Source of the DNA: an uncultured Prochlorococcus sp.
Lineage (GTDB): Bacteria; Cyanobacteriota; Cyanobacteriia; PCC-6307; Cyanobiaceae
Length of the DNA: 64,000 bases
Reading direction: 5' to 3'
Assembly (NCBI GenBank): GCA_902618795.1
Contig: CACNCF010000002.1
Coordinates: forward strand, 1 to 64,000
Shown: positions 1 through 64,000 of the stretch, piece after piece
Numbering within the stretch: the first letter of the stretch is position 1
How the letters are laid out: every line of letters starts with the position of its first letter
Program-made: the position numbers and the translations under genes
Notes under the pieces: model-generated
Seen by the model: the letters and a program-made list of their open reading frames with translations, nothing else
What the model was told of the DNA's origin: nothing
Database searches by the model: none

Positions 1-963
1 AATAATTTTAATAAGGAATTTGCTCAAATTTTAAAAGAAGAAGAAATATTTCACGATGGATATATTTATGTCCCTGGAAAAAAATTTCCTGTAAATGTAA
101 GAATAAATGACCTTTTAAAAGAAGGGTTCTACGAATCATGTATAAAATTTTCTCCATTAAATAAGGGAAATTGTCACAAAAAAAATGAAAATAATTACTC
201 TAATGGTAATGAAGATTTTAATGGATTCAGATCAGAAAAGAGGTTTCATTTCTTGACTTCTGGGAATCAAGTTGATGAGAATTCTGAAATTTTTAGGCTA
301 TTAAAAACTCTATACAATATAAATCCTTCAGATTTCTACAAAGATTTTATGGAATCTGATCTTGGGTGGAACTTTGAGAGTAATGGCAGAATATCCTCTC
401 AATCTTTATTTCATTATTTTTATACGAAAGTTATCTTTGAAAATTTGCCTAATATTAATAAATTAAAAGGGATTAGGATTTTTGAAGTTGGTCCAGGTTT
501 TGGCGGATTATTAAGAACTATGGTTAATGAAATTAACAATAAATCCTATAATTTGAAATTGATTCATCATAATTTTGATATGCCATATGTACAAGATTTA
601 TTTAGTTGGTTTACTGCAAATGACAAAATTTGTAAAAAAGCTCAAGATAATGAAATGTTGAATATTAATATATGCGATATCTCTAAATTTGATTTTGTAA
701 AGAAAAAAAAAGAAGGGTTTGTTGATTTATTTATAGCTACTCATAGTATGACAGAGTTAGATCTGAGTTTAATAAATATTTTTTTAGAAAAAATTCAAAA
801 GAATTGTAACTATAGTATGCTTTCTTATCAAAATTATCTTGGTAAGATATTAGAAATGAACTGGATACCAAGAAAAATAAAAAAAGAAGGTGAAATTATT
901 TTTAGGGAATTAAGTGAAGGTGGTGATGTTACTACAATTTTCGGCTCAAATAATAACCAATAA
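1..963 (+). CDS. Putative sugar/lipid O-methyltransferase, 5' end outside the window
   Basis: The frame is open from base 1 without a start, so the gene begins before the window; a TTG at 253 is only an internal codon. The visible 320 residues contain a Rossmann-type SAM-binding motif I (EVGPGFGGLLR, encoded near 483-516), then an aspartate-rich stretch typical of class I methyltransferases (DLFIATHSMTELD). The family resembles the 'putative sugar O-methyltransferase' proteins found in surface-polysaccharide islands, but the substrate cannot be read from the sequence. It ends in TAA. The gene is AT-rich and Lys/Asn-rich like its surroundings, and lies just outside the leftmost tRNA-Pro fragment. 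Confidence 0.7.
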   Translation, partial: NNFNKEFAQILKEEEIFHDGYIYVPGKKFPVNVRINDLLKEGFYESCIKFSPLNKGNCHKKNENNYSNGNEDFNGFRSEKRFHFLTSGNQVDENSEIFRLLKTLYNINPSDFYKDFMESDLGWNFESNGRISSQSLFHYFYTKVIFENLPNINKLKGIRIFEVGPGFGGLLRTMVNEINNKSYNLKLIHHNFDMPYVQDLFSWFTANDKICKKAQDNEMLNINICDISKFDFVKKKKEGFVDLFIATHSMTELDLSLINIFLEKIQKNCNYSMLSYQNYLGKILEMNWIPRKIKKEGEIIFRELSEGGDVTTIFGSNNNQ

Positions 964-978
964 TTAAAAATATTTTTA

Positions 979-1089
979 ATGAAAGTTTTTGATATAAAGA
1001 GTAGAGTAGAATTGAAAAGTGTTAAAACTGCATTGGATAGGTTAGAGGGGGTTAATACTGTAGATATTTATGCTGAATCTGAAAGTTAA
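979..1089 (+). CDS. Hypothetical 36-residue protein
   Basis: An ATG-to-TAA frame starts 16 bases after the methyltransferase stop. It encodes a soluble basic/acidic peptide beginning MKVFDIKSRVELKSV. No family is recognised. It could be translated with the upstream gene, or be the remnant of a longer gene. Support is only the open frame and its position. Confidence 0.3.
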   Translation: MKVFDIKSRVELKSVKTALDRLEGVNTVDIYAESES

Positions 1090-1192
1090 ATAAATACTAT
1101 ATTTGCAGAGTAAATTTTAAAGTGGTTATTGATAGCAAACTACTTAGCTTATTATTTAGTATCGGAACTATTGTTGGTATTGTTTTAATTTA

Positions 1193-1438
1193 GTGACTCA
1201 GGGTTATTGGTTAATTAATTCGAATAGATCAGAAGTAAGGAGGTTTATAAAGAATACAAATAATAATGATAGGTTTTTTGCGTATATGTTTGTTGATACT
1301 GGAAAAATAGTTGGTGTTTTAGGAAAAGAACCACCAGTAATGCAAAAGAGGAAAGAATTGAAGATTGAAAAGGCTAGGGAAGAATGGGAAAAGTTAATTA
1401 GTCAGGGTTGGCGAGTAACACCAGAAGTATGGCTATAA
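1193..1438 (+). CDS. DUF1651-like small protein
   Basis: 81 residues from a GTG start. The protein begins with a WLINSNRSEVRRF segment and ends with PPVMQKRKEL followed by EEWEKLISQGWR. That is the layout of the short cyanobacterial DUF1651 family: W at the N-terminus, then PP, RK, A..W and GW at the C-terminus. The function of the family is unknown. A possible 23-codon membrane peptide (GTG at 1122, TAG at 1191-1193) overlaps the start. A divergent relative lies at 40455-40703. Each of the two is followed, about 60-90 bases downstream, by a copy of the tRNA-Pro 3' end and terminator, so the gene seems linked to the attachment site. Confidence 0.65.
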   Translation: MTQGYWLINSNRSEVRRFIKNTNNNDRFFAYMFVDTGKIVGVLGKEPPVMQKRKELKIEKAREEWEKLISQGWRVTPEVWL

Positions 1439-1523
1439 CGGGCGACACACCCTCCAAAGTTATCCAAAGCTATACAAATCCTCGCCCATTTCTCGCCCTC
1501 AGAGATTTTAAGACAAATGAGAA

Positions 1524-1619
1524 ATAAAAAAGCTAGTTTGGAGACTCGCTAGTATGACTTGGTTTATATAGAGTCGGGGCGACAGGATTCGAACCTGCGA
1601 CCTAGTGCTCCCAAAGCAC
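1524..1619 (-). repeat. Displaced tRNA-Pro 3' end with terminator (att copy 1)
   Basis: Bases 1574-1619 are identical to 46041-46086, the 3' half of the intact tRNA-Pro on the minus strand (T arm, variable region, 3' half of the anticodon arm). The flanking 1524-1573 aligns without gaps to the terminator region 45991-46040, with several mismatches in the hairpin. After 1619 the tRNA match stops, so this cannot be a working tRNA. Upstream is a pair of C-rich direct repeats (CTCGCCC at about 1481 and 1492). Downstream is a pair of AGACTGCAC repeats (about 1679 and 1689). Both could be recombinase arm sites. Confidence 0.85.
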
Positions 1620-1820
1620 TATGACTCTTCTAGTGAAACAAAGGGATCTAAGCTATAACTGAAGTCATACTCTGCATAAGACTGCACGAGACTGCACACT
1701 TTTGCCTTACTCAGTTGAAAATCCACGGAAATCCGTGGACAATAGGTAGAGCACTCGGTCATTAAATGCCACAATCAACCAATTGGGTAAAAACATTAAG
1801 AACTGCCAAAAATTCCTCTA

Positions 1821-2108
1821 GGTAATGGCGGTCAAAACTTTGGAGAATATCTTAGGAGGAAGAGCATTAGAAACACTTCGTTGTCTATTTGTGCAGAAGC
1901 AGAAGCAGAAGGACAGAAGTGCAAACCATATTCCTTCCGTCATAGATACGCATATGTTGCTCACACTAGACCTATGGAAGATGGAACAATGCGAGCACCT
2001 AAACAAATTTCTGATGCAATGGGGCATGATCTACAAACACACCTAGAAAGTTACGCTAGATTTATGACCAAAGATCCTAAAAAGGCTTTTGATTTGGCAG
2101 AAGTATGA
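1821..2108 (+). pseudogene. Tyrosine recombinase (phage integrase) C-terminal remnant
   Basis: The frame encodes only the C-terminal catalytic part of an integrase. It contains SFRHRYA (the R..H..R box region), later ISDAMGHDLQTH (the conserved G-H) and ESYARF with the expected nucleophilic tyrosine. The frame closes upstream at a stop at 1797-1799, and the N-terminal arm-binding and core-binding domains are absent, so the gene is broken. It sits 200 bases from att copy 1, where a tRNA-targeting integrase would be expected. It shares an ATGA overlap with the next small gene. Whether a short protein is still made is unknown. Confidence 0.75.
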
Positions 2109-2308
2109 GCACTTATTTAGAAGAAAGAATTCAATGGTATGAAGAAAATTATCGTAATGGTAATGCTCTAATATCTTATGCTCAATTCGATCAATTAGAA
2201 AATAATTTAAAAAGAGTTAGTCCTAATTGCGATTACTTTACTAATAAAAAAGCTCTTCCACTTCCTTCACTTCCAAAAGACCAAATTTCGGAGTTTTTAG
2301 AAGATTAA
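2105..2308 (+). CDS. Hypothetical 67-residue protein
   Basis: The ATG overlaps the stop of the integrase remnant (ATGA), and the frame ends in TAA, converging on the metal-binding protein gene by 4 bases. The protein is soluble and acidic, beginning MSTYLEERIQWYEENYRNG. No family is recognised. The overlap suggests it was once co-translated with the recombinase, so it may be element cargo. Confidence 0.5.
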   Translation: MSTYLEERIQWYEENYRNGNALISYAQFDQLENNLKRVSPNCDYFTNKKALPLPSLPKDQISEFLED

Positions 2309-3846
2309 TCTGAAAGTTTGTACCATTCAAACTCAAGATTGGAGCCGGATTCTTTATCACAGCTTCCACCTAATGAATCAACAATTGTACAAGTATTGTG
2401 TACGGCTACTGAAACAATATTCCCGTCCATCATCAATCCATCAACGAATATTTGATTAGAAGCTAAAGGAACTGAGCTTTGTCTACTTAAGTTTCTTAAT
2501 AACTTAGATGCTGGAATTTGTTCAGGAAATATTGCCTTAACATTTTCTTCCTTTAGCATATTCAAAGTTGAACTAATGTTTTCAGGTCTTAAGCTTGATG
2601 AATCTCCAAGGAAGTCTAGTAAACTGACTGTCTCAAAACCAAAAGCATCTCCGTAGTATTCCATCGCTTTGTGTTTAGAGACAATTACTCTGTTTTCCTC
2701 TGGAATAGAGCTTACTTGTTCGACGATCCAACTATCTAAACCTTCTAAGAGAGAATCAGCTTTTTCGAATCTTTCATTAATTAGTTTTCTGTCACCTCTA
2801 TTAAAAACTGAAATATCTTTCTTTAAACTTTTGCTTATAAGATCTCCCATTTTTATAATGTTATGTGGATCATGCCAAACATGTGGATCTAGTCCTCCAT
2901 GGTCATGATGATGATGCCCCTCACCTTCGTCTGGAACTTGTGCTATTGGTTCGACATCACTATTTAAAACGTCCTTAAAGAAGTGTTGAGTTGCTTCAAA
3001 CTCAAAAGGCATGTGTTCAGTAAAAAATATATATTCACCATCTTCTTTTATATCCACATTAAAAACAGTGCTTTCTTTTCTTTGATCAAAGTTAAGAACA
3101 AAAGCTTTATTACTTGCGATCAAAGTATCATTATTTTTCTTGCTTATTGAGTCTTTAGATCCTAATAGTTCTTTAGCTAAATCTTCAGACTCCTCTATGT
3201 CATCAGATTTTAGAATCACCATTTTCATTGCAGGATCTGCATATTCGCCATCTACTTTTTCAAATGACCATTTGTAAGAACCCTTAGAAAGCTGGAATTT
3301 GCCTGCCCATTCAAAAGCACCCTCAGCATGATCATCATGACCTCCATGATCAGAATGATCGTCATGACCTCCATGATCAGAATGATCATCTACCTTAGCT
3401 GAATGTTCAGAATGATCGTCATGTCCACCATGGTCTGAGTGATCATCATGACCTCCATGATCAGAGTGGTCATCTACATCTATTGCGCTAACACCTATAA
3501 CAACTGTTTGCTTTTTGTTTTCCCAATTTCTCATACTTGGAGTCATTTCTTTACCAAGAGTGAACACTTTATCGGCGTTATTAAGTAATTGAGCTTGTCT
3601 TGGATTGATCTTAAAGTCATGAACATCCTGCTTTCTATCTACTAAGCATGTAACTTCGTCAGAAGGTAATGCAATTGATTTAACTAAGTCACAAACTAGT
3701 GGCTCTACTGCTACGTATGACTTCCCCTTAGCCATAACATCCTGCCCAAATCCAGAAAATATTACAGTTCCTGCTATTAAGAAATTTTTAATAATTGACC
3801 TACTTGTACCTGCTGTATTTGTTAAAAGTCTTTTTAAAAATGACAT
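2305..3846 (-). CDS. znuA: Periplasmic zinc-binding ABC protein, ZnuA-like, with His-rich repeats and inserted domain
   Basis: Substrate-binding protein of the TroA/ZnuA family for metal uptake (zinc most likely), 513 residues. A hydrophobic export segment covers about residues 20-35. The N-terminal lobe carries DVHDFKINPRQ near residue 75 and the C-terminal lobe carries LDPHVWHDPHN near 318 and SKHKAMEYYGDAFG, all usual for this family. Residues about 125-173 are tandem DHSDHGGHDD-type repeats, and HHHHDH lies near 311. Between these, about 130 residues (GAFEWAGKFQL onward) form an extra domain not found in ordinary ZnuA, seen in some cyanobacterial and other metal-binding proteins. No permease or ATPase gene is adjacent. 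A Zur-like box lies upstream. Confidence 0.85.
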   Translation of the reverse strand: MSFLKRLLTNTAGTSRSIIKNFLIAGTVIFSGFGQDVMAKGKSYVAVEPLVCDLVKSIALPSDEVTCLVDRKQDVHDFKINPRQAQLLNNADKVFTLGKEMTPSMRNWENKKQTVVIGVSAIDVDDHSDHGGHDDHSDHGGHDDHSEHSAKVDDHSDHGGHDDHSDHGGHDDHAEGAFEWAGKFQLSKGSYKWSFEKVDGEYADPAMKMVILKSDDIEESEDLAKELLGSKDSISKKNNDTLIASNKAFVLNFDQRKESTVFNVDIKEDGEYIFFTEHMPFEFEATQHFFKDVLNSDVEPIAQVPDEGEGHHHHDHGGLDPHVWHDPHNIIKMGDLISKSLKKDISVFNRGDRKLINERFEKADSLLEGLDSWIVEQVSSIPEENRVIVSKHKAMEYYGDAFGFETVSLLDFLGDSSSLRPENISSTLNMLKEENVKAIFPEQIPASKLLRNLSRQSSVPLASNQIFVDGLMMDGNIVSVAVHNTCTIVDSLGGSCDKESGSNLEFEWYKLSD

Positions 3847-3870
3847 ATTAGAAATATTAAATAATAGAAA

Positions 3871-3885
3871 TGATAATCGTTTTCA
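3871..3885 (-). promoter_or_regulatory. Zur/Fur-type operator
   Basis: The sequence TGATAATCGTTTTCA is a 7-1-7 inverted repeat matching the cyanobacterial Zur box. A longer GAAATGA...TTCATTTC symmetry surrounds it. It lies 25 bases upstream of the zinc-binding protein's start codon, so zinc-dependent repression is the likely mode. Confidence 0.7.
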
Positions 3886-3976
3886 TTTCATATAATCAAG
3901 AGAAAGTATCGAATGTTTTGAAATAAAAAAATAACAATCATCTTAAAAGCACACTAATCAATCCTTATGAGGACTT

Positions 3977-4162
3977 ATGGAAATAATGAAAGACGACGTA
4001 GAGAAAGCACTAAGAGTAGCTCAATGCATAAAAGATCAAGCTAAGAAACTAAAAGGAAAAGTAAGAAACTATAGCGGTCTTAGAGCTGGCTTTGAGTCTG
4101 AGCTTTATATCGAGGGAGGAGTAGTTAAAACTAGACCAACTACAAAAGACGCAAAGGAATAA
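3977..4162 (+). CDS. Hypothetical 61-residue protein
   Basis: The ATG at 3977 follows a GAGG sequence about 6 bases upstream. The product is basic and helical (MEIMKDDVEKALRVAQCIKD), without signal peptide or membrane segment. It is divergent from the zinc-binding protein gene. No known family is recognised. Confidence 0.5.
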   Translation: MEIMKDDVEKALRVAQCIKDQAKKLKGKVRNYSGLRAGFESELYIEGGVVKTRPTTKDAKE

Positions 4163-4231
4163 AGCATCCTTAATAAATTATTGTCCTAACAAGAAATAAT
4201 CTTTATCATGCTTGTTAATTAACTCTGTATT

Positions 4232-4801
4232 TTGAGAAGGTTTCTACTCCCACTACTTGCTGCCATCGCTTTACCAACTGCTGTTAATGCTGAAGTCTCT
4301 GATGAAATGCATAAAAAATGTTTAGAAGCACGAGATTATGCAGGATGTGTGAAAACTAATAAAAAACTATCTCATAAAAAAGATAAGGAAATATCAGGGA
4401 TTGGAATAAGGCTTTTTCTCAATAGTGACACTGCTGAATTAACTATTCAATCTGTAATAAATGATTCACCTGCTGCTTCAGCTGACATTAAACCAAATGA
4501 TGTAATTATCAAAATAGATGGGAAATCAACTAAAGGAATGGGTATAAATGAAGCTGTTTCTCTCATAAAAGGACCAAAAGATAAGCCAATTAAATTAGTT
4601 TTATCAAGAATTAATGAGGCAGGTAAAAAGGAAAAAATAAATGTTCGATTAGTAAGAGATACTTTTAAAGTCTCAACAAAAGACTATTTATATGAAGGTG
4701 ATTTAAGGAGGCAATTAGAGTTTTTCTTTCCAGAAAAAATAAAACAGATTTTTCCAGAAAATGATTCCTCGTCAAAGCTCAAAAAAGGAACTTCAATTTA
4801 A
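4232..4801 (+). CDS. Secreted PDZ-domain protein
   Basis: 189 residues from a TTG start. Residues 1-20 form a signal peptide (MRRFLLPLLAAIALPTAVNA, cut after ANA-type site). Residues about 52-135 form a PDZ domain like that of carboxy-terminal processing proteases (GIGIRLF, then SPAASADIKPNDVIIKIDG). The protease domain itself is absent, so this is probably a peptide-binding periplasmic protein. TTG AGA AGG looks like a mutated ATG AAA AGG, matching the MKRLLLPLLA leader reused by neighbours. It is followed after 8 bases by the next secreted gene. Confidence 0.7.
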   Translation: MRRFLLPLLAAIALPTAVNAEVSDEMHKKCLEARDYAGCVKTNKKLSHKKDKEISGIGIRLFLNSDTAELTIQSVINDSPAASADIKPNDVIIKIDGKSTKGMGINEAVSLIKGPKDKPIKLVLSRINEAGKKEKINVRLVRDTFKVSTKDYLYEGDLRRQLEFFFPEKIKQIFPENDSSSKLKKGTSI

Positions 4802-4809
4802 ATTTCTGA

Positions 4810-5022
4810 ATGAAACGCATACTCCTAGTTGAACTTTTATTAGTTTTAATTACCATAATTTATGTTTCTCTAAACCCAATTTCAAGAATTTATATTGCTG
4901 ATTATTTAGAAAAGATATCCTTATTTTTATTTAAAACAGTAAGTGAAGAAGATTTAAATAAGTGGTATGAGAAAAGAGATAAGTATGAATTACTTGAGAA
5001 ATTAGGAGGAACTGCTTATTGA
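4810..5022 (+). CDS. Small membrane-anchored hypothetical protein (70 aa)
   Basis: The product begins MKRILLVELLLVLITIIYVS, a single N-terminal hydrophobic helix or signal anchor, followed by a soluble tail with DLNKWYEKRDKYELLEKL. It probably forms an operon with the PDZ gene. A close relative at 10759-10974 is interrupted by a stop codon. The TGA stop lies inside the 16-bp repeat that begins at 5021. Function unknown. Confidence 0.6.
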   Translation: MKRILLVELLLVLITIIYVSLNPISRIYIADYLEKISLFLFKTVSEEDLNKWYEKRDKYELLEKLGGTAY

Positions 5023-5068
5023 TTGACAGTCGATCTAAAATTGGAGGGTATAAAAACCCTCTTTTTTT
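5021..5068 (+). repeat. Recurrent intergenic element with hairpin, abutting a start codon
   Basis: The 48 bases start with GATTGACAGTCGATCT and end with a hairpin (GAGGG, loop TATAAAAA, CCCTC) plus seven T, directly followed by the ATG of the next gene. An identical copy is at 21638-21685 and a variant at 7003-7048. It can be read as an intrinsic terminator for the upstream gene. It can also be read as a promoter (TTGACA at 5023, TATAAA at 5049, 20-bp spacer) giving a nearly leaderless message. Confidence 0.6.
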
Positions 5069-5377
5069 ATGACTGCTCAAAATTTTATGAATGTTGTTCG
5101 ATTTAAATTAAAGTCTGATTGTGTAGATAAGTATTTCGCAGTAATAGATAAAACAAGTTTTGATGGTATGACTCAAAGATATATCGCTAAAACTGGAGAT
5201 TATGATTACTGTTTTGTTGGGATCTGGAAAAGTGCAGAAGCTATTGCAGCTCAAAGACCAGCTATGATTGCTCACCTTGATGAGGTTAGAGGATTTATGG
5301 AAGAGTTGTCTCCAGAACTTGGAGTAACTGACCCTGTTTCAGGAAATATTGTTTCTAAAGTTGGTTATCATGATTAA
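5069..5377 (+). CDS. Small dimeric alpha/beta-barrel (ABM-like) protein, copy A
   Basis: 102 residues beginning MTAQNFMNVVRFKLKSDC. The pattern of a beta strand, helix, and a central FVGIWKS segment resembles antibiotic-biosynthesis-monooxygenase-like dimeric barrels, but no cofactor or substrate can be assigned. It is almost identical in DNA and protein to 21686-21994, including 50 bases upstream, so the two arose by recent duplication or gene conversion. The start codon directly follows a hairpin and T run, leaving no normal ribosome-binding site. Confidence 0.65.
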   Translation: MTAQNFMNVVRFKLKSDCVDKYFAVIDKTSFDGMTQRYIAKTGDYDYCFVGIWKSAEAIAAQRPAMIAHLDEVRGFMEELSPELGVTDPVSGNIVSKVGYHD

Positions 5378-5478
5378 TAGTCGATTTTAAAAGTTCCATA
5401 GTACAAGTATTCAATTCAAGATCCTTAACTCAATTTTAAATAATATATCCTAGAAATAATTTTAGATTTATTAATTAA

Positions 5479-5817
5479 ATGAATACTTATTTTGTAACTG
5501 CAACTTTTAAAAATGTTGCTCTCATGGGTGCAGCTTACGATCTTTTTTTAAAGGTTGTTGAAGATGGAACTTTGAATGATGAGTTTGAAGGATTTAAAGT
5601 TTTGGGGAGGTATCATGCCTCTTACTCAAATAATGTTTATATTATTGTCCAGGCTTCAGAAGGTATAAAAATGACAGAACACTTTGCTCCTTGGAAAGTT
5701 AAGTTTGATATAGATTTTGATATCAAGCCAGTTATGACTGACGATGAAAAAATTGCTGAGCATAAGCTTGTTGGTTCATTAATGGCAGCAGAACAGAAAA
5801 TGGGATTCTCAGGGTAA
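5479..5817 (+). CDS. DUF3303-like small alpha/beta-barrel protein
   Basis: 112 residues, soluble. The layout (N-terminal strand MNTYFVTATF, GFKVLGRYHA, then MTEHFAPWKVKFDIDFDIKPV) is similar to the DUF3303/dimeric-barrel proteins and to the neighbour of copy B at 21310-21630 (GFELISRVHA, MAEHFGIWRAKFGVEWNVLPV). The two loci therefore each contain one ABM-like and one DUF3303-like gene. Function unknown; a role in small-molecule oxidation or binding is only inferred from the fold. Confidence 0.6.
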   Translation: MNTYFVTATFKNVALMGAAYDLFLKVVEDGTLNDEFEGFKVLGRYHASYSNNVYIIVQASEGIKMTEHFAPWKVKFDIDFDIKPVMTDDEKIAEHKLVGSLMAAEQKMGFSG

Positions 5818-5893
5818 TTATTTTTTAGAGATTTAGATTATGAATATATAATCCTATTTTGAAAGAGACTTGGGAAGCAGCATGCATAAAAGA

Positions 5894-6856
5894 ATGAAAC
5901 GCTTACTACTAACACTACTAGTTGCACTTTTATCCCCCTTTGAAGTCTATGGTTATGAGGGTCCGCTTTTTGATGCAATGGCTCAATTAAATCATAAATC
6001 AGAAGATGAAAGACCAGGATTTGAAAAATCTATTTCTAGAGTGAGAGATGCTGGAATTTATAAGATTGCTCTTTTTGCTAGAAGTAAAAAATTAGGTGAA
6101 AATGAAAAAGCATTACTCAATTTGCATAGAGACAACAAAGATTTAATAGTGCTTGGTGCACCAAAGTATTTTTTGCATGAAAATGACATTGGTAAATCCT
6201 TCACAAAGCGAACTTTGAAAAATATTGATAAATATAAATATTCTTTTGTAGGAGAAATTTTATTCACTCATGCAGACAAGTGTAATACTAGTTCTAGAGG
6301 TGGTATTGGGCGCCAGCATGAATCAGGAGAAACATATTTAGACCCATCAGGAAAAGGGGTTGCTGACTTTTTAGTGAAGGTTTCTTCAAAGAATATTCCT
6401 GTTATGACACATTGGGAGTTTTATGATTGGGAAAGGGATTGGCCTAAATTTTCTAAACTTTTCCTTGATTTCCCAAATCAAAAATTCATAATACCTCATA
6501 TGGGTTTTGGGAGTCCAAAACAGGCTAAATTAATCCTTTCAACACATGACAATGTATATATGACGATATCGAAAAAAAATAAAGATAAAAGAAACATCTG
6601 TGATCCTATTAAACAATCTAAATTTGGGTCTGGATTTTTAAATGATGAAAAGCAATTAAAAAATGAATGGAAAGAAATCTTAATCGAGTATCAAGATAAA
6701 TTGTTATTTGCCACTGATGCGCATAAAAAACACCGCTGGAAAAAATATTCAAAAATAGTGAGGATTTATCGTGATATTTTAAATCAATTACCTGAAGAAG
6801 TTGCTAAAAAGATTGCTTACTTGAATGCTGAAAGGATTTATGACATAAAAAATTAG
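5894..6856 (+). CDS. Secreted amidohydrolase-family protein
   Basis: 320 residues from the ATG at 5894. Starts at 5882 (ATG) and 5870 (TTG) are in frame, but ATGAAACGCTTACTACT matches the leader shared by neighbouring secreted proteins. The signal peptide ends near VYG-YEG. The body resembles amidohydrolase_2 TIM-barrel enzymes: GEILFTHADKC, VMTHWEFYDW, FIIPHMGFG and LLFATDAH occur in the order of that family's metal-ligand strands. The first metal-binding motif (HxH near the N-terminus) is replaced by FDAMAQLNHK, so activity is uncertain. It is probably periplasmic. Confidence 0.7.
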   Translation: MKRLLLTLLVALLSPFEVYGYEGPLFDAMAQLNHKSEDERPGFEKSISRVRDAGIYKIALFARSKKLGENEKALLNLHRDNKDLIVLGAPKYFLHENDIGKSFTKRTLKNIDKYKYSFVGEILFTHADKCNTSSRGGIGRQHESGETYLDPSGKGVADFLVKVSSKNIPVMTHWEFYDWERDWPKFSKLFLDFPNQKFIIPHMGFGSPKQAKLILSTHDNVYMTISKKNKDKRNICDPIKQSKFGSGFLNDEKQLKNEWKEILIEYQDKLLFATDAHKKHRWKKYSKIVRIYRDILNQLPEEVAKKIAYLNAERIYDIKN

Positions 6857-6897
6857 ATAATTAAAAAAAGATTTAAATACTAGTCAACGTTTTTGGG

Positions 6898-6990
6898 ATG
6901 GCTGATAAGAAAAAGAAAAAGAAAAAGAAATGTAAAAAGAAAAAATGTTCAAACTGGAAAGGGGGTAAATGTATTTGTTATGGCCAATAG
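6898..6990 (+). CDS. Tiny Lys/Cys-rich protein (30 aa)
   Basis: ATG to TAG; the product is MADKKKKKKKKC, four more lysines, then CSNWKGGKCICYGQ. It has four cysteines in the C-terminal half and an extreme positive charge. The layout suggests a metal- or nucleic-acid-binding microprotein. A longer +strand frame through here into the lyase gene (from 6893) uses a different frame and is less convincing. Confidence 0.45.
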   Translation: MADKKKKKKKKCKKKKCSNWKGGKCICYGQ

Positions 6991-7002
6991 ACTAGGTACG
7001 GT

Positions 7003-7048
7003 GATTGAAAGTCGATATAAAATTGGAGAGATAAAATCCTCTTTTTTT
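7003..7048 (+). repeat. Variant of the recurrent hairpin element
   Basis: It begins with GATTGAAAGTCGATAT and ends with a weaker hairpin (GGAGAGATAAAATCCTC) and seven T, immediately followed by the GTG start of the lyase gene. It is the same arrangement as 5021-5068 and 21638-21685. The -35-like hexamer here is TTGAAA. Confidence 0.55.
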
Positions 7049-8098
7049 GTGAAAAAATTATTATATATTTTTCTAGTGTTGATGTGTTTTGCTACTGGCA
7101 ATTCATACTCATGGGAAAAGGTACTTGTTCCAGACTATGTAGATAAAAAAACAAAATCTCCTTGGAATTTTTCTGAGGACTTTGAAAATCAAGAAGAAGG
7201 AAAATTAAAAGTTGCTAATCCTAACCTTTCATCCTCAAATCCTCCTTCTGGTGGGGGTATAGAAAAATCATTCAACCAAATATTTCGAATCTACGATAAG
7301 GGAGCAGGTTTAAAACCATTTAGAATTAAAAAAGATCTTGATGGCAATAAGTATCTTGAAGTTACAGTGAAGCATGGATGGAATAATGATCCTCTTAAAG
7401 AAGGTTCAGGAAAAGAAACAGAAAGAGCAATATTTGAGACAAAGCAAAGAAGCACTTTAAATAAAGAAATATGGATTGGTTTTAAAACAAGACTTCCTAA
7501 AGATTTTAAACATACAGATGGCAGAGTAACGTTTTTTGAATTTAAAAATCGACATGTATATATGAGAACGCATCCTCTTGTAAGAATAAGTTTTGATGAC
7601 ACTGGAAAAACATTAAAAATAGCAGGTAATACTGCCGGTACTGGTTTCAATAGAAGGAATAAAGAAGATAATATTAAGCATCGCATTAATATAAAATATA
7701 AAAAAAATGATTCAAATTGGTTTGTGCGTAATGAAAAAACTAGAGGTGAAAAAAAAATAAAAAATAATTTTAAACTCACACCGAACAAAACATTTAGTGT
7801 GACTCAATTAGGTGAATGGAGCACGTATAAAATTGGAATCTATAATACAAAGGATGATGATGGTTTTGTAAAAGTCTTCAAAGATAAGAAATTAATATTT
7901 GATTACAAAGGTATAACATCTGACTGGAAAGGAAAATACACTGGTACTAATGTAAGAATAGGTGTTTATAGACACTCGGGAAAACAAATTGGAATTGAAT
8001 ACCCCGATCAATCTATCCATTTTGATGATTTTATTGTCGTCTCAGATCAAAAAACTTTAGACCAATTGATCAGAAAGAATGAAAACCCCAATGATTGA
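7049..8098 (+). CDS. Secreted heparin-lyase-I-family polysaccharide lyase
   Basis: 349 residues from GTG 7049. This start yields a clean signal peptide (MKKLLYIFLVLMCFATGNSYS); the frame extends upstream to 6893, but that part is Lys/Arg-rich and out of character. The body matches Polysacc_lyase (heparin lyase I) beta-jelly-roll proteins: ERAIFETKQRS, EIWIGFKTRLPKDF, RVTFFEFKN, LGEWSTYKIGIY and IHFDDFIVVS. It would cleave an acidic polysaccharide in the periplasm or outside the cell; the substrate is unknown. It lies directly behind the hairpin element, so its transcription or translation may depend on it. Confidence 0.7.
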   Translation: MKKLLYIFLVLMCFATGNSYSWEKVLVPDYVDKKTKSPWNFSEDFENQEEGKLKVANPNLSSSNPPSGGGIEKSFNQIFRIYDKGAGLKPFRIKKDLDGNKYLEVTVKHGWNNDPLKEGSGKETERAIFETKQRSTLNKEIWIGFKTRLPKDFKHTDGRVTFFEFKNRHVYMRTHPLVRISFDDTGKTLKIAGNTAGTGFNRRNKEDNIKHRINIKYKKNDSNWFVRNEKTRGEKKIKNNFKLTPNKTFSVTQLGEWSTYKIGIYNTKDDDGFVKVFKDKKLIFDYKGITSDWKGKYTGTNVRIGVYRHSGKQIGIEYPDQSIHFDDFIVVSDQKTLDQLIRKNENPND

Positions 8099-8227
8099 TT
8101 AAATTAAATTGAAAGAGCGGTAACTATATTCTTAACGATATTATGTTGAGAATTTAACCAGAATTTAAAGTGATGGACTCGCATTTTGAAGAAAAGAAAG
8201 AGAATATAAAGAAAAAAGGTAATTCCA

Positions 8228-8431
8228 ATGGAATCAACCAAAATCCCAAAAAGGATTATTAAAAAACAACTTAAAAAGGGAGTTATTAAGAAACAGCTTA
8301 AAAAGGTTGATAAAGCAATTGTTGAAATTGCAGAAATGAAATTTGAAAATTATGAAGAAAAAGAAGAAAAACTAGACGCGCTTGTTTTTTTAAAGAATCA
8401 AATATTGACAGAAGCTAGGGAATTACTATGA
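8228..8431 (+). CDS. Lys-rich helical hypothetical protein (67 aa)
   Basis: The N-terminal half contains an internal repeat (IIKKQLKKG, VIKKQLKKV), followed by an acidic helix (MKFENYEEKEEKLDAL). The TGA stop overlaps the next ATG (ATGA), so the two are probably translationally coupled. Unknown function. Confidence 0.5.
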   Translation: MESTKIPKRIIKKQLKKGVIKKQLKKVDKAIVEIAEMKFENYEEKEEKLDALVFLKNQILTEARELL

Positions 8432-8592
8432 ACGGAAGACTAGACAAGGTTGCTATGACCAATAAACTAATGCAACTCAAGAGAGAACTGCACTACAAAT
8501 GTGCGATTGGTGAAAAGGGGAAATGGGAATGTATAGGAGCAAACGATTATCTCAACAGAGTGTTTGATGCATTAGATGAATTTTGGCAGTAA
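8428..8592 (+). CDS. Hypothetical 54-residue protein
   Basis: The start overlaps the upstream stop (ATGA). The product is soluble, with two cysteines (HYKCAIGEKGKWECIG) and a helical end (NRVFDALDEFWQ). No family is recognised. The overlap and intact frame support a real gene. Confidence 0.5.
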   Translation: MNGRLDKVAMTNKLMQLKRELHYKCAIGEKGKWECIGANDYLNRVFDALDEFWQ

Positions 8593-8653
8593 ATACTAAA
8601 CAAAAAAAAGAATTGATATAGCGACTTGTTGGGCTACTAAAAGAATTTCTGTT

Positions 8654-8812
8654 ATGGATAATCTAGAAAGATATGAAGACAGTTATGCAATAGCAGAAGA
8701 ATTTAGAGAGTGGATACTGCATATAGGAGAAAAGAATGAAAATTTAAGAGATTCTTTTTTAAACTTACCAAAGGAATTAAAAGAATTATTAGACCAAAAA
8801 GTCAACGATTAA
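8654..8812 (+). CDS. Hypothetical 52-residue protein
   Basis: Acidic, helical product (MDNLERYEDSYAIAEEFREW). Its TAA is directly followed by the ATG of the next gene (TAAATG), so the two are probably co-transcribed. Unknown function. Confidence 0.5.
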   Translation: MDNLERYEDSYAIAEEFREWILHIGEKNENLRDSFLNLPKELKELLDQKVND

Positions 8813-9307
8813 ATGAAACGCTTAGCTTTATTTATTGTTTTCCCACTTATATTTGGTTTCGGAAACGATAAAGCAAGATTATGCGAAGACCTTAAATTTG
8901 CAATAAATAAATCAAAAAATGATTATCAGCAAAAAATATCATTTGCAAAACAAAGCAAAGAATTTGCTAATGATAAAATTACCAAAATTTATGCAATAGA
9001 GACAAAATGGGAGGATCTTTTTGATAGTCCTTATGAAATAGAAAGCTTATGTAATGAATATTTCTTAATAAAAGAATTTGATATTGATTTATCTAGTGAA
9101 TGTTATTTGTTTGAAACTATCTTAAAAAGTGGAAATTATAGTGATGAAGATTTTGATTTTATGCCCAAAGAAAGAAGACAAAATGCTCAAGCTCTTATAG
9201 AAGAATTTAAAGCCAAATATGATCAAATTAATAAACAAGCAAAAGAAGATTATTTATCAGAACAAAAAGAAATGCAGAAAATATATGGAAAGAAAAAATG
9301 CGATTAA
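8813..9307 (+). CDS. Secreted hypothetical protein (164 aa)
   Basis: It starts with MKRLALFIVFPLIFGFG, a member of the recurrent MKRL leader group. The rest is a charged, helical, coiled-coil-like region (KSKNDYQQKISFAKQSKEF; ALIEEFKAKYDQINKQAKED). It has three cysteines that could form disulphides in the periplasm. No known domain. Confidence 0.55.
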   Translation: MKRLALFIVFPLIFGFGNDKARLCEDLKFAINKSKNDYQQKISFAKQSKEFANDKITKIYAIETKWEDLFDSPYEIESLCNEYFLIKEFDIDLSSECYLFETILKSGNYSDEDFDFMPKERRQNAQALIEEFKAKYDQINKQAKEDYLSEQKEMQKIYGKKKCD

Positions 9308-9325
9308 GTCACTTATGTTTTTTAA

Positions 9326-9361
9326 ATGAAACGCTTGATATTACCTCGACCCAAAGACTAA
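9326..9361 (+). pseudogene. Orphan signal-leader remnant
   Basis: ATGAAACGCTTGATATTACC begins the same leader as the secreted neighbours, but the frame stops after 11 codons. It is probably the 5' end of a lost gene, lying 18 bases after the previous stop. Confidence 0.4.
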
Positions 9362-9502
9362 ATTAATGGAATTTTTAAATGAGCTTTAGCAAAATCATTA
9401 AGACCCATACCATGCAATTCTTGGTATAGGTTGAATAATATTATTGTTGGTAATTTACAATAGATTACTCAATAAATATCATTAATCACAAACCATCGTA
9501 GA

Positions 9503-9655
9503 TTAAGCAGCATCAGATATATTGTTATTCGTATCTTCAATCTTTTCAATCTCTTTAATCATTTCCTCTAGCCATAAAGTATTATCTTCTGATCTCTTTT
9601 TAAAATAAGAAATCTTAGGTTGATTGATTTCTAATGTCTCATAATCTCCACTCAT
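9503..9655 (-). CDS. Hypothetical 50-residue acidic protein
   Basis: ATG to TAA on the minus strand. The product is MSGDYETLEINQPKISYFKK followed by an acidic helix (LEEMIKEIEKIED). No membrane segment. Between 9362 and 9502 no convincing gene is seen. Unknown function. Confidence 0.45.
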   Translation of the reverse strand: MSGDYETLEINQPKISYFKKRSEDNTLWLEEMIKEIEKIEDTNNNISDAA

Positions 9656-9812
9656 AAAATTTTCCTAAATTTATAACCACTTAAATTTTAGTTAGTTTAT
9701 TTATTAGTTTTACTAAGGGGAAAATAAGAAAAAATTAATTTATGGTTAATATGAACTAAGACAAATTAAATATTATTTATAAAAATATCGGAAACACTTA
9801 ATTTACCTAATG

Positions 9813-10046
9813 CTAACCACCAGTACAGAAACGAACCGCATCAGCTGTTTGCGAACCAGTCGCTTTCATTTCTTCAACACATTCATTAAAGAACTTTGAT
9901 TCTTTTTTTAATGAGCAAAAGCTTAGTGCAATAGCTACTAAGGCAACAGCTGATACAACTGCTGTTCCTAGTTGTATCACTCCGTAAGCAAGCATAGCTT
10001 TATTCTTTTTAAAATCTTTTTTTGTATCTTTCTTTTTATCAGACAT
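9813..10046 (-). CDS. Single-membrane-span hypothetical protein (77 aa)
   Basis: The ATG at 10046 gives MSDKKKDTKKDFKKN, then one hydrophobic span (LGTAVVSAVALVAIALSFCS) and a tail with two cysteines. A longer frame to 10097 exists but adds nothing typical. It resembles the protein at 19882-20121 in design: basic N-terminus, then GVIQ(L/F) and a membrane helix, then a short tail. The two may be paralogs. Function unknown. Confidence 0.55.
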   Translation of the reverse strand: MSDKKKDTKKDFKKNKAMLAYGVIQLGTAVVSAVALVAIALSFCSLKKESKFFNECVEEMKATGSQTADAVRFCTGG

Positions 10047-10336
10047 TTTTTTTAAAATTCTTAGCTTATTATATTCAACTAAATAACTAGACTCCACATA
10101 AAGAAAAGGTGAGTTATAAAGTTAAATGTATATTGTTAATCCCATAACCAAATTCTGAAGAGGAAAAGCTCAAACTAAAAAGTAGAAAAAGTTATGAGAA
10201 AATTAATTAAAAATTTATTTGAAATTAATTATTTTGTGATTGGTTTTTGAAAATAATTTAATTTCTTAAAGATAACGTTTTCTTAAATTATTTTTAAATT
10301 TCATATGACATAAATATAGATAATTGAATAATCTTA

Positions 10337-10738
10337 ATGCATATTGATGATGCAGTGTTTTTAGAGGATTTATGCCCTAAGCTCAAATTAAGATTCTGGC
10401 GAAAGTCTATTCATACATTTACGAGCAAAAGATGCATATATTGCGGAAAACCTTCAGAATCTATTGATCATATATTGCCACGAAGTAAAGGAGGCTTAAA
10501 CTTAACAGAAAATTGTGTTCCAGCTTGTCTTTCATGCAATGGAGACAAATCAGATGAGAATGTTTTTGATTGGTATAGAAAGAAAAAATTTTATGATCCT
10601 AGAAGAGCTATGGCTATTAGAGCATGGTTAGATGGAGACTTAATATTATCTATAAGATTATTGCAATGGGCTAATCAAGAAATTAAGGAAAATAAAGCAA
10701 ATTTTGAACAAGAAGAATTAAATCTAGATGCTGCTTAA
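10337..10738 (+). CDS. HNH endonuclease-family protein
   Basis: 133 residues. The zinc/HNH core runs from RCIYCGKPSESIDHILPRS (CxxC, then DHI) through NLTENCVPACLSCNGDKSD (N, second CxxC) to about residue 80. A C-terminal helix follows. HNH proteins cut DNA or RNA; this one has no phage terminase or intein context, and its role is unknown. It stands alone, with about 290 bases of AT-rich sequence upstream that show nothing else recognisable. Confidence 0.75.
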   Translation: MHIDDAVFLEDLCPKLKLRFWRKSIHTFTSKRCIYCGKPSESIDHILPRSKGGLNLTENCVPACLSCNGDKSDENVFDWYRKKKFYDPRRAMAIRAWLDGDLILSIRLLQWANQEIKENKANFEQEELNLDAA

Positions 10739-10758
10739 CTAGAAAATTTGAGGGAAAT

Positions 10759-10974
10759 TTGAGGGGACGCTTATTAAAAACAATACTTTTGTTAGGTTCA
10801 ATTTTTGTTGTTTTTATTTGTTTTAATCCAATTTAAAGAATTTATATTGCTGATTACCTGGAGAAGATATCGTTATTTTTATTCAGAACAATAAGTGAAA
10901 AAGATTTAAATGATTGGTATGAAAAAAGAGATAAATATGAATTACTTGATAAATTAAGCGGTCCTTCTTATTGA
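10759..10974 (+). pseudogene. Broken paralog of the 70-aa membrane-anchored protein
   Basis: The reading frame aligns along its length with 4810-5022: RLLKTILLLGSIFVVFICFNPI, a TAA at 10834-10836, then RIYIADYLEKISLFLFRTIS and DLNDWYEKRDKYELL. The intact copy has TCA (Ser) where this one has TAA, so a single base change inactivated it. The rest of the frame is intact, suggesting a recent loss. Confidence 0.75.
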
Positions 10975-11186
10975 TAGATAAACAAAAAATATAAACGGTT
11001 TTTTAAACTAAAAAATATGCAATTAAATCTGAAAAAAGTTTTATTAATCAATCTATTTGTGCTTACTGCTTAAATGAAATTTAACAAGATTAGAAATTAC
11101 TTAACCAAACCTTATATAGAATTTATATTTTTCTTTAAAACAAAAATCATACAATTTTGCATATTGTAAGTAGTAATACAAACTAA

Positions 11187-12239
11187 ATGAAAAAGTTATT
11201 TTCTTTTGTAATGGGGGCAGCTGTTATAGGAACAGCACTTGCACCTTCAGCAAATGCATGGTGGTGGGGTAAAAAAGGTTCTGAAAAGGCTTCAATTACT
11301 GTTTATACTGCTCTAGAAGATGACCAAATACCAAATTACCTAAAATCCTTTGAGAGAGATTACCCTAATATAGAAGTTAATATTGTTAGGGACTCAACAG
11401 GTATAGTTACTGCGAAATTATTGGCTGAGGCTGAAAACCCACAGGCAGATGTGGTTTGGGGTTTAGCTGCTTCAAGTTTATTAGTAGCTAATGATAGAGG
11501 TTTGATTCAAGGTTATGCTCCAAAAGGCCTTTCGAATGTTAAACCAAGCTTTAGGGATCCTGCAAAAAAACCTTCATGGGTTGGAATTGATTCTTGGATT
11601 TCTGCTTTTTGTGTTAATAAAATTGAGGCTCAAAAAAACGGGCTATCAATACCTAAATCTTGGGCAGATTTAACAAAACCAGAATACAAAGGTCACATAG
11701 TTATGTCTAACCCTGCTTCCTCTGGAACAGGTTATTTGTCAGTAGCTTCAAGATTACAAAATTTACCTTCTGAAGAGGATGGTTGGAATTACCTTGATGC
11801 ACTTCATGAAAATATTGCTCAGTATATGCATTCTGGATCTAAGCCTTGTAAGGCTGCAGGTAAAGGAGAGTATCCAATAGGAGTTTCATTTGGTTACAGA
11901 GCTGTAAAACAGGTAAATATGGGGCAACCAATTGAGGCTGTTTTCCCTAAGGAAGGTTCTGGATGGGATGTAGAAGCTAATGCCCTTATCAAAAAAGATA
12001 AAATAAAACCTGCTGCTAAGACTTTTCTTGATTGGGCAATTTCTCCTGAAGTCTCAAGAGAATATGCAAAAAGTTTTGCAATAACAGCTGTTGAAACTGA
12101 TGTTCCGCTTCCTAAAGGTTTCCCTTCTAATCCAGAGAAACAGCTCGCAAAAAATGACTTACAATGGGCTGCTGTAAATAGGGAGAGAATACTAGCAGAG
12201 TGGGCAAAACGCTATGATGGCAAATCTGCTCCTAAGTAA
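11187..12239 (+). CDS. 2-aminoethylphosphonate ABC transporter, periplasmic binding protein
   Basis: 350 residues with a signal peptide (about 1-24, ending ANA). It belongs to the Fe3+/thiamine/AEP-type binding proteins (extracellular solute-binding 1/6): [36 protein letters not shown], and [20 protein letters not shown] late. The pairing with the ATPase and double permease downstream, then a phosphonatase-like enzyme and FAD oxidase, matches the AEP transporter group named PhnSTU-2/AepXVW rather than an iron transporter. A strong hairpin separates it from the ATPase gene, which could raise the binding protein's expression over the rest. Confidence 0.8.
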
Positions 12240-12256
12240 AAATTAAAAGCATATAA

Positions 12257-12291
12257 ATAAATTCCATGAATTAGCAATTCATGGAATTTAT
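12257..12291 (+). promoter_or_regulatory. Perfect 16-bp inverted repeat between transporter genes
   Basis: Arms 12257-12272 and 12276-12291 are exactly complementary around a 3-base loop (AGC). No T run follows, so it is less likely a full terminator than an mRNA 3'-protecting stem or attenuator. It sits 18 bases after the binding-protein stop. This is the usual place for differential expression in ABC operons. Confidence 0.7.
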
Positions 12292-12320
12292 CATCTAGAT
12301 GAATAATTATTTTAAATTTA

Positions 12321-13427
12321 ATGATTAAAAAAGAAGGAAGTTTTAAATATTTAGAAATCAAAAATATCAGTAAAAACTTTGGGGAAACATTCGTTTTGAA
12401 AAATATTCACTTGGATGTTTTTAAGGGAGAATTTTTATGTTTATTAGGACCAAGTGGTTGTGGAAAAACAACTCTGCTAAGAATAATTTCTGGCTTAGAG
12501 AGACAAACAAATGGCGATATTGTTCAAGATGGGCTTTTAATTTCTAATTCCCCCACTGAGAAAAGAGACTTTGGAATTGTTTTTCAGTCATATGCATTAT
12601 TTCCAAACCTTAATGCAAAACAAAATATAGCTTATGGTCTTGAAAATAAAAAAATAAATAAAAAAGAAATTGAAAAAAGAACTAATAATTTACTTCGTTT
12701 GGTTGGATTAGAAAAATATTCTGACCAATTTCCATCTCAATTATCTGGAGGTCAACAACAAAGAGTGGCTTTGGCGAGAGCCATGGCATTATCTCCTGGT
12801 TTACTTTTATTAGATGAACCTCTTTCAGCCCTAGATGCTCAAGTTAGATCAAAATTAAGAAATGAAATTAAACTAATACAAAAGAAACTTAATTTAACTA
12901 CTATCATGGTTACCCATGATCAAACTGAAGCTTTATCTATGGCAGATAGAGTTGTAGTCATGGAAAGAGGTCATATTGCTCAAATTGGAACACCTTTTGA
13001 ATTGTATAAAAATCCAATTACACCGTTTGTTGCTGATTTCATAGGGAAGATGAATTTGTTAAAAGGTAAATATGATAAGAAAAATTGTGTTTTTTATTAT
13101 CTTAATAATAGATTTTTAATTTCACAGAATACAGAATATTCATTTTTAGAAAACTGCTTGCTTGGTATTAGACCTGAAGATATTGAAATTATTAAGTTCA
13201 GAAAAAATATAGAAAAGGAAGAAAATATTCTTAGAGTAAAAATAAAAGAAATTACTTATTTAGGAACAATTTTTAGATTAACAGTAGTTTTAGAATCTAA
13301 GCTAGAAGAAAATATTTTTGTAGACGTTATTTCCAATCAAGTGATCTCTAATAATTTAAGAATTGGAGATTTTATAGATATTAAATTAAAAAAAGAAAAA
13401 ATTAAATTATTTGAAAGTAATTTATAA
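12321..13427 (+). CDS. AEP-type ABC transporter ATP-binding protein
   Basis: 368 residues. Walker A is GPSGCGKTT, the signature is LSGGQQQRVA, Walker B is LLLLDEPLSALD, and the switch histidine is in TIMVTHDQ. A C-terminal TOBE-like regulatory region follows residue 240 (GIRPEDIEII). It energises uptake of the phosphonate bound by the upstream protein. The permease starts 4 bases after its stop. Confidence 0.85.
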   Translation: MIKKEGSFKYLEIKNISKNFGETFVLKNIHLDVFKGEFLCLLGPSGCGKTTLLRIISGLERQTNGDIVQDGLLISNSPTEKRDFGIVFQSYALFPNLNAKQNIAYGLENKKINKKEIEKRTNNLLRLVGLEKYSDQFPSQLSGGQQQRVALARAMALSPGLLLLDEPLSALDAQVRSKLRNEIKLIQKKLNLTTIMVTHDQTEALSMADRVVVMERGHIAQIGTPFELYKNPITPFVADFIGKMNLLKGKYDKKNCVFYYLNNRFLISQNTEYSFLENCLLGIRPEDIEIIKFRKNIEKEENILRVKIKEITYLGTIFRLTVVLESKLEENIFVDVISNQVISNNLRIGDFIDIKLKKEKIKLFESNL

Positions 13428-13431
13428 GTCA

Positions 13432-15171
13432 ATGTATTTTAAAAAAAATTTTAACAAAAGTTTTAACATCTTATTATTAAGAACTTTAATTATTTTTGTA
13501 TTTATATTAGTTAGCTTTTTTATCATAATTCCATTACTTCCATTATTCTTAAAAAGCTTTAGTGATAACAAAAATAATTTTATAGGATTAGAAAATTTTA
13601 TAAACTATATTCAAAATCCATCCTTAACGCAATCCTTTATAAATAGCTTAAAGGTGGCAATTACTACGACTTTTTTTTCAGTATTAATTGGATTTATTTA
13701 TGCTTATGCTCTCACGAGGACAAGATTACCATTAAAAAAATTTTTCAATACTTTTAGCTTATTTTCTTTATATATTCCACCCCTGGCTGTTGCCATAGGT
13801 TTAATTTATATTTTTGGAAAACAAGGTTTAATTACTCAAGGATTTTTTGGGACTATTCCTGGATTTGATATAAATCTATATGGTTTTAATGGAATAATTA
13901 TAGGTGAAATTTTTTACTGCTTTCCTCAAGCTCTAATTATTCTTGTGTCAGCATTAAATCTTAGTGATCAAAGATTATATGAAGCAGCAGAATCTCTGAA
14001 AGCATCTCCACTTAGAAAATTCTTAACTATTACTTTACCCAATATCAAATATGGACTGATGAATTCATTTTTTATATGTTTTATTTTATCTTTTACGGAT
14101 TTTGGAGTTCCTAAAGTTGTTGGGGGGAACTTTAATGTACTTGCTACAGATATTTATAAACAAGTTGTTGGTCAACAAAACTTTGCCATGGGAGCAACTA
14201 TTAGCATCTATCTTTTAGTACCCTCAATTTTGGCTTTTCTAATTGATAAAAATTTCCAAAAGAATGAAGCATCTCTAATTTCGGGAAAATCTATACCGTT
14301 TAAACCAAGGAAGAATCTGATAGTTGATTCAATAATGTTTATTTTTTGCAGTTTAATTTTGATTTTAGTAATTGGGGTCTTTTCATCTATAGTATTAGCC
14401 TCGCTAATAAAAATATGGCCATACGATATTTCTCTATCATTACAAAACTTTAGATTTTCTAATGTAGCTGGAAATGGTTATGAACCTTATTTTAATACTG
14501 TTTTCATGTCAATTTATACTGCAATATTTGGGACTATATTTGTATTTTTTACAGCTTATTTAGTAGAAAAATTTAAACCATTAAAAAAAATAAGAATGCT
14601 AATATACTTTTTTTCAACATTACCAATTGCAATTCCTGGCTTAGTACTTGGCTTATCCTATATTCTTTTTTTTAATAAACCTTCTTTCTCTGTACCCTTT
14701 TTAGATTTTAAAATATTTAATCCTTTCTCATTACTTTATGGAACAATGGGAATCCTTGTATTAGCTAATATCATACATTTTTTCACAGTGTGTTTTATAT
14801 CAGCAACAACAACTTTAAAACAAATTGATAAGGAATTTGAAGAGGTATCAGAGTCTTTAAAAGTTCCTTTTTATAAAACCTTTTTAAGAATAACGATACC
14901 ATTATCACTCCCAACAATCTTAGAGATAGGAAGTTATTATTTTGTTAATTCAATGATAACTGTATCAGCTATTATTTTTCTCTACCCAGCAAAAATACCA
15001 GTTTCATCTGTTTCAATTGTAAACATGGATGATGCAGGAGATACAGCATCAGCGGCTGCAATGTCTACTCTTATCGTTTTAACAAGTCTATTCGTAAGGT
15101 TAATTTATGAATTTACTTCTAGGAATGTTTCGAAAAAATCATCTGTTTGGATTAATCCATTAGAAACTTAA
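13432..15171 (+). CDS. AEP-type ABC transporter permease, two fused permease halves
   Basis: Start ATG 13432 is chosen because it directly follows the ATPase stop; a TTG at 13411 is in frame. About 579 residues with some 12 membrane segments in two homologous halves. Each half has an EAA-type loop (EAAESLKASPLRKFLTITLP and EVSESLKVPFYKTFLRITIP). The fused double permease is typical of the AEP and iron transporter families. Confidence 0.85.
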   Translation: MYFKKNFNKSFNILLLRTLIIFVFILVSFFIIIPLLPLFLKSFSDNKNNFIGLENFINYIQNPSLTQSFINSLKVAITTTFFSVLIGFIYAYALTRTRLPLKKFFNTFSLFSLYIPPLAVAIGLIYIFGKQGLITQGFFGTIPGFDINLYGFNGIIIGEIFYCFPQALIILVSALNLSDQRLYEAAESLKASPLRKFLTITLPNIKYGLMNSFFICFILSFTDFGVPKVVGGNFNVLATDIYKQVVGQQNFAMGATISIYLLVPSILAFLIDKNFQKNEASLISGKSIPFKPRKNLIVDSIMFIFCSLILILVIGVFSSIVLASLIKIWPYDISLSLQNFRFSNVAGNGYEPYFNTVFMSIYTAIFGTIFVFFTAYLVEKFKPLKKIRMLIYFFSTLPIAIPGLVLGLSYILFFNKPSFSVPFLDFKIFNPFSLLYGTMGILVLANIIHFFTVCFISATTTLKQIDKEFEEVSESLKVPFYKTFLRITIPLSLPTILEIGSYYFVNSMITVSAIIFLYPAKIPVSSVSIVNMDDAGDTASAAAMSTLIVLTSLFVRLIYEFTSRNVSKKSSVWINPLET

Positions 15172-15188
15172 ACACTACTTAAACTTAA

Positions 15189-15953
15189 ATGAATAAAATC
15201 AATATTATGAAGAAAAAAAATATGAAAATAAAACTTGTTATTTTTGATATGGCTGGCACTACTGTGAAGGATAAAAATGAAGTTACTGGATGTTTTTTAG
15301 AGGCCGCCTCAAGAACAGGTTTAAATACTAATAAAAATGAAGTTGATCGATTACATGGCATTCCAAAAAAGAAGGTCTTTCAATTATTATGGGAAGAGAG
15401 AATTGGTAAAGGTAGTAATAAATTTGAAACTTATGTGAATAAATCTTTTGAAACTTTTAAGGATATCTTAGAAAGTCACTATTTATCTACTGATATTGAA
15501 CCAACAGAAGGCTGTCTTGAGTTATTTAGATCCTTAAAAACAAAAAATATTTTTATTGGATTAAACACAGGTTTTTATAGAAAAGTAACAAACATAATAC
15601 TTAAAAATCTTGGATGGGATTTAGGACTTAATGATAATTATGTGGGAGGCCCATCTTCAATTATTGATGTATCAGTAACCCCTTCAGAAATTTATAATAA
15701 CGAAGGCCGTCCTTCTCCATATATGATTCAAAAGGCAATGTATGTTTTAGGAATTGATGATCCTAAATCAGTAGTTGTTATAGGTGATACCCCATCTGAT
15801 TTGAAATCAGGAGTAAGTGCAGGCTGTTTAAAATCTTTTGCAGTCACAAATGGAACTCATTCAAAAGAACAGCTTGAGGCTTATAAAAATGATGGACTTT
15901 TTTCTTCCTTAAATGAATTTTCATCTTACTTAAATCAATTTATTGATGTCTAA
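15189..15953 (+). CDS. Phosphonatase-like HAD hydrolase
   Basis: 254 residues; starts at 15189, 15207 and 15222 are all in frame, and the conserved part begins just after the last. HAD motif I is VIFDMAGTTV (nucleophile Asp), motif II lies near GLNTGF, and motif IV is VVIGDTPSDLKSG. This is the TIGR03351-type phosphonatase-like family, related to PhnX, and often paired with the next gene. It would cleave the C-P bond of a phosphono-aldehyde. The Schiff-base lysine typical of PhnX cannot be confirmed. The stop overlaps the next start by 8 bases. Confidence 0.8.
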   Translation: MNKINIMKKKNMKIKLVIFDMAGTTVKDKNEVTGCFLEAASRTGLNTNKNEVDRLHGIPKKKVFQLLWEERIGKGSNKFETYVNKSFETFKDILESHYLSTDIEPTEGCLELFRSLKTKNIFIGLNTGFYRKVTNIILKNLGWDLGLNDNYVGGPSSIIDVSVTPSEIYNNEGRPSPYMIQKAMYVLGIDDPKSVVVIGDTPSDLKSGVSAGCLKSFAVTNGTHSKEQLEAYKNDGLFSSLNEFSSYLNQFIDV

Positions 15954-17091
15954 AAATTGTAAAACTGATATAGCTATTATTGGAGCAGGTATTGTAGGTC
16001 TTGCTCATGCATTATCAGCTGTAAAAAGAGGTTTTAGTGTAAAAGTTTTTGAGAGAGAAGAAAAAGCTATTGGAGCTTCAATAAGAAACTTTGGAATGAT
16101 ATGGCCAATTGGTCAACCTTTTGGAAAGCTATATAGTAGAGCTCTTAATTCTAGAAAAATATGGATTGAGACAGCCCAAAGCAGCGACTTTTTTTTAGAT
16201 CAAGTTGGTTCAATTATTTTGGCATATAAAGAAGATGAATATCAGGTTATGAAAGAATATTGTGATTTGTCTAAGTTTAAAAATTCAAGTGCAGAATTAC
16301 TTTCAATAAAGCAAATCTTTAATCTTAGCCCTTATGTTTTAAGTAAAGGATTAATTGGAGGATTGTGGAGTCCTACTGAAATGATTGTTGATCCTAGAGA
16401 GGCAATTAAAAAGATTACAATTTTATTAAAGAATAAATATGGAGTTGAATTTAATTTTGGTACAACAGTTTCAAGTGTTGAGCCAAATTTAGTAGTTACA
16501 AGTGATGGTAATAAGATTAATACAAAAAAAAGTATAATTTGTTCAGGAGCCGATTTTGAATCATTATTTCCTCAAGAATATAAGAAATTTCATACAACCA
16601 AAAGCAAGCTTCAAATGTTAAGAACAATTACTCAACCTAAAAACTTTAAGTTAGGACCTGCACTTTGTTCAGGTTTTACATTAACGCATTATGATTCTTT
16701 TGCTGAATGTTCATCAATTAATTCTTTAAAAGATAGATATAAAAAAGAGTTCCCTTTTGCAATTGAAAACGGAATACATATTATGATTTCTCAAAATGGA
16801 TTAGGTGAAATTATTTTGGGAGATTCTCATGAGTATGGATTAACTTTTGATCCTTTTAATAATGAAGAAATAAATAAATTTATTGTCGATCAAGTTAAGA
16901 GTTTTATAAGTCTTCCTTCAATTGAGATAGCCTCAAGATGGAACGGAATATATCCTAAGTTAATAGGAGGAACTGAGTTAATAAAAGAAGTTGATGATTC
17001 AATCCTAATAGTCAATTGTTTGGGCGGTGCTGGAATGACCCAATCATTTGGACTCGCAGAAGAAATAGCTGAAGAATATTTAAATTTTTAG
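15946..17091 (+). CDS. FAD-dependent aminophosphonate oxidoreductase
   Basis: 381 residues of the DAO (D-amino-acid oxidase) fold. The FAD-binding GxGxxG is IAIIGAGIVGLAHALSA near the N-terminus, followed by GASIRNFGMIWPIGQP, and the C-terminus has CLGGAGMTQSFGLAEEIAEEY. It matches the TIGR03364 family, which sits beside phosphonatase-like enzymes and is proposed to oxidatively deaminate 2-aminoethylphosphonate or its hydroxy form. With the upstream HAD enzyme this gives a two-step C-P cleavage route. It overlaps the HAD gene and converges on the HD-oxygenase gene. Confidence 0.8.
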   Translation: MSKNCKTDIAIIGAGIVGLAHALSAVKRGFSVKVFEREEKAIGASIRNFGMIWPIGQPFGKLYSRALNSRKIWIETAQSSDFFLDQVGSIILAYKEDEYQVMKEYCDLSKFKNSSAELLSIKQIFNLSPYVLSKGLIGGLWSPTEMIVDPREAIKKITILLKNKYGVEFNFGTTVSSVEPNLVVTSDGNKINTKKSIICSGADFESLFPQEYKKFHTTKSKLQMLRTITQPKNFKLGPALCSGFTLTHYDSFAECSSINSLKDRYKKEFPFAIENGIHIMISQNGLGEIILGDSHEYGLTFDPFNNEEINKFIVDQVKSFISLPSIEIASRWNGIYPKLIGGTELIKEVDDSILIVNCLGGAGMTQSFGLAEEIAEEYLNF

Positions 17092-17666
17092 CTTAAAAAA
17101 ATACTTTCAATTTTTGTAATAAAAAATTCCAATTCTAGGTTTTTAAAATTAGTATCTTTTGCCTTTTCATCTAATTCTCTAACCAATAAAATTTCATTAA
17201 AAAACTGATTTTTTTCAAAACTTTTTATTTCTTCCTTATTCATTTCACCTCCCTGAACCTTCAATGATGCTACTGAAGCTGATGAAAGTTTTGCAAAATA
17301 AGAAGAATCTTTTGTACATAGGTATCTTTTGGCATCAACATGCATTCTTACGCAATTAAAAATTTTATCTGAGAAAAAGTCCTTAATAAATTCTGCACCT
17401 ATTTTTTCATGATCATTATATTTAGAATAGATATCTTGATCAAGAAGTAAATGACCTACATCGTGAAAAAGGGATGCGATAATGATTTCATCTGATAAAC
17501 CGTTATTTACCGCATGAGTAGCGGATTGAAGCATATGATCTGAGACTGTTATTTCCTCACCTGCATATTGTTCTTTACCTTTCTGAGAAAATAAATAATT
17601 AATCATTCTAAAGAATTCTTTTTTATCCTTTAAATTTATATTTTTCATCAAATTAAGATGTGCCAT
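17088..17666 (-). CDS. phnZ: PhnZ-like HD-domain phosphonate oxygenase
   Basis: 192 residues. The YAGEEITVSDHMLQSATHA segment carries the Tyr/Glu and first His of PhnZ-type mixed-valent di-iron oxygenases. ASLFHDVGHLL gives the HD pair, DHEKIGAEFI and MHVDAKRYL give further His ligands, and the C-terminus carries REL-DEKAKD. The family (TIGR03276) cleaves 1-hydroxy-phosphonates such as (R)-1-hydroxy-2-aminoethylphosphonate with O2, releasing phosphate. The hydroxylating partner PhnY (an Fe/2-oxoglutarate oxygenase) is not in this window. The gene is on the opposite strand to the transporter operon and divergent from the Nudix gene. Confidence 0.85.
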   Translation of the reverse strand: MAHLNLMKNINLKDKKEFFRMINYLFSQKGKEQYAGEEITVSDHMLQSATHAVNNGLSDEIIIASLFHDVGHLLLDQDIYSKYNDHEKIGAEFIKDFFSDKIFNCVRMHVDAKRYLCTKDSSYFAKLSSASVASLKVQGGEMNKEEIKSFEKNQFFNEILLVRELDEKAKDTNFKNLELEFFITKIESIFLS

Positions 17667-17722
17667 TTCCTTAAAATATATCTTATTAAAATAAAGGTTA
17701 ATAATTTATATAATATGAAATA

Positions 17723-18277
17723 ATGAAATCAGATTCCGAATCCAGAAAAAATCATATTTTTTTTAAGAGAGAAATTTTTGAAACCACTAAAAATGTAAAT
17801 TTAAAAATCGAACATTTAAAGCTAAATAATTCCTCCATAGGGAGATATGGTTCTATTGACCATAATGGATCAACAATGGTGATAGCTAAGAATGAACAAG
17901 AAAAGATAATTGTTTTAAATCAATATAGATTTCCAGTTGAAGAATATATTTTAGAATTCCCATCAGGTACTATTAAAAATAATGAAAAGCCAATATCGAC
18001 TATAAGAAGAGAACTCATAGAAGAGACTGGCTATTCTTCAAAAAGTTTCAAATATTTTGGAGAAATCTTTGAGTCGCCATCTTATTCTAATGAAAGAATA
18101 CATTTGTTTTTAGCTAACAATATTTTTAAAGAGGCTAATTTATTAGATAAAGATGATGATGAGGAAATCGAAGTTTTATTTTTTAGTAAAGAGAAAATCA
18201 GAGATTTAATTTACTCTGGAGTAATAAAAGATTCAGCTACGATAGCCTTTTTTTTTAAAGTTTATGATTTAATCTAA
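17723..18277 (+). CDS. Nudix hydrolase (ADP-sugar pyrophosphatase-like)
   Basis: 184 residues. The Nudix box is complete: G, five residues, E, seven residues, RELIEETGY (around residues 91-113), preceded by a strand with QYRFPVEEYILEFPSG typical of ADP-ribose pyrophosphatases. It hydrolyses a nucleoside-diphosphate-linked compound; the exact substrate is unknown. It is divergent from phnZ with a 56-base gap, suggesting a shared control region for the phosphonate genes. Confidence 0.8.
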   Translation: MKSDSESRKNHIFFKREIFETTKNVNLKIEHLKLNNSSIGRYGSIDHNGSTMVIAKNEQEKIIVLNQYRFPVEEYILEFPSGTIKNNEKPISTIRRELIEETGYSSKSFKYFGEIFESPSYSNERIHLFLANNIFKEANLLDKDDDEEIEVLFFSKEKIRDLIYSGVIKDSATIAFFFKVYDLI

Positions 18278-18290
18278 ATACTAATTTATT

Positions 18291-19082
18291 TTAAAAAAAT
18301 AAATTTTTAAAAATATTTTTTATATCATTTACTGAATTCAGTATGAAATCTGCTCCTGCAATCTTTAGTTTGGATTCATATATTTCTCTCGCTTTTAAAC
18401 TGTTTTTTAAATGCAAATGTGGTGGAGCGACAGCAAGACTTATAAATTTCTGCTCTGGAATTATTTTTCTTGAATTAATAATTGTTTTAACATCTGCTAC
18501 CGTATCTCCAATATATGCTATGGGAGGAGCTGATCTTCCAAGCTCTTGATTAAGTAATTTTTTAGATAAATAAATAAAACCTTTAGGATCAGGTTTATCT
18601 GGAGCTTCTCCCATCGCGACTAGCGGAGGATTCAGAAGTTTTAATTTATTCTTTAATATATATTCAGCTGATGCCCTTTCTGCTCCACTTACAAAACCCC
18701 ACAAAATACTATTTTTAGTTAGTTCGCTAAAAATATTTTTCTCGATAAGAATTTTTTCGTTTTTTATAAATCCTGTCCAAATTTCTGATTCTAGAGGTGA
18801 TTTCAAACCAAAATATAAATTTTCAAAATGGCAAACTAATTCTTTCCTTGTTGGAGGTGTAATAGTTAATCTATTGCTTACTATGTGTCTTTTTATTAGT
18901 TCTAAACTTAAATCCCAGTCATTGTTCCAAATCCCTTCATTTTTTATTTCATCAATTTCGAAAATACTTGGTTCCCAAAAACAATAATGCTTTACTGTTT
19001 TTATAATTGCCATTCTATAGCTATTCGAAACATCTCTAATAACTCCATCTATATCGAATAGAATTAGACCCTTAATTGACAT
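18291..19082 (-). CDS. HAD-superfamily hydrolase, subfamily IA
   Basis: 263 residues. Motif I is ILFDIDGVIRDVSNSYR, motif II is WGFVSGAERAS, motif III has PDKPDPKGF (Lys), and motif IV is AYIGDTVADVKT. It resembles the TIGR01548-type HAD proteins common in cyanobacteria. As the second HAD enzyme in the phosphonate cluster it might act on a phospho-intermediate, but a housekeeping role is as likely. It converges on the Nudix gene. Confidence 0.75.
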   Translation of the reverse strand: MSIKGLILFDIDGVIRDVSNSYRMAIIKTVKHYCFWEPSIFEIDEIKNEGIWNNDWDLSLELIKRHIVSNRLTITPPTRKELVCHFENLYFGLKSPLESEIWTGFIKNEKILIEKNIFSELTKNSILWGFVSGAERASAEYILKNKLKLLNPPLVAMGEAPDKPDPKGFIYLSKKLLNQELGRSAPPIAYIGDTVADVKTIINSRKIIPEQKFISLAVAPPHLHLKNSLKAREIYESKLKIAGADFILNSVNDIKNIFKNLFF

Positions 19083-19298
19083 TTTAAAAATATATAATTT
19101 TTTTAAATTTACTTAAAATTACATCATATATTTTGATAATTAAACCATTTTTAAATTTAATTTTAAAAAATACGATAATAAAATTATAAACGTTTAATTA
19201 AATCATAACTATCTGCAAAAATTTAAAATACTACATTTCATTTTCAATACGGTGCAAAAAACTTTTTAAAAATTCTCAATTTATTAAGAGAAAAATAT

Positions 19299-19598
19299 CT
19301 ATATCATCCTTTGGCAAAAAGTATCAACAAGCTCCAATGGAACATATAACAAAGAAGCTGTCAATTCCTCTCTACTTTCTGCCTGCTCATCAGTTCCAGA
19401 AGAATAAAAAGTATAATATCTCGCGCAAATCTCTTTATATCTTAGTAACTTTACATTTTCATTTAAAATATTTCTATTTTCTTTAAGAGTACTTGAAATA
19501 GAATATGAATTGATAGCTACAATAGCCATAAAAATATTTAATGAATATTTTCTTAAAAAGTTTATTGTTTTTGTTTTATAAATATTTAATTTGTTCAT
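19299..19598 (-). CDS. Small membrane-anchored hypothetical protein (99 aa)
   Basis: It has one N-terminal membrane span (NIFMAIVAINSYSISSTL, about residues 21-38) and a soluble, cysteine-containing tail. No family is recognised. The 216 bases before it (19083-19298) and 283 bases after it are AT-rich without a convincing gene. Confidence 0.5.
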   Translation of the reverse strand: MNKLNIYKTKTINFLRKYSLNIFMAIVAINSYSISSTLKENRNILNENVKLLRYKEICARYYTFYSSGTDEQAESREELTASLLYVPLELVDTFCQRMI

Positions 19599-19881
19599 AT
19601 GAAATCAGCTAAATAAGGCGTCAATATTTAGTCGATAAATTTAAAGTAAAGAAAATTAAGAGGTAATTAATTTAAAAATAAATTTGTTTAAAGAAAGTCA
19701 AGACGCTTAAAAATTTAAAGAAGTTATTAATTTTAAGGTCAATATAAATTAATAGTTGAAAATATTAAGATTTCTCGATTCGAACGACTCATCAAAATGA
19801 GTAAATTTACTAACTGACAAATTATTTTTTTTACTTATTATTAAAAATAACTTAAGAAAATTTTAAGTAAAGGTTAACATT

Positions 19882-20121
19882 GTGGCAAAATCAAAAGCAA
19901 AGAGAAAAAAAGCTATTTTATCTCTAAAAACTCCAGCTATTCTGGCAGATGGAGTTATCCAGTTCAGCACAATCGTAACTTCTATCACACTTGTTTTTTT
20001 AACAGTTGGATTTTATTCGGCTTCTAATCATGCTAATAATTTAAATAAAAACTTAGAAAGAATTACTTCACAAAATTCAGTAAATATGAGTGCTGGAAAT
20101 TATTGCGATTTAGCTCTTTGA
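19882..20121 (+). CDS. Single-span hypothetical membrane protein (79 aa)
   Basis: GTG start. The basic N-terminus (MAKSKAKRKKAI) is followed by GVIQFSTIVTSITLVFLTVGF, one membrane helix, and a polar tail. It shares this design and the GVIQ segment with 9813-10046, a likely paralog. Function unknown. Confidence 0.5.
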   Translation: MAKSKAKRKKAILSLKTPAILADGVIQFSTIVTSITLVFLTVGFYSASNHANNLNKNLERITSQNSVNMSAGNYCDLAL

Positions 20122-20234
20122 TAATTAAACTTTAGTGCTTAATGCCTTAAAAATTTATATCAAAAAATTTACTTTTGCTATGCCAGAATCAGAGAGATAA
20201 AACAATAAAGGAATGCATTAACTCTGCAAGGTAA

Positions 20235-20435
20235 TTATAAAAAAGAAAAAATCTTCATTTGTTTATATTTTGAGGAACCAATAACTAAATTTAAACTTGA
20301 TATCTTATGGAATTTTTTATGCGTAAAATTACAAAATTCATTTTCATCTGAATAGTTAATTAAATCAACTGCATTAATATTTGAATCAAACCACAGGTCA
20401 TATTCTATGTAATTTGGCTCTGCAAAATAAGTCAT
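20235..20435 (-). CDS. Doubtful hypothetical protein (66 aa)
   Basis: The frame is intact from ATG 20435 and gives a soluble acidic product (MTYFAEPNYIEYDLWFDSN). Nothing else supports it, but it is the best open frame in a sparse stretch. Confidence 0.3.
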   Translation of the reverse strand: MTYFAEPNYIEYDLWFDSNINAVDLINYSDENEFCNFTHKKFHKISSLNLVIGSSKYKQMKIFSFL

Positions 20436-20439
20436 ACCA

Positions 20440-20957
20440 AATTTATTTCAAAAAGAAAAAGCTTCTCTATTACGTGCGAGGAGAATGTAGAAGCTACCGA
20501 CAGCTTAAAAGATTTAATGAACTCTTCTTTAAGAATTAAATAAGATACGAATAAGAAAAAATAAAATATTATTTTAATTTTTAAAAATTATTAGTTTACT
20601 TGCTGCATACTATAAAAAATTGCATCCAAGACCACTGCTTTGATTTAGAAGAATTGAATGCATTCTTAGAGTCACATTTTAAAGTTATAAGCAAGTTATG
20701 AATTGTTTAAAAGAAAAAAAAAGAAACAAAAAGAAAGGCATTTTTGCAAGTTATATTTTTAATAAAAAGTAATTATCCATTGGATTGCAGATGAGTAGGA
20801 AAAATAGATTCGGAGCTGTGCTTTCTTACAAAAATGAACAGGGAGATTCAAAAAATTCAGATTCCTATCAATTACAGATAAATTGGAATTTCTAAAGACT
20901 AAAAAGTGGATTAAAGAATAATTACAACACTCCCTAGAAATAATTTGACAGCAACAG
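20440..20957 (+). other. Gene-poor stretch
   Basis: It holds scattered short frames, for example a 34-codon one at 20790-20894 (MSRKNRFGAVLSYKNEQG), and an inverted repeat AGCTTCT/AGAAGCT near 20470-20505. The minus-strand frame at 20759-20983 has no protein-like composition. The stretch reads as decayed coding DNA ahead of the pseudogene. Confidence 0.4.
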
Positions 20958-21212
20958 ATGGGCCATTTAAATTTATCGTGCACACTTCGTTTTGTATGGT
21001 CAGAGGTTTTTAAAAATGATGATGCATTTCTTGCTCATTTAGTTAACCCTCCTGTCGGTGCTTATCTTGAAGTTCACGCTGGACTGTATGACGGAGATTC
21101 GTCTATTGAATTTTATGGAACTGTTGGAGATTAAGTAATTGAAGCAATTAACGAAAGTGGTCTTACTTTTAAAGTCTTCAAAACTAAACTTGGTAAAGCA
21201 GATTTTAATTAA
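20958..21212 (+). pseudogene. Interrupted alpha/beta-barrel-like gene
   Basis: One frame runs from ATG 20958 (MGHLNLSCTLRFVWSEVFKN) through LEVHAGLYDGDSS to a TAA at 21132-21134, then continues openly as VIEAINESGLTFKVFKTKLG to TAA at 21210. A single internal stop (TAA, probably from GAA or CAA) breaks it. The size and pattern resemble the neighbouring ABM/DUF3303-type proteins. It ends 1 base before a copy of the 16-bp repeat. Confidence 0.6.
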
Positions 21213-21213
21213 A

Positions 21214-21229
21214 GATTGAAAGTCGATCT
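21214..21229 (+). repeat. 16-bp cassette repeat, copy without hairpin
   Basis: GATTGAAAGTCGATCT, one mismatch from the copies at 5021, 21638 and 21989. It lies just after the pseudogene stop and before the next barrel gene. No hairpin follows. Confidence 0.6.
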
Positions 21230-21309
21230 AAAAATCTAAATTTAAAGATAAATTAAATACTTTTTAAATTATCGTTTTTAGATTGAAATTACACTATTGA
21301 ATTCTAATT

Positions 21310-21630
21310 ATGGCTTACTATCACGTTCATGGAGTTATCCCAGATACTCTTTCGCAATCTGAAGGGTACAAACTCTTTGAACAATATATTGCTTCCGGCG
21401 CACCTAAGGATAATTTTGACGGCTTTGAATTGATAAGTAGAGTCCATGCCCCTCAAACCGGAGAAGTTTTCGTAACATGCAAAGCTGACAGTCATCTTAA
21501 AATGGCTGAACATTTTGGTATTTGGAGAGCAAAATTTGGCGTTGAATGGAATGTACTTCCTGTTTTTAATGATGAAGAAGTTATTCTAAGAAATAAACAA
21601 CTTGCTGAAGAAGTAGCAGCGATGGGATAA
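21310..21630 (+). CDS. DUF3303-like small alpha/beta-barrel protein
   Basis: 106 residues (MAYYHVHGVIPDTL). It shares its pattern and several segments (GFELISRVHA; MAEHFGIWRAKF) with 5479-5817. It sits between two copies of the 16-bp repeat, followed after 7 bases by the hairpin element and the ABM-like copy B. Function unknown. Confidence 0.6.
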   Translation: MAYYHVHGVIPDTLSQSEGYKLFEQYIASGAPKDNFDGFELISRVHAPQTGEVFVTCKADSHLKMAEHFGIWRAKFGVEWNVLPVFNDEEVILRNKQLAEEVAAMG

Positions 21631-21637
21631 TTTAATT

Positions 21638-21685
21638 GATTGACAGTCGATCTAAAATTGGAGGGTATAAAAACCCTCTTTTTTT
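21638..21685 (+). repeat. Recurrent hairpin element, second identical copy
   Basis: Identical to 5021-5068: the 16-bp motif, hairpin GAGGG/CCCTC and T run, ending against the ATG of copy B. The identity continues into the coding region, showing that element and gene were duplicated as one unit of about 360 bp. Confidence 0.7.
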
Positions 21686-21994
21686 ATGACTGCTCAAAAT
21701 TTTATGAATGTTGTTCGATTTAAATTAAAGTCTGATTGTGTAGATAAGTATTTCGAAGTAATAGATAAAACAAGTTTTGAGGGGATGACTCAAAGATATA
21801 TCGCTAAAACTGGAGATTATGATTACTGTTTTGTTGGGATCTGGAAAAGTGCAGAAGCTATTGCAGCTCAAAGACCAGCTATGATTGCTCACCTTGATGA
21901 GGTTAGAGGATTTATGGAAGAGTTGTCTCCAGAACTTGGAGTTACTGACCCTGTTTCAGGAAATATAGTTTCTAAAGTTGGATATCACGATTGA
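21686..21994 (+). CDS. Small dimeric alpha/beta-barrel (ABM-like) protein, copy B
   Basis: 102 residues, differing from copy A (5069-5377) at only a few positions (for example E for A at residue 25 and E for D near residue 32). The stop codon lies within a further copy of the 16-bp repeat (21989-22004), so the gene is bracketed by direct repeats. Function unknown, as for copy A. Confidence 0.65.
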   Translation: MTAQNFMNVVRFKLKSDCVDKYFEVIDKTSFEGMTQRYIAKTGDYDYCFVGIWKSAEAIAAQRPAMIAHLDEVRGFMEELSPELGVTDPVSGNIVSKVGYHD

Positions 21995-22004
21995 CAGTCG
22001 ATCT
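21989..22004 (+). repeat. 16-bp cassette repeat closing copy B
   Basis: GATTGACAGTCGATCT, identical to 21638-21653, 351 bp downstream, supplying the TGA stop of copy B. The related sequence after copy A (5372-5387, GATTAATAGTCGATTT) occupies the same place. Confidence 0.65.
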
Positions 22005-22053
22005 ACCATAATTAGCATTTAGCTCCATTAAACAAAATAGTATTGAATCTATT

Positions 22054-22869
22054 CTATAGAATAAATCTCCTTATTTTTGCTGTAATCCATTCACTAAAAA
22101 CAACCGCTACTACTATTGCTAATAAAATAACTGATACCTTAGCCCAAGCTAAGTCTCCTATTTGAGCATCTAATTCTATCCCTATACCTCCTGCTCCAAC
22201 TAAGCCAACAACAGTTGCTTCTCTAATATTTATATCCCACCTATAAATAGAAATACTCGTAAATGCTGGGAGAATTTGAGGCACTATGCCAAAGGTCATA
22301 ATTTGTGCTTTATTTGCCCCTGTTGCCTCAATAGCTTCAATTTGGTTTTCATCAATTTCCTCTATAGCTTCATAAAGTAATTTTCCACAAAATCCAATCG
22401 ATCTTAATCCGATAGCAATTATGCCAGCCAAGACTCCCGGACCGACAACTGCAACAAGAAGTAATGCCCAGATTACTGAATTAATTGATCTGCTTGAAAC
22501 TATGCAAAATAAGGCTAAAGGTCTTAAAAACTTTTTACTTGGGGTAGTATTGTTTGCGGATAAAAAAGCTAATGGTATTGCAATTAAAGTTCCAATCGTT
22601 GTACCAATAGTCGCGATATTTAAAGTATCCCAAATAGGTTTTATTAAAGTTAAGAAATAATTAGTTTCTGGAGGAAACATCCTACCTAAAAGATCTAAAG
22701 CCTCATTATGTGAATCAAATACATAAAACCAGATTGTTTTACTACTAATCAGACCGAAACAAAAGCTAAAAATTAAAGTACCTAAGAACCAACAAAGCCA
22801 GTTTTGTAAATCTCTTTTTCGATCAAATTTTTTCCAGGTTTTGTAATCCTTTTGTTTTATTATTGGCAT
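22054..22869 (-). CDS. phnE: Phosphonate/phosphite ABC transporter permease, second
   Basis: 271 residues of the PhnE permease family, about 6 membrane segments. The EAA loop is EAIEATGANKAQIMTFGIVPQ and the C-terminal signature includes GLVGAGGIGIELD. It is the last gene of a four-gene minus-strand operon phnD-phnC-phnE-phnE. Its start overlaps the stop of the preceding permease by one base. Two different permeases suggest a heterodimeric channel. Confidence 0.85.
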   Translation of the reverse strand: MPIIKQKDYKTWKKFDRKRDLQNWLCWFLGTLIFSFCFGLISSKTIWFYVFDSHNEALDLLGRMFPPETNYFLTLIKPIWDTLNIATIGTTIGTLIAIPLAFLSANNTTPSKKFLRPLALFCIVSSRSINSVIWALLLVAVVGPGVLAGIIAIGLRSIGFCGKLLYEAIEEIDENQIEAIEATGANKAQIMTFGIVPQILPAFTSISIYRWDINIREATVVGLVGAGGIGIELDAQIGDLAWAKVSVILLAIVVAVVFSEWITAKIRRFIL

Positions 22870-23666
22870 TACTTTATTAATTTCCTGAGATGACTAGATG
22901 TATATTCAACAATCATCACGATAGAAATAATTACGATAAGAACAGCCGCTGCAGTCTCAAATTCATATCTATCAAAAGCTGTATTTAAGGTAGAACCAAT
23001 ACCTCCTCCCCCAACAATTCCAATTACAGCTGACTCTCTAAAATTAATATCCAATCTGTATAAAGATAATCCAATAAATCTTGGCATAACTTGAGGCTGG
23101 ACACCATAATTAACCCATTGAAACCAACTGCTACCAGTAGATTTAATTGCTTCAGCTTGGGATTTATTTATGTCTTCAATATCTTCAGATAATAATTTAG
23201 CGAAAAACCCTATTGTCGATAAACTCAGAGTTACCATCCCAGCAAAAGGTCCAAAACCCATTAACTTAACAAAAAATATTGCTAGGATAACCTCCTGAAA
23301 ACTCCTCGATAATGTGATAACTCCTCTTGATAAGAAATAAACAAATTTAGGGGCTATGTTTTTAGCCGCCCCTAAGGATACAGGTATAGAAATAAGTATC
23401 CCCACAATAGTTGCAACAATAGTCATCCATAGACTTTCAAAAATACCTGCCAAAATCTCATCAGATCTAGTTATGAAATCTGGAGGGAAAAAAGCAAATA
23501 TAAAATTTTTACCCCTTGGGATCCCTTCAAGAATTCTTTGCCAATCAATTTCGGTAGTTAGGAAAACAGATAATAAGTAAGTACTAATTAGCAAAATTAA
23601 TCCAATTCTTAATAACCTATTTTTTATTAACGGTTTTCTTTTCCAAATTACTTTCTTATCATTCAT
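22869..23666 (-). CDS. phnE: Phosphonate/phosphite ABC transporter permease, first
   Basis: 265 residues, PhnE family. The EAA loop is EAIKSTGSSWFQWVNYGVQPQ, and GIVGGGGIGSTLNTAFDRYEF is the family's C-terminal signature. It follows phnC after 11 bases. The substrate class (phosphite, methylphosphonate or other) is set by the binding protein. Confidence 0.85.
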   Translation of the reverse strand: MNDKKVIWKRKPLIKNRLLRIGLILLISTYLLSVFLTTEIDWQRILEGIPRGKNFIFAFFPPDFITRSDEILAGIFESLWMTIVATIVGILISIPVSLGAAKNIAPKFVYFLSRGVITLSRSFQEVILAIFFVKLMGFGPFAGMVTLSLSTIGFFAKLLSEDIEDINKSQAEAIKSTGSSWFQWVNYGVQPQVMPRFIGLSLYRLDINFRESAVIGIVGGGGIGSTLNTAFDRYEFETAAAVLIVIISIVMIVEYTSSHLRKLIK

Positions 23667-23677
23667 TTAATATATTC

Positions 23678-24445
23678 CTAATTTGCTACAGTTTTAGACC
23701 AGTCTTCTTCTCCATATATTTTTGTAAGTATTGTCTCTGATAAGCCACTTGGCTTGCCATCGTAAACAATTTCTCCAGCTTTTAAACCTATTATTCTTTC
23801 TGCAAAATTCTGAGCAAGAAAAACATCATGAATATTTATAATCGCAGCAAGATTTCTTTCCTTACATAACTCGCATATTAATCGCATAATTTGCCTGGAA
23901 TTTTTGGGATCTAAACTAGCTGTAGGTTCATCTACTAAAAGTAAAATTGGATTTTGTATCAAAGCTCTAGCAATTCCTACTCTTTGCCTCTGCCCTCCTG
24001 ACAATTCATCGGCTCTTTTATCAAGCATATGCTCTAGTCCAATTCTTTGAAGCAGACGGAATGCTTCTTCAATATCTTTTTGAGGAAATTTCCTGAAAAA
24101 ACTATTCCAAAATCCTACGTAACCTAATCTACCGGAAAGCACATTTTCCATTACACTTAATCTTTCTACCAAAGCAAATTCCTGGAAAATCATTCCAATT
24201 TGTCTTCTTATTTTTCTTAATTTAGATTTATTTAAAGAAGTAATGTCATTTTTTTCATTAGCGAAATAAACTTTCCCTGAAGTGGGCTCAACTAATCTAT
24301 TTATTGTTCTAATAAAAGTACTTTTACCAGCACCTGAAGGACCGATAAGAGCAACTACTTGCCCATTAGGAATTTCCAGGTTTATTCCTTTAAGCGCCTC
24401 TTCACCATTTGGATAAACCTTTTTGAGGTTTATTGTTTTAAGCAT
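23678..24445 (-). CDS. phnC: Phosphonate/phosphite ABC transporter ATP-binding protein
   Basis: 255 residues. Walker A is [12 protein letters not shown], the signature is [15 protein letters not shown], Walker B is [13 protein letters not shown], and the switch His is in IINIHD. The length and the absence of a TOBE domain match PhnC. It lies between phnD and the permeases in the operon. Confidence 0.9.
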
Positions 24446-24476
24446 TAAGTCTGATTTTATTTATGATTAAAAATTT

Positions 24477-25475
24477 TTATTTGCAATCATAAACAACACC
24501 ATTAGCCTTATCTATTTTTCTAATAACATCCCAATCGTGCTTGTGACTTATTGAAATGAATCTATCAGCCTTTTTAAATTCTTTATCTAATGTTGAATTA
24601 TCCCAGTTATAGGTGTAAAAAGCTTGCTTTACTTTTGCAACTACAGCTGGATGTAAATTATGAGCATGAGCATAACCTGTCGTTGGGAAGGTTTGGGATT
24701 TATAAATAGTTCTTATTTTAGAAGAATCAACAACACCTCTTGCATCCATTCTTGTAAGAACTGAGTTAGCAATTGGCGCTACTTCATAATCTTTGTTTGC
24801 AACACCCATTATTGAATTTTGATGCTTGCCAGAAAAGACTGGGGTGAAATCTTTATTTGCCTCAAGACCAAATTCTCCTTTAAGAATGGCCGATGGTGCT
24901 TTAAATCCTGAATTAGATGTCTTAGATGTAAATGTAACTTTTTTACCTTTTAAATCTGCAGGAGAATTAATTGGACTATCAGAAGGAACAATAATTTCCA
25001 TTTCATAACCGTAAGATAAATCTTTTTTAGCCATCATTCCAAATGGAACTGCTCCTGCACATGCTGCTGCCACTGTATTGCTTCCAGTATTAATTCCTGC
25101 TACATGAAGACGTCCAGATCTCATTGCCTCAACTTGAGCAGCATAAGATTGAACTGGTAAGAAAGTGACTTTTTTACCAGTCACCTTAGACATATGTATT
25201 ACAAAATCTTCCCAAACTTTTGCATAAACGGAGGGGTCTTCAACAGGTGTATATGAGAACACAATGGTTTCAGGATCTATCCATTCATCTTCGGAAAGGG
25301 GTAGGTCTGCGAGAAAATCTCCATCTCGATCACAATATTTGCTGTCAACAGTATTATTTGGATTGCAATCAGATAAATCTAAATCTCCAATTAAATCATT
25401 TGATTTGTTTCCACAACTTGAAATACTTGTACTGATTATTGATAGCCCTAAGACTATCTTTAAAAAATTTCTCAT
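24477..25475 (-). CDS. phnD: Phosphonate/phosphite-binding lipoprotein
   Basis: 332 residues. The N-terminal lipobox ISSCGNK follows a short hydrophobic segment, so the protein is lipid-anchored. PhnD-family marks: FSYTPVEDPSVYAKVWEDF, GINTGSNTVAAACAGAVPFG and SGFKAPSAIL. An extra Asp-rich N-terminal segment (DLIGDLDLSDC... RDGDFLADLP) precedes the domain. Ligand preference cannot be decided by eye: Prochlorococcus PhnD paralogs bind phosphite or methylphosphonate. No phosphite dehydrogenase gene is nearby. Confidence 0.85.
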   Translation of the reverse strand: MRNFLKIVLGLSIISTSISSCGNKSNDLIGDLDLSDCNPNNTVDSKYCDRDGDFLADLPLSEDEWIDPETIVFSYTPVEDPSVYAKVWEDFVIHMSKVTGKKVTFLPVQSYAAQVEAMRSGRLHVAGINTGSNTVAAACAGAVPFGMMAKKDLSYGYEMEIIVPSDSPINSPADLKGKKVTFTSKTSNSGFKAPSAILKGEFGLEANKDFTPVFSGKHQNSIMGVANKDYEVAPIANSVLTRMDARGVVDSSKIRTIYKSQTFPTTGYAHAHNLHPAVVAKVKQAFYTYNWDNSTLDKEFKKADRFISISHKHDWDVIRKIDKANGVVYDCK

Positions 25476-25581
25476 TAGTGTTGAATTTATTCTCCATATT
25501 TAAGCTGCTCTAAAGAGATTAACTTTTTCCCAAAAAGAGTTTAAATTCTGATTAATTTTTTTATTTTGAGTTAGTCAATTT

Positions 25582-25629
25582 TTAATCAGATTTAACTAGG
25601 GAATTAAATAATTTTTAATTTATTTTTAA
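25582..25629. promoter_or_regulatory. Row of TTAA half-sites, candidate Pho box
   Basis: TTAA tetramers start at 25582, 25592, 25604, 25615 and 25626, spaced 10, 12, 11 and 11 bases. This is the spacing of cyanobacterial Pho boxes (8-nt half-sites plus 3). It lies in the divergent gap between phnD and the Crp-type regulator. The AT-rich background makes chance matches possible. Confidence 0.4.
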
Positions 25630-25668
25630 CTTTATAAATTTAGGGTGAAAGCACTTTAAGAAATAAAC

Positions 25669-26205
25669 ATGATAATTCCTGAAAAGCAAAATATAGACTT
25701 TAACAACAATACAATCCTAGAAGTCAAATCAGGAATATTAATAATGGAATCAAAAATTAAGAGTAAGAAAAATATTGTTGGGATAATAAATGAAAATGAT
25801 GTAATAAATTTGACATTATGTAACTACGAAAATATTAAATTAATTGCGTTGACAAATTGCGAAATTAAAACAATTAAAAGAGGGCTATTTTTTTCATCTA
25901 CAGACTTATTAACAAGAAGTCTAAAAAGAATTGATCAATTGGAAAAACTTTTATTAATAAGGGATATAAAAAAATCAGAAGAAAAACTAAAAGAATTTCT
26001 TTTATACTTATCCTCAATAATTGGCTTAAAAAAAGATAAACATATTTATCTAAATTTAAAAGAATTTAATTTTACCCATAAAATTATCGGTAATTCAATT
26101 TCTTCAACAAGAGTAACCGTAACGAGAAATTTAAAAATACTAGAAAAAAAAGGTTGGCTCAAATTTAAAAAAAAAGGTATTTTAATTCCGTTTAAAGATA
26201 ATTAA
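25669..26205 (+). CDS. Crp/Fnr-family transcription regulator, short
   Basis: 178 residues. The C-terminal helix-turn-helix is recognisable (FNFTHKIIGNSISSTRVTV, then RNLKILEKKGWLKF). The N-terminal sensor barrel is much reduced (about 95 residues), so the usual cyclic-nucleotide or 2-oxoglutarate pocket is probably missing. It is divergent from phnD. A PtrA-like role in phosphorus response is plausible in Prochlorococcus, but the sequence does not prove it. Confidence 0.7.
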   Translation: MIIPEKQNIDFNNNTILEVKSGILIMESKIKSKKNIVGIINENDVINLTLCNYENIKLIALTNCEIKTIKRGLFFSSTDLLTRSLKRIDQLEKLLLIRDIKKSEEKLKEFLLYLSSIIGLKKDKHIYLNLKEFNFTHKIIGNSISSTRVTVTRNLKILEKKGWLKFKKKGILIPFKDN

Positions 26206-26233
26206 CCAAACCTTAATTAAACAGACTTATTTT

Positions 26234-26563
26234 ATGGCTACAAATAATATTTTTATTATGTCTTGTTCCATAACCTCAGTTTTTACTTTTAAAATTGAAA
26301 GCACTTTCGATGAATGGGTAGCAATATTTGATAGTGCGGAAGCTGATAAAAGACATTCTGAATTTCTTATTCAGCCACTTTTTAGAGGAGTAAGTAAGGA
26401 AGATCCTCAAAAAGTTATTGTTATTCATCAAGCTCCAGAAGGTAATGTTCAAAAGTTTGTTGAAGCTAATGGTGACTGGATGGCAACTCATAGAGTTGAC
26501 CTTTCAACAATGGAAGAATCATCTTGGACTTCTTCAGCAACAACGGAAAGTTGTTGTGATTAA
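26234..26563 (+). CDS. DUF3764-like small protein
   Basis: 109 residues (MATNNIFIMSCSITSVFTFKIE, then ESTFDEWVAIFDSAEADKRH, GVSKEDPQKVIVIHQAPEG). It resembles the DUF3764 family found in picocyanobacteria, probably another small alpha/beta-barrel. It follows the regulator by 28 bases and may be its operon partner. Function unknown. Confidence 0.6.
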   Translation: MATNNIFIMSCSITSVFTFKIESTFDEWVAIFDSAEADKRHSEFLIQPLFRGVSKEDPQKVIVIHQAPEGNVQKFVEANGDWMATHRVDLSTMEESSWTSSATTESCCD

Positions 26564-26566
26564 AAA

Positions 26567-26815
26567 ATGAAAAGACTACTATTCCCACTACTAGCTCTCT
26601 CAACTATTTTCCTTGCGAGTTGTACTAGTAACTCAAACAAAATAGGTACTCAAAAGGTTTCTGAAACCCAAAAGCAGAGAGAAGTTTGTCTAGATTGGTA
26701 TGGCTACAGAATTGATACCAATAAAGCAATTAATGATTTAAATCTAAAAATTAAAACCGAATCAGAATTAATGGCTTACTGTGATTTCTTCAAGAATGTA
26801 GCTGATACAAAATAG
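26567..26815 (+). CDS. Small lipoprotein (82 aa)
   Basis: The leader MKRLLFPLLALSTIFLASCTS contains a lipobox (LASC), so the mature protein is lipid-anchored from Cys 19. It starts 3 bases after the upstream stop. The mature part has RYRID-like polar sequence without a known domain. The leader belongs to the recurrent MKRLL group. Confidence 0.6.
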   Translation: MKRLLFPLLALSTIFLASCTSNSNKIGTQKVSETQKQREVCLDWYGYRIDTNKAINDLNLKIKTESELMAYCDFFKNVADTK

Positions 26816-26831
26816 ATTTTTACAAAAGAAT

Positions 26832-27002
26832 TTATTTTTTGGTGTCTTGCGATCTCATTTCTTTTTGTGCTTCCCTAATTCTTTCTTCAAAGACTGATCT
26901 TCTATATGGAGTAACTTCTCCATTTTTAGTTGCCAAGATTTGTGCTTCATAAAGCCTCCTGGCTTTTGTAATTTTTTCTCTTATTTGAGAGAGCTCATTC
27001 AT
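26832..27002 (-). CDS. Hypothetical 56-residue basic helical protein
   Basis: ATG to TAA on the minus strand: MNELSQIREKITKARRLYEA, then VTPYRRSVFEERIREAQKEM. It is coiled-coil-like and soluble. It converges on the lipoprotein gene. No family is recognised. Confidence 0.5.
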   Translation of the reverse strand: MNELSQIREKITKARRLYEAQILATKNGEVTPYRRSVFEERIREAQKEMRSQDTKK

Positions 27003-27154
27003 GATCTTATGCAGTTAATGAGAATCCCGTTCCCTATTCTCATATCATGCGTCCAAATAAATTGGATGAACGTAGAAGTAAACTAACATTAAAAAAAGAA
27101 GTTCCGATTTAAGATATATTTAAAAAATCTTTAAAAGTAGTTTTTAATAAAATT

Positions 27155-27409
27155 TTAAATAGAAATTTTATCTAGAGGTAAAATATTCTGGGCCTCAATT
27201 GAGTCCAAATGAATTTCATTCTCTGCATCTTTATACAATCTTCTTGATTGTGGTGATTTAAGGGCGTTATTGTAATTTTCAATAAATTCCGAATCATCCA
27301 AAATAGATTTATTTTCTCTTTTAAAACTTTCTTTATAAGAATATTTGATATGCCCTATTTCTTGGGCTTGATTTGAGTTTTTGGGAGAAGGTGAATTTTT
27401 TATAATCAT
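27155..27409 (-). CDS. Hypothetical 84-residue protein
   Basis: Soluble, polar product (MIIKNSPSPKNSNQAQEIGH; YNNALKSPQSRRLYKDAENE). No known domain. The upstream region contains a short tandem repeat (27529-27555). Confidence 0.4.
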   Translation of the reverse strand: MIIKNSPSPKNSNQAQEIGHIKYSYKESFKRENKSILDDSEFIENYNNALKSPQSRRLYKDAENEIHLDSIEAQNILPLDKISI

Positions 27410-27528
27410 TTATTATTTTTTTTATATGATTGACTTCAATATTTAAGGCGTAAAAATATAGAAGATTTATATAACTTAAGATTATTGGATTAAGAAGTTA
27501 TTAAGTAAAAAATAAATTTGTTTAAAAA

Positions 27529-27555
27529 ATTTCTAAATTTCTAAATTTCTAAATT
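27529..27555. repeat. TTTCTAAA tandem repeat
   Basis: Three exact tandem copies of the 8-mer TTTCTAAA with partial flanks, in a noncoding stretch. A simple-sequence repeat with no evident role. Confidence 0.6.
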
Positions 27556-27634
27556 AAATATTTTTTCTAATAGTCAAAAGTTTATTTAATAAGAATTTAA
27601 TTCAAAGTTAACAATAGACACTTAAAAAATAAAT

Positions 27635-27787
27635 ATGAATAAGATTCAACTTGTTAATTTCATTACTTTTTCAATTCTTGAAAGTAAAAGAGTTGAAGAC
27701 AGATTATGTAGAAAAGAAATTTATAGCTATCTTACCCAACTAAATAAAAAACAATTAAAAGCAATTACAAGTGAATTTATTATCTAA
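27635..27787 (+). CDS. Hypothetical 50-residue protein
   Basis: ATG to TAA (MNKIQLVNFITFSILESKRV, then CRKEIYSYLTQLNKKQLKAI). It lies 6 bases before the next lipoprotein gene, so the two are probably one transcript. Function unknown. Confidence 0.45.
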   Translation: MNKIQLVNFITFSILESKRVEDRLCRKEIYSYLTQLNKKQLKAITSEFII

Positions 27788-27793
27788 AAAATC

Positions 27794-28195
27794 ATGAAAA
27801 AGCTACTGGTTTTATTTATCCTTATTATTACTTCTTGCAGTACAAAAGATGAATTATCCATTACCCAAGATGATTTATCCATTACAAAAGATGAAATTTC
27901 GATCACGAAAGGTGAATCATCCATTACTGATGAAAAAAAATTATTTTATGTAACTAAAGAAACTGCTGTTCGTCTTTGTGGAGGTAAATCCAGAATAATT
28001 GAAAGTGAAAATGAAGAAATCATCAAAATAGAAGTCAAAGATTTTTCAAATGTTGAAAAAGAAAAATTTGTTCAATTTACTCTCGTTGAAACAGATAGAA
28101 AAGGTGGTAAATATAGAATTGTTAATTGTTATCCAAATAAAGATCCGAAAAAATCGGTAATTAAAACAATCAAGACTAATTACAAGTTAAATTAG
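27794..28195 (+). CDS. Lipoprotein with D-x-x-S-I-T repeats (133 aa)
   Basis: The leader MKKLLVLFILIITSCS has a lipobox. Directly after Cys 15 come four tandem heptads of the form K/Q-D-E-x-S-I-T (DELSITQ, DDLSITK, DEISITK, GESSITD), probably a flexible linker. A compact basic domain follows, ending near YRIVNCYPNKD. No known family. The DNA repeat could vary in copy number between strains. Confidence 0.55.
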   Translation: MKKLLVLFILIITSCSTKDELSITQDDLSITKDEISITKGESSITDEKKLFYVTKETAVRLCGGKSRIIESENEEIIKIEVKDFSNVEKEKFVQFTLVETDRKGGKYRIVNCYPNKDPKKSVIKTIKTNYKLN

Positions 28196-28291
28196 TCCTA
28201 TGTTAACTAGATCAAATGAAAATATTTAAATGAGATTTAAAGCTGCTTTAAACTAAATAATCTATAAAAAAGAGTAGAAATAATTTTTTTT

Positions 28292-28459
28292 ATGCATCCG
28301 AGCAAAGTAGTCAAAGATCCAAAAATCAACGATACTTATTACGATCCAGATGTTGATAAGCTTTATCAATATGTAAAAATTGGTGACTTTCCGCCAGAAT
28401 GGGTAGTAACAAATATAGATGAAGATGACGATTATTATTACGCTTCGATGGGATATTAG
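28292..28459 (+). CDS. Hypothetical 55-residue acidic protein
   Basis: ATG to TAG; MHPSKVVKDPKINDTYYDPD, then DFPPEWVVTNIDEDDDYYYA. Rich in Asp and Tyr, soluble. Small proteins of this kind are common in Prochlorococcus accessory regions. Function unknown. Confidence 0.5.
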   Translation: MHPSKVVKDPKINDTYYDPDVDKLYQYVKIGDFPPEWVVTNIDEDDDYYYASMGY

Positions 28460-28675
28460 TTTTAATATCTATTATTAAATTCAATAAATTTGTCTCTTTA
28501 AAATTTTGTGTGAGGAAGATTAAAGAGACAATCTAAATATAGATAAAAGGGTTTAAGAGAAAATTAAAAAGGAAATAAGATTAAATGAAAAAAATAATAA
28601 TTCAATGTAAATTAATTATGAAATAATTAGATCAAATAATTTTGATTATATAAAATAAAATTGTTGGAACTTTAA

Positions 28676-29404
28676 ATGGCTATTAAAGATCATAAAAGTT
28701 TGCAAGACTCAAGAATTCTTCTTGTAGAGGATGATAAGAGTATTAGGCTTACAGTCAGTGAAACCTTGAGCAGCGAAGGTTTTAGAGTATCAAGTTTCAA
28801 AGACGGTTTAAGTGCCTTAGATTTTATTAATAATGATATTAAAAAAGATATTGACCTAATAATTCTAGATTTAATGTTGCCAGGACTAAATGGATTAGAG
28901 TTATGCAGAAAAATAAGAAATGACGAAGACTATACACCCATATTAATTTTGAGTGCTAAAGATAATGAATCAGACAGGGTTCTTGGATTAGAGGTTGGTG
29001 CAGATGATTATTTAACAAAACCTTTTGGTTTAAATGAATTAATTGCTAGATCAAGAGCCTTAATAAGAAGATCTAAACGTAATAAAAAATATATAGAAAA
29101 ATCAAAAACTGTTCTCGAGTTTAATCATATAAAAATGTTTTTGGAAGAATGCAGGGTAACTTCTTTTGATAAAGAAATAACATTATCTCCCAAAGAATTT
29201 AAATTATTAGAGTTATTTATGAAAAATCCAAAAAGAGTTTGGTCAAGGGATTTAATACTTGAAAAAATATGGGAAATTGACTTTATTGGTGATACTAAAA
29301 CCGTAGATGTTCATGTTAGGTGGTTAAGAGAGAAATTAGAAGAAGATCCCTCTGCTCCAAAGTTTCTTAAAACTGTAAGAGGTTTTGGATATAAGTTTGG
29401 ATGA
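28676..29404 (+). CDS. phoB: Phosphate response regulator PhoB
   Basis: 242 residues, OmpR/PhoB family. In the receiver domain the acidic pair is at residues 19-20 (LLVEDD), the phospho-acceptor Asp is at about 65 (IILDLMLPG), and the Lys is in YLTKPFG. The C-terminal winged helix (about 140-242) has SPKEFKLLELFM, KTVDVHVRWLREKLE and VRGFGYKFG. With phoR (overlap ATGA) it forms the two-component system that activates phosphate-scavenging genes such as the downstream porin and pstS. Confidence 0.9.
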   Translation: MAIKDHKSLQDSRILLVEDDKSIRLTVSETLSSEGFRVSSFKDGLSALDFINNDIKKDIDLIILDLMLPGLNGLELCRKIRNDEDYTPILILSAKDNESDRVLGLEVGADDYLTKPFGLNELIARSRALIRRSKRNKKYIEKSKTVLEFNHIKMFLEECRVTSFDKEITLSPKEFKLLELFMKNPKRVWSRDLILEKIWEIDFIGDTKTVDVHVRWLREKLEEDPSAPKFLKTVRGFGYKFG

Positions 29405-30558
29405 AAATGAAAACACTACAAGAAGTATTATTTTTTTTACATCAGAAGTGGAAAATAAAAGTCAAGCATTTTTCTCAATCAAAAGAAAAAAAATTTGAAG
29501 TTGATAAAAATAAGTATAAAAAAACTATCGATTTCCCATTTGATAAAATTAGACCTCAAGAAGTGTTGTCTTGGCTAGATTATTCATCGCAAGGGTGGAT
29601 AATCTTATCATCTGATCTGACAATAAAATTTATCAATCAGAAAGCTTTATCTCTTATTAGGGTTATCAAGTATAAAGATGTAATTGGAAAAGCAATTAAT
29701 GATATTAATGAGCTTGAAGTACTTAGTAATAAAATTCTATATTTAAGAAAAAAAGATTTCCCATTCAACCTTGATTTCACAATTGCGGGAGTACCCATTT
29801 CGGTAAATATTGTTAGAGGAAGAAAAAAGAATTATTTAATATTATTGGAAAGTAAATTATCAATTGAATCGATAAAAAAACGACAAAATCAATTAATTAA
29901 TGATGTGTCTCATGAACTGAAAACCCCTCTTACATCACTTATCTTAATTGGGGAAAGACTTGAATCAGTAGTATCAAAAAAGGATAGGTATCTTGTTAAA
30001 AGACTTAAGAAAGAGTCAAAAAGATTAAGAAAAATGGCCGAAGAGACTTTAGAGCTTTCTAAGCTAGAAAGTGGCGAAGATTTTAATAAAAACAAAAAAA
30101 TATCTATTTCAGATTTGATTATGGAATCTTGGCAAACACTAAAACCGCTTGCAGAAAAAAAAGATATAAAAATAAATTTATTTTCTCCAACAAAATATTA
30201 TATATCTGGGGATATTGAAAATTTAAAAAGAGCATTTATAAATATTTTAGATAACGCTATTCGTTATTCCCCAACAAAAGAGGGCATACAAATTGAAATT
30301 TTTAAGAGAGATAGCTCTGTTGTTATAAGAGTTAGAGATAAAGGTATTGGATTAGAAGAAAATGAAGCAAATGACATTTTTTCTCGTTTTTATCGTGGGG
30401 ATCCATCAAGGACTAAATTTAAGAAAAGTGGAAGTGGTTTAGGTCTTTCAATTACAAAAAAAATAATTAATAACAATAAAGGTTTTATAAAGGCATTTAA
30501 TCATAAAGATGGTGGAGCGATTATTGAAACTATCTTTCCGTGTCTTAATACAGATTAA
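29401..30558 (+). CDS. phoR: Phosphate sensor histidine kinase PhoR
   Basis: 385 residues. A PAS-like region covers about 60-160 (DYSSQGWIILSSDLTIKFIN). The dimerisation/phospho-His box is NDVSHELKTPLTSL, the N box is FINILDNAIRYSP, and the G boxes are VRDKGIGLEE and SGSGLGLSITKKI. No clear transmembrane segment is seen at the N-terminus, unlike many PhoR proteins; it may be peripheral to the membrane. Its ATG overlaps the phoB stop. Confidence 0.9.
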   Translation: MKMKTLQEVLFFLHQKWKIKVKHFSQSKEKKFEVDKNKYKKTIDFPFDKIRPQEVLSWLDYSSQGWIILSSDLTIKFINQKALSLIRVIKYKDVIGKAINDINELEVLSNKILYLRKKDFPFNLDFTIAGVPISVNIVRGRKKNYLILLESKLSIESIKKRQNQLINDVSHELKTPLTSLILIGERLESVVSKKDRYLVKRLKKESKRLRKMAEETLELSKLESGEDFNKNKKISISDLIMESWQTLKPLAEKKDIKINLFSPTKYYISGDIENLKRAFINILDNAIRYSPTKEGIQIEIFKRDSSVVIRVRDKGIGLEENEANDIFSRFYRGDPSRTKFKKSGSGLGLSITKKIINNNKGFIKAFNHKDGGAIIETIFPCLNTD

Positions 30559-30568
30559 TAGGGAAAAT

Positions 30569-30895
30569 TTAAAAAATATTAGGACATGATTTTTCTGCAA
30601 TAAATTTTTTTAAATTCAAAACCCCTTCTCTTGTAAAAAGAATGCTTCCTTCTTTGGAGTCATCTGCCCAATAAGAATCTCTTTTGCCAATAGCTAACCA
30701 AAGCCTATCAGGTAATGTTGGCATGTACATACTCTCGAAAGCAGATGTTCCAATGTCATTTTCTTCTTTCATATCTTTGCATGCTTCTATCATTAGTTTG
30801 GGTCGATTTAAATAATGCCTGACACCCTGCCAATAATATTTTGTTTCAGCTTTAACTTGGGCGATGAATAAAATAATAAATATTAGGTATTTCAT
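30569..30895 (-). CDS. Secreted hypothetical protein (108 aa)
   Basis: The signal peptide MKYLIFIILFIAQVKA is followed by ETKYYWQGVRHYLNRP. Two cysteines could pair. It converges on phoR. No known domain. Its position beside phoBR suggests, without proof, a role in phosphorus stress. Confidence 0.55.
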   Translation of the reverse strand: MKYLIFIILFIAQVKAETKYYWQGVRHYLNRPKLMIEACKDMKEENDIGTSAFESMYMPTLPDRLWLAIGKRDSYWADDSKEGSILFTREGVLNLKKFIAEKSCPNIF

Positions 30896-30924
30896 GAATT
30901 AACTTTTTTTAATTATAAGAACTG

Positions 30925-30954
30925 CAAAAAAAGCCACCTTATATAAAAGGTGAC
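30925..30954 (-). terminator. Intrinsic terminator after the phytase-like gene
   Basis: Read on the minus strand, a hairpin (GTCACCTT/AAGGTGGC, one wobble) is followed by seven T (30925-30931). Confidence 0.65.
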
Positions 30955-30972
30955 TTTTATTAGAAGTTTTAA

Positions 30973-33255
30973 CTAGATTTTTCCAATATTTAGGAAAAGA
31001 GTTTCACCAGTTGATTTCTTTCCAGTCCCGTCGTTGTCAGTTGAAATCCATGCTTGCCCTTCGCTTGTTATTGCTAAGCCTTCAACCTTTTCAAGGATAA
31101 AACCACCCGTGGATTGCATTACTGGTTTTAGATCAGTAACTAACTCTTTTTCAACTAAAGGATAAAGTCTGGGAGGAATATTAGTCTGAAGACCTTCGAA
31201 AATAACTTCATCTAAATCTATTTTATATATAGCTTTCAATTTCGCTTTCTTTCCATAGAAACTATCTCTTTCGATTACATAAAGTGCCGCGTCATGGTAA
31301 GTCAATTCTGAAATGCCAACGCCACCTTTTTTGATCCTATCTAATTGATAATTTACGGCCCCCCACTGTTTGGTTTTTAAATTATAGGAAAGGATCTTAG
31401 TAGTATTGAAAGTATCATCACCCCAAGGCTTCTGTTGAGCAATATAAAGAATATCCCCATTCCTTGTTATGCCTTCAAAACCAGGATTTTTAGCATAATT
31501 AAGATATGAAGCTGGTGGAGTTATCTTCTCTAAAATTTCACCATCTGAGCTTACATGGTAGATTGCAGGAGGATGTTCATCTAGCTTTTTCTTGATTCCT
31601 TCAGTAGAAATGTAGAATCCACCATTACCATCAGTAGTAATACCCTCTTGATCCATAAATAATGCAGTCTTACCATCTAGCTTTATATCTATAGCTCTTT
31701 CTAATAGTGCTGGGGAAGATGAAGGATCAATAACGTAAATTCTTGGCTGAGTTTTAAAAGTCCCATCATTTACAGCATAAATTTTACCGTCATCACCAGC
31801 CACCATTCCACTTATCGCACCCCAAGATACAAATTCAAGGCCATTTTCATTTGTTAAATGTGGGTATGAAGCAGGAGCATCTTGTAGTTGATAAATAGTC
31901 ACATGAGAAGATAAACCAGGTTCTTTTTTGTTGTAGTCTTTTTCATTTGCAGAGGCAATTAATCCCCTCTCTGGAATTGCGACAAATCCCTCTGGTCCAA
32001 TGCCTGATGGAAGTAATTGAGTAAGCAAAGGTTGATTTAGTTCTGTGATATCGTAAACAGCTACTATCCCAGCTCGTTCAGCACCAACAAATAAATAGGG
32101 CGTTCCATTAATTTTTGAATATGTAACTGACTCAGGTTCTACTCCCTTTTTACCTGCTCTCCCATCTTGGAAATGACCTATTTGTGCAATTGCTCTTTCT
32201 AGTCTATTTGCATCTTCATAAACTACTGTTCCATCTTTTTTAAAAATAGTCCAGGATCTTGAACCACCTCTTTTTGCCTGACTTGGATCAATATGCTTGT
32301 AATCGCCTTCATTTGCTGTTGCAAAATGGTCATTATCAATCCAAGTAAGACCATCGGGTTCTCTTCTTACATTCTTTAGTTTGCTTTTAAATTTATGTGC
32401 TCCATCTTTCTTTGTATCCATTCCTGCCATTTGTTTTACAACTCCTGCCGAGAAATGTGATATTACATTTCCATCTTTATTAATTACTGCAAGATGGTTG
32501 TTTTCTTGAAGAGAGACAACTGTTTCACCAAGATCATTAATAGCAACGAATTCTGGTTCGGGATCAAAAGGAGCTATTTCGGATAAGCCTGTTAAATCTA
32601 CTTTTTTAATTGAGTTACATTGTATTTTTCCTCTTTTGTTTAACTTCACAAGAGAAACATAACCTGGAGGATTAATTTGAATGCCATTGTCATCAATTTG
32701 AGGGATAAATCCATTTTTATATTCTTCATCCCTCTCATTCTCTATAGCGACAGCTAGAAATGTTCCGTCTGGTGAAACAAAAACGCTATCAGGCTGCCCA
32801 CCTAAATCACATTCTTTTACTGCTTTTCTTGTTTCTAAATTGTATTGAACTAAAGCTCCTGAAGGATTTGTATAACTTTCAGATGTATTCGAACCTATAT
32901 AAGCATTGTTTCCAAGTGCTGCAATTCCAGTGGGTTCTGCTTCCAGTTCAACAACTCCCAATGCTTTAGGTTTTGCAGGGTCTGAGATATCAACTAAACC
33001 TACTACTCCTAGATCGCTATCTGTATACATCAAAGTCTTACCATCTTCTGATGCAGTAACAACTTCTGAAGAAGTTTTGGTTGTAGATTTTGATCCCTCT
33101 GGTAAATTATCACTTACATTGAAAGAAGAAATTCTGTTGAAGTTTTTTTCATTTGCCCAATATTTCGTATTCCAATTTGCAAATCCGCCACTTGTAGAGG
33201 AGGCGACGATTGCAAGTAATGCTGAAAAACTCGCAGCAGCTAGGGTTTTTTTCAT
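30973..33255 (-). CDS. Secreted esterase-like phytase/alkaline-phosphatase-type protein
   Basis: 760 residues with a signal peptide (about 1-25). The N-terminal half is a beta-propeller-like repeat region (VVTASEDGKTLMYTDSDLGV, GIAALGNNAYIGSN, SVFVSPDGTFLAVAIENERD). The C-terminal third matches the esterase-like activity of phytase domain (MDQEGITTDGNGGFYISTE, NPGFEGITRNGDILYIAQQ, VEGLAITSEGQAWISTDNDG). It would release phosphate from organic esters outside the inner membrane. The gene at this locus in other Prochlorococcus has been annotated as a PhoA-like phosphatase. It lies in the phoBR-porin-pstS cluster, with Pho-box-like sites upstream. Confidence 0.75.
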   Translation of the reverse strand: MKKTLAAASFSALLAIVASSTSGGFANWNTKYWANEKNFNRISSFNVSDNLPEGSKSTTKTSSEVVTASEDGKTLMYTDSDLGVVGLVDISDPAKPKALGVVELEAEPTGIAALGNNAYIGSNTSESYTNPSGALVQYNLETRKAVKECDLGGQPDSVFVSPDGTFLAVAIENERDEEYKNGFIPQIDDNGIQINPPGYVSLVKLNKRGKIQCNSIKKVDLTGLSEIAPFDPEPEFVAINDLGETVVSLQENNHLAVINKDGNVISHFSAGVVKQMAGMDTKKDGAHKFKSKLKNVRREPDGLTWIDNDHFATANEGDYKHIDPSQAKRGGSRSWTIFKKDGTVVYEDANRLERAIAQIGHFQDGRAGKKGVEPESVTYSKINGTPYLFVGAERAGIVAVYDITELNQPLLTQLLPSGIGPEGFVAIPERGLIASANEKDYNKKEPGLSSHVTIYQLQDAPASYPHLTNENGLEFVSWGAISGMVAGDDGKIYAVNDGTFKTQPRIYVIDPSSSPALLERAIDIKLDGKTALFMDQEGITTDGNGGFYISTEGIKKKLDEHPPAIYHVSSDGEILEKITPPASYLNYAKNPGFEGITRNGDILYIAQQKPWGDDTFNTTKILSYNLKTKQWGAVNYQLDRIKKGGVGISELTYHDAALYVIERDSFYGKKAKLKAIYKIDLDEVIFEGLQTNIPPRLYPLVEKELVTDLKPVMQSTGGFILEKVEGLAITSEGQAWISTDNDGTGKKSTGETLFLNIGKI

Positions 33256-33317
33256 TTAGTGCGTAAGAAAACACACTTTTATATTCCCTTTAAAAAGTTA
33301 AGAAAAAAAAATAAATT

Positions 33318-33336
33318 TATTAAGAACAATTTAAGG
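33318..33336 (-). promoter_or_regulatory. Candidate Pho box before the phytase-like gene
   Basis: Read on the minus strand, two CTTAA half-sites lie 11 bases apart (CTTAAATTGTT, CTTAATAA), with a third CTTAAC further on. They are about 60-80 bases upstream of the gene's start. Confidence 0.4.
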
Positions 33337-33348
33337 TTTACAGGACGT

Positions 33349-33380
33349 AAGAAAAAAAAAAGACCTCCACGTTGGAGGCC
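33349..33380 (-). terminator. Terminator of the phosphate porin gene
   Basis: Hairpin CCTCCA, loop CGT, TGGAGG at 33364-33378. On the minus strand it is followed by a run of more than ten T (33349-33361). Confidence 0.8.
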
Positions 33381-33401
33381 CTTTTAATTTGGTTATTCTG
33401 G

Positions 33402-34757
33402 TTAGAATTTAAATGTAGTTGTAAGTCCAAGACCTGAATTGTCTTCGTCCTGACCATCAACTTCAGCGATGTATCCAAATGCAGTCATTGAAACTCCATC
33501 ATTGATAGGGAAACTGTATGAAGCTTCATAAGCGTATACCTCATTAGATCCATCAGCTATCGCACCATTGGTACCAAAGCCAACTTCAAAAGTACCCTCA
33601 CCAAGATCGGTTGCATATCCAACTTTGAATTGAGAAGTATCTTTGTTTGCACCTTGCTTGGTTCCAATTTCAACACCACCACTTAATGTTCCCATACCTT
33701 CTGGTGTGTAGTAAGCAGTAGCACCATAGTAAGTGGTATCACTATTAGCAGTTGCACCTCCATCAGCTAATGCATAACCGAAAGTAAATCCATAAGTATC
33801 ATTTGAATAACCTAAAGCGGCTCCGAGACCATCTGTACTTTCTTTTGTAGCAATACCACTTGTTCCGCTATCACCTGAAAAGCCGAAACCAAACTCCCAG
33901 CCATCTGCAAATTCTGTTCCTAAGCTTACAGAAACATCTCCACCAGCATCAACTGCATTTTTAGCTCCACAATCATCCATAGCATCGACAATTGTTCCTA
34001 ATGCACAAGCATTTGGGAAATTCTTAGATAAGTCCATTGAATCTCCAACTGAAACATCCCATCTTCCTAATGGAAATGTGTAGTTAACGTCTTCAATTGT
34101 AAGAGCATCTTGAGATTCACCAAAACCAGTTAAGCCCTGCACAGTATTTGTACCAGCGGCATTACCGGCTGCAAACTCAATATTTAGTTTGTCATCACCA
34201 GTAAAACTAGTATTTAAATCCACTTCATAGTGATAAGCAAAAGTTGTTTGCTCTTCATTATTATTGTCTCCAACAATAGCTGCACCGTTTGAGCCAGCAC
34301 CAATCTGCATTTCTACTTTACCTGACATAGAAGTCGTTTCAGAGAAACTACCAGCTTCAATGCCGTTAACGCGAGCTTCGAGGCCATCAACTCTTCCTTT
34401 CATAATTGCCAACTCAGAACCAAGCTCATCACTTAGCCTTTCTATTGCGGCTCCGTTCATTAAGCCTTCACCACCGGCAATTAATCTGTTTAATTCAGCT
34501 GCAGCTTCAATACGATGAACTGGGCTACCATTGAATCTTGGACTTTTTGAAAGATCTTTTAATGAATCATAAGCCCAGTCGCCTGGAACCAATAGATCTG
34601 ATTTGAAATCGCCTGTTGATATAACTTCAGGGGATTTGGTGAAAGGGCTGAATTCAGGTTGATTGATTTCAGCAGCATTTACTGCAAGACCTGATGCCAT
34701 TGAAATGATCGCAGGAGCAGCAATTAATTTTTGAAAAAGTTTCATAAACCTCAACAC
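33402..34757 (-). CDS. phoE: Phosphate-regulated outer-membrane porin
   Basis: 451 residues of the cyanobacterial Som/OprB-type porins. It has a signal peptide, a short SLH-like segment (DWAYDSLKDLSKSPRF, HRIEAAAELNRLIAGGEGLM), a coiled coil (ELAIMKGRVDGLEARVNGIE), then a Gly/Thr-rich beta-barrel ending in TTFKF with terminal Phe. It is the largest and only SLH-bearing porin in the window. It lies head-to-head with pstS, and both have three tandem Pho-box-like half-sites, so PhoB probably controls both. The gene would give phosphate entry to the periplasm. Confidence 0.85.
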   Translation of the reverse strand: MLRFMKLFQKLIAAPAIISMASGLAVNAAEINQPEFSPFTKSPEVISTGDFKSDLLVPGDWAYDSLKDLSKSPRFNGSPVHRIEAAAELNRLIAGGEGLMNGAAIERLSDELGSELAIMKGRVDGLEARVNGIEAGSFSETTSMSGKVEMQIGAGSNGAAIVGDNNNEEQTTFAYHYEVDLNTSFTGDDKLNIEFAAGNAAGTNTVQGLTGFGESQDALTIEDVNYTFPLGRWDVSVGDSMDLSKNFPNACALGTIVDAMDDCGAKNAVDAGGDVSVSLGTEFADGWEFGFGFSGDSGTSGIATKESTDGLGAALGYSNDTYGFTFGYALADGGATANSDTTYYGATAYYTPEGMGTLSGGVEIGTKQGANKDTSQFKVGYATDLGEGTFEVGFGTNGAIADGSNEVYAYEASYSFPINDGVSMTAFGYIAEVDGQDEDNSGLGLTTTFKF

Positions 34758-34835
34758 GTAAAAATGGATATTAATCCAATTGCATATGAACTAATCAAAG
34801 TTAAGAAAAGAGTAAGAAATTAGGTCAGAAGGAAA

Positions 34836-34865
34836 TTTTAAAGAGAGTTTAAACTTTTCTTAAAT
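34836..34865 (-). promoter_or_regulatory. Pho box of the porin gene
   Basis: On the minus strand three 8-nt half-sites follow at exact 11-bp steps: ATTTAAGA (34858-34865), GTTTAAAC (34847-34854), CTTTAAAA (34836-34843). This matches the cyanobacterial PhoB site (three or more 8-nt repeats with 3-nt spacers). It is about 80-110 bases upstream of the porin start. Confidence 0.65.
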
Positions 34866-34981
34866 CAAACAAAATAATTTCTTTATTTCTTGAATATTTT
34901 TTAAAGTAAAAATTTAAAATTGAATTTATTTATTTTCAAATATTTTCAAAACCAAACGTAAATAAGTTAAATTGATATTTA

Positions 34982-35011
34982 GTTTAAGAAGGGGTTAAGA
35001 ACTAATTAACC
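34982..35011 (+). promoter_or_regulatory. Pho box of pstS
   Basis: Half-sites GTTTAAGA (34982), GGTTAAGA (34993) and AATTAACC (35004) at exact 11-bp spacing, about 75 bases before the pstS ATG. A TATATATA stretch near 35060 could be the -10. The 328-base gap 34758-35085 otherwise contains only AT-rich spacer. Confidence 0.7.
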
Positions 35012-35085
35012 ACAGGATAAAATTTTAATTAATGAGTATTTGTGTATAAATTTGGTGCTATATATATGTAGTCTTTCATTTAATC

Positions 35086-36081
35086 ATGACATCCATGAAC
35101 ATAGCTAAGAAAGCTTTGGTTCTCACTTCTGCAGTAGCCATTGCTGCTGGTACAAGTGTTCCTGGCACAAGTGTTTCTGCTAAAACAAGATTAAGTGGTG
35201 CTGGAGCATCATTCCCTGCCAAAATTTACACTCGTTGGTTCAAAGATTTAGCCTCTTCAGGTGGGCCAAGAGTTAATTACCAAGCTGTTGGTTCAGGCTC
35301 TGGAAGAAAAGCTTTTATTGATCAGACAGTGAACTTTGGTGCTTCTGATGATCCTATGAAGGATAAAGATATAGCAAAGGTAACAAGAGGATTAGTACAG
35401 ATTCCTATGGTTGGAGGAACTATTGCTTTTGGTTATAACTATGATTGTGATTTGAAACTTACTCAAGAGCAAGCAGTAAGAGTTGCTATGGGTATGGTTA
35501 AAAACTGGAAAGAATTAGGCTGTAAATCAGGTAAGTTAACTTGGGCACATCGTTCTGACGGATCAGGCACAACCAAAGCTTTTACTAACTCTATGGAAGC
35601 TTTTTCAAAAACTTGGACACTAGGAACAGGTAAATCAGTTAAGTGGCCAGCAGGCGTTGGAGCAAAAGGTAATTCAGGTGTAGCAGGTGTTATACAAAAT
35701 ACTCCTGGTGCAATTGGTTATGTTAACCAGTCTTATATAAAAGGTAATGTTAAAGCCGCTGCACTTCAGAATCTTTCTGGAGAATATGTAAAGCCTACAG
35801 TTGAGGCAGGAGCCAAAGCTCTCAATGGTATTACTTTAGATGAAAATCTTGCTGGTAAAAATCCTAATCCAACTGCAAAAGGAGCATACCCTATAGCTTC
35901 ATTAACATGGATACTTGCTTATGAAGAGGGTAATGGTAGAAACACTAAAGCTATCAAACAAGCCTTTAATACATTGTTAAGTGATGAGTATCAAGATAAA
36001 GCCCCATCACTTGGATTTGTCCCCTTAAAAGGAGATATTCTTGAGAAGTCAAGAGCTGCTGTAAAAAGAATCGGTAAATAA
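35086..36081 (+). CDS. pstS: Phosphate ABC transporter binding protein PstS
   Basis: 331 residues with a signal peptide (about 1-30, ending SVSA). Phosphate-binding residues are in GAGASFPAKIYTRWF, AVGSGSGRKAFIDQTVNFGASDDP, and the HRSDGSGTTKAF loop. It captures phosphate in the periplasm. pstCAB and a second pstS are not in this window, so this is an isolated pstS under its own Pho box, as is common in Prochlorococcus. Confidence 0.95.
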   Translation: MTSMNIAKKALVLTSAVAIAAGTSVPGTSVSAKTRLSGAGASFPAKIYTRWFKDLASSGGPRVNYQAVGSGSGRKAFIDQTVNFGASDDPMKDKDIAKVTRGLVQIPMVGGTIAFGYNYDCDLKLTQEQAVRVAMGMVKNWKELGCKSGKLTWAHRSDGSGTTKAFTNSMEAFSKTWTLGTGKSVKWPAGVGAKGNSGVAGVIQNTPGAIGYVNQSYIKGNVKAAALQNLSGEYVKPTVEAGAKALNGITLDENLAGKNPNPTAKGAYPIASLTWILAYEEGNGRNTKAIKQAFNTLLSDEYQDKAPSLGFVPLKGDILEKSRAAVKRIGK

Positions 36082-36098
36082 ACCGTAAGACAATATTT

Positions 36099-36128
36099 AA
36101 AAGGAGGAATTTATTTCCTCCTTTTTTT
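36099..36128. terminator. Bidirectional terminator between pstS and chrA
   Basis: Stem AAAGGAGGAA / TTTCCTCCTTT around a TTTA loop, with a T run on the plus strand and an A run before it. It serves pstS and the converging chrA. Confidence 0.8.
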
Positions 36129-37354
36129 TATGCAAACAAATATTTTGACAAGCCTAATATTAAAGAAAAAAGAATGAGTATGTATGTTGGAACTATTTTT
36201 AAAAAAGATAATAGTGTGGAGATTAAAACTATAAAAATAGAGCTAATTAAAAAGAATTTTGATGAAAAACTATCTTCAATTAAATTAAATCCAGAAAAAA
36301 TAACTGCTCCTGGAATTGTATTGATTACTCCTTCGATAAAATAATTAATCGATTTAATTCTGTTTTTTATAAAGCCTTTTCCAAAAACAAAAATCAATAA
36401 AAAACTTGGTAAAAAAATTGCAAAAGTTGATATTAATGAATACTTTAAAGCTTCATTTATTCCTCCGATCGAAAACCCTGCTTTGTATCCAATAAAACTT
36501 GTAATTAATAAGACAGGACCAGGCGTTATTTGGCTAATCATTATTCCATCTATAAATTCATTATTTGTTAACCATCCTTGCGAGATAACATAATCACTCA
36601 TAAGAGGAATGATTACTAATCCACCTCCAAAAATAAAAAGTCCCGATTTAAAGAAGAAAAAAAACAGATTAAGATAATCTACTAGAAACTTTAAGTTTAT
36701 AGACTCTCTTAAAAAATTAAAAAACTTAGATATATCTAAAAAGACCGAGCTACTCAAAAATGAGGTTGTTGAAAATATAGATAAAGGGACCAAGCTATAA
36801 AAAATATCTTTGAATTTCTTTAAAAATATATTTATCAATCCTGCAATAGTAAGTATTGTAATTAGTGGAAATTGAATATTATTATATTTGGCAAATATAA
36901 GTAGAAATAATATTGAGCTAGAGAATAATATTCGATCAAACTTTAATCTTTTTTTTAATAGAACTAATGAGAATGAAAAAATTATCCCTGCAATAATAGG
37001 CGGATTAAAATAAATTAAATCTGTTAAGAATTTTGATCCAGAACCAATTTGCCAAAAAAAACTTAGAGCTATTACCGAAATGAATCCTGGGATAATGAAA
37101 CTTATACCGGATACCAATCCACCAAGATAACCATTGATTTTAAGACCTATATATATTGCCAATTGAGTAGATATTGGTCCTGGAAGTATTTGACATAATC
37201 CAATACCTTTTTCAAAAGATTGAGTTGATATGAATTTTTTATTATTTATTAGTTCATCTTCGAATAAGGAAATATGAGCATAGGGTCCTCCAAAACTTAA
37301 AATACCAATTTTTAAGAAAGTTTTTGCGAGTTCAATTAAGGATATTTTTGCCAT
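36128..37354 (-). CDS. chrA: Chromate transporter ChrA
   Basis: 408 residues, about 10-12 membrane segments in two homologous halves. ChrA marks: [20 protein letters not shown] and [19 protein letters not shown] in the first half, [19 protein letters not shown] and [21 protein letters not shown] in the second. It exports chromate or related oxyanions. It is the last gene of the minus-strand gapdh-arsJ-chrA run, so it may act on arsenate or another oxyanion taken up with phosphate. Confidence 0.85.
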
Positions 37355-37384
37355 TAAAATATTCTAATTCCCAAAAATTAGTCT

Positions 37385-38644
37385 TTATGGAGCTGATAGG
37401 CTTTGTTTGAACGAGGGTAATTTAAGACTGGAAATCCAAGATAAGAATATTAAAAGTGATGAAAAATAAAGACAATATTGAAGACCAACACTTGCATTTC
37501 TCCCAATCATAAATAATAAGCCTGAGAGTAATGTTCCAATTAGTCTTCCAGTAGCATTTGCCATGTAATAGAAGCCAACATTTAAACTGACTTTTTCATT
37601 ATCAGAGTAGGCCAAAATCATATAAGAATGTGTAGAGGAATTCATTGCAAAAACAAATCCAAAAATAGTGAGTCCTAAAATTATTGCTATCGATGGAGAA
37701 CTTTCTCTCCATAATGCGATTCCTATCAAAGATGGTATGACCATTAATACGGCACTCCAAAATTGAATAGCTTTACGATCTGGACTTTCTTTTTGTCCCC
37801 ACATCTTTCTAATTGCTGGAGCAGAAGCCTGAACAATTCCATAACCTATTACCCAGGCCCCAAGAAATAATCCTATTTCCATGTAATCCCAACCAAATGC
37901 CATATCAAGGAATACTGGAAGAGCTACAACAAACCAAACATCTCTTGCTCCAAAAAGAAAGAATCTTGCTGCTGAAAGAATATTTATTGCATTTGATTTT
38001 GAAAAAAGATCATTAAAAGCTGGTTTGGTTTTCATCTTGCCAATTTCTCCAGGTAAAATTAATGTCAATAAAAAGGCTAAGCAGAGTCCAAAACCCATAA
38101 TTCCTACAGCATTATTGAATCCAAATAACTTATATAAAATTCCACCTAAGAAAAAACCAACTCCCTTAAGAGCATTTTTAGATCCAGTTAAAATAGCAAC
38201 CCATTTAAAAAGTTGTTTTTGGCCAGTATCATTGCCATTATTTGTCTCTGGAACAACTGTCTTAACAGCGCTTTTAGCACTCATTTTGTTTAAATCTTTT
38301 GCTATCCCACTGACTGCTTGAGCAACCATAACGTATACGACACTAAATATTACTGGCCAATCCTCCTTAACTGGAATAAGCATGAAAAGAGCAATGATTT
38401 GCAGGATAGTCCCAATCCATAAAGTAAGCCTTAAACCATATCTTGCTCCTATCCAACCACCATATAAATTAGTAATTATTCCAAAAAACTCATAAAAAAG
38501 GAAAAGTAAAGCAATTTGTAGAGTTGTGTAACCTAGCTCATGAAAGTGACCAACAACTAATAATCTTAATGCGCCGTCAGTAAGCGTGAATGCCCAATAG
38601 TTTGCTGTTACAACACTATATTGTTGAATATTAGATAACTTCAT
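37385..38644 (-). CDS. arsJ: Organoarsenical exporter ArsJ (MFS)
   Basis: 419 residues with about 12 membrane segments of the MFS type (NYWAFTLTDGALRLLVVGHFHELGY, LYGGWIGARYGLRLTLWIG). ArsJ exports 1-arseno-3-phosphoglycerate, made when a dedicated GAPDH uses arsenate instead of phosphate. The gapdh gene lies only 11 bases upstream and arsR is divergent, which is the standard arsJ context. Together they remove arsenate without reduction. Confidence 0.85.
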   Translation of the reverse strand: MKLSNIQQYSVVTANYWAFTLTDGALRLLVVGHFHELGYTTLQIALLFLFYEFFGIITNLYGGWIGARYGLRLTLWIGTILQIIALFMLIPVKEDWPVIFSVVYVMVAQAVSGIAKDLNKMSAKSAVKTVVPETNNGNDTGQKQLFKWVAILTGSKNALKGVGFFLGGILYKLFGFNNAVGIMGFGLCLAFLLTLILPGEIGKMKTKPAFNDLFSKSNAINILSAARFFLFGARDVWFVVALPVFLDMAFGWDYMEIGLFLGAWVIGYGIVQASAPAIRKMWGQKESPDRKAIQFWSAVLMVIPSLIGIALWRESSPSIAIILGLTIFGFVFAMNSSTHSYMILAYSDNEKVSLNVGFYYMANATGRLIGTLLSGLLFMIGRNASVGLQYCLYFSSLLIFLSWISSLKLPSFKQSLSAP

Positions 38645-38655
38645 AAAGACATAAA

Positions 38656-39681
38656 TTAAATCTCTTTTTTGATTACATATTCAGTAAGATCTGCAAGTCT
38701 GCAGCTGTAACCCCACTCGTTGTCATACCAAGCGTATATCTTTAATAAATTTGAATTAACAACCATAGTTGATAAACTATCAACTATTGAACTTCTAGAG
38801 TCATTTACATAATCTGCAGAAACTAAAGGTCTTTCTTCGTAGCCAAGAATTCCTTTTAAATAAGTTTCTGAAGCTTCCTTTAGTGCCATATTCACTTGTT
38901 CAGTTGTCACTTCTTTATTTAATTCAAAAACTGCATCTGTTAAAGAACCATTAAGTAGAGGAACTCTTACTGCATGTCCATTTAATTTTCCTTTTAATTC
39001 TGGAAAGATCTCAGCGATAGCTTTAGCAGATCCAGTGGTAGTAGGTATTAAACTTTGCATACATCCTCTTGCTCTCCTCAGATCACTTTTATAAAAATCT
39101 ACAGGAACTTGAGTGTTCGTTACATCGTGAATAGTTGTAATAGCACCGTGTTTAATAGAAAAATTTTCATTAATTACCTTTACTATCGGAGCTAAACAAT
39201 TTGTAGTGCAGGATGCTGCAGTTACTAATTTATGTTTGGTAGGGTCATAAAGACTTTGATTTATACCGTAAACAATATTCAGTGATTCAGCTTCTGCAAC
39301 AATTCCTTTGACTGGACAAGCTACTATTACTCTTTTCATCCCAAGAGTATCAAAATAGGGATTTAGTTTGTCTGGCTTTTTATTCTTTCCTGTACATTCC
39401 AAAATAATATCTACAGAAGATTTTTCCCAAGGAACATCAAGGTAATTTTTAAAAGATGTGTAGGTTAATTTCTTTCCATCAATTATTATTTCTTCTTCTT
39501 TAACCTTTATATCTTTCACCCATCTACCATGGACTGAATCGAATTCGAGTAAATGCGCAGCAGCATTCGAATCTCCTGCTATCTCATTTATATGAGTTAT
39601 TTCTATATCAGCTCTATCCCATAATGCTCTGAAAACTAATCTGCCAATTCTTCCAAAACCATTAATTCCAATTTTCATCAC
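38656..39681 (-). CDS. gap1: ArsJ-associated glyceraldehyde-3-phosphate dehydrogenase
   Basis: 341 residues. NAD-binding [18 protein letters not shown]; catalytic Cys in [13 protein letters not shown]-type end [16 protein letters not shown]. The pairing with arsJ and arsR indicates the arsenate-linked isoform rather than the main Calvin-cycle enzyme: it makes 1-arseno-3-phosphoglycerate for export. First gene of the operon; the shared palindrome lies 24 bases upstream. Confidence 0.85.
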
Positions 39682-39704
39682 TGTTGAAATTTTCTATATA
39701 AATT

Positions 39705-39728
39705 ATACATCAAAATATTTTGATGTAT
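39705..39728. promoter_or_regulatory. ArsR operator: perfect 24-bp palindrome
   Basis: Half-site ATACATCAAAAT and its exact complement, with no spacer, sit between divergent gap1 and arsR. ATCAA/TTGAT is the usual ArsR/SmtB recognition core. A partial repeat (TATCAAG) follows. Confidence 0.7.
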
Positions 39729-39796
39729 CAAGTTGTTTTGATTAATGAAATCTTTTTTATTTAAGCTATATTTAGGAAAATTTAATTACTTTAAAA

Positions 39797-40117
39797 TTGT
39801 TAAAAAATATTAGCAAAGTAAAAAAAGAAGATATATCTAAGTTGATGGTTTCATTTTCTGATCCTTTTAGGCTAGAAATAATAGACCTAATGATGGAGGG
39901 AGAAGTTTGTGTTTGCGATATTATGAAATTAACTAATTTATCTCAATCCAGAATTTCATATCACATAAAAATTTTGAAGGAAGCTGGTCTTATCTCAGAC
40001 AGACAAGAAGGTAGATGGGTGTATTACAGCCTAAAGAAAGAAGCTCTCTTTTTGATCAAGGAATGGATAACTTCTTTGACAGATTATTCTTCAAATAAAA
40101 AACGTTGCTGCGAATAA
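39797..40117 (+). CDS. arsR: ArsR-family metalloregulator
   Basis: 106 residues from TTG 39797; an ATG at 39845 is in frame but would remove the first helix. The winged-helix core has EVCVCDIMKLTNLSQSRISY and RQEGRWVYYSLKKEA. EVCVCDI matches the ELCVCDL metal-sensing motif of classical ArsR, where two Cys bind As(III). It is divergent from gap1 and arsJ and probably represses both through the palindrome. How it senses arsenate, if arsenate is not reduced, is open. Confidence 0.85.
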   Translation: MLKNISKVKKEDISKLMVSFSDPFRLEIIDLMMEGEVCVCDIMKLTNLSQSRISYHIKILKEAGLISDRQEGRWVYYSLKKEALFLIKEWITSLTDYSSNKKRCCE

Positions 40118-40136
40118 ATTATATTTTTAGATTTTA

Positions 40137-40343
40137 TTAATTAACTTCTGATTCCCTGTCATAAGTCATTCCTGATTGTTCCATCCACTCAGCTTTAGTT
40201 TTGCAATTTTGTTTGTGATTAAAGATGTGAAAACCTTCAATAATAATCATTATGGATAGAAGCAAAACAGGAATAAAATATACAGGTGAAGATATTACTT
40301 CTTTATATTTGATTTGAGCTATGAATTCCCTGTATTTAAACAT
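40137..40343 (-). CDS. Single-span membrane protein (68 aa)
   Basis: N-terminal polar part, one membrane helix (YFIPVLLLSIMIIIEGFHIF) and a C-terminal soluble tail (MEQSGMTYDRES). It converges on arsR by 19 bases. No family is recognised. Confidence 0.5.
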   Translation of the reverse strand: MFKYREFIAQIKYKEVISSPVYFIPVLLLSIMIIIEGFHIFNHKQNCKTKAEWMEQSGMTYDRESEVN

Positions 40344-40454
40344 CTCCTTAGTTTTTATTTAATAAATAATATTCACCTATGGTTAAGTAAAGTTAAAGAA
40401 AAAATCTTTTTAAAAAATTTACTCATTAAATATAGAGAAAATTATTCTATATAT

Positions 40455-40703
40455 ATGGAGAAATTTACTCTTATAAATAAGGACAGGAGCAGGATAAAAG
40501 TTTTCGAACCTTTCGAAGATGTTTCTAAGCCTTCTCCGAGTATTGATGCAATGATGATTAGTTATGGTTGTGTATATAAGAGAAGTAGTAAGCCAGTTAT
40601 GAAGGGAAGTAGAGTTGAAACTATCGAAGAAGCTAGGAAAGAATACAAGCAATTACTGGAAGAAGGTTGGAAGAAAACTTCTATATTTAGGAGCTACTTT
40701 TAG
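40455..40703 (+). CDS. DUF1651-like small protein, divergent copy
   Basis: The ATG at 40455 gives MEKFTLINKDRSRIKVFEPF, then PVMKGSRVETIEEARKEYKQ and LLEEGWKK. It aligns with 1193-1438 in its LIN-x-RS start, PVM and E-A-R..Y/W..L...GW end, so it is probably the same family; an in-frame extension to 40314 lacks similarity. It lies 62 bases before att copy 2, as its relative lies before att copy 1. Confidence 0.55.
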   Translation: MEKFTLINKDRSRIKVFEPFEDVSKPSPSIDAMMISYGCVYKRSSKPVMKGSRVETIEEARKEYKQLLEEGWKKTSIFRSYF

Positions 40704-40764
40704 GGAAGTATTTACTTCTTAGCGCCCCCTCTAGCGCCCCTTTCTCAATTTAAGACAGTAAAAA

Positions 40765-40863
40765 ATAAAAAAGCGAGTCTGGGTAACTCGCTAGTATAAC
40801 TTGGTTTTTAAGAGTCGGGGCGACAGGATTCGAACCTGCGACCTAGTGCTCCCAAAGCACCCG
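40765..40863 (-). repeat. Displaced tRNA-Pro 3' end with terminator (att copy 2)
   Basis: The 99 bases match 45991-46089 with one mismatch: the terminator hairpin (40772-40792, AGCGAGT/ACTCGCT) and the tRNA 3' portion (40815-40863, 49 bases). The tRNA 5' half is missing. C-rich direct repeats (TAGCGCCCC) lie at 40719-40742 to the left. GGACTAAT repeats at 40923 and 40933 and GGGCACT repeats near 40958 and 40968 lie to the right; these may be arm-type sites. Confidence 0.9.
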
Positions 40864-41022
40864 ATAAAACAAAGCTATAATTGAGACTTATAGCTATATC
40901 AGGACTTTTAGCTAAATAAGTATGGACTAATTCGGACTAATATCTTGGATTTTGGGCACTTTTTGGGCACTCTACTTTTTAGGTTAAATATATTATTAGC
41001 TGAGACTTACTGCTATAACTGA

Positions 41023-41065
41023 TCGGGGCGACAGGATTCGAACCTGCGACCTAGTGCTCCCAAAG
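41023..41065 (-). repeat. Displaced tRNA-Pro 3' end (att copy 3)
   Basis: 43 bases identical to 46041-46083. No terminator hairpin lies on its left, unlike the other copies. It is only 208 bases from copy 2, implying a very small insert or a deletion between two former att sites. The element at 41.1-46 kb lies between this copy and the intact tRNA. Confidence 0.9.
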
Positions 41066-41159
41066 GACTCGATCTATCAAATGAGATTCACTTTAAATCC
41101 CTGTCATAGCCTATATCCTCTTGAAGTAGTGGAACGAATTTAAGACTAAATATAATTAT

Positions 41160-41216
41160 ATCTTCGAAGATTATATAAGGTGTTTATAGATTCTAGCTAC
41201 CCCTACAGCTACCCCC
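41160..41216 (+). repeat. Left end repeat of the 4.9-kb element
   Basis: Palindrome ATCTTCGAAGAT, an 18-base gap, then TTCTAGCTACCC and CAGCTACCCC, a direct AGCTACCC pair. The same pieces, in the same order and orientation, are at 45931-45975. Confidence 0.7.
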
Positions 41217-41251
41217 TAAAGGCCCTAGATTAGATTGGAAAAAAATTAAAT

Positions 41252-41686
41252 TTAGGAGATTTCAAAATTCTTCTCCAACTGAATTTTTTCTTGAATTAAA
41301 TTTCTTGATTGAGATAATGCTTCATCAAATTTTTCTAGCCGTCGAATCCTTTTGTATGAAAGTTCGCGACTAGTTTCTAAACAATCTTTTAGCACTACTG
41401 GAATCATCTTTGATGTGACTAAATCAGAAAATATTTTTTTATCAATATCTAATATTTGAAAAATTATTTGATTTTCTTTTAAATATTGGATAAAGGAATC
41501 ATATTCAGAAAAAAATTCAGAAAGAGAGCTAACTCTCTCAATAAATTGTGAATGATCTCTGAGAAATTTTTGAATTTTATCGGAAATTTCTTCTATTTCG
41601 TAGGGGTTTTTGAATTGATCAGGTTGGTTCATTGTTGATTTTGTTGAATTTAATATGTCTCTAGAATTGATTAGAGGAACATTCAA
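41252..41686 (-). CDS. Hypothetical coiled-coil protein (144 aa)
   Basis: Helical, charged product without membrane segments (EEISDKIQKFLRDHSQFIER; SYKRIRRLEKFDEALSQSRN). The start could be internal (ATG near 41630, MNQPDQFK). It lies 28 bases downstream of the DUF2130 gene on the same strand and is probably its operon partner. No known family. Confidence 0.5.
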   Translation of the reverse strand: MNVPLINSRDILNSTKSTMNQPDQFKNPYEIEEISDKIQKFLRDHSQFIERVSSLSEFFSEYDSFIQYLKENQIIFQILDIDKKIFSDLVTSKMIPVVLKDCLETSRELSYKRIRRLEKFDEALSQSRNLIQEKIQLEKNFEIS

Positions 41687-41714
41687 AGTCCCTCTAAATT
41701 GTTTCTGAAATTAT

Positions 41715-43070
41715 TTATGATTTTTTGTCTAACTCTTTACCTGGTTCTAAAATGTTTGAGTTATTAATTATATTCTCAAATCTAAATTGACTTAATTTGT
41801 TTTTTGCCGTTTCAATATTGTTTGTATCGGTAATATATAGTGCCCTTAATTTTGATAAGCTTTTTATTGACTCATCAATATATTCTAAGAATTTAGGACG
41901 ATTGGAATATACAAGTTCAAGTTGAGGAAGAAGACCTTCTCTGAAGATATTCATGTTTTGGCTGATAATGTCGTTTTTTACATTATTTTGTTTAGCCAAT
42001 CTAAGCTCTCTTTTATCTAGTAATGATTTTCTTGATAATTTTATTATCCAACCAATTATCTGCTTAAAATGCTGAGGCCTGCATACATATAGATTCTTAT
42101 AATCAAATATTTCACATATACCTTCATTATAAAAATCACTATCTTTTTCTAAATTGCCCATCAATACTGCATATTCGCATCCCTTTTTTATTCTATCCTT
42201 ATCTAATTTTTCGAAAAATTTCTTATATTTTCTTTTGGATTTTGTTCCTTCTTTTTCAAACTTCATCTCAAACATTATTGAGGTAACATGATCTCCTTCT
42301 TCATCGCAATATTTCAATATAAAGTCTCCTTTTGTTCCATCGATAAGAATATTATCTTTTTCAAAAGTTGCATTAGGGAAAGCAACTTGTTTTAAAGAGT
42401 TGAACTGATCTACAAAATATTGTTCAAAATCTTCTCCAATATCTTTAGTTAAGCTTGGCTGATGATTTTTTAAACGCTCTATTTCATCTTTAAGGAGTGT
42501 ATTTTCAAGAGTATATTTTTGCTTTAACTCTAGTTCTGCTATTTTTTTATCAGCCTTTATCTGATCCTTCTCCTTATTGATTTTTGCGATCTCCTTATCT
42601 TTTGTTTCTAAGGAATTATTTAGAATAATTTCATGGTTAGCTGCTAAAAGTTTTAAATCATTCTCCAGCTTGCTAATTTTTTCTACTTTTTCCTTTGTAG
42701 CTTTTTCAATGTTTAGCTGGCCTTGTGAATCATTAAGCTCAATAATTTTTTCTAAATTTGATATCTTTTTCTCCAGAGCTTCATTATTTTGTTTTTTATC
42801 ATTTTTATGTTGTTCTTCCTGAAGCTTAATATCATTTCTTAATTGAGTTATTAGATTAACTTTTTCAAGAATCTGCTTCTGATATTTATGATCTAACTCG
42901 TTTTCCTTTATTTTCATGGATTTAGTTAATTCACTTTGAACTTTCTTTTCAAGTTCTGAATTAAACTCTTTTGTTCTGACTTGCTGTGAAATAAGAGCGT
43001 AGTCGGATTTGTCAATTGAAAATGCGCTATGGCATTTTGGACAGGTAATTTGGTTGTGACTTTTAGTCAT
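41715..43070 (-). CDS. DUF2130 coiled-coil protein
   Basis: 451 residues. N-terminal zinc-ribbon knuckle TCPKCHSAFSIDK. A long coiled coil covers about 30-205. A conserved C-terminal domain covers about 205-400: IGEDFEQYFVDQFNSLKQ, FPNATFEKDN, GTKGDFILKY, MFEMKFEKEG and KDRIKKGCEYAVLM are close to the DUF2130 consensus. DUF2130 proteins resemble RmuC and PD-(D/E)xK nucleases (GDFI then EMK here), but their function is unproved. It faces away from the RmuC-like gene across the repeat array. Confidence 0.85.
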   Translation of the reverse strand: MTKSHNQITCPKCHSAFSIDKSDYALISQQVRTKEFNSELEKKVQSELTKSMKIKENELDHKYQKQILEKVNLITQLRNDIKLQEEQHKNDKKQNNEALEKKISNLEKIIELNDSQGQLNIEKATKEKVEKISKLENDLKLLAANHEIILNNSLETKDKEIAKINKEKDQIKADKKIAELELKQKYTLENTLLKDEIERLKNHQPSLTKDIGEDFEQYFVDQFNSLKQVAFPNATFEKDNILIDGTKGDFILKYCDEEGDHVTSIMFEMKFEKEGTKSKRKYKKFFEKLDKDRIKKGCEYAVLMGNLEKDSDFYNEGICEIFDYKNLYVCRPQHFKQIIGWIIKLSRKSLLDKRELRLAKQNNVKNDIISQNMNIFREGLLPQLELVYSNRPKFLEYIDESIKSLSKLRALYITDTNNIETAKNKLSQFRFENIINNSNILEPGKELDKKS

Positions 43071-43129
43071 AATAGATAAAGAATTGAATTTATAAGAAGC
43101 TAGTTTTTACTAGCTGAGAGTTGTATTTT

Positions 43130-43276
43130 TTATTTCCTACTAATTTTTAGTAAAAAATCGCGTATTGCTTCTCTGATTAGAAAGCCTGTAGAAAGTCCTG
43201 GTTTTGAAAATCCCTTAAGTTTTTTATAGTCTTCCTTATCAACAGAAACAGATATCCTTTGTAAGTTGTTATTCAT
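43130..43276 (-). CDS. 48-residue ribbon-helix-helix protein (antitoxin-like)
   Basis: It begins MNNNLQRISVSVDKEDYKKL: a strand, then helices ending GFLIREAIRDFLLKISRK, the length and pattern of a CopG/Arc ribbon-helix-helix DNA-binding protein. Its ATG overlaps the stop of the upstream gene (ATGA), so translation is coupled. By position and size it looks like the antitoxin and autoregulator of a toxin-antitoxin pair. Confidence 0.65.
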   Translation of the reverse strand: MNNNLQRISVSVDKEDYKKLKGFSKPGLSTGFLIREAIRDFLLKISRK

Positions 43277-43554
43277 GTCGATTTGCCATTTGCTAATGAC
43301 TTACTAAAACTGTCTAATCTATAAGCAGTAATTAAGCATCCTTCGCTTTCAACTGCCACAACGCCCCCTTGATCAACAGCTTTAAGGACTTGTTTACGTA
43401 ATTGATCTAATTCCGCTAAAACAACTTTAAGTTGTTTTTTTCCGAGAATAAATTTATCGCCTCTCTTAGATCCATAAGCAATTGCTAGGTCTACAGTTGA
43501 CTGTAAGACCCCTCTTTGCTGTATCCGAGAGCGATAATGATTTGTCTTAATCAT
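43273..43554 (-). CDS. DUF4258-like small protein (toxin-like)
   Basis: 93 residues. NHYRSRIQQRGVLQSTVDLA, then GDKFILGKKQLKVVL and a last VVAVESEGCLITAYR strand fit the RelE-like DUF4258 pattern (H..R...R, then a C-terminal V.V...I.T.YR). It precedes and overlaps the 48-residue RHH gene. Toxin first, antitoxin second is less usual but known. Toxicity is inferred, not shown. Confidence 0.6.
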   Translation of the reverse strand: MIKTNHYRSRIQQRGVLQSTVDLAIAYGSKRGDKFILGKKQLKVVLAELDQLRKQVLKAVDQGGVVAVESEGCLITAYRLDSFSKSLANGKST

Positions 43555-43649
43555 TGATTTAAAAATTAAAAAAAATATATCGATCCCTTAAACACTTCTT
43601 TTAAGCATAGAAAAAACAATAGATGCTTTTTTACTTATGCATGTTAAAA

Positions 43650-43721
43650 TTTGAATGTTAGAAGGGGTAATCCTCTGAAACTTTGAAGACATCAAGCCTG
43701 GCGCGGTTTGGTGTCTTTTTT
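43650..43721 (+). ncRNA. Candidate small RNA ending in an orphan intrinsic terminator
   Basis: A strong terminator (GACATCAAGCC 43688-43698, loop TGGCGC, GGTTTGGTGTC 43705-43715, six T) follows no coding frame. A smaller hairpin (AGGGG, TAAT, CCTCT) lies just before it. TTTACT near 43630 and TTAAAAT near 43634-43641 are weak promoter-like boxes. A short transcript of about 70 bases is inferred. Alternatively it ends a message from further upstream. Confidence 0.5.
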
Positions 43722-43901
43722 AATGGATTTCAGAAAATAATAAAGGAAAGATTCAAAACTATTGAAAGAATAAGAATCATTCACCTTGGTAATCAATGTA
43801 GTGCATGTTTGATACCTTGTCAACAGTTTTAAGAAAAAATAATTATTAATTCCTAGACAACCCTTTTATAACCATATATAATAAGTACATATTAAGGACT
43901 T

Positions 43902-44019
43902 ATTCAGACTTTCTCAGACTTTTCTCAGACTTTTCTCAGACTTTTCTCAGACTTTCTCAGACTTTCTCAGACTTTTTCAGACTTTCTCAGACTTTTCTCA
44001 GACTTTTCTCAGACTTTTG
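43902..44019 (+). repeat. Iteron-like array, 11 copies of a CTCAGACTTTT unit
   Basis: Eleven CAGACTTT boxes at 10-11 bp steps (units CTCAGACTTT and CTCAGACTTTT), so all boxes lie on one face of the helix. The array ends 22 bases before the RmuC-like gene. Such arrays bind replication initiators or partition or repressor proteins. No coding frame explains it. Confidence 0.85.
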
Positions 44020-44041
44020 ATGAGCCTTTAAACAACCTTTA

Positions 44042-45787
44042 ATGAGTTTTATGAATACTGAAAAAGAAATTTTGCTCAATAAAGAGGAGATTAAAACTCT
44101 TGAAAGCAAAATAAAATATGATGAAACTCTAATTAGTAAAGAAGGGCATAATTTCGCCAGGATTGTTTATGAACATAATCAACTTAGAGAGGAGTTAGTG
44201 GATTTCATCCATACTCCCGATTTAAAAAAAAGTATAGATATTTTAATTAATCCTAAAAATGATTCTGTTCAGCTTCTTAGAAGAAATATTGTTAACGTGA
44301 CAAGAATTTATGAAGGTATAGACTCTTCTGAATGGGGAAAAGGTCAACTTGTATCAAGAGAAAAAATAAATTGGAGATTTGATGCTCCTTATTTAACTCA
44401 AGAAGAAGGATTCTCAAATAGTTCTGCTTGCTCCTTAGACATAAAACATATCTTGGATTATGTAGAACTTCTTAACTTTTGTGAATTTGATAAAGAAATA
44501 AATCTAACTAATGAAAAAAATGTTTTGTACAGAACAGATTGCCTAATAAAAGGGAGGAATGATCATTACATAGCGATCGAATTAGATAAAAATTTTAAAA
44601 CCTTCAAAAGATCAATTGCTGAAAAGGATAAGAATAAGAAAAAAGAATATTTAATTAAATATGCGAAAGGATTAAAAGAACAGATTAATCAATTATCCAA
44701 GCTTGAATATAAAAAAAACAATAGTAAAAACAATAAATTCAAACTAGATAATCTTATTTTGTACATTCCTAATGAGACTGCACTTAAGAATGTTCTTGAA
44801 ATAGATCCAGAAATCTTTGAATATGCCTTAGAGAAAAATATTGAACTTACTTTTCCTACAACGATTCTTGCAATTACTTACTATATTTCCTTCTCACTCG
44901 AGCCAAAAGGTATAACCCAAGAATTCAAAAGATTTGAGAAAATTCATAATCGTCTCTTAGATAAAAAAAGAGAAGAAATTGAATCAAACAAGGAAAAGAT
45001 AGATAAGTTGCTAAAAATAAATTTTGAATATCTTAAGGCTCCTTCATATCAGATAAAAGTAACTTTAAATCATGAAGAAAATTATGTTTTAGAAGAAATT
45101 GTTAAAGCTAAAGGTTCAAATAAGTCTTCTGTTCTTAGACAGATACTAATGGAATATAACGGGGTTTATAAAGAAAGGGATGCTTTAAAAATATCTGTAG
45201 AAAAATTAAATTTAGAAATGAAATTCTTGGAAAATAAAAGGATTCAAGAACTTGAGGAAATAATTAATAAACAAGATTTAATTAGAGAAAAATCAATATC
45301 TGAATATAAGCAAAATATGTCAGAAGAAATCCATCAAAAAGATCTCATAGCAAGAGATATTGTTGAAAGACTCAAAGTAACAGAAAACGAATTATTGCGT
45401 AGAACAGAACAATATCAATCAGAGATTAACACTCTAAGAGATGAAATTCATAGAAAAGATGATTTGATGAGTGAATCAATAAAATCCATAAATGAATCTT
45501 TAGCAAACAAAGAACAATCTTTCAAAGAGGATGTAATTAAGAATGCTGTGCAGGTCATTAATCCAAAAAATATTAATGAATTCGGAAAAATCATGGAACT
45601 TATTAATCAAAATATCCTTATTCTCTGTGATACATCCTCTATTGCAAGTAAAGATCAACAAAGATTTATTGATATGGTTTATGGAGGTGTTTATGGACTC
45701 AAAGGAAAAATAAAGGAAGTAAGCAATAAAATATTTTTATATATTCCAAAAAACTTTGACTTGTTTGATGATTCAGTTAGTTCTTAG
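44042..45787 (+). CDS. RmuC-like nuclease domain fused to RHH and coiled coil
   Basis: 581 residues. Residues about 133-310 resemble the RmuC core: TDCLIKGRNDHYIAIELDKNF (as in ...VDSK...), then LILYIPNETALKNVL and DPEIFEYALEKNIELTFPTT, the most conserved RmuC segment. Residues about 337-372 (YQIKVTLNHEENYVLEEI, then SSVLRQILMEY) look like a ribbon-helix-helix DNA-binding segment. A coiled coil follows to about 505. The catalytic (D/E)xK is only loosely matched. The gene starts directly after the iteron array, so the RHH may bind it. This domain order is unusual for RmuC. Confidence 0.7.
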   Translation: MSFMNTEKEILLNKEEIKTLESKIKYDETLISKEGHNFARIVYEHNQLREELVDFIHTPDLKKSIDILINPKNDSVQLLRRNIVNVTRIYEGIDSSEWGKGQLVSREKINWRFDAPYLTQEEGFSNSSACSLDIKHILDYVELLNFCEFDKEINLTNEKNVLYRTDCLIKGRNDHYIAIELDKNFKTFKRSIAEKDKNKKKEYLIKYAKGLKEQINQLSKLEYKKNNSKNNKFKLDNLILYIPNETALKNVLEIDPEIFEYALEKNIELTFPTTILAITYYISFSLEPKGITQEFKRFEKIHNRLLDKKREEIESNKEKIDKLLKINFEYLKAPSYQIKVTLNHEENYVLEEIVKAKGSNKSSVLRQILMEYNGVYKERDALKISVEKLNLEMKFLENKRIQELEEIINKQDLIREKSISEYKQNMSEEIHQKDLIARDIVERLKVTENELLRRTEQYQSEINTLRDEIHRKDDLMSESIKSINESLANKEQSFKEDVIKNAVQVINPKNINEFGKIMELINQNILILCDTSSIASKDQQRFIDMVYGGVYGLKGKIKEVSNKIFLYIPKNFDLFDDSVSS

Positions 45788-45930
45788 AAATTAGATGGTT
45801 TTAGTAAAAGTACAAAGCATGATTAACTACCCTCTATTTTTTTCTTATCTATGTTTTCGCAAAATATTTTAACTATCTATTAAACGCTTAAGACTTAACT
45901 ATATTGTTATGAATTAATGCCAATTTAGGG

Positions 45931-45975
45931 AATCTTCGAAGATTCTAGCTACCCTTTCAGCTACCCTTTGGGGGT
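45931..45975 (+). repeat. Right end repeat of the 4.9-kb element
   Basis: Palindrome AATCTTCGAAGATT, directly followed by CTAGCTACCC and CAGCTACCC. This is the same set as 41160-41216 in the same orientation, but without the 18-base insert. It lies 16 bases before the tRNA terminator. Confidence 0.7.
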
Positions 45976-45992
45976 ATGAGACAACATCCAAT

Positions 45993-46018
45993 AAAAAAGC
46001 GAGTCTGGGAAACTCGCT
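45993..46018 (-). terminator. tRNA-Pro terminator
   Basis: Hairpin AGCGAGT (45998-46004) / ACTCGCT (46012-46018). Read on the minus strand it is followed by six T. It lies 22 bases beyond the tRNA 3' end and is copied at 40772-40792 and, less exactly, at 1531-1550. Confidence 0.8.
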
Positions 46019-46040
46019 AGTATAACTTGGTTTTTAAGAG

Positions 46041-46114
46041 TCGGGGCGACAGGATTCGAACCTGCGACCTAGTGCTCCCAAAGCACCCGCGCTACCAAGC
46101 TGCGCCACGCCCCG
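46041..46114 (-). tRNA. trnP-UGG: tRNA-Pro (UGG)
   Basis: 74 bases. Acceptor stem CGGGGCG/CGCCCCG, D arm GCGC..AGCTTGGTA..GCGC, anticodon loop TTTGGGA with TGG, T loop TTCGAAT, discriminator A; CCA is not encoded. It is complete, so it remains functional despite the integrations at its 3' end. The 3' half occurs as displaced copies at 1574, 40815 and 41023. The gene marks the right boundary of the accessory region. Confidence 0.97.
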
Positions 46115-46401
46115 CTCATAAGATCTTAGTCCATAACATGTATCTGGAAAAGACCAAATTTCTAAATTTTTTATAAATAATCATTTTTGGAGCTAGGAAA
46201 AGAGCTTTATCGCTAATTTGTCGCATTATATTAAGAATGTTTTGTCCCTTTAAAAAAATTTACAACTGCAGAAAATCCACCAAAGAAACAATTTTCCTAA
46301 TTTTAGTCACGATATTCAATCGTATTATTTAAATTTTTGTATTCATCAATTATATGTATTATTGAAGAAAATAATTTATCAAAATTTAAGTTATTTATGA
46401 A

Positions 46402-48087
46402 ATGAGGTTTGTATTTTATTTTTTAATAATTGCGCAATTTTTAAACTTTCTGGGACTATTTGCAGAAAAAGTAAAAGAAGATTCTTCTGAACTTAATCCA
46501 ATTCAGTGGGAAAAGGTACGTGAAAATGAGGAAAACCCTTTAAAGAAGATTATATGGAAATCATATAAGGACGATAAAAGTTATTTTGAAAAATTAAATT
46601 TAAAAAATAAATCAAAAAAGAATTTTAACAAAGCTCAAGAGGATTCTTCAATTTGGCGTAATCGCACTTTAAGGTTTTCCTTTGAGGAAATTGATATGCC
46701 AGATGCGGGCGAACAAATGGGTTTATACAGTCTTGGGGCTTACGATCAACTAAACCCCTGGTTTTACGGAGGTATTACTCTTTACGGTGCTGCAACAGGA
46801 CAACGTGGTGGCTTCTTTACTGGTGGCTATACCTTGGGTTTAGAACGTCAGTTATTTGATAACTTTATTTTTGATGCAGGTGGCTATGTGGGTGCTGGAG
46901 GCGGTGGTGCCGCGGCACAAGGAGGCGGCTTGATGATACGCCCTCATTTAGGTCTAAAGTACGACTTTAGCTGGAGCAAACTGGGCCTAAATTATACATA
47001 TGTAGACTTTCCAAACGGAAATATTTCCAGCGATGCAATCGCTCTTTCACTGGATATTCCCTTTACTTCACTCATACTCAATTGGGAAGATGACGGACTT
47101 ACTGCGACTGATTACTTCGGAGTTGATTTGAGTAATGTGAGCCGCCACCGATCGCACCTGGCCGCCCGCGTTCGTGTCTATTCACCTGCTAACAGTAGCA
47201 AAACCACCTCTGGTGAATCGCTTAATAATTCATTAGGGCTGGTCGGAGTAGAGTACTCTTACTTTATTGATTATAACTGGTTTACTACCTTTGAAACTGC
47301 CGGCGCCCTATCAGGAGGTGTTGGCGGATATGCCGAACTTTTAGCCGGGATTGGCTATCGAATCCCCCTAACTAATGACGATAAAATGGCAATTCTTCCC
47401 GCCTTAACCATTGGCGGCGCAGGTGGTGGGTCTGTCGAGACCGGCGGAGGATTTGTTGCTCGAGCAAATCTAGGATTGGAATATAGATTTTCTCCTGATC
47501 TCAGTTTAATTATGGATGGCGGCTATCTCACAGCTCCAAATGGAAATTTTGACACCACATATCTCGGCTTAAATTTGGCATACGTAATGGAAACTTTTGC
47601 TCAGGATCAAAAAGGATCACCTTTAGTGGAAACAGATCTTATCAAAATTACCAAATGGCGTTTTCGTCCTTCGCACCAATGGTATTTTGATGCTCAACGA
47701 AGGGGAGGTTCTTCACGCGATATGCAACTTTTGGGAGGTAAAATTGACTTTATGGCAGGAGAATGGTGGTACCTTACAGGACAAGGATTAAGCGCGTATG
47801 GAGGGGGAGCAGGTGGATATTCAGAGGGACACTGGGGGGTAGGCATTCTTGGCCCGAGTTGGAAGAACTTGAGATTTTATGGCGAAATGCTAATTGGTGC
47901 AGGAGGTGGAGGAGGTGTTGATAGCGGTAGCGCTTTATTGTTCAAACCTAGTTTCGGGGTGGAGTACAATTTAAACAAAGACTTAAGCCTTCAAACTGGC
48001 ATAGGAAAAGTTATTTCTAAAGGAGGGAGTCTGGATGCCAATATCTTTGACGCTAGTCTGGTGTGGCGTTTTGGAACTCCAAAATAA
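46402..48087 (+). CDS. Outer-membrane beta-barrel protein, atypical composition
   Basis: 561 residues. Signal-like N-terminus (FYFLIIAQFLNFLGLFAE), a polar linker to about 95, then three repeated Gly-rich barrel modules: GAATGQRGGFFTGGYTLGLE, GGAGGGSVETGGGFVARANL and AYGGGAGGYSEGHWGVGILG. Each carries strands ending in aromatic residues, and the protein ends in VWRFGTPK. The barrel part uses many GC-rich codons (GGC, GCC, CGC), unlike the first 90 codons and the neighbours, indicating transfer of the barrel, perhaps fused to a local N-terminus. No known family name is assigned. Confidence 0.65.
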   Translation: MRFVFYFLIIAQFLNFLGLFAEKVKEDSSELNPIQWEKVRENEENPLKKIIWKSYKDDKSYFEKLNLKNKSKKNFNKAQEDSSIWRNRTLRFSFEEIDMPDAGEQMGLYSLGAYDQLNPWFYGGITLYGAATGQRGGFFTGGYTLGLERQLFDNFIFDAGGYVGAGGGGAAAQGGGLMIRPHLGLKYDFSWSKLGLNYTYVDFPNGNISSDAIALSLDIPFTSLILNWEDDGLTATDYFGVDLSNVSRHRSHLAARVRVYSPANSSKTTSGESLNNSLGLVGVEYSYFIDYNWFTTFETAGALSGGVGGYAELLAGIGYRIPLTNDDKMAILPALTIGGAGGGSVETGGGFVARANLGLEYRFSPDLSLIMDGGYLTAPNGNFDTTYLGLNLAYVMETFAQDQKGSPLVETDLIKITKWRFRPSHQWYFDAQRRGGSSRDMQLLGGKIDFMAGEWWYLTGQGLSAYGGGAGGYSEGHWGVGILGPSWKNLRFYGEMLIGAGGGGGVDSGSALLFKPSFGVEYNLNKDLSLQTGIGKVISKGGSLDANIFDASLVWRFGTPK

Positions 48088-48440
48088 GTATTCAAACTTA
48101 GCGTTAGTAAGGAAATAAAGTTGGGCTAACAGATTTAACGTATACCATGCCGTACTCGGATATAGATATTACTTTATTGATAAGGCACCCCTGCTACCAA
48201 TGTTATGTCTCGAGTTTGCTACAAGATCAAAAGAAAAAAATAAAAATTTAATAACAGTTGTTGGATTAAAAGAACTTCAGGGTAGGTTAAAACTTTAATT
48301 TTCTGTTAAGTCATTGTTTCACTTTGGAAATTAAAGTAAGCAAGGGATTAAGAGAATTTAGCCAATTGTTTTAGTAAACAATTAAAAAAAATGTTAGGGT
48401 TAAATTTTAATGTAAATTTAAAAAATTTGGCTAAAGATTC
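48088..48440 (+). other. Gene-poor stretch with a possible coding remnant
   Basis: A frame near 48170-48298 reads FIDKAPLLPMLCLEFATRSK and ends KELQGRLKL plus stop, without a start. It may be the C-terminal end of a lost gene. Nothing else is recognised. Confidence 0.3.
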
Positions 48441-48545
48441 TTATATTATTCCAACTGATCCAGCAGTGAAACCGACTGCAAGAAAAAAGACGAATTCTAA
48501 TAGATCTCTTGGCATAGAATTCACAAAAATATTAAGATGAGTCAT
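48441..48545 (-). CDS. Small membrane peptide (34 aa)
   Basis: ATG to TAA on the minus strand: MTHLNIFVNSMPRDLLEFVF, then FLAVGFTAGSVGII. One membrane helix at the C-terminus, reminiscent in size of small photosystem or cytochrome subunits, but it matches none that I can name. Confidence 0.35.
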   Translation of the reverse strand: MTHLNIFVNSMPRDLLEFVFFLAVGFTAGSVGII

Positions 48546-48776
48546 TTGACCTTGTGCTCCTCAGGTTTGAATTTTTAAAAAATATAACTAGTTATTTTTT
48601 TTTTGGAGGGAAATAAAAGTTTTTTTTTCTTTTTTCTAAAGATTTCAGTAAGGTAAAAGTTAAAAGAAAATAATTTTCAAAATCTTAATAAAAACATTCA
48701 TCCAAATTAATCTACTGCTCAAATTATATTTAAATGCTATATTTTTTTTATCTAAGTAAAATAATTAATAGATTCT

Positions 48777-48941
48777 ATGGATTATAAAAAGAAATCTCTA
48801 AATAAATTAAATCAAAAAGAAAGCTATGAGGAAATTGACACTAGGTTAGCCTCTGGATGGTATGTTGATGCAGTTGACAATAAAAAGAAGAAAAAATACA
48901 AAACAGAAAAAGTTTCTTTCAAAATTTCCAAAAAAATATAA
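48777..48941 (+). CDS. Basic hypothetical protein (54 aa)
   Basis: MDYKKKSLNKLNQKESYEEI, then DTRLASGWYVDAVDNKKKKK. The central EIDTRLASGWYVDAV looks conserved-protein-like, with a Lys-rich tail. Function unknown. The 178 bases to the porin contain only AT-rich spacer. Confidence 0.45.
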   Translation: MDYKKKSLNKLNQKESYEEIDTRLASGWYVDAVDNKKKKKYKTEKVSFKISKKI

Positions 48942-49119
48942 ATTTCGAAATCAATAATTTAAATAAAAATACAAATTAAATATACAAATAATTAATTAAA
49001 AGACTGTATAGGTTTAGAAAGTGGCACAAATTATTCAAAAGTGTAGCCATTAATACTTGATTTTGTATGCCTAAATACACTATCTTGAGGTGTACTTTAA
49101 ATTTCGTGTGAGGAAATTT

Positions 49120-50211
49120 ATGAAGCTTTTTAAAAGCTTGCTAGTAGCACCAGCGACATTAGGCTTGCTAGCGCCTTTGTCAGCTACTGCAAATGAAGTC
49201 ACTATTAATGACTTCAATGCTGCAGAAGAAATTGCAGTTACAAATAGCCGTGTAGACGGTTTAGAGGCTAGACTAAACAATTTTGAAGCTGGTAGTTTCT
49301 CAGAAACAACTACTGCATCATTCAGCGTTGACACTGTTATAGGTCAAGTTGATGGCGCTGGAGACACTGGAGATGATTCTAACGAATCAACAAGTTTCGA
49401 CTTCCAATTCAACATCGGTTTATCAACAAGTTTCACAGGTGAAGATTCACTTGATATAGCTATTGATAACGGTAGTGCAACAGCATCAACTATGGGTGGA
49501 AAAATGGGTTTCGACACAGGAACCAGCTTAGTTGTTGATGGTGTTACTTATTCATTCCCTCTTGGTGGAGCAACAGCGATTGTTGGTGATTCAACTGACC
49601 TAAGTACAGCATTTACAGGAGCTTGTACTTACAGTTCATTCACTGATATGACACCAGACGATTGTGGTACTGGTAACTCTATGGGTGCAGGCGGTAAAGG
49701 TGTTACTGCAGCAGTAAGTTATGCATTTGATTCTGGATTCTCTATGGCTGGTGGAATAACATCTGCACAAAGTGAAATCTTAGGAGATAATGCTGATGCA
49801 TTCGGTCTTAATGCTGCTTATTCAGCAGACAGTTACGGAGTAGCTCTTGCATACGTATCTGATGATATGGGATCAGGCACTGATTCAACAACATACTGGG
49901 GTGCTAACGGTTACTACACCTTTGATTTAGCAAGCCTAAGTGTTGGTTTCGAAACTTCAGATGACGGAACTACTGAGAAATCTGGATACTTCGTTGGTCT
50001 ATCTTTCCCAGAAGTTGGCCCTGGTTCAGTAAACATTGCTGCAGCAACTGATGCACTTTATGCTGACAATGCGACAGAGTATCTTGTATATGAAGCGTCT
50101 TACTCTTATCCAGTAAATGATGCTATGACTATCACACCTGGTATCTTCATTCAGGAGACATCTGCTGAAGATTTAACAGGAATAGCTGTTAAAACTTCAT
50201 TCTCTTTCTAA
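49120..50211 (+). CDS. Som-type outer-membrane porin, copy 1
   Basis: 363 residues from the ATG at 49120 (MKLFKSLLVAPATLGLLAPL, signal peptide); a frame from 49090 is longer but starts before the GAGG ribosome site. It has a short coiled coil (VTNSRVDGLEARLNNFEAGS) and then a 16-strand-type barrel ending AVKTSFSF with terminal Phe. Unlike the phosphate porin it lacks the SLH segment. From codon SETTT to 84 bases past the stop it is identical to copy 2. Confidence 0.85.
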   Translation: MKLFKSLLVAPATLGLLAPLSATANEVTINDFNAAEEIAVTNSRVDGLEARLNNFEAGSFSETTTASFSVDTVIGQVDGAGDTGDDSNESTSFDFQFNIGLSTSFTGEDSLDIAIDNGSATASTMGGKMGFDTGTSLVVDGVTYSFPLGGATAIVGDSTDLSTAFTGACTYSSFTDMTPDDCGTGNSMGAGGKGVTAAVSYAFDSGFSMAGGITSAQSEILGDNADAFGLNAAYSADSYGVALAYVSDDMGSGTDSTTYWGANGYYTFDLASLSVGFETSDDGTTEKSGYFVGLSFPEVGPGSVNIAAATDALYADNATEYLVYEASYSYPVNDAMTITPGIFIQETSAEDLTGIAVKTSFSF

Positions 50212-50243
50212 TTATTTAATTAGAAAAAACTACACACAAAGAA

Positions 50244-50273
50244 AGATCTGCTTTATAGCAGATCTTTTTTTTT
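50244..50273 (+). terminator. Terminator after porin copy 1
   Basis: Perfect stem AGATCTGCT/AGCAGATCT around TTAT, followed by eight or more T. Confidence 0.9.
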
Positions 50274-50352
50274 GAGAATTTTTATAAAATTAATTAACTT
50301 TTTTATTTAATACTTTTGGAAACTATAATGAAAAGAAAATAAATTAAATATA

Positions 50353-52194
50353 TTGAAAAAAATTGATTTATTAAAAAAAATTGAAGAAGCGAAAATAAAA
50401 CAAAAAGCAGGAAATCCTTTAGAGGCAAATCAGATATTTCAAGTGTTATTAAAATCAAATAATGATTCTTTTGATTTACTATATGCTTATGGTTTGTTTT
50501 GTAGAGATTTAAAAAATTTTAATTTAGCAAAAAGAGTATTTCTCAATTTAATTAATAAATTTCCATCATCAATTAAACCTTATATTTTATTAGCCGAGAT
50601 ATTAAAAATTGAGAATAAATTCAAAGATGCAGAAGGAGTACTCCGAAAGGCAATAAAAATTGATCCTAATCATGGAGATTTACTTTATAATTTTTCTCTT
50701 TTGTTCTTTGCTTTGAGAAACTTTGATAATGCATTAGTTTATATAGATAAAGCTATAAAATTATCTATAAATAATGATATTTATAAACTTTTAAAGTCTG
50801 AGATTTATATCAAAAAATTCAATATTGATGAAGCCATATACATCTTAGAGGATTTAAATAATAAAAATAGAATTAAGAAGGATAATAACAAAGAAATAAG
50901 GATAAATATTCTACTTGCAAATGCATTCTTAAAAAAAAGGAACTTTGAAAAAGCAGAAATTCTTCTTTTAAAATTAATCAAAAAATATGCAGGATTTGAA
51001 TTGGCGTATCTAAATCTGAGTATTGTTTATAACGATATGAATCAATTAAGTAAAAGTATACAAATACTAAAAAAGGGAATAAATGTATCGCCTAATTTCA
51101 TGCCTTTTTACAAAAATTTAGCAAGTTTCTATAGAAATTCAGGGCAGCTTGAACTCGCTATTGAGACTAACTTATTCATCATTTCAAGAAATAAATTCGA
51201 TTTTAATAGTTTCTATGAATTATCTGGGATTTATGATTTTAAAAATCATAAAAATGAATTAAATTTTTTACTAAATACAAAACTTGAGAATCTCAATCCA
51301 AACTCAAAAATTTACGCAGCTTTTGCAATCTCAAATTTGCTGCATAAAGAAGAAAAATTTAAAGAAAGTGCAAAATATCTTAAAATTGCCAATGACGAAA
51401 GCTTGAAGTATAAAAAATCTGACTTAAGTCTGAAGATAAAACATACCGAATTTTATAGATCACTAAAAATAAAAAAATCAAAAAATAAATATTTAAAGAA
51501 TTCTTCTAGTTATATTTTTATTGTTGGAATGCCAAGGTCAGGTAGCACCTTACTGGAAAACATATTGAGTTTAAATCCTGAAGTAACTGATATGGGTGAG
51601 GTTAACTTCTTAGAGGAATCCACCAAGGAAGCTCAAGATTTTGAGGATGTTTATGACTTATACGAAAAAAAAGTTATAAATCAATTTCAATCTTCTACCA
51701 TTTACACCGACAAAAGTTTGTTTAATTATATGTACTGTGCTGTTATTTCTAATTTTTTCCCTAAAGCAAAAATAATAAATTGCATAAGAAACCCTCTTGA
51801 TAATATTTTATCCATATACAGAGCAAACTTCTTAAATCAGTCTTTCTCTTTCTCTTTGACTGATATTTCTAACTTATATCTGCACTATTTTGAAACTATG
51901 GAAGGATATAAAATCAAATATGGTGAAAATATTTATGATTATTACTATGAAGACTTAATTGAAAATCCTAATAATGTTATACCTGGGATAATAAATTGGC
52001 TTGATTGGGATTGGAACGAAAAATATCTTTCTCCCCATCAAAACAAAAGAAATGTATACACCGCTAGTAGCGCTCAAATAAGAAAGAAATTTTATTCTTC
52101 TTCTATAGGGATTTGGAAAGAATATAAGGAACTTTTAGAACCTGCAATTGAAATTATTAAAACAAATAAAATTCTTGGAGAAAAGATTTCATAA
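50353..52194 (+). CDS. TPR-repeat sulfotransferase
   Basis: 613 residues from a TTG start. Residues about 10-330 are TPR repeats (KAIKIDPNHGDLLYNFSLLF, KGINVSPNFMPFYKNLASFY). The C-terminal 230 residues are a PAPS-dependent sulfotransferase: the 5'-phosphosulfate loop is VGMPRSGSTLLENIL and the 3'-phosphate motif is CIRNPLDNILSIYRANF. It probably sulfates a protein, glycan or lipid. It sits between two porin copies whose exchange may have carried it. Confidence 0.8.
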   Translation: MKKIDLLKKIEEAKIKQKAGNPLEANQIFQVLLKSNNDSFDLLYAYGLFCRDLKNFNLAKRVFLNLINKFPSSIKPYILLAEILKIENKFKDAEGVLRKAIKIDPNHGDLLYNFSLLFFALRNFDNALVYIDKAIKLSINNDIYKLLKSEIYIKKFNIDEAIYILEDLNNKNRIKKDNNKEIRINILLANAFLKKRNFEKAEILLLKLIKKYAGFELAYLNLSIVYNDMNQLSKSIQILKKGINVSPNFMPFYKNLASFYRNSGQLELAIETNLFIISRNKFDFNSFYELSGIYDFKNHKNELNFLLNTKLENLNPNSKIYAAFAISNLLHKEEKFKESAKYLKIANDESLKYKKSDLSLKIKHTEFYRSLKIKKSKNKYLKNSSSYIFIVGMPRSGSTLLENILSLNPEVTDMGEVNFLEESTKEAQDFEDVYDLYEKKVINQFQSSTIYTDKSLFNYMYCAVISNFFPKAKIINCIRNPLDNILSIYRANFLNQSFSFSLTDISNLYLHYFETMEGYKIKYGENIYDYYYEDLIENPNNVIPGIINWLDWDWNEKYLSPHQNKRNVYTASSAQIRKKFYSSSIGIWKEYKELLEPAIEIIKTNKILGEKIS

Positions 52195-52303
52195 TGAAGA
52201 GAGTGTTTTAGCAATAGCCGGCTCGAATTTTGTCTACTGGAGGTTGTCATTTCTTGGCAAATAGATTACTTTTAAAATAATTTAAATTGTGTGAGGAATT
52301 TTT

Positions 52304-53437
52304 ATGAAGCTTTTTAAAAGCTTGTTAGTAGCTCCAGCAACTATTGGGCTGTTAGCTCCATTTTCTACTTTTGCTGGCGAGGCAAGCTTAAATGATATCT
52401 CAAAATACTCTAATCTAGAGCATATTGACCTCGCTAATGCTTTTACTAATGATGAACCAAATCATACGCCTTTACTTGCTGGTGGAGAAGGTTTAGTTGA
52501 AAGTAGTAGCTATGATGGAGGGTTTTCAGAAACAACTACTGCATCATTCAGCGTTGACACTGTTATAGGTCAAGTTGATGGCGCTGGAGACACTGGAGAT
52601 GATTCTAACGAATCAACAAGTTTCGACTTCCAATTCAACATCGGTTTATCAACAAGTTTCACAGGTGAAGATTCACTTGATATAGCTATTGATAACGGTA
52701 GTGCAACAGCATCAACTATGGGTGGAAAAATGGGTTTCGACACAGGAACCAGCTTAGTTGTTGATGGTGTTACTTATTCATTCCCTCTTGGTGGAGCAAC
52801 AGCGATTGTTGGTGATTCAACTGACCTAAGTACAGCATTTACAGGAGCTTGTACTTACAGTTCATTCACTGATATGACACCAGACGATTGTGGTACTGGT
52901 AACTCTATGGGTGCAGGCGGTAAAGGTGTTACTGCAGCAGTAAGTTATGCATTTGATTCTGGATTCTCTATGGCTGGTGGAATAACATCTGCACAAAGTG
53001 AAATCTTAGGAGATAATGCTGATGCATTCGGTCTTAATGCTGCTTATTCAGCAGACAGTTACGGAGTAGCTCTTGCATACGTATCTGATGATATGGGATC
53101 AGGCACTGATTCAACAACATACTGGGGTGCTAACGGTTACTACACCTTTGATTTAGCAAGCCTAAGTGTTGGTTTCGAAACTTCAGATGACGGAACTACT
53201 GAGAAATCTGGATACTTCGTTGGTCTATCTTTCCCAGAAGTTGGCCCTGGTTCAGTAAACATTGCTGCAGCAACTGATGCACTTTATGCTGACAATGCGA
53301 CAGAGTATCTTGTATATGAAGCGTCTTACTCTTATCCAGTAAATGATGCTATGACTATCACACCTGGTATCTTCATTCAGGAGACATCTGCTGAAGATTT
53401 AACAGGAATAGCTGTTAAAACTTCATTCTCTTTCTAA
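52304..53437 (+). CDS. Som-type outer-membrane porin, copy 2
   Basis: 377 residues. The signal peptide and first 75 residues differ from copy 1 (FAGEASLNDISKYSNLEHID, LLAGGEGLVESSSYDGGF) and lack the coiled coil, keeping an AGGEGL segment also seen in the phosphate porin. From residue 75 (SETTT) to the end the protein is identical to copy 1, as is the DNA through the terminator. This mosaic indicates gene conversion from one copy to the other. Confidence 0.85.
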   Translation: MKLFKSLLVAPATIGLLAPFSTFAGEASLNDISKYSNLEHIDLANAFTNDEPNHTPLLAGGEGLVESSSYDGGFSETTTASFSVDTVIGQVDGAGDTGDDSNESTSFDFQFNIGLSTSFTGEDSLDIAIDNGSATASTMGGKMGFDTGTSLVVDGVTYSFPLGGATAIVGDSTDLSTAFTGACTYSSFTDMTPDDCGTGNSMGAGGKGVTAAVSYAFDSGFSMAGGITSAQSEILGDNADAFGLNAAYSADSYGVALAYVSDDMGSGTDSTTYWGANGYYTFDLASLSVGFETSDDGTTEKSGYFVGLSFPEVGPGSVNIAAATDALYADNATEYLVYEASYSYPVNDAMTITPGIFIQETSAEDLTGIAVKTSFSF

Positions 53438-53521
53438 TTATTTAATTAGAAAAAACTACACACAAAGAAAGATCTGCTTTATAGCAGATCTTTTTTTTTG
53501 AGAATTTTTATAAAATTAATT
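52526..53521 (+). repeat. 996-bp identical duplication of 49300-50295
   Basis: The two segments are separated by 3226 bases and appear identical by inspection, covering most of the porin gene plus terminator. The flanks on both sides differ, marking the conversion tract. Confidence 0.85.
53470..53499 (+). terminator. Terminator after porin copy 2
   Basis: Same hairpin and T run as at 50244-50273, part of the duplicated tract. Confidence 0.9.
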
Positions 53522-53648
53522 TTTTCTTATTCAAACAAAAAGATTCTAAATAGAAATGTTCTTCAAATTAATTTTTATTATTATGAGTTTGAGTACGCTT
53601 CTAGTTTAAAATTTAGAAGGCAAACTCTTAACCTTAATGATGATTTGA

Positions 53649-53777
53649 ATGTCTCCAATTTTTAAATGTTTAATATGTAGAAAGGATATAGAAAGATCAA
53701 CTAAAACATTTTGGATTAAAAAAGGTCACTTATTATGTTCTACATGTTTGGATAATATAGATAAAAAGAAACTATGA
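53649..53777 (+). CDS. Zinc-ribbon microprotein (42 aa)
   Basis: Two CxxC knuckles: KCLICRKDIERS and LLCSTCLDNIDKK, a compact rubredoxin/zinc-ribbon-like layout. ATG to TGA. Likely metal-binding; function unknown. The stretch 53778-54100 after it contains a decayed-looking frame (ending SKKLMLIHRF before 54080) and nothing else convincing. Confidence 0.5.
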   Translation: MSPIFKCLICRKDIERSTKTFWIKKGHLLCSTCLDNIDKKKL

Positions 53778-54100
53778 ATTATTAAATTTATAAAAACTTC
53801 GATTTTAGATAATGTTTTAAGTAAGCCTAGAACTATGCATCCATATAAATCGTAATTTATAATTATCGCCAAAAACCTTTTAGGAAAGTCTTTGGTTAAT
53901 TCTTTCAGCTACTTGTTATTACTTTTGAGAATGAAACAAGTTTAATGAAACTAAAAAAATCCTCAAACAAAATGAAAAAGCAGTTATAAATCCTGATTTC
54001 AATTATGTTGAGGATGATTTAAATGTGTTTATTATGGGTTATATTACATCAAAAAAATTGATGCTAATACATAGGTTTTAAAATTCTGAGTAAATAAAAT

Positions 54101-54208
54101 TTAAAACCAACCAGGAATGATTTGACCAGTAGTTACATATGCACCAACTGCTGCAACGAAACCTAACATTGCTGCCCAACCATTAAAACGTTCTGCTTCA
54201 GGAGTCAT
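54101..54208 (-). CDS. hli: High-light-inducible protein (short)
   Basis: 35 residues: MTPEAERFNGWAAMLGFVAA and a final TTGQIIPGWF. The ERFNGWAAMLGF segment is the chlorophyll-binding ExxNGxxAMxG helix of Hli/CAB proteins, with Trp where Arg is common. It protects photosystems under stress. It is single-helix and among the shortest Hli forms. The 421 bases to the tRNA-Lys hold no other gene. Confidence 0.8.
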   Translation of the reverse strand: MTPEAERFNGWAAMLGFVAAVGAYVTTGQIIPGWF

Positions 54209-54629
54209 GATAAAAAAAGAATTGTATGTAAATTAGTGTAACAGGAATTATGAAGCTTTGTAAAGTAATTTTTAGTTTTTTTGCGAAATTTGATCATTTA
54301 GTGGTGATTACGCCTTGATTTTTCAGTATTGTTACAAAAGTGTGTTAAATTTATTTGAAAGTAAGTGTTTAAAAGAAAAAATTTCAGATAATTCAAGTCA
54401 ATTTAATTAGGGTTTTAAATAAAATAAGTAGTATTATTTCATCTAATGAGATTCAAAAACTGCTTATATTCTGATAGCCCTGATGATTATCTTAGATTTA
54501 TTTAAGTGAGTATTTGCTTGAAACTTAACTTGAAATCGTAAAATAATATAAGAATGCACGGTTAAGAAATATCCGAAATTTGGAACTATTGCCTTTCACT
54601 TTTAGGGAGATGAACTCAATTAAAAAATG

Positions 54630-54701
54630 TGGGTCGCCTGAGATTCGAACTCAGGACCAGCCGGTTAAAAGCCGGATGCTCTACCGCTGAGCTAGCGACC
54701 C
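54630..54701 (-). tRNA. trnK-UUU: tRNA-Lys (UUU)
   Basis: 72 bases, acceptor stem GGGTCGC/GCGACCC, anticodon TTT in loop CTTTTAA, T loop TTCGAAT, discriminator A. CCA is not encoded. No displaced copies of it are seen in the window. Confidence 0.97.
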
Positions 54702-54878
54702 ATTTTGTAAAATCGAGTACATATGAAATTATCCCTTTTTAAGGTAAAAAAAACAACTTTTTATCTCAAGTTGAACAATAGAAAAACAATTCTTAACTTA
54801 TGAAATAAAAAATTAAAATTTCTCTCTAAATTTACTGTTAAAAGTTAAAATAATTTAATAAGTAATAGGATTTCTAAA

Positions 54879-54995
54879 ATGCTAAGAACAATCGTAGTTT
54901 TCGCACCAATTATCGCTGCTTTAGCTTGGGTTATATTCAATATACAAAAACCAGCAAGAGAGCAATTCAATAGAGACTTTTTGGGCAAGGATTAA
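54879..54995 (+). CDS. psbY: Photosystem II protein PsbY
   Basis: 38 residues: [20 protein letters not shown], then [18 protein letters not shown]. One membrane helix followed by the conserved PAR.QF.R tail. Low-mass peripheral subunit of photosystem II. It ends 6 bases before the next start. Confidence 0.9.
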
Positions 54996-55001
54996 TCCAG
55001 T

Positions 55002-56414
55002 TTGATAGATAAAGAAGTAATAGTTATTGGAGCTGGTCTCGCAGGATCTGAAGCGGCTTGGCAAGTGGCTAATTCCGGCCTACCAGTTAAATTAGTTGAA
55101 ATGAGACCGATTAAATCAACTCCAGCTCACCATACTGGTGAATTTGGAGAATTGGTTTGTAGTAATAGTTTTGGAGCTTTAAGTCCTGATAGAGCTTCAG
55201 GTTTATTGCAAAAAGAACTTAGAATTTTTAAATCATTGATAGTTCAAACAGCAGACAAATTTGCTGTACCAGCCGGAGGCGCTTTGGCTGTTGATAGATC
55301 TAAATTTAGTATTGCTTTAACTGAAGCTTTATCTAATCATCCATTAATTGAAATTAAGAGATTTGAACAATTAGATCTCCCAAGCAAAGAAAACATTACG
55401 ATCATCGCAACTGGTCCACTAACTGCCGATGATTTGTCATTTAAAATTCAAGCTTTTACAGGTATAGATGCATGTCATTTTTTTGATGCCGCTAGTCCTA
55501 TTATTTATGGAGATACTATTGATCAAGACATTGTATTTAAAGCTAGCAGGTACGACAAAGGAGATCCGGCATATCTTAATTGCCCTATGGATAAAAATGA
55601 TTACATCCATTTCAGAAATGAGCTAATAGAAGGTGAACAAGCTAATTTAAAAGACTTTGAGAAAGAGTCAGCTAATTTCTTTGAAGCTTGCTTACCAATA
55701 GAAGAAATTGCTAGAAGAGGTGTCGATACAATGAGATATGGACCATTGAAATCTATTGGGTTGTGGAATCCAAAATGGGGAGATTTATTTGATAGGGAAA
55801 ATAGATTGAAAAAGCGACCTCATGCAATTGTCCAATTAAGGAAAGAAGATTTAGAAGGAAAATTATTAAATATGGTAGGTTTTCAAACTAACCTCAAATG
55901 GTCTGAGCAAAAAAGAATATTTAGGATGATTCCTGGTTTGGAAAAGGCTGAGTTTGTACGCTTTGGAGTAATGCATAGAAATACTTTTCTAGAATCTCCA
56001 AAATTACTTTTACCGACACTGCAATTTATGAAAAGGGAAAATCTTTTTGCTGCGGGTCAAATAACGGGGACAGAAGGTTATGCAGCAGCAGCAGCAGGGG
56101 GCTTGCTTGCAGGAATAAATGCATCCTTATTAGCAAAGGGTAAAAAACCAGTATGTTTTCCTGATCAATCAATGATTGGTTCTCTAATGAATTTTATCAG
56201 TAACAAAAATCAAATATTATCTAATCAGAAAAAGAATAAATTCCAACCAATGCCTGCTTCATTTGGTTTAGTTCCTGAATTAACTAAAAGAATAAAAGAT
56301 AAAAGATTAAGGTACAAAGCTTATCAAGTAAGATCTACAGAAGCTTTGAATGACTTTAAAAATAAACTAGATTCTTGTTTTGATAAAGACCACTTACTCA
56401 GCAAAATTTACTAA
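55002..56414 (+). CDS. trmFO: tRNA m5U54 methyltransferase TrmFO
   Basis: 470 residues from TTG 55002. FAD-binding [20 protein letters not shown]-type N-terminus, then [23 protein letters not shown], the TrmFO/Gid signature, and [19 protein letters not shown] near the end. It uses methylene-tetrahydrofolate and FADH2 to make m5U54 in tRNA. Confidence 0.95.
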
Positions 56415-56438
56415 GATTAATTATCAAGGACCAAAAAA

Positions 56439-57983
56439 ATGGAATTAAATAAGGAAAAGTTCGATGCAATTATTATTGGCTCAGGAATAGGAGGGTTAGT
56501 AACTGCTTCACAATTAGCGGCGAAAGGAGTTCAAGTATTAGTTCTTGAAAAATATATTATTCCAGGCGGGAGTGGAGGCTCTTTTAAGAGAAAAGGCTAT
56601 ACCTTTGACGTAGGGGCTTCAATGATTTTTGGATTTGGAGAGAAAGGTTATACCAATTTATTAACTCGTGCTTTGAACGATGTGAATGAAAAATGCGAAA
56701 CTATTCCCGATCCTGTTCAACTGGAATATCACTTACCACATAACTTTAATATTTCTGTAGATAAAAATTATGAGCAATTTATAAGCAAATTATCAGCTAG
56801 TTTCCCAAAGGAAAAAAAAGGTATCAAGAAATTCTATGATACTTGTACAAGCGTATTTAAATGTTTAGATTCAATGCCTCTTTTGTCAATAGAGGATCCA
56901 AGTTATCTTTTTAAAGTTTTCTTTAAATCTCCATTATCCTGTTTAGGGTTAGCTAGATGGTTACCTGCAAATGCAGGAGATGTTGCGAGAAAGTTTATAA
57001 AAGATCCTGATCTTTTAAAATTTATCGATATCGAATGTTTTTGTTGGTCTGTAATGCCAGCTCTAAAAACCCCAATGATTAATGCAGGAATGGTATTTAC
57101 AGATAGGCATGCTGGTGGAATAAATTATCCAAAAGGAGGAGTTGGAACGATAGCAGAGAAGTTTGTTTCTGGGATTGAAAAATTAGGAGGAAAAGTTAGA
57201 TATAAGGCAAATGTGACTGAAATCCTCTTAAAGGATGAGAAAGCGGTAGGAGTTAAGCTCTCAAATGGGGAAGAGATATATTCAAATATTATTGTATCCA
57301 ACTCCACCAGATGGGATACATTTGGATTAAAAAATAATACTAAAGGATTAATTTCAAGTAAAAACGTGCCAAAAAGTGAATATAAGTGGTCAGAAACTTA
57401 TAAACCCTCACCTTCTTTTGTTTCGATTCACCTTGGAGTAGAAAAAAATCTAATATCAGATAATTTTAATTGTCATCATATAATCGTTGAAAATTGGGAT
57501 GAATTAGAAAGCGAAAAGGGAGTTATTTTTGTTTCTATACCAACTTTGCTTGACCCTTCTTTGGCTCCAGAAGGTAAACATATAGTACATGCATTTACTC
57601 CTTCATCTATGAATGAATGGGAAGGCCTATCCAGGAAAGAATATTTGGAAAAGAAAGAGAGATATTTTTCTTTTCTTGTAGAAAAAATATCAACTATTCT
57701 TCCTAATCTTGAACAAAATATTGATCATAAAGAAATTGGTACTCCCAAAACTCACAAAAAGTTTCTTGGAAGATATGAAGGTAGTTATGGGCCAATTCCC
57801 AGTAAAAAGTTGCTTGGACTTTTGCCAATGCCTTTCAACACTACAAAAATTAAAAACCTTTATTGTGTAGGGGATTCATGCTTCCCTGGGCAAGGCCTAA
57901 ATGCAGTTGCTTTTAGTGGATACGCATGCGCTCACAAAATAGGTGCAAAGTTAAACATAAACAGTTTTAAATTGCCCGATTAA
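56439..57983 (+). CDS. crtH: Carotenoid isomerase CrtH
   Basis: 514 residues, phytoene-desaturase-like. FAD motif IIIGSGIGGLVTASQLAAKG, then LEKYIIPGGSGGSFKRKGY. The C-terminus has VGDSCFPGQGLNAVAFSGY. It converts poly-cis-lycopene to the all-trans form in carotenoid synthesis. Core cyanobacterial gene, 24 bases after trmFO. Confidence 0.9.
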   Translation: MELNKEKFDAIIIGSGIGGLVTASQLAAKGVQVLVLEKYIIPGGSGGSFKRKGYTFDVGASMIFGFGEKGYTNLLTRALNDVNEKCETIPDPVQLEYHLPHNFNISVDKNYEQFISKLSASFPKEKKGIKKFYDTCTSVFKCLDSMPLLSIEDPSYLFKVFFKSPLSCLGLARWLPANAGDVARKFIKDPDLLKFIDIECFCWSVMPALKTPMINAGMVFTDRHAGGINYPKGGVGTIAEKFVSGIEKLGGKVRYKANVTEILLKDEKAVGVKLSNGEEIYSNIIVSNSTRWDTFGLKNNTKGLISSKNVPKSEYKWSETYKPSPSFVSIHLGVEKNLISDNFNCHHIIVENWDELESEKGVIFVSIPTLLDPSLAPEGKHIVHAFTPSSMNEWEGLSRKEYLEKKERYFSFLVEKISTILPNLEQNIDHKEIGTPKTHKKFLGRYEGSYGPIPSKKLLGLLPMPFNTTKIKNLYCVGDSCFPGQGLNAVAFSGYACAHKIGAKLNINSFKLPD

Positions 57984-57998
57984 AAGGACCCTTCTGAA

Positions 57999-58505
57999 AT
58001 GATAGAAAAATTTAAAACTCTTTTTTTTGTTAAAAGTTCGTTAATTTCTCTTTATTTAGCGCTTACAATTCCTTTACCATTTTTTTCAATCGAAAAATTA
58101 AGAATCCCCTCTATTATAATTTTTGCCTTAGGTCTTTATTTGATAATCAATATCACTAGTGATTATGTAGAAACTTGCAGTAATAAAATTTCATATAAAA
58201 GTAGCTTTATTTCTAAATTCTTAGGAAAAAAAAATTGGGAGATTTCTTGGAAAGATATTAAATTAATCAAATCTTTGCCAACCAGTCAGGGTAGTAAAGT
58301 TTATTACTTTAATACTTTTAAAGGTGATAATTTTCTTGTCCCACAAAGAGTGGAAAACTTTGAAAAATTTTTATTAATTGTTTCCTGTAATACTGGGATT
58401 TCTATTAATGAAATATCTTATATATCACCTCTATGGACATATAAATTACTGACATTAATATCAGTTTTAATGATTATTGGTGAACTTTTTTCTTTTCTAA
58501 GTTAA
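57999..58505 (+). CDS. Membrane protein with PH-like domain (168 aa)
   Basis: Two N-terminal hydrophobic spans (LISLYLALTIPLPFF, IIIFALGLYLIINIT), a soluble beta-rich part (WEISWKDIKLIKSLPTSQGS), and one C-terminal span. The middle resembles bacterial PH/DUF-type domains. It follows crtH by 15 bases. Function unknown. Confidence 0.6.
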   Translation: MIEKFKTLFFVKSSLISLYLALTIPLPFFSIEKLRIPSIIIFALGLYLIINITSDYVETCSNKISYKSSFISKFLGKKNWEISWKDIKLIKSLPTSQGSKVYYFNTFKGDNFLVPQRVENFEKFLLIVSCNTGISINEISYISPLWTYKLLTLISVLMIIGELFSFLS

Positions 58506-59239
58506 ATATTATCGATACTGAATCTATAACCTTGTTGTCTAACAGTGGTTATTCCCCCACCTTCTCCCAAGCCAGCCTGTTCTAATTTTCTTCGCAAAGT
58601 TAATACCTGAGTATCTACAGACCTAGGCCCACCACTGAAGGGCGGCCAGGCCATCCTTAAGAGCTCTTGACGACTTCTTACCATTCCTGGTGGCATCAAA
58701 AGAGCGCAAAGCAATGCAAACTCCCTAGGGCTTAATTCTACGGGCTTCTCGCTTAGAGTAACTTGTCTTAAAAGAAGGTGAACCTCTAAAGGTCCAACCT
58801 CAACTTTTTCTTGTAATCCTATCCTTCCCCTTTTTAGGAGTGTTCTGCATCGTGCCGCAAGCTCTTCAAGTCCAAAAGGTTTTCTGAGAACATCATCTGC
58901 CCCTTCATCTAATAGATTTACTAATGCTTCAACGCCCGATCTTGCCGTTAAGACTATGACTGAAGACCCCAGTTGTTGAGCTAGTCTCATTGCAGTATTC
59001 TGCTCGAGGATTTCTGCGCTTACTAATAAGTCAGGTGATTGTTCTCTGCATAAGTCAATAGCTTCTGCAGCTGTACCAACTGCTGCAGCTAAATGGCCAT
59101 CTTGGCGAAGCCTTTGCACAAGTACTGTTCTAAGTGTGGGGTGAGGTTCAACAACTAGAACTCTTGAGGGGGTTTGAGAGTTCGTAGGCAATTGTGAACT
59201 GCCAGGAGTTGAAGCTAAGATTTGCTCAGTTGATTGCAT
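58502..59239 (-). CDS. OmpR-type response regulator with degenerate receiver
   Basis: 245 residues. The receiver (about 25-140) lacks the normal acidic pocket: VVEPHPTLR in place of LVEDD, and the site of the phospho-acceptor Asp reads LLVSAEIL. The Lys (RKPFG) remains. The winged helix is normal (SPREFALLCALL, TVRQQGYRFSID). It probably works without phosphorylation. It is more GC-rich than neighbours and converges on the PH-like gene. Confidence 0.75.
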   Translation of the reverse strand: MQSTEQILASTPGSSQLPTNSQTPSRVLVVEPHPTLRTVLVQRLRQDGHLAAAVGTAAEAIDLCREQSPDLLVSAEILEQNTAMRLAQQLGSSVIVLTARSGVEALVNLLDEGADDVLRKPFGLEELAARCRTLLKRGRIGLQEKVEVGPLEVHLLLRQVTLSEKPVELSPREFALLCALLMPPGMVRSRQELLRMAWPPFSGGPRSVDTQVLTLRRKLEQAGLGEGGGITTVRQQGYRFSIDNI

Positions 59240-59325
59240 TCTTAATTACTGTTTGGCCAGGCAATTTTTGATCGTCCTTAATAAGGTATAACAAATGCAA
59301 AATAAAAATCAGAATTTATCGAATT

Positions 59326-59595
59326 ATGACATCATTTGAAAACCCCAAAGCAATTCGCCACTTTCAGTCAATTTGCGATAGTTGCCAGGACTTAGTTACT
59401 CGTTTTCATACGCCATCTGATCTTAAATTATATAGTGATGGATATCTCCAAGCATTGAGGAATTGCAGTAGTTTAGAGCAAAAGGATCAAGAGAAATTAG
59501 AAAGATTAATTGAAAGATGGATTTTAGATCCGTCAAGTTTTATTGATCCAGATGGAGATGGAAATAAAGGTTTTTTTGATAAAAAAAGGATTTAA
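59326..59595 (+). CDS. Conserved cyanobacterial hypothetical protein (89 aa)
   Basis: Soluble helical protein (FQSICDSCQDLVTRFHTPSD; YSDGYLQALRNCSSLEQKDQ) ending in DPDGDGNKG. Small, probably a conserved cyanobacterial family (DUF6761-like), unknown function. Divergent from the response regulator. Confidence 0.6.
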   Translation: MTSFENPKAIRHFQSICDSCQDLVTRFHTPSDLKLYSDGYLQALRNCSSLEQKDQEKLERLIERWILDPSSFIDPDGDGNKGFFDKKRI

Positions 59596-59643
59596 AATAT
59601 TAATTTTTATTAATCAATACAGTATTTATACTCACTAATTGTC

Positions 59644-59967
59644 TTAAGACGCTAATTCTATTTCTATTTTTTCTTTAAGGGATCCAGAGTTGTACATCTC
59701 AATTAGGATATCTGATCCACCAAGAAATTCTCCTTTTAAGTAAACTTGGGGAATTGTTGGCCAATCTGAATATTCTTTGATACCCTCTCTAACAGCAAAA
59801 TCACTTAAAACATCAAAGGTCCCATATTCTACCCCTAAAGAATTTAGTATTTGAACTACATTATTGGAGAAACCGCATTGAGGCATTAATTTTGTCCCTT
59901 TCATGAAAACCATCACTGGATTGGATTCAATCAGTTTTTGTATTTTATCCTTTGTTATGTTGTCCAT
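59644..59967 (-). CDS. grxD: Monothiol glutaredoxin (CGFS type)
   Basis: 107 residues. Active site PQCGFSNNVVQIL, cis-Pro in WPTIPQVYLKGEFLGGSDI. CGFS glutaredoxins carry Fe-S clusters, often together with BolA, whose gene lies 3 bases upstream in the same operon. Confidence 0.95.
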   Translation of the reverse strand: MDNITKDKIQKLIESNPVMVFMKGTKLMPQCGFSNNVVQILNSLGVEYGTFDVLSDFAVREGIKEYSDWPTIPQVYLKGEFLGGSDILIEMYNSGSLKEKIEIELAS

Positions 59968-59970
59968 AAT

Positions 59971-60201
59971 TTAATTTGGAGTTTCTGTTTTTAATGCCAG
60001 TGCATGGATAGCCTCTGAAGCTAATTCTTCTTTCAAAGCCGAATATACTAGCTGGTGTTGTTTAACTAATGATAATCCATTGAATTCAGATGCAATTACA
60101 GTTACTTGCAAATGATCATTTCCCTTAAGGTTTTCAACAAAAACTTGGGAACTTGGGATTTTTTTAGTGATTAATTTAATAACTTCTGTTTTAGTAATCA
60201 T
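59971..60201 (-). CDS. bolA: BolA-family protein
   Basis: 76 residues. FVENLKGNDHLQVTVIASEF and GLSLVKQHQLVYSALKEELA fit BolA (the conserved His in H-Q-L-V-Y). It pairs with the CGFS glutaredoxin to bind a [2Fe-2S] cluster. First of the two-gene operon. Confidence 0.9.
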   Translation of the reverse strand: MITKTEVIKLITKKIPSSQVFVENLKGNDHLQVTVIASEFNGLSLVKQHQLVYSALKEELASEAIHALALKTETPN

Positions 60202-60213
60202 AGTAAATTTTAA

Positions 60214-60741
60214 TTAACCTTTGTATTTTGTCTCAACAAATCCTAGTTGGAACAAACTTTCATAAGCTTCTTTACCTTCAGGGCTATTAGGTGACATTAT
60301 TCTAATTGTTTCAACAAGTAGGGGTACTGCAACCTCAGGCTTTTCAGTTTTTATATATAAAGAAGCTAATCTCTCATTTGATTCTGCCAAAATTTGTAAT
60401 GTTTGCTTTCCTTTCCGTTGCATTTCATTTGGTATTCTCGCATCAATCCCTTTGAACGATGAATTTAAATCAGAATAAAAAGACGCAAGTTGCTTTGCTA
60501 ATTTTCTAGCATCTAAATAAAAATCCTTAGCTTTTTCAAAATCCCCGTTTTTAATATACTTATCACCTTCTATTAAAAAATATTCAACGTTTGAGATGGA
60601 GAGCTTTTTACTCTCATTTGAGAGTACTCTGAAGTCTTTTGGATTCTTTATTTCTGCATGAACTTTATTTGTGTAAGTAAAATTTCCAAAAAATATAAAT
60701 AAAATTGGGATTAATTTTAAGAATTTCATTTTCTTTTTCAA
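60214..60741 (-). CDS. Secreted TPR-like hypothetical protein (175 aa)
   Basis: Signal peptide (about 1-28, ending VHA). Two helical repeat-like segments (YIKNGDFEKAKDFYLDARKL, IKTEKPEVAVPLLVETIRIM) suggest TPR fold. It lies between bolA and the acyltransferase on the same strand. Function unknown. Confidence 0.6.
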   Translation of the reverse strand: MKKKMKFLKLIPILFIFFGNFTYTNKVHAEIKNPKDFRVLSNESKKLSISNVEYFLIEGDKYIKNGDFEKAKDFYLDARKLAKQLASFYSDLNSSFKGIDARIPNEMQRKGKQTLQILAESNERLASLYIKTEKPEVAVPLLVETIRIMSPNSPEGKEAYESLFQLGFVETKYKG

Positions 60742-60772
60742 TTATTAAAACACATAGTAACTTATTGCAGAT

Positions 60773-61447
60773 TCATCTACCTATATTTTTTAATGCTTTT
60801 TCTTCCTCTTGGGTCATTTTTTCATTTAGAAATTTATTAAAGTCCTTGATAGTAAAGTTTGAGTAATTATTAATTGGTATTGGTTTTCCAAAGGATAAAC
60901 AAAATTCGCTCCTAAAGTTCGGAGGTATTTTGCTGTAAGCAATTCCAATTGGAATAATAGTAATAGAAGTTGTTTTTTTGCTGGCTAATCTAGCTAATCT
61001 ATATAGTCCTTCTTTGAGAACTAATTTTTTTCCATATCTATTAATCTTTCCTTCGGGGAAAACAACTAGCTGTTCTCCTTTTTCTATGAGATCAATTGCA
61101 TATTTTAAAGCTGAAAGAGATGGCGATAATTGATTTATTGAAAAACATCCAAGTCTTTTTAAAAACCAACCTTGTATTCCTCTCATTTCGGATTTAGTAA
61201 CCATAAATCTACAATCCTTTTTTGTTACCCTTCTACCCATCGCCATTGTGAGTATTAAGCCGTCCCATCTTGATCTGTGAGTTGGAGCTAGAATGATAGA
61301 GGTATTTATGGGAATCGAAAAACCATTTTTTAATATTTTCTTTTTTCTAAAAAAGAATCTCAAAACAACGTCCTGAGTAACGAACATTGCAATAAATCCC
61401 AATACAGGGTTGATTTTATGCCAAATATTTAAGGAATTCTTCTTCAA
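60773..61447 (-). CDS. plsC: 1-acyl-glycerol-3-phosphate acyltransferase
   Basis: 224 residues. Acyltransferase motif I APTHRSRWDGL (HX4D) and motif III VVFPEGKINR, with a hydrophobic N-terminal segment. It makes phosphatidic acid for membrane lipids. Divergent from pdxJ, with which its 5' end overlaps only if a longer pdxJ start is used. Confidence 0.85.
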   Translation of the reverse strand: MKKNSLNIWHKINPVLGFIAMFVTQDVVLRFFFRKKKILKNGFSIPINTSIILAPTHRSRWDGLILTMAMGRRVTKKDCRFMVTKSEMRGIQGWFLKRLGCFSINQLSPSLSALKYAIDLIEKGEQLVVFPEGKINRYGKKLVLKEGLYRLARLASKKTTSITIIPIGIAYSKIPPNFRSEFCLSFGKPIPINNYSNFTIKDFNKFLNEKMTQEEEKALKNIGR

Positions 61448-61547
61448 GTTCTATTTACTATATATTAATAATTTAAGTGTTTGCCTTTTTTTATTAGCTA
61501 TTATTGGGCGGTTACTAGATTGTCTAGAAACTAAGATTTTCAAAATT

Positions 61548-62264
61548 ATGGCTACTTTAGGAGTAAACATTGATCATATTGCAAATGTAAGGCAAGCAAG
61601 GAAAACTGTCGAGCCTGACCCTGTGCAATTTGCTTTTTTAGCTGAATTAGGAGGGGCAGACTCCATAACGGTGCATCTCAGAGAAGATAGAAGACATATA
61701 CAAGATAGGGACGTATTCCTTCTGAAAGAGACTATAAAAACAAAACTCAATTTAGAGATGGCTGCTACTGAAGAAATGTTAGTAATGGCTAAAAAAATTC
61801 TTCCCGATTATGTAACACTTGTACCTGAGAAAAGAGAGGAAGTTACTACTGAAGGCGGATTGGATTTAAAAAGCAATGTACAATATTTTAAGAAGGCTGT
61901 TGGGAATTTAAAGGATTCAAATATAGAAGTAAGCGCATTTATTGATCCTCTTGGTGAACAGATAAATTATTCCAAAGAAATAGGCTTTGATTTTATAGAA
62001 TTACATACTGGAAAATATGCTGAACTATCGGGATCTGAACAATATAAAGAGCTCCAAAGGATTATAGAGTCTACACATTTAGCAAATGACCTTGGATTAG
62101 TTGTTAATGCTGGTCATGGCCTGAACTACAATAATGTAAAAAAAATTGCATCAATTAACAATATGAACGAGTTGAACATAGGTCATAGTATTGTTGCAAG
62201 GGCTTTAGCGATAGGATTAGAAAAGTCTGTACGTGAAATGAAGTCCCTTATCAAATCAAATTAA
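61548..62264 (+). CDS. pdxJ: Pyridoxine 5'-phosphate synthase PdxJ
   Basis: 238 residues from ATG 61548; the frame extends to 61410 but that part is hydrophobic and unlike PdxJ. The product begins MATLGVNIDHIANVRQARKT, then HLREDRRHIQD, and LVVNAGHGLNYNNV late. Condenses 3-amino-1-phosphohydroxyacetone with deoxyxylulose phosphate to form vitamin B6. Confidence 0.95.
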   Translation: MATLGVNIDHIANVRQARKTVEPDPVQFAFLAELGGADSITVHLREDRRHIQDRDVFLLKETIKTKLNLEMAATEEMLVMAKKILPDYVTLVPEKREEVTTEGGLDLKSNVQYFKKAVGNLKDSNIEVSAFIDPLGEQINYSKEIGFDFIELHTGKYAELSGSEQYKELQRIIESTHLANDLGLVVNAGHGLNYNNVKKIASINNMNELNIGHSIVARALAIGLEKSVREMKSLIKSN

Positions 62265-62272
62265 ATTTCAAA

Positions 62273-62590
62273 ATGACAACATACTTTTTCGTTGCGGCAA
62301 GTGAAAAGTTTTTAACAGTTGAAGAACCACTTGATGAAATTTTGAAAGAGAGAATGAGGAACTATAAAGAAAATAATAAAGAAATAGATTTTTGGCTCTT
62401 AAAAAATCCATCATTTTTACAAACGACCCAATTTGCTGATTTAAAAGCAAAAATTCCATCTACCCCAGCAGTTGTTTTATCTACTGATAAAAAATTTGTA
62501 ACTTTCTTAAAGCTTCGTTTAGAGTTTGTTGCTGTGGGGGAATTCGAATGTCCTAATGCAGAAATAATAGATCCATTTAAAGTTGAGTAA
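62273..62590 (+). CDS. ycf54: Ycf54-family protein
   Basis: 105 residues: MTTYFFVAASEKFLTVEEPL, then KEIDFWLLKNPSFL and FVTFLKLRLEFVAVGEF. Ycf54 assists the Mg-protoporphyrin IX monomethyl ester cyclase in chlorophyll synthesis. It follows pdxJ by 8 bases. Confidence 0.9.
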   Translation: MTTYFFVAASEKFLTVEEPLDEILKERMRNYKENNKEIDFWLLKNPSFLQTTQFADLKAKIPSTPAVVLSTDKKFVTFLKLRLEFVAVGEFECPNAEIIDPFKVE

Positions 62591-62607
62591 CATAACAAAC
62601 TAGTAAA

Positions 62608-64000
62608 TTGCTCAACATTTATAAGTCAAATAAAATTGAAGTAATTAGTGAGCTGTTAGCAAAGGAATTAAAAATATGTCCTCCGCCTATAAATGAGAAA
62701 TTAGAAATAGTAGTCCCCAATTACTTTTTGGGGAATTGGTTACGTGAACAAATAACTATAAAAAACAAAATAAGTGCTCTTTATGAATTAAAGACAATAT
62801 CAACTTATACAGAATCTTTATTGACAAATTTTTTCCCTGCAATTGATATGAGCGCATGGAATTTTGAGTCAATTAAATGGGGTATTATTGATTCCTTGGA
62901 AGAATTAAATAGCTTTAAAGAATCATTTCCGCTTAGAAATTGGATTAATAAATATTTGGATAATAAAAAGACAATTGATGGAGACATATATAATCTCACA
63001 AAAAAGATCACGAATAATTTTATTGATTATCTGATTTTTAGACCTGAAATGATTGCTCAATGGAATAGATATGAAATTAATTCATCTAATCTATTTAAGA
63101 ATTTAAACTCAGATCAATTTTGGCAACCTATTTTATATAAATTATTAGAGGGAAAGATATCTGAGAAGCCATCATGCTTATACATGATTGAAGTAATAAA
63201 GAATTTAAGAAAAATTAAAAAAGTTCAATTTCAAGTACCAAATCAAATTTATATTTTTTCAGATAATAACTTATCTAAACTACATATTAATTTTTATTCA
63301 GAACTTTCAAAATTTATTAAGGTAAATTTGTATTTATTATCTCCTGGAGAAGATTTATGGAATAGAATAAATTGTCTTGAAGGAGAGTTGGAATTTGATA
63401 ATAATGAAAGTAAATTGAATTTAAATAATACAAATATAGAGAAAATATTTGTTAAATTTGGAGCAAACTTTCAGAAATTAATTGATGAAAATATTTTTAA
63501 AGAAGGTATAAATTTAAAAAATAATCTTATTTATCTCGATCCAACAACTAATTTTCATAATAAGAAAGATATTCCTCTTCTTAATCAAATACAAAAAAGA
63601 CTAATTGATAATAATAGCGTTGATTTTATAGTAAGTGAAAGGGATGATTCAATATTACTTTGTGAGCATTTTAATCAGAATAGTCAATTTGAATATTTAA
63701 GAAATAAAATTATAGAAATAATAAATTCTTGCGAGAATATTAAATATAGTGATATTGCTGTTTTATCTCCAAAATCCAATTTAATTAAACCTTATCTAAG
63801 GTACATCTTTAATAATGAGTTAATTAATGGTGAAAAGATACCTTATTTTTTTATTGATGAGGATAATCATGACTCTTCAGGCATTTATGAATTTCTAATT
63901 GACATCACTGAAATAGCAAGTGAAAAATTTACACTTGAAAAAATAGATTATATTCTTTCAAAAAAAGTTACTCAGAACATTTTTGATTTTAATCTTACTG
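62608..64000 (+). CDS. recC: Exodeoxyribonuclease V gamma subunit RecC, 3' end outside the window
   Basis: 464 codons from TTG 62608, open to the window end. N-terminal LNIYKSNKIEVISELLAKEL, then VVPNYFLGNWLREQI, and the later segment YSDIAVLSPKSNLIKPYLRY match the helicase-like RecC start. RecBCD repairs double-strand breaks and degrades foreign linear DNA. A 68-codon minus-strand frame inside it is a shadow. Confidence 0.85.
   Translation, partial: MLNIYKSNKIEVISELLAKELKICPPPINEKLEIVVPNYFLGNWLREQITIKNKISALYELKTISTYTESLLTNFFPAIDMSAWNFESIKWGIIDSLEELNSFKESFPLRNWINKYLDNKKTIDGDIYNLTKKITNNFIDYLIFRPEMIAQWNRYEINSSNLFKNLNSDQFWQPILYKLLEGKISEKPSCLYMIEVIKNLRKIKKVQFQVPNQIYIFSDNNLSKLHINFYSELSKFIKVNLYLLSPGEDLWNRINCLEGELEFDNNESKLNLNNTNIEKIFVKFGANFQKLIDENIFKEGINLKNNLIYLDPTTNFHNKKDIPLLNQIQKRLIDNNSVDFIVSERDDSILLCEHFNQNSQFEYLRNKIIEIINSCENIKYSDIAVLSPKSNLIKPYLRYIFNNELINGEKIPYFFIDEDNHDSSGIYEFLIDITEIASEKFTLEKIDYILSKKVTQNIFDFNLT

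Follow-up and report, generated by a model that had tools for sequence, protein, structure and literature searches.

An Eleven-Copy, Helically Phased Repeat Array before an RmuC-RHH-SepF Gene in a Prochlorococcus tRNA-Pro Island: A Probable Cooperative Operator

Results

The analysis of a 64,000-nucleotide stretch of DNA from an uncultured Prochlorococcus sp. (assembly GCA_902618795.1, contig CACNCF010000002.1, positions 1 to 64,000; hereafter, the window) revealed an eleven-copy tandem array (43903-44018, plus strand) placed between a sigma-70-like promoter and a gene encoding a 581-aa protein (44042-45787, plus strand) with RmuC, RHH-like and SepF parts. We consider it probable that this array is an amplified multi-site operator, bound cooperatively by the RHH domain of the protein encoded by its own gene, and autorepression is probably the function of such an operator. 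The array itself, the promoter-like sequence, the box that follows it, the gene order, the domains recognized by profile (RHH weakly) and the boxes at three related genes were observed directly.

The Repeat Array and Its Phase

The unit of the array reads (C/T)TCAGACTTT(T), with the core AGACTTT and a spacing of 10-11 bp. Tandem Repeats Finder reported it at 43904-44018 with a period of 11, 10.9 copies and 93% matches, the top copy number among 14 rows. When up to one mismatch was allowed, CTCAGACTTT showed 21 matches in the window, against a mean of 6.59 (maximum 13) in shuffled sequences, and 11 of these 21 belonged to the array, nine of them exact and the other two reading TTCAGACTTT. In addition, the array was the sole place in the 64-kb window where a 7-mer occurred at least five times without overlap within about 120 bp. 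The eleven copies described in the initial annotation were confirmed by both the repeat finder and the pattern counts against shuffles.

The CAGACTTT starts, at positions 43905, 43915, 43926, 43937, 43948, 43958, 43968, 43978, 43988, 43999 and 44010, are separated by 10, 11, 11, 11, 10, 10, 10, 10, 11 and 11 bp, that is, five spacings of 10 and five of 11 with a mean of 10.5 bp, and every box lies at most 1 bp off a 10.5-bp phase. Given this mean period, the boxes fall on one face of the DNA, as had been proposed from their 10-11 bp recurrence, although the sequence of 10s and 11s is not itself significant, since 162 of the 252 possible orders are equally good. CRISPR spacers are absent, the units being arranged head to tail, and the earlier exclusion of a CRISPR holds. 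The array showed no obvious coding (between stops, its six frames are open for 48, 56 and 48 codons on the plus strand and 13, 9 and 9 on the minus strand), and it is separated from the ATG at 44042 by 23 bases, one more than first counted.

The exact pattern CAGACTTT-N1-3-CAGACTTT was found in one of the 266 genomes of the genus set, ten times and always within the array; that genome is the window's own, which is included in the set and is incomplete (1.07 Mb, completeness 71.8). Elsewhere, three copies of CAGACTTT were present in 24 viral-contig and 34 genome-contig stretches. The surrounding DNA was read in 12 of these 58, those with a spacing other than 9 bp throughout, and most of them contained other units, such as CACCAGACTTT and CCAGACTTTT. 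Near-identical units were seen in L070 (TTCAGACTTTTT) and L100 (TTTTTCAGACTTT), a viral contig and a Pedobacter contig, respectively, whose TTCAGACTTTT-like arrays have no RHH-SepF relative in the stretch. Among the 5551 open frames of the 58 stretches, none matched the RHH-SepF or RHH profiles at E ≤ 1; the same profiles do recover G065, G125 and ordinary SepF in a control.

The Promoter and Its Boxes, Compared with Those of Related Genes

The promoter-like sequence TAGACA-17-TATAAT (43854-43882, plus strand) matches the sigma-70 consensus at 11 of 12 positions and has the same layout as at the relatives of the gene. It is followed by an AGTCCTT box (AAGGACT on the plus strand; 43894-43900, minus strand) that directly precedes the array and corresponds exactly to the 7-mer common to the upstream regions of three relatives, those of genomes G065, G111 and G125. 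Within the 300 bp upstream of each of these genes, AGTCCTT/AAGGACT was the only 7-mer with at least three G/C present at least twice (3, 2 and 3 copies, respectively). No such shared 7-mer appeared in 2000 dinucleotide-shuffled sets, a count that became 378 of 2000 once AT-rich 7-mers were allowed, and the background of AAGGACT is 0.115 per kb (46 in 400 kb of controls). Moreover, the three relatives present a direct AGTCCTT pair exactly 30 bp apart, at -171/-141, -175/-145 and -172/-142 from the start codon. No 7-mer pair at one common spacing was obtained in 2000 shuffles, and the 30-bp AGTCCTT pair was not found in 2.03 Mb of other loci, which overlap mutually and leave out the three genes' own loci.

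When the four promoters were aligned on GGACT, all of them showed the same order of -35, -10, GGACT and second half-site. The GGACT and its second half-site read GGACTGAGTCC, GGACTAATTCC and GGACTCTCAGTCC in the relatives, the second half of the start-site pair in L198 being ATTCC, and GGACTTATTCAGACT in the window, where the array then continues. Repeated or inverted sites are present at the start region of the gene's own promoter, itself recognized by consensus only. The consensus scan found TTGACC-17-TAAATT in L198 and L025 but not in L199, where it was read by eye; the gene-ward promoter-like sites are weak in the window and in the relatives, with numbers close to those of shuffles (three in the window region versus a shuffle mean of 3.3). 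The last array unit lies at -31, and the proximal boxes of the relatives lie at -20 to -33. A promoter-like sequence for a divergent gene is also found at each of the three relatives, with one member of the 30-bp pair inside its spacer, immediately ahead of the -10. This is a typical repressor placement, and these relatives probably repress a divergent gene too.

The core AGACTTT and the box AGTCCTT are identical at five of seven positions and differ at two; the 30-bp pair is missing from the window, and none of the three relatives has an array. Literally, then, the array is absent beside the homologous genes at all three relatives, yet related boxes stand there. The upstream alignment of these relatives keeps other blocks as well (TCAATC, ATTGAC and GTTTAAAT), and because of these blocks and of the homology of the loci, the likeness of the upstream boxes is partly due to common descent. 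With regard to the cooperative operator or autoregulation put forward at the outset, the related boxes behind the promoters of three RHH-SepF genes argue in its favor, whereas the replication origin offered as another option was not borne out, as the Pfam scan of the five genes in the element described below showed no Rep protein.

Further copies were seen away from the promoters. G065 carries three boxes 3' of its gene, consisting of a perfect inverted pair, AAGGACT-ATAGC-AGTCCTT, and one AGTCCTT. In L202, three further AGTCCTT boxes at 12163-12418 span about 250 bp of a coding gene, a density far above 0.115 per kb. The TTTAGTCCACAAA x3 repeat of L198, which contains AGTCC and lies beside tRNA-Ser, was taken for arm sites and left out of the box counts. 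In the window, a terminator-like hairpin (43700-43715) is located in the middle of the divergent intergenic region and could belong to a small RNA, although without an Rfam match; over 40-47 kb, only tRNA exceeded the Rfam gathering score.

The Protein Encoded behind the Array

The 581-aa protein includes an RmuC domain at aa 134-323 (44441-45010, plus strand; PF02646, E 1.3e-21, above the curated cut-off), an RHH-like segment composed of YQIKVTLN and two helices (45050-45163, plus strand), a predicted long helix or coiled coil (45176-45547, plus strand; AF2 model), and a SepF domain at aa 503-573 (45548-45760, plus strand; PF04472, E 2.6e-14, above the curated cut-off). The RHH-like segment, located between RmuC and SepF, matched DUF6290 (E 3.8e-4) and RHH_1 (E 0.013), both below cut-off. 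This segment and a 48-residue RHH protein encoded nearby had been noticed in the initial annotation and are indeed present; the SepF domain, the RHH-SepF family and the tRNA-Pro island are additions to it. PADLOC assigned the RmuC part to RTasRmuC (E 3.8e-7). The DSK of RmuC proteins is catalytic, and when the window protein was aligned with 12 such proteins of the genus, it showed ELD at the place of this conserved DSK; with this replacement, nuclease activity of its RmuC domain seems doubtful.

The AF2 model obtained from a four-row alignment (mean pLDDT 75.1, pTM 0.28) showed two helices where the RHH segment was expected, followed by the long helix and a SepF fold, although the RHH strand was not formed in the monomer models. 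A Foldseek search with the RHH segment returned, in its first ten rows, the CopA-SO antitoxin, ORF56, CopG (three rows), ParDE, MazEF-mt1, Arc (two rows) and ParG, with E values of 0.19-0.54 and probabilities of 0.89-0.99; we take these names to be RHH proteins, the MazEF chain being unchecked. The SepF part retrieved SepF structures, including the SepF-FtsZ complexes 6scs and 6sat.

In the four proteins, the RHH strand follows the pattern Q-x-K-V-x-(L/F)-N with invariant Q and K. At the next outward position, just after V, the window protein carries T, and the other three have H or N. In MetJ, by analogy, Lys-x-Thr reads AGAC. The change from T to H/N might parallel that from AGACT to AGTCC, a parallel that is only suggestive because it is drawn from four proteins.

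Over its length, the SepF domain shares 21% identity with the SepF of the host, and all four proteins retain the glycine that aligns with G109 of B. subtilis (G109K mutant, 3zii). At the position of F131 of C. glutamicum SepF, the window protein has F, with F or Y across all four, and at that of K125, E is found in the window protein and L025 and K in L198 and L199, the numbering being that of the 63-152 construct as given in PMC7118173 and of the 90-residue chain 6sat_A. As described in that source, the binding of C. glutamicum SepF to FtsZ was greatly weakened by F131A and abolished by K125E/F131A (PMC7118173).

A Family of RHH-SepF Genes near tRNA

No full-length relative of the 581-aa protein was found in the other 265 genomes of the genus (among the matches listed, best first), in the other 398 genomes of the order, or in the genome_contigs, viral_contigs, phages and plasmids collections. 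Shorter relatives, all without RmuC, were detected in three genomes. That of G065, 219 aa in length, carries an RHH-like segment in its N-terminal part and SepF in its C-terminal part, and its use as a query at E ≤ 1e-4 recovered five of the 266 genomes, corresponding to the window's own, G065 itself, G111, G125 and a remnant in G090. The G111 protein is 54% identical and continues into TPR repeats and off the contig, whereas that of G125 is 29% identical and 280 aa long; by loci, L025 and L198 are 54% identical, and L199 29%. The G090 remnant, 89% identical over aa 511-580, lies beside an integrase gene and a tRNA-Pro core. SepF exceeds its Pfam cut-off in the G065, G111 and G125 proteins, and none of the four proteins reaches the gathering cut-off for RHH, L198 having no RHH family listed at all.

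A profile built from the four proteins (A1) matched 261 of 399 genomes of the order at E ≤ 1e-8. Among the matches listed, only those of the window's own genome and G125 spanned the whole profile; the rest covered its second half and were, judged by open-frame length, mostly ordinary SepF, and G065 and G111 did not appear among them. RHH-SepF relatives were not found in viral_contigs with three queries or in plasmids with the G125 protein as a query. In phages, matches were restricted to the SepF part (MT839054 and MT838504), the former being unannotated and having neighbors that look chromosomal by eye, and in plasmids an RmuC match was located on a Nocardia plasmid.

All four RHH-SepF genes are near tRNA genes or cores. 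The gene of G065 is flanked by the intact tRNA-Ser on one side and by a 30-base copy of its 5' part on the other, that of G111 at about 1.1 kb from tRNA-Ser, and that of G125 at about 1.4 kb from a tRNA-Pro core. By eye, the RHH-SepF genes at L202 (10976-11634), L198 (591-1252) and L235 (673-1805) are accompanied by a similar 63-75-aa protein and a TPR-like protein, encoded divergently in two of the loci and downstream in the third. An RHH-SepF fusion was not found in the literature searched, mostly outside subscription papers; one match joining RmuC and SepF was unrelated, as judged by its title, and a TubY paper mentions SepF for its amphipathic tail.

A Model of Autorepression and a Possible Link with Division

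We infer RHH binding, cooperativity, repression and amplification from the sequence features described above. RHH dimers of the 581-aa protein would bind the AGACTTT core of each unit, and neighboring dimers would cooperate, as the position of the sites on one DNA face with a mean period of 10.5 bp makes possible, with probable help from the coiled coil and the SepF domain. SepF domains dimerize and polymerize, and the binding of repeats by RHH proteins, as operators and as centromeres, is well known. As the start of the first box lies 11 bases past the -10 hexamer, filled sites would shut off the gene's own promoter. The array itself would have arisen by amplification of one half-site of a GGACT-Nx-AGTCC operator, which is found at the same place in the related genes. 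With less certainty, the bound DNA may also be anchored, through the SepF end, at the division ring or the membrane.

This last step leads to the alternative that best survives, in which the array is a centromere-like site: RHH would bind it and SepF would couple the DNA to FtsZ or to the membrane, in such a way that the element is positioned at division. The mode of action would be that of ParR-parC or MatP-matS, except that SepF would stand in for a dedicated motor, and this reading is compatible with autorepression. The SepF assignment by profile (E 2.6e-14) and by fold (6scs and 6sat among the matches), the F/Y at the F131 position and the G109-aligned glycine in all four proteins, and the boxes 3' of the G065 gene are consistent with it, as are the requirement of R1 ParR for at least two 11-bp repeats and the binding of pB171 ParR to 10-bp repeats, as described in PMC9426499. 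However, the K125 position is E in the window protein and L025, and the K125E/F131A change is the one that abolished FtsZ binding (PMC7118173); furthermore, Pfam revealed no NTPase in the element's five genes, and repression alone accounts for boxes at promoters. We therefore regard a centromere-like role as possible but rather unlikely, and the partition origin initially suggested stays as a working analogy, there being no NTPase partner in those five genes. Its most explicit form, in which the RHH-SepF proteins of mobile islands are one-protein tethers, with RHH covering a phased array and SepF hooking the FtsZ ring or polymerizing for motor-free segregation or positioning, is put forward tentatively, as slightly less likely again.

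If the protein is only an autorepressor, the array would illustrate the growth, by amplification, of an operator with two half-sites into a helically phased series. Should the fusion of RHH to the FtsZ-anchoring SepF, which recurs with related operators at four tRNA-associated loci, act as a tether, it would physically link mobile DNA and the division ring, a link for whose study the 11-site array is a ready substrate.

The tRNA-Pro Element and Other Readings of the Array

The array is carried by a 5-kb element (41066-46042) located between two tRNA-Pro cores and containing end repeats and five genes. An intact tRNA-Pro (TGG; 46040-46114, minus strand) includes from 46043 the exact 41-base copy of the 3' half, and exact matches to these 41 bases were found at 1576-1616, 40817-40857 and 41025-41065. 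A repeat search located two copies of AGCTACCC, probable integrase arm sites, at both the left (41195-41217, plus strand) and right (45947-45969, plus strand) ends. In addition to the 581-aa protein, the element encodes on the minus strand a 144-aa protein without a Pfam match above cut-off (41252-41686), a 451-aa DUF2130 protein (41715-43070), the 48-aa RHH protein (43130-43276; RHH_1, 20.7 bits for a cut-off of 20.5), and a 93-aa DUF4258-like protein (43273-43554; E 0.01, below cut-off), a possible partner of the former. By Pfam, none of the five genes encodes an integrase or recombinase, a Rep protein, or an NTPase.

Two observations were made on neighboring and related genes. Elsewhere in the window, two porin-like genes (49090-50211 and 52304-53437) have long C-terminal parts that are identical-looking by eye in translation, a pair that looks like a recent duplication or gene conversion. 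In L020, an RmuC gene (826-2220) has its 5' end replaced by a segment that, by eye, looks like the N-terminus of the integrase of G090, and its position beside a truncated tRNA-Pro reads as an insertion scar.

The main rival binder is the 48-aa RHH protein, whose gene follows the DUF4258-like one at 43130-43554 on the minus strand in what looks like a type II toxin-antitoxin pair. RHH antitoxins bind repeated operators, and the array could be the operator of this antitoxin-like protein, which belongs to the divergent DUF4258-RHH-DUF2130 run. The protein belongs to the same element and passes the RHH_1 cut-off, scoring better than the segment of the large gene; hhalign gave no real alignment between it and the RHH alignment. 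However, 349 bp separate the DUF4258 start codon from the beginning of the array, which lies behind the promoter of the other gene, and the sole DUF4258 homologue detected (G061, 55%; two of 60 genomes, including the window's own) has no array and a single AGACTTT in 3.3 kb, a comparison that is weak because no 48-aa RHH-like ORF was seen directly behind the G061 gene. We judge this assignment improbable.

A lower probability corresponds to the array acting within a leader RNA, or to its being a neutral repeat produced by slippage and bound by no protein. Transcription would run through the array, the units vary between T3 and T4 in a slippage-like manner, and the array is unique in 266 genomes; yet the predicted folding of the leader was no better than that of shuffles (z +1.29, with 180 of 200 shuffles at least as good), and the boxes of the relatives and the exact AAGGACT box would be left unexplained, which makes this reading very improbable.

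Short repeats at tRNA-Pro cores were surveyed in 43 island loci (the window, L046, L047 and L136-L175, some genomes contributing two loci), amounting to 806 kb with 220 cores, and in 20 control stretches from three genomes (400 kb, no core), keeping repeats with a period of 9-13, at least three G/C per unit and at least 80% matches. This yielded 322 rows in the islands, 233 of them within 300 bp of a core, versus 22 in the controls. After merging, 228 of 314 distinct arrays lay no more than 300 bp away from a core (139 of the 806 kb fall in this zone), and 166 of the 220 cores had such a repeat within that distance, mostly of 2-3 copies. The distances of these 228 fell into classes, with 63 at 84-100 bp, 57 at 69-83, 44 at 115-145, 35 at 46-58, 12 at 26-34, 3 at 60-65 and 14 elsewhere. 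These core-near repeats are probably integrase arm-type sites, with a readable code in their distance classes. Only two island arrays reached at least 3.9 copies, that of the window and GTGCCCAAAAA x3.9 in L150 (4714-4756), a second internal array, whose distance to a core is 812 bp; it precedes a 107-aa ORF by 188 bp, and similar units are found at the ends of the element that contains it.

Although this clustering of 9-13-bp repeats could suggest that the array, too, serves the integrase or excisionase of the mobile element as arm sites, its eleven copies and its distance of 2025 bp from the nearest core, as opposed to the 2-3 copies in fixed distance classes of most core-near repeats, led us to reject an ordinary integrase arm site on the basis of the 43 island loci and 20 control stretches, and such a role is extremely unlikely, all the more so as the element already has AGCTACCC repeats at both ends and the one TCAGACTTT-like pair found near a core (G020, 292 bp away, TCAGGCTTT..TCAGAGTTT) was obtained with one mismatch allowed per half, with no exact pair.

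Comparison with Known Systems

The preferred reading, a cooperative autoregulatory operator, can be set against several known systems. An iteron replication origin differs in that no Rep initiator gene was found by Pfam among the five genes of the element. MatP chains appeared among the Foldseek matches of the window RHH segment. MatP, an RHH protein with a coiled coil, is not known to carry a SepF domain, and its matS sites are scattered and single; in contrast, the array is tandem and the window protein carries SepF. Like the proposed tether, MatP of E. coli is a DNA-binding protein that coordinates chromosome segregation with division, as stated in PMC12756933.

The ParR-parC systems of R1 and pB171 resemble the locus in combining an RHH protein with 10-11 bp direct repeats near the operon promoter, according to PMC9426499, but no ParM or other NTPase was seen in the element, its repeats are only behind the promoter, and its RHH-like segment is fused to SepF and RmuC. 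CdrS of Haloferax is also an RHH regulator tied to cell division, and its repression lowers sepF, as described in PMC8406309; it is, however, archaeal, and the proteins are separate, with no fusion. The tycheposons of Prochlorococcus are tRNA-bordered cargo islands of 4-200 kb, as given in PMC10872708, a description close to that of the 5-kb element, although no tyrosine recombinase was found among the five genes of 41066-46042, and the G090 SepF remnant adjoins an integrase. Finally, the window protein shares with SepF the fold, the G109-aligned glycine and the aromatic residue of the FtsZ pocket, and differs from it in carrying this domain C-terminal to an RHH-like segment and a coiled coil.
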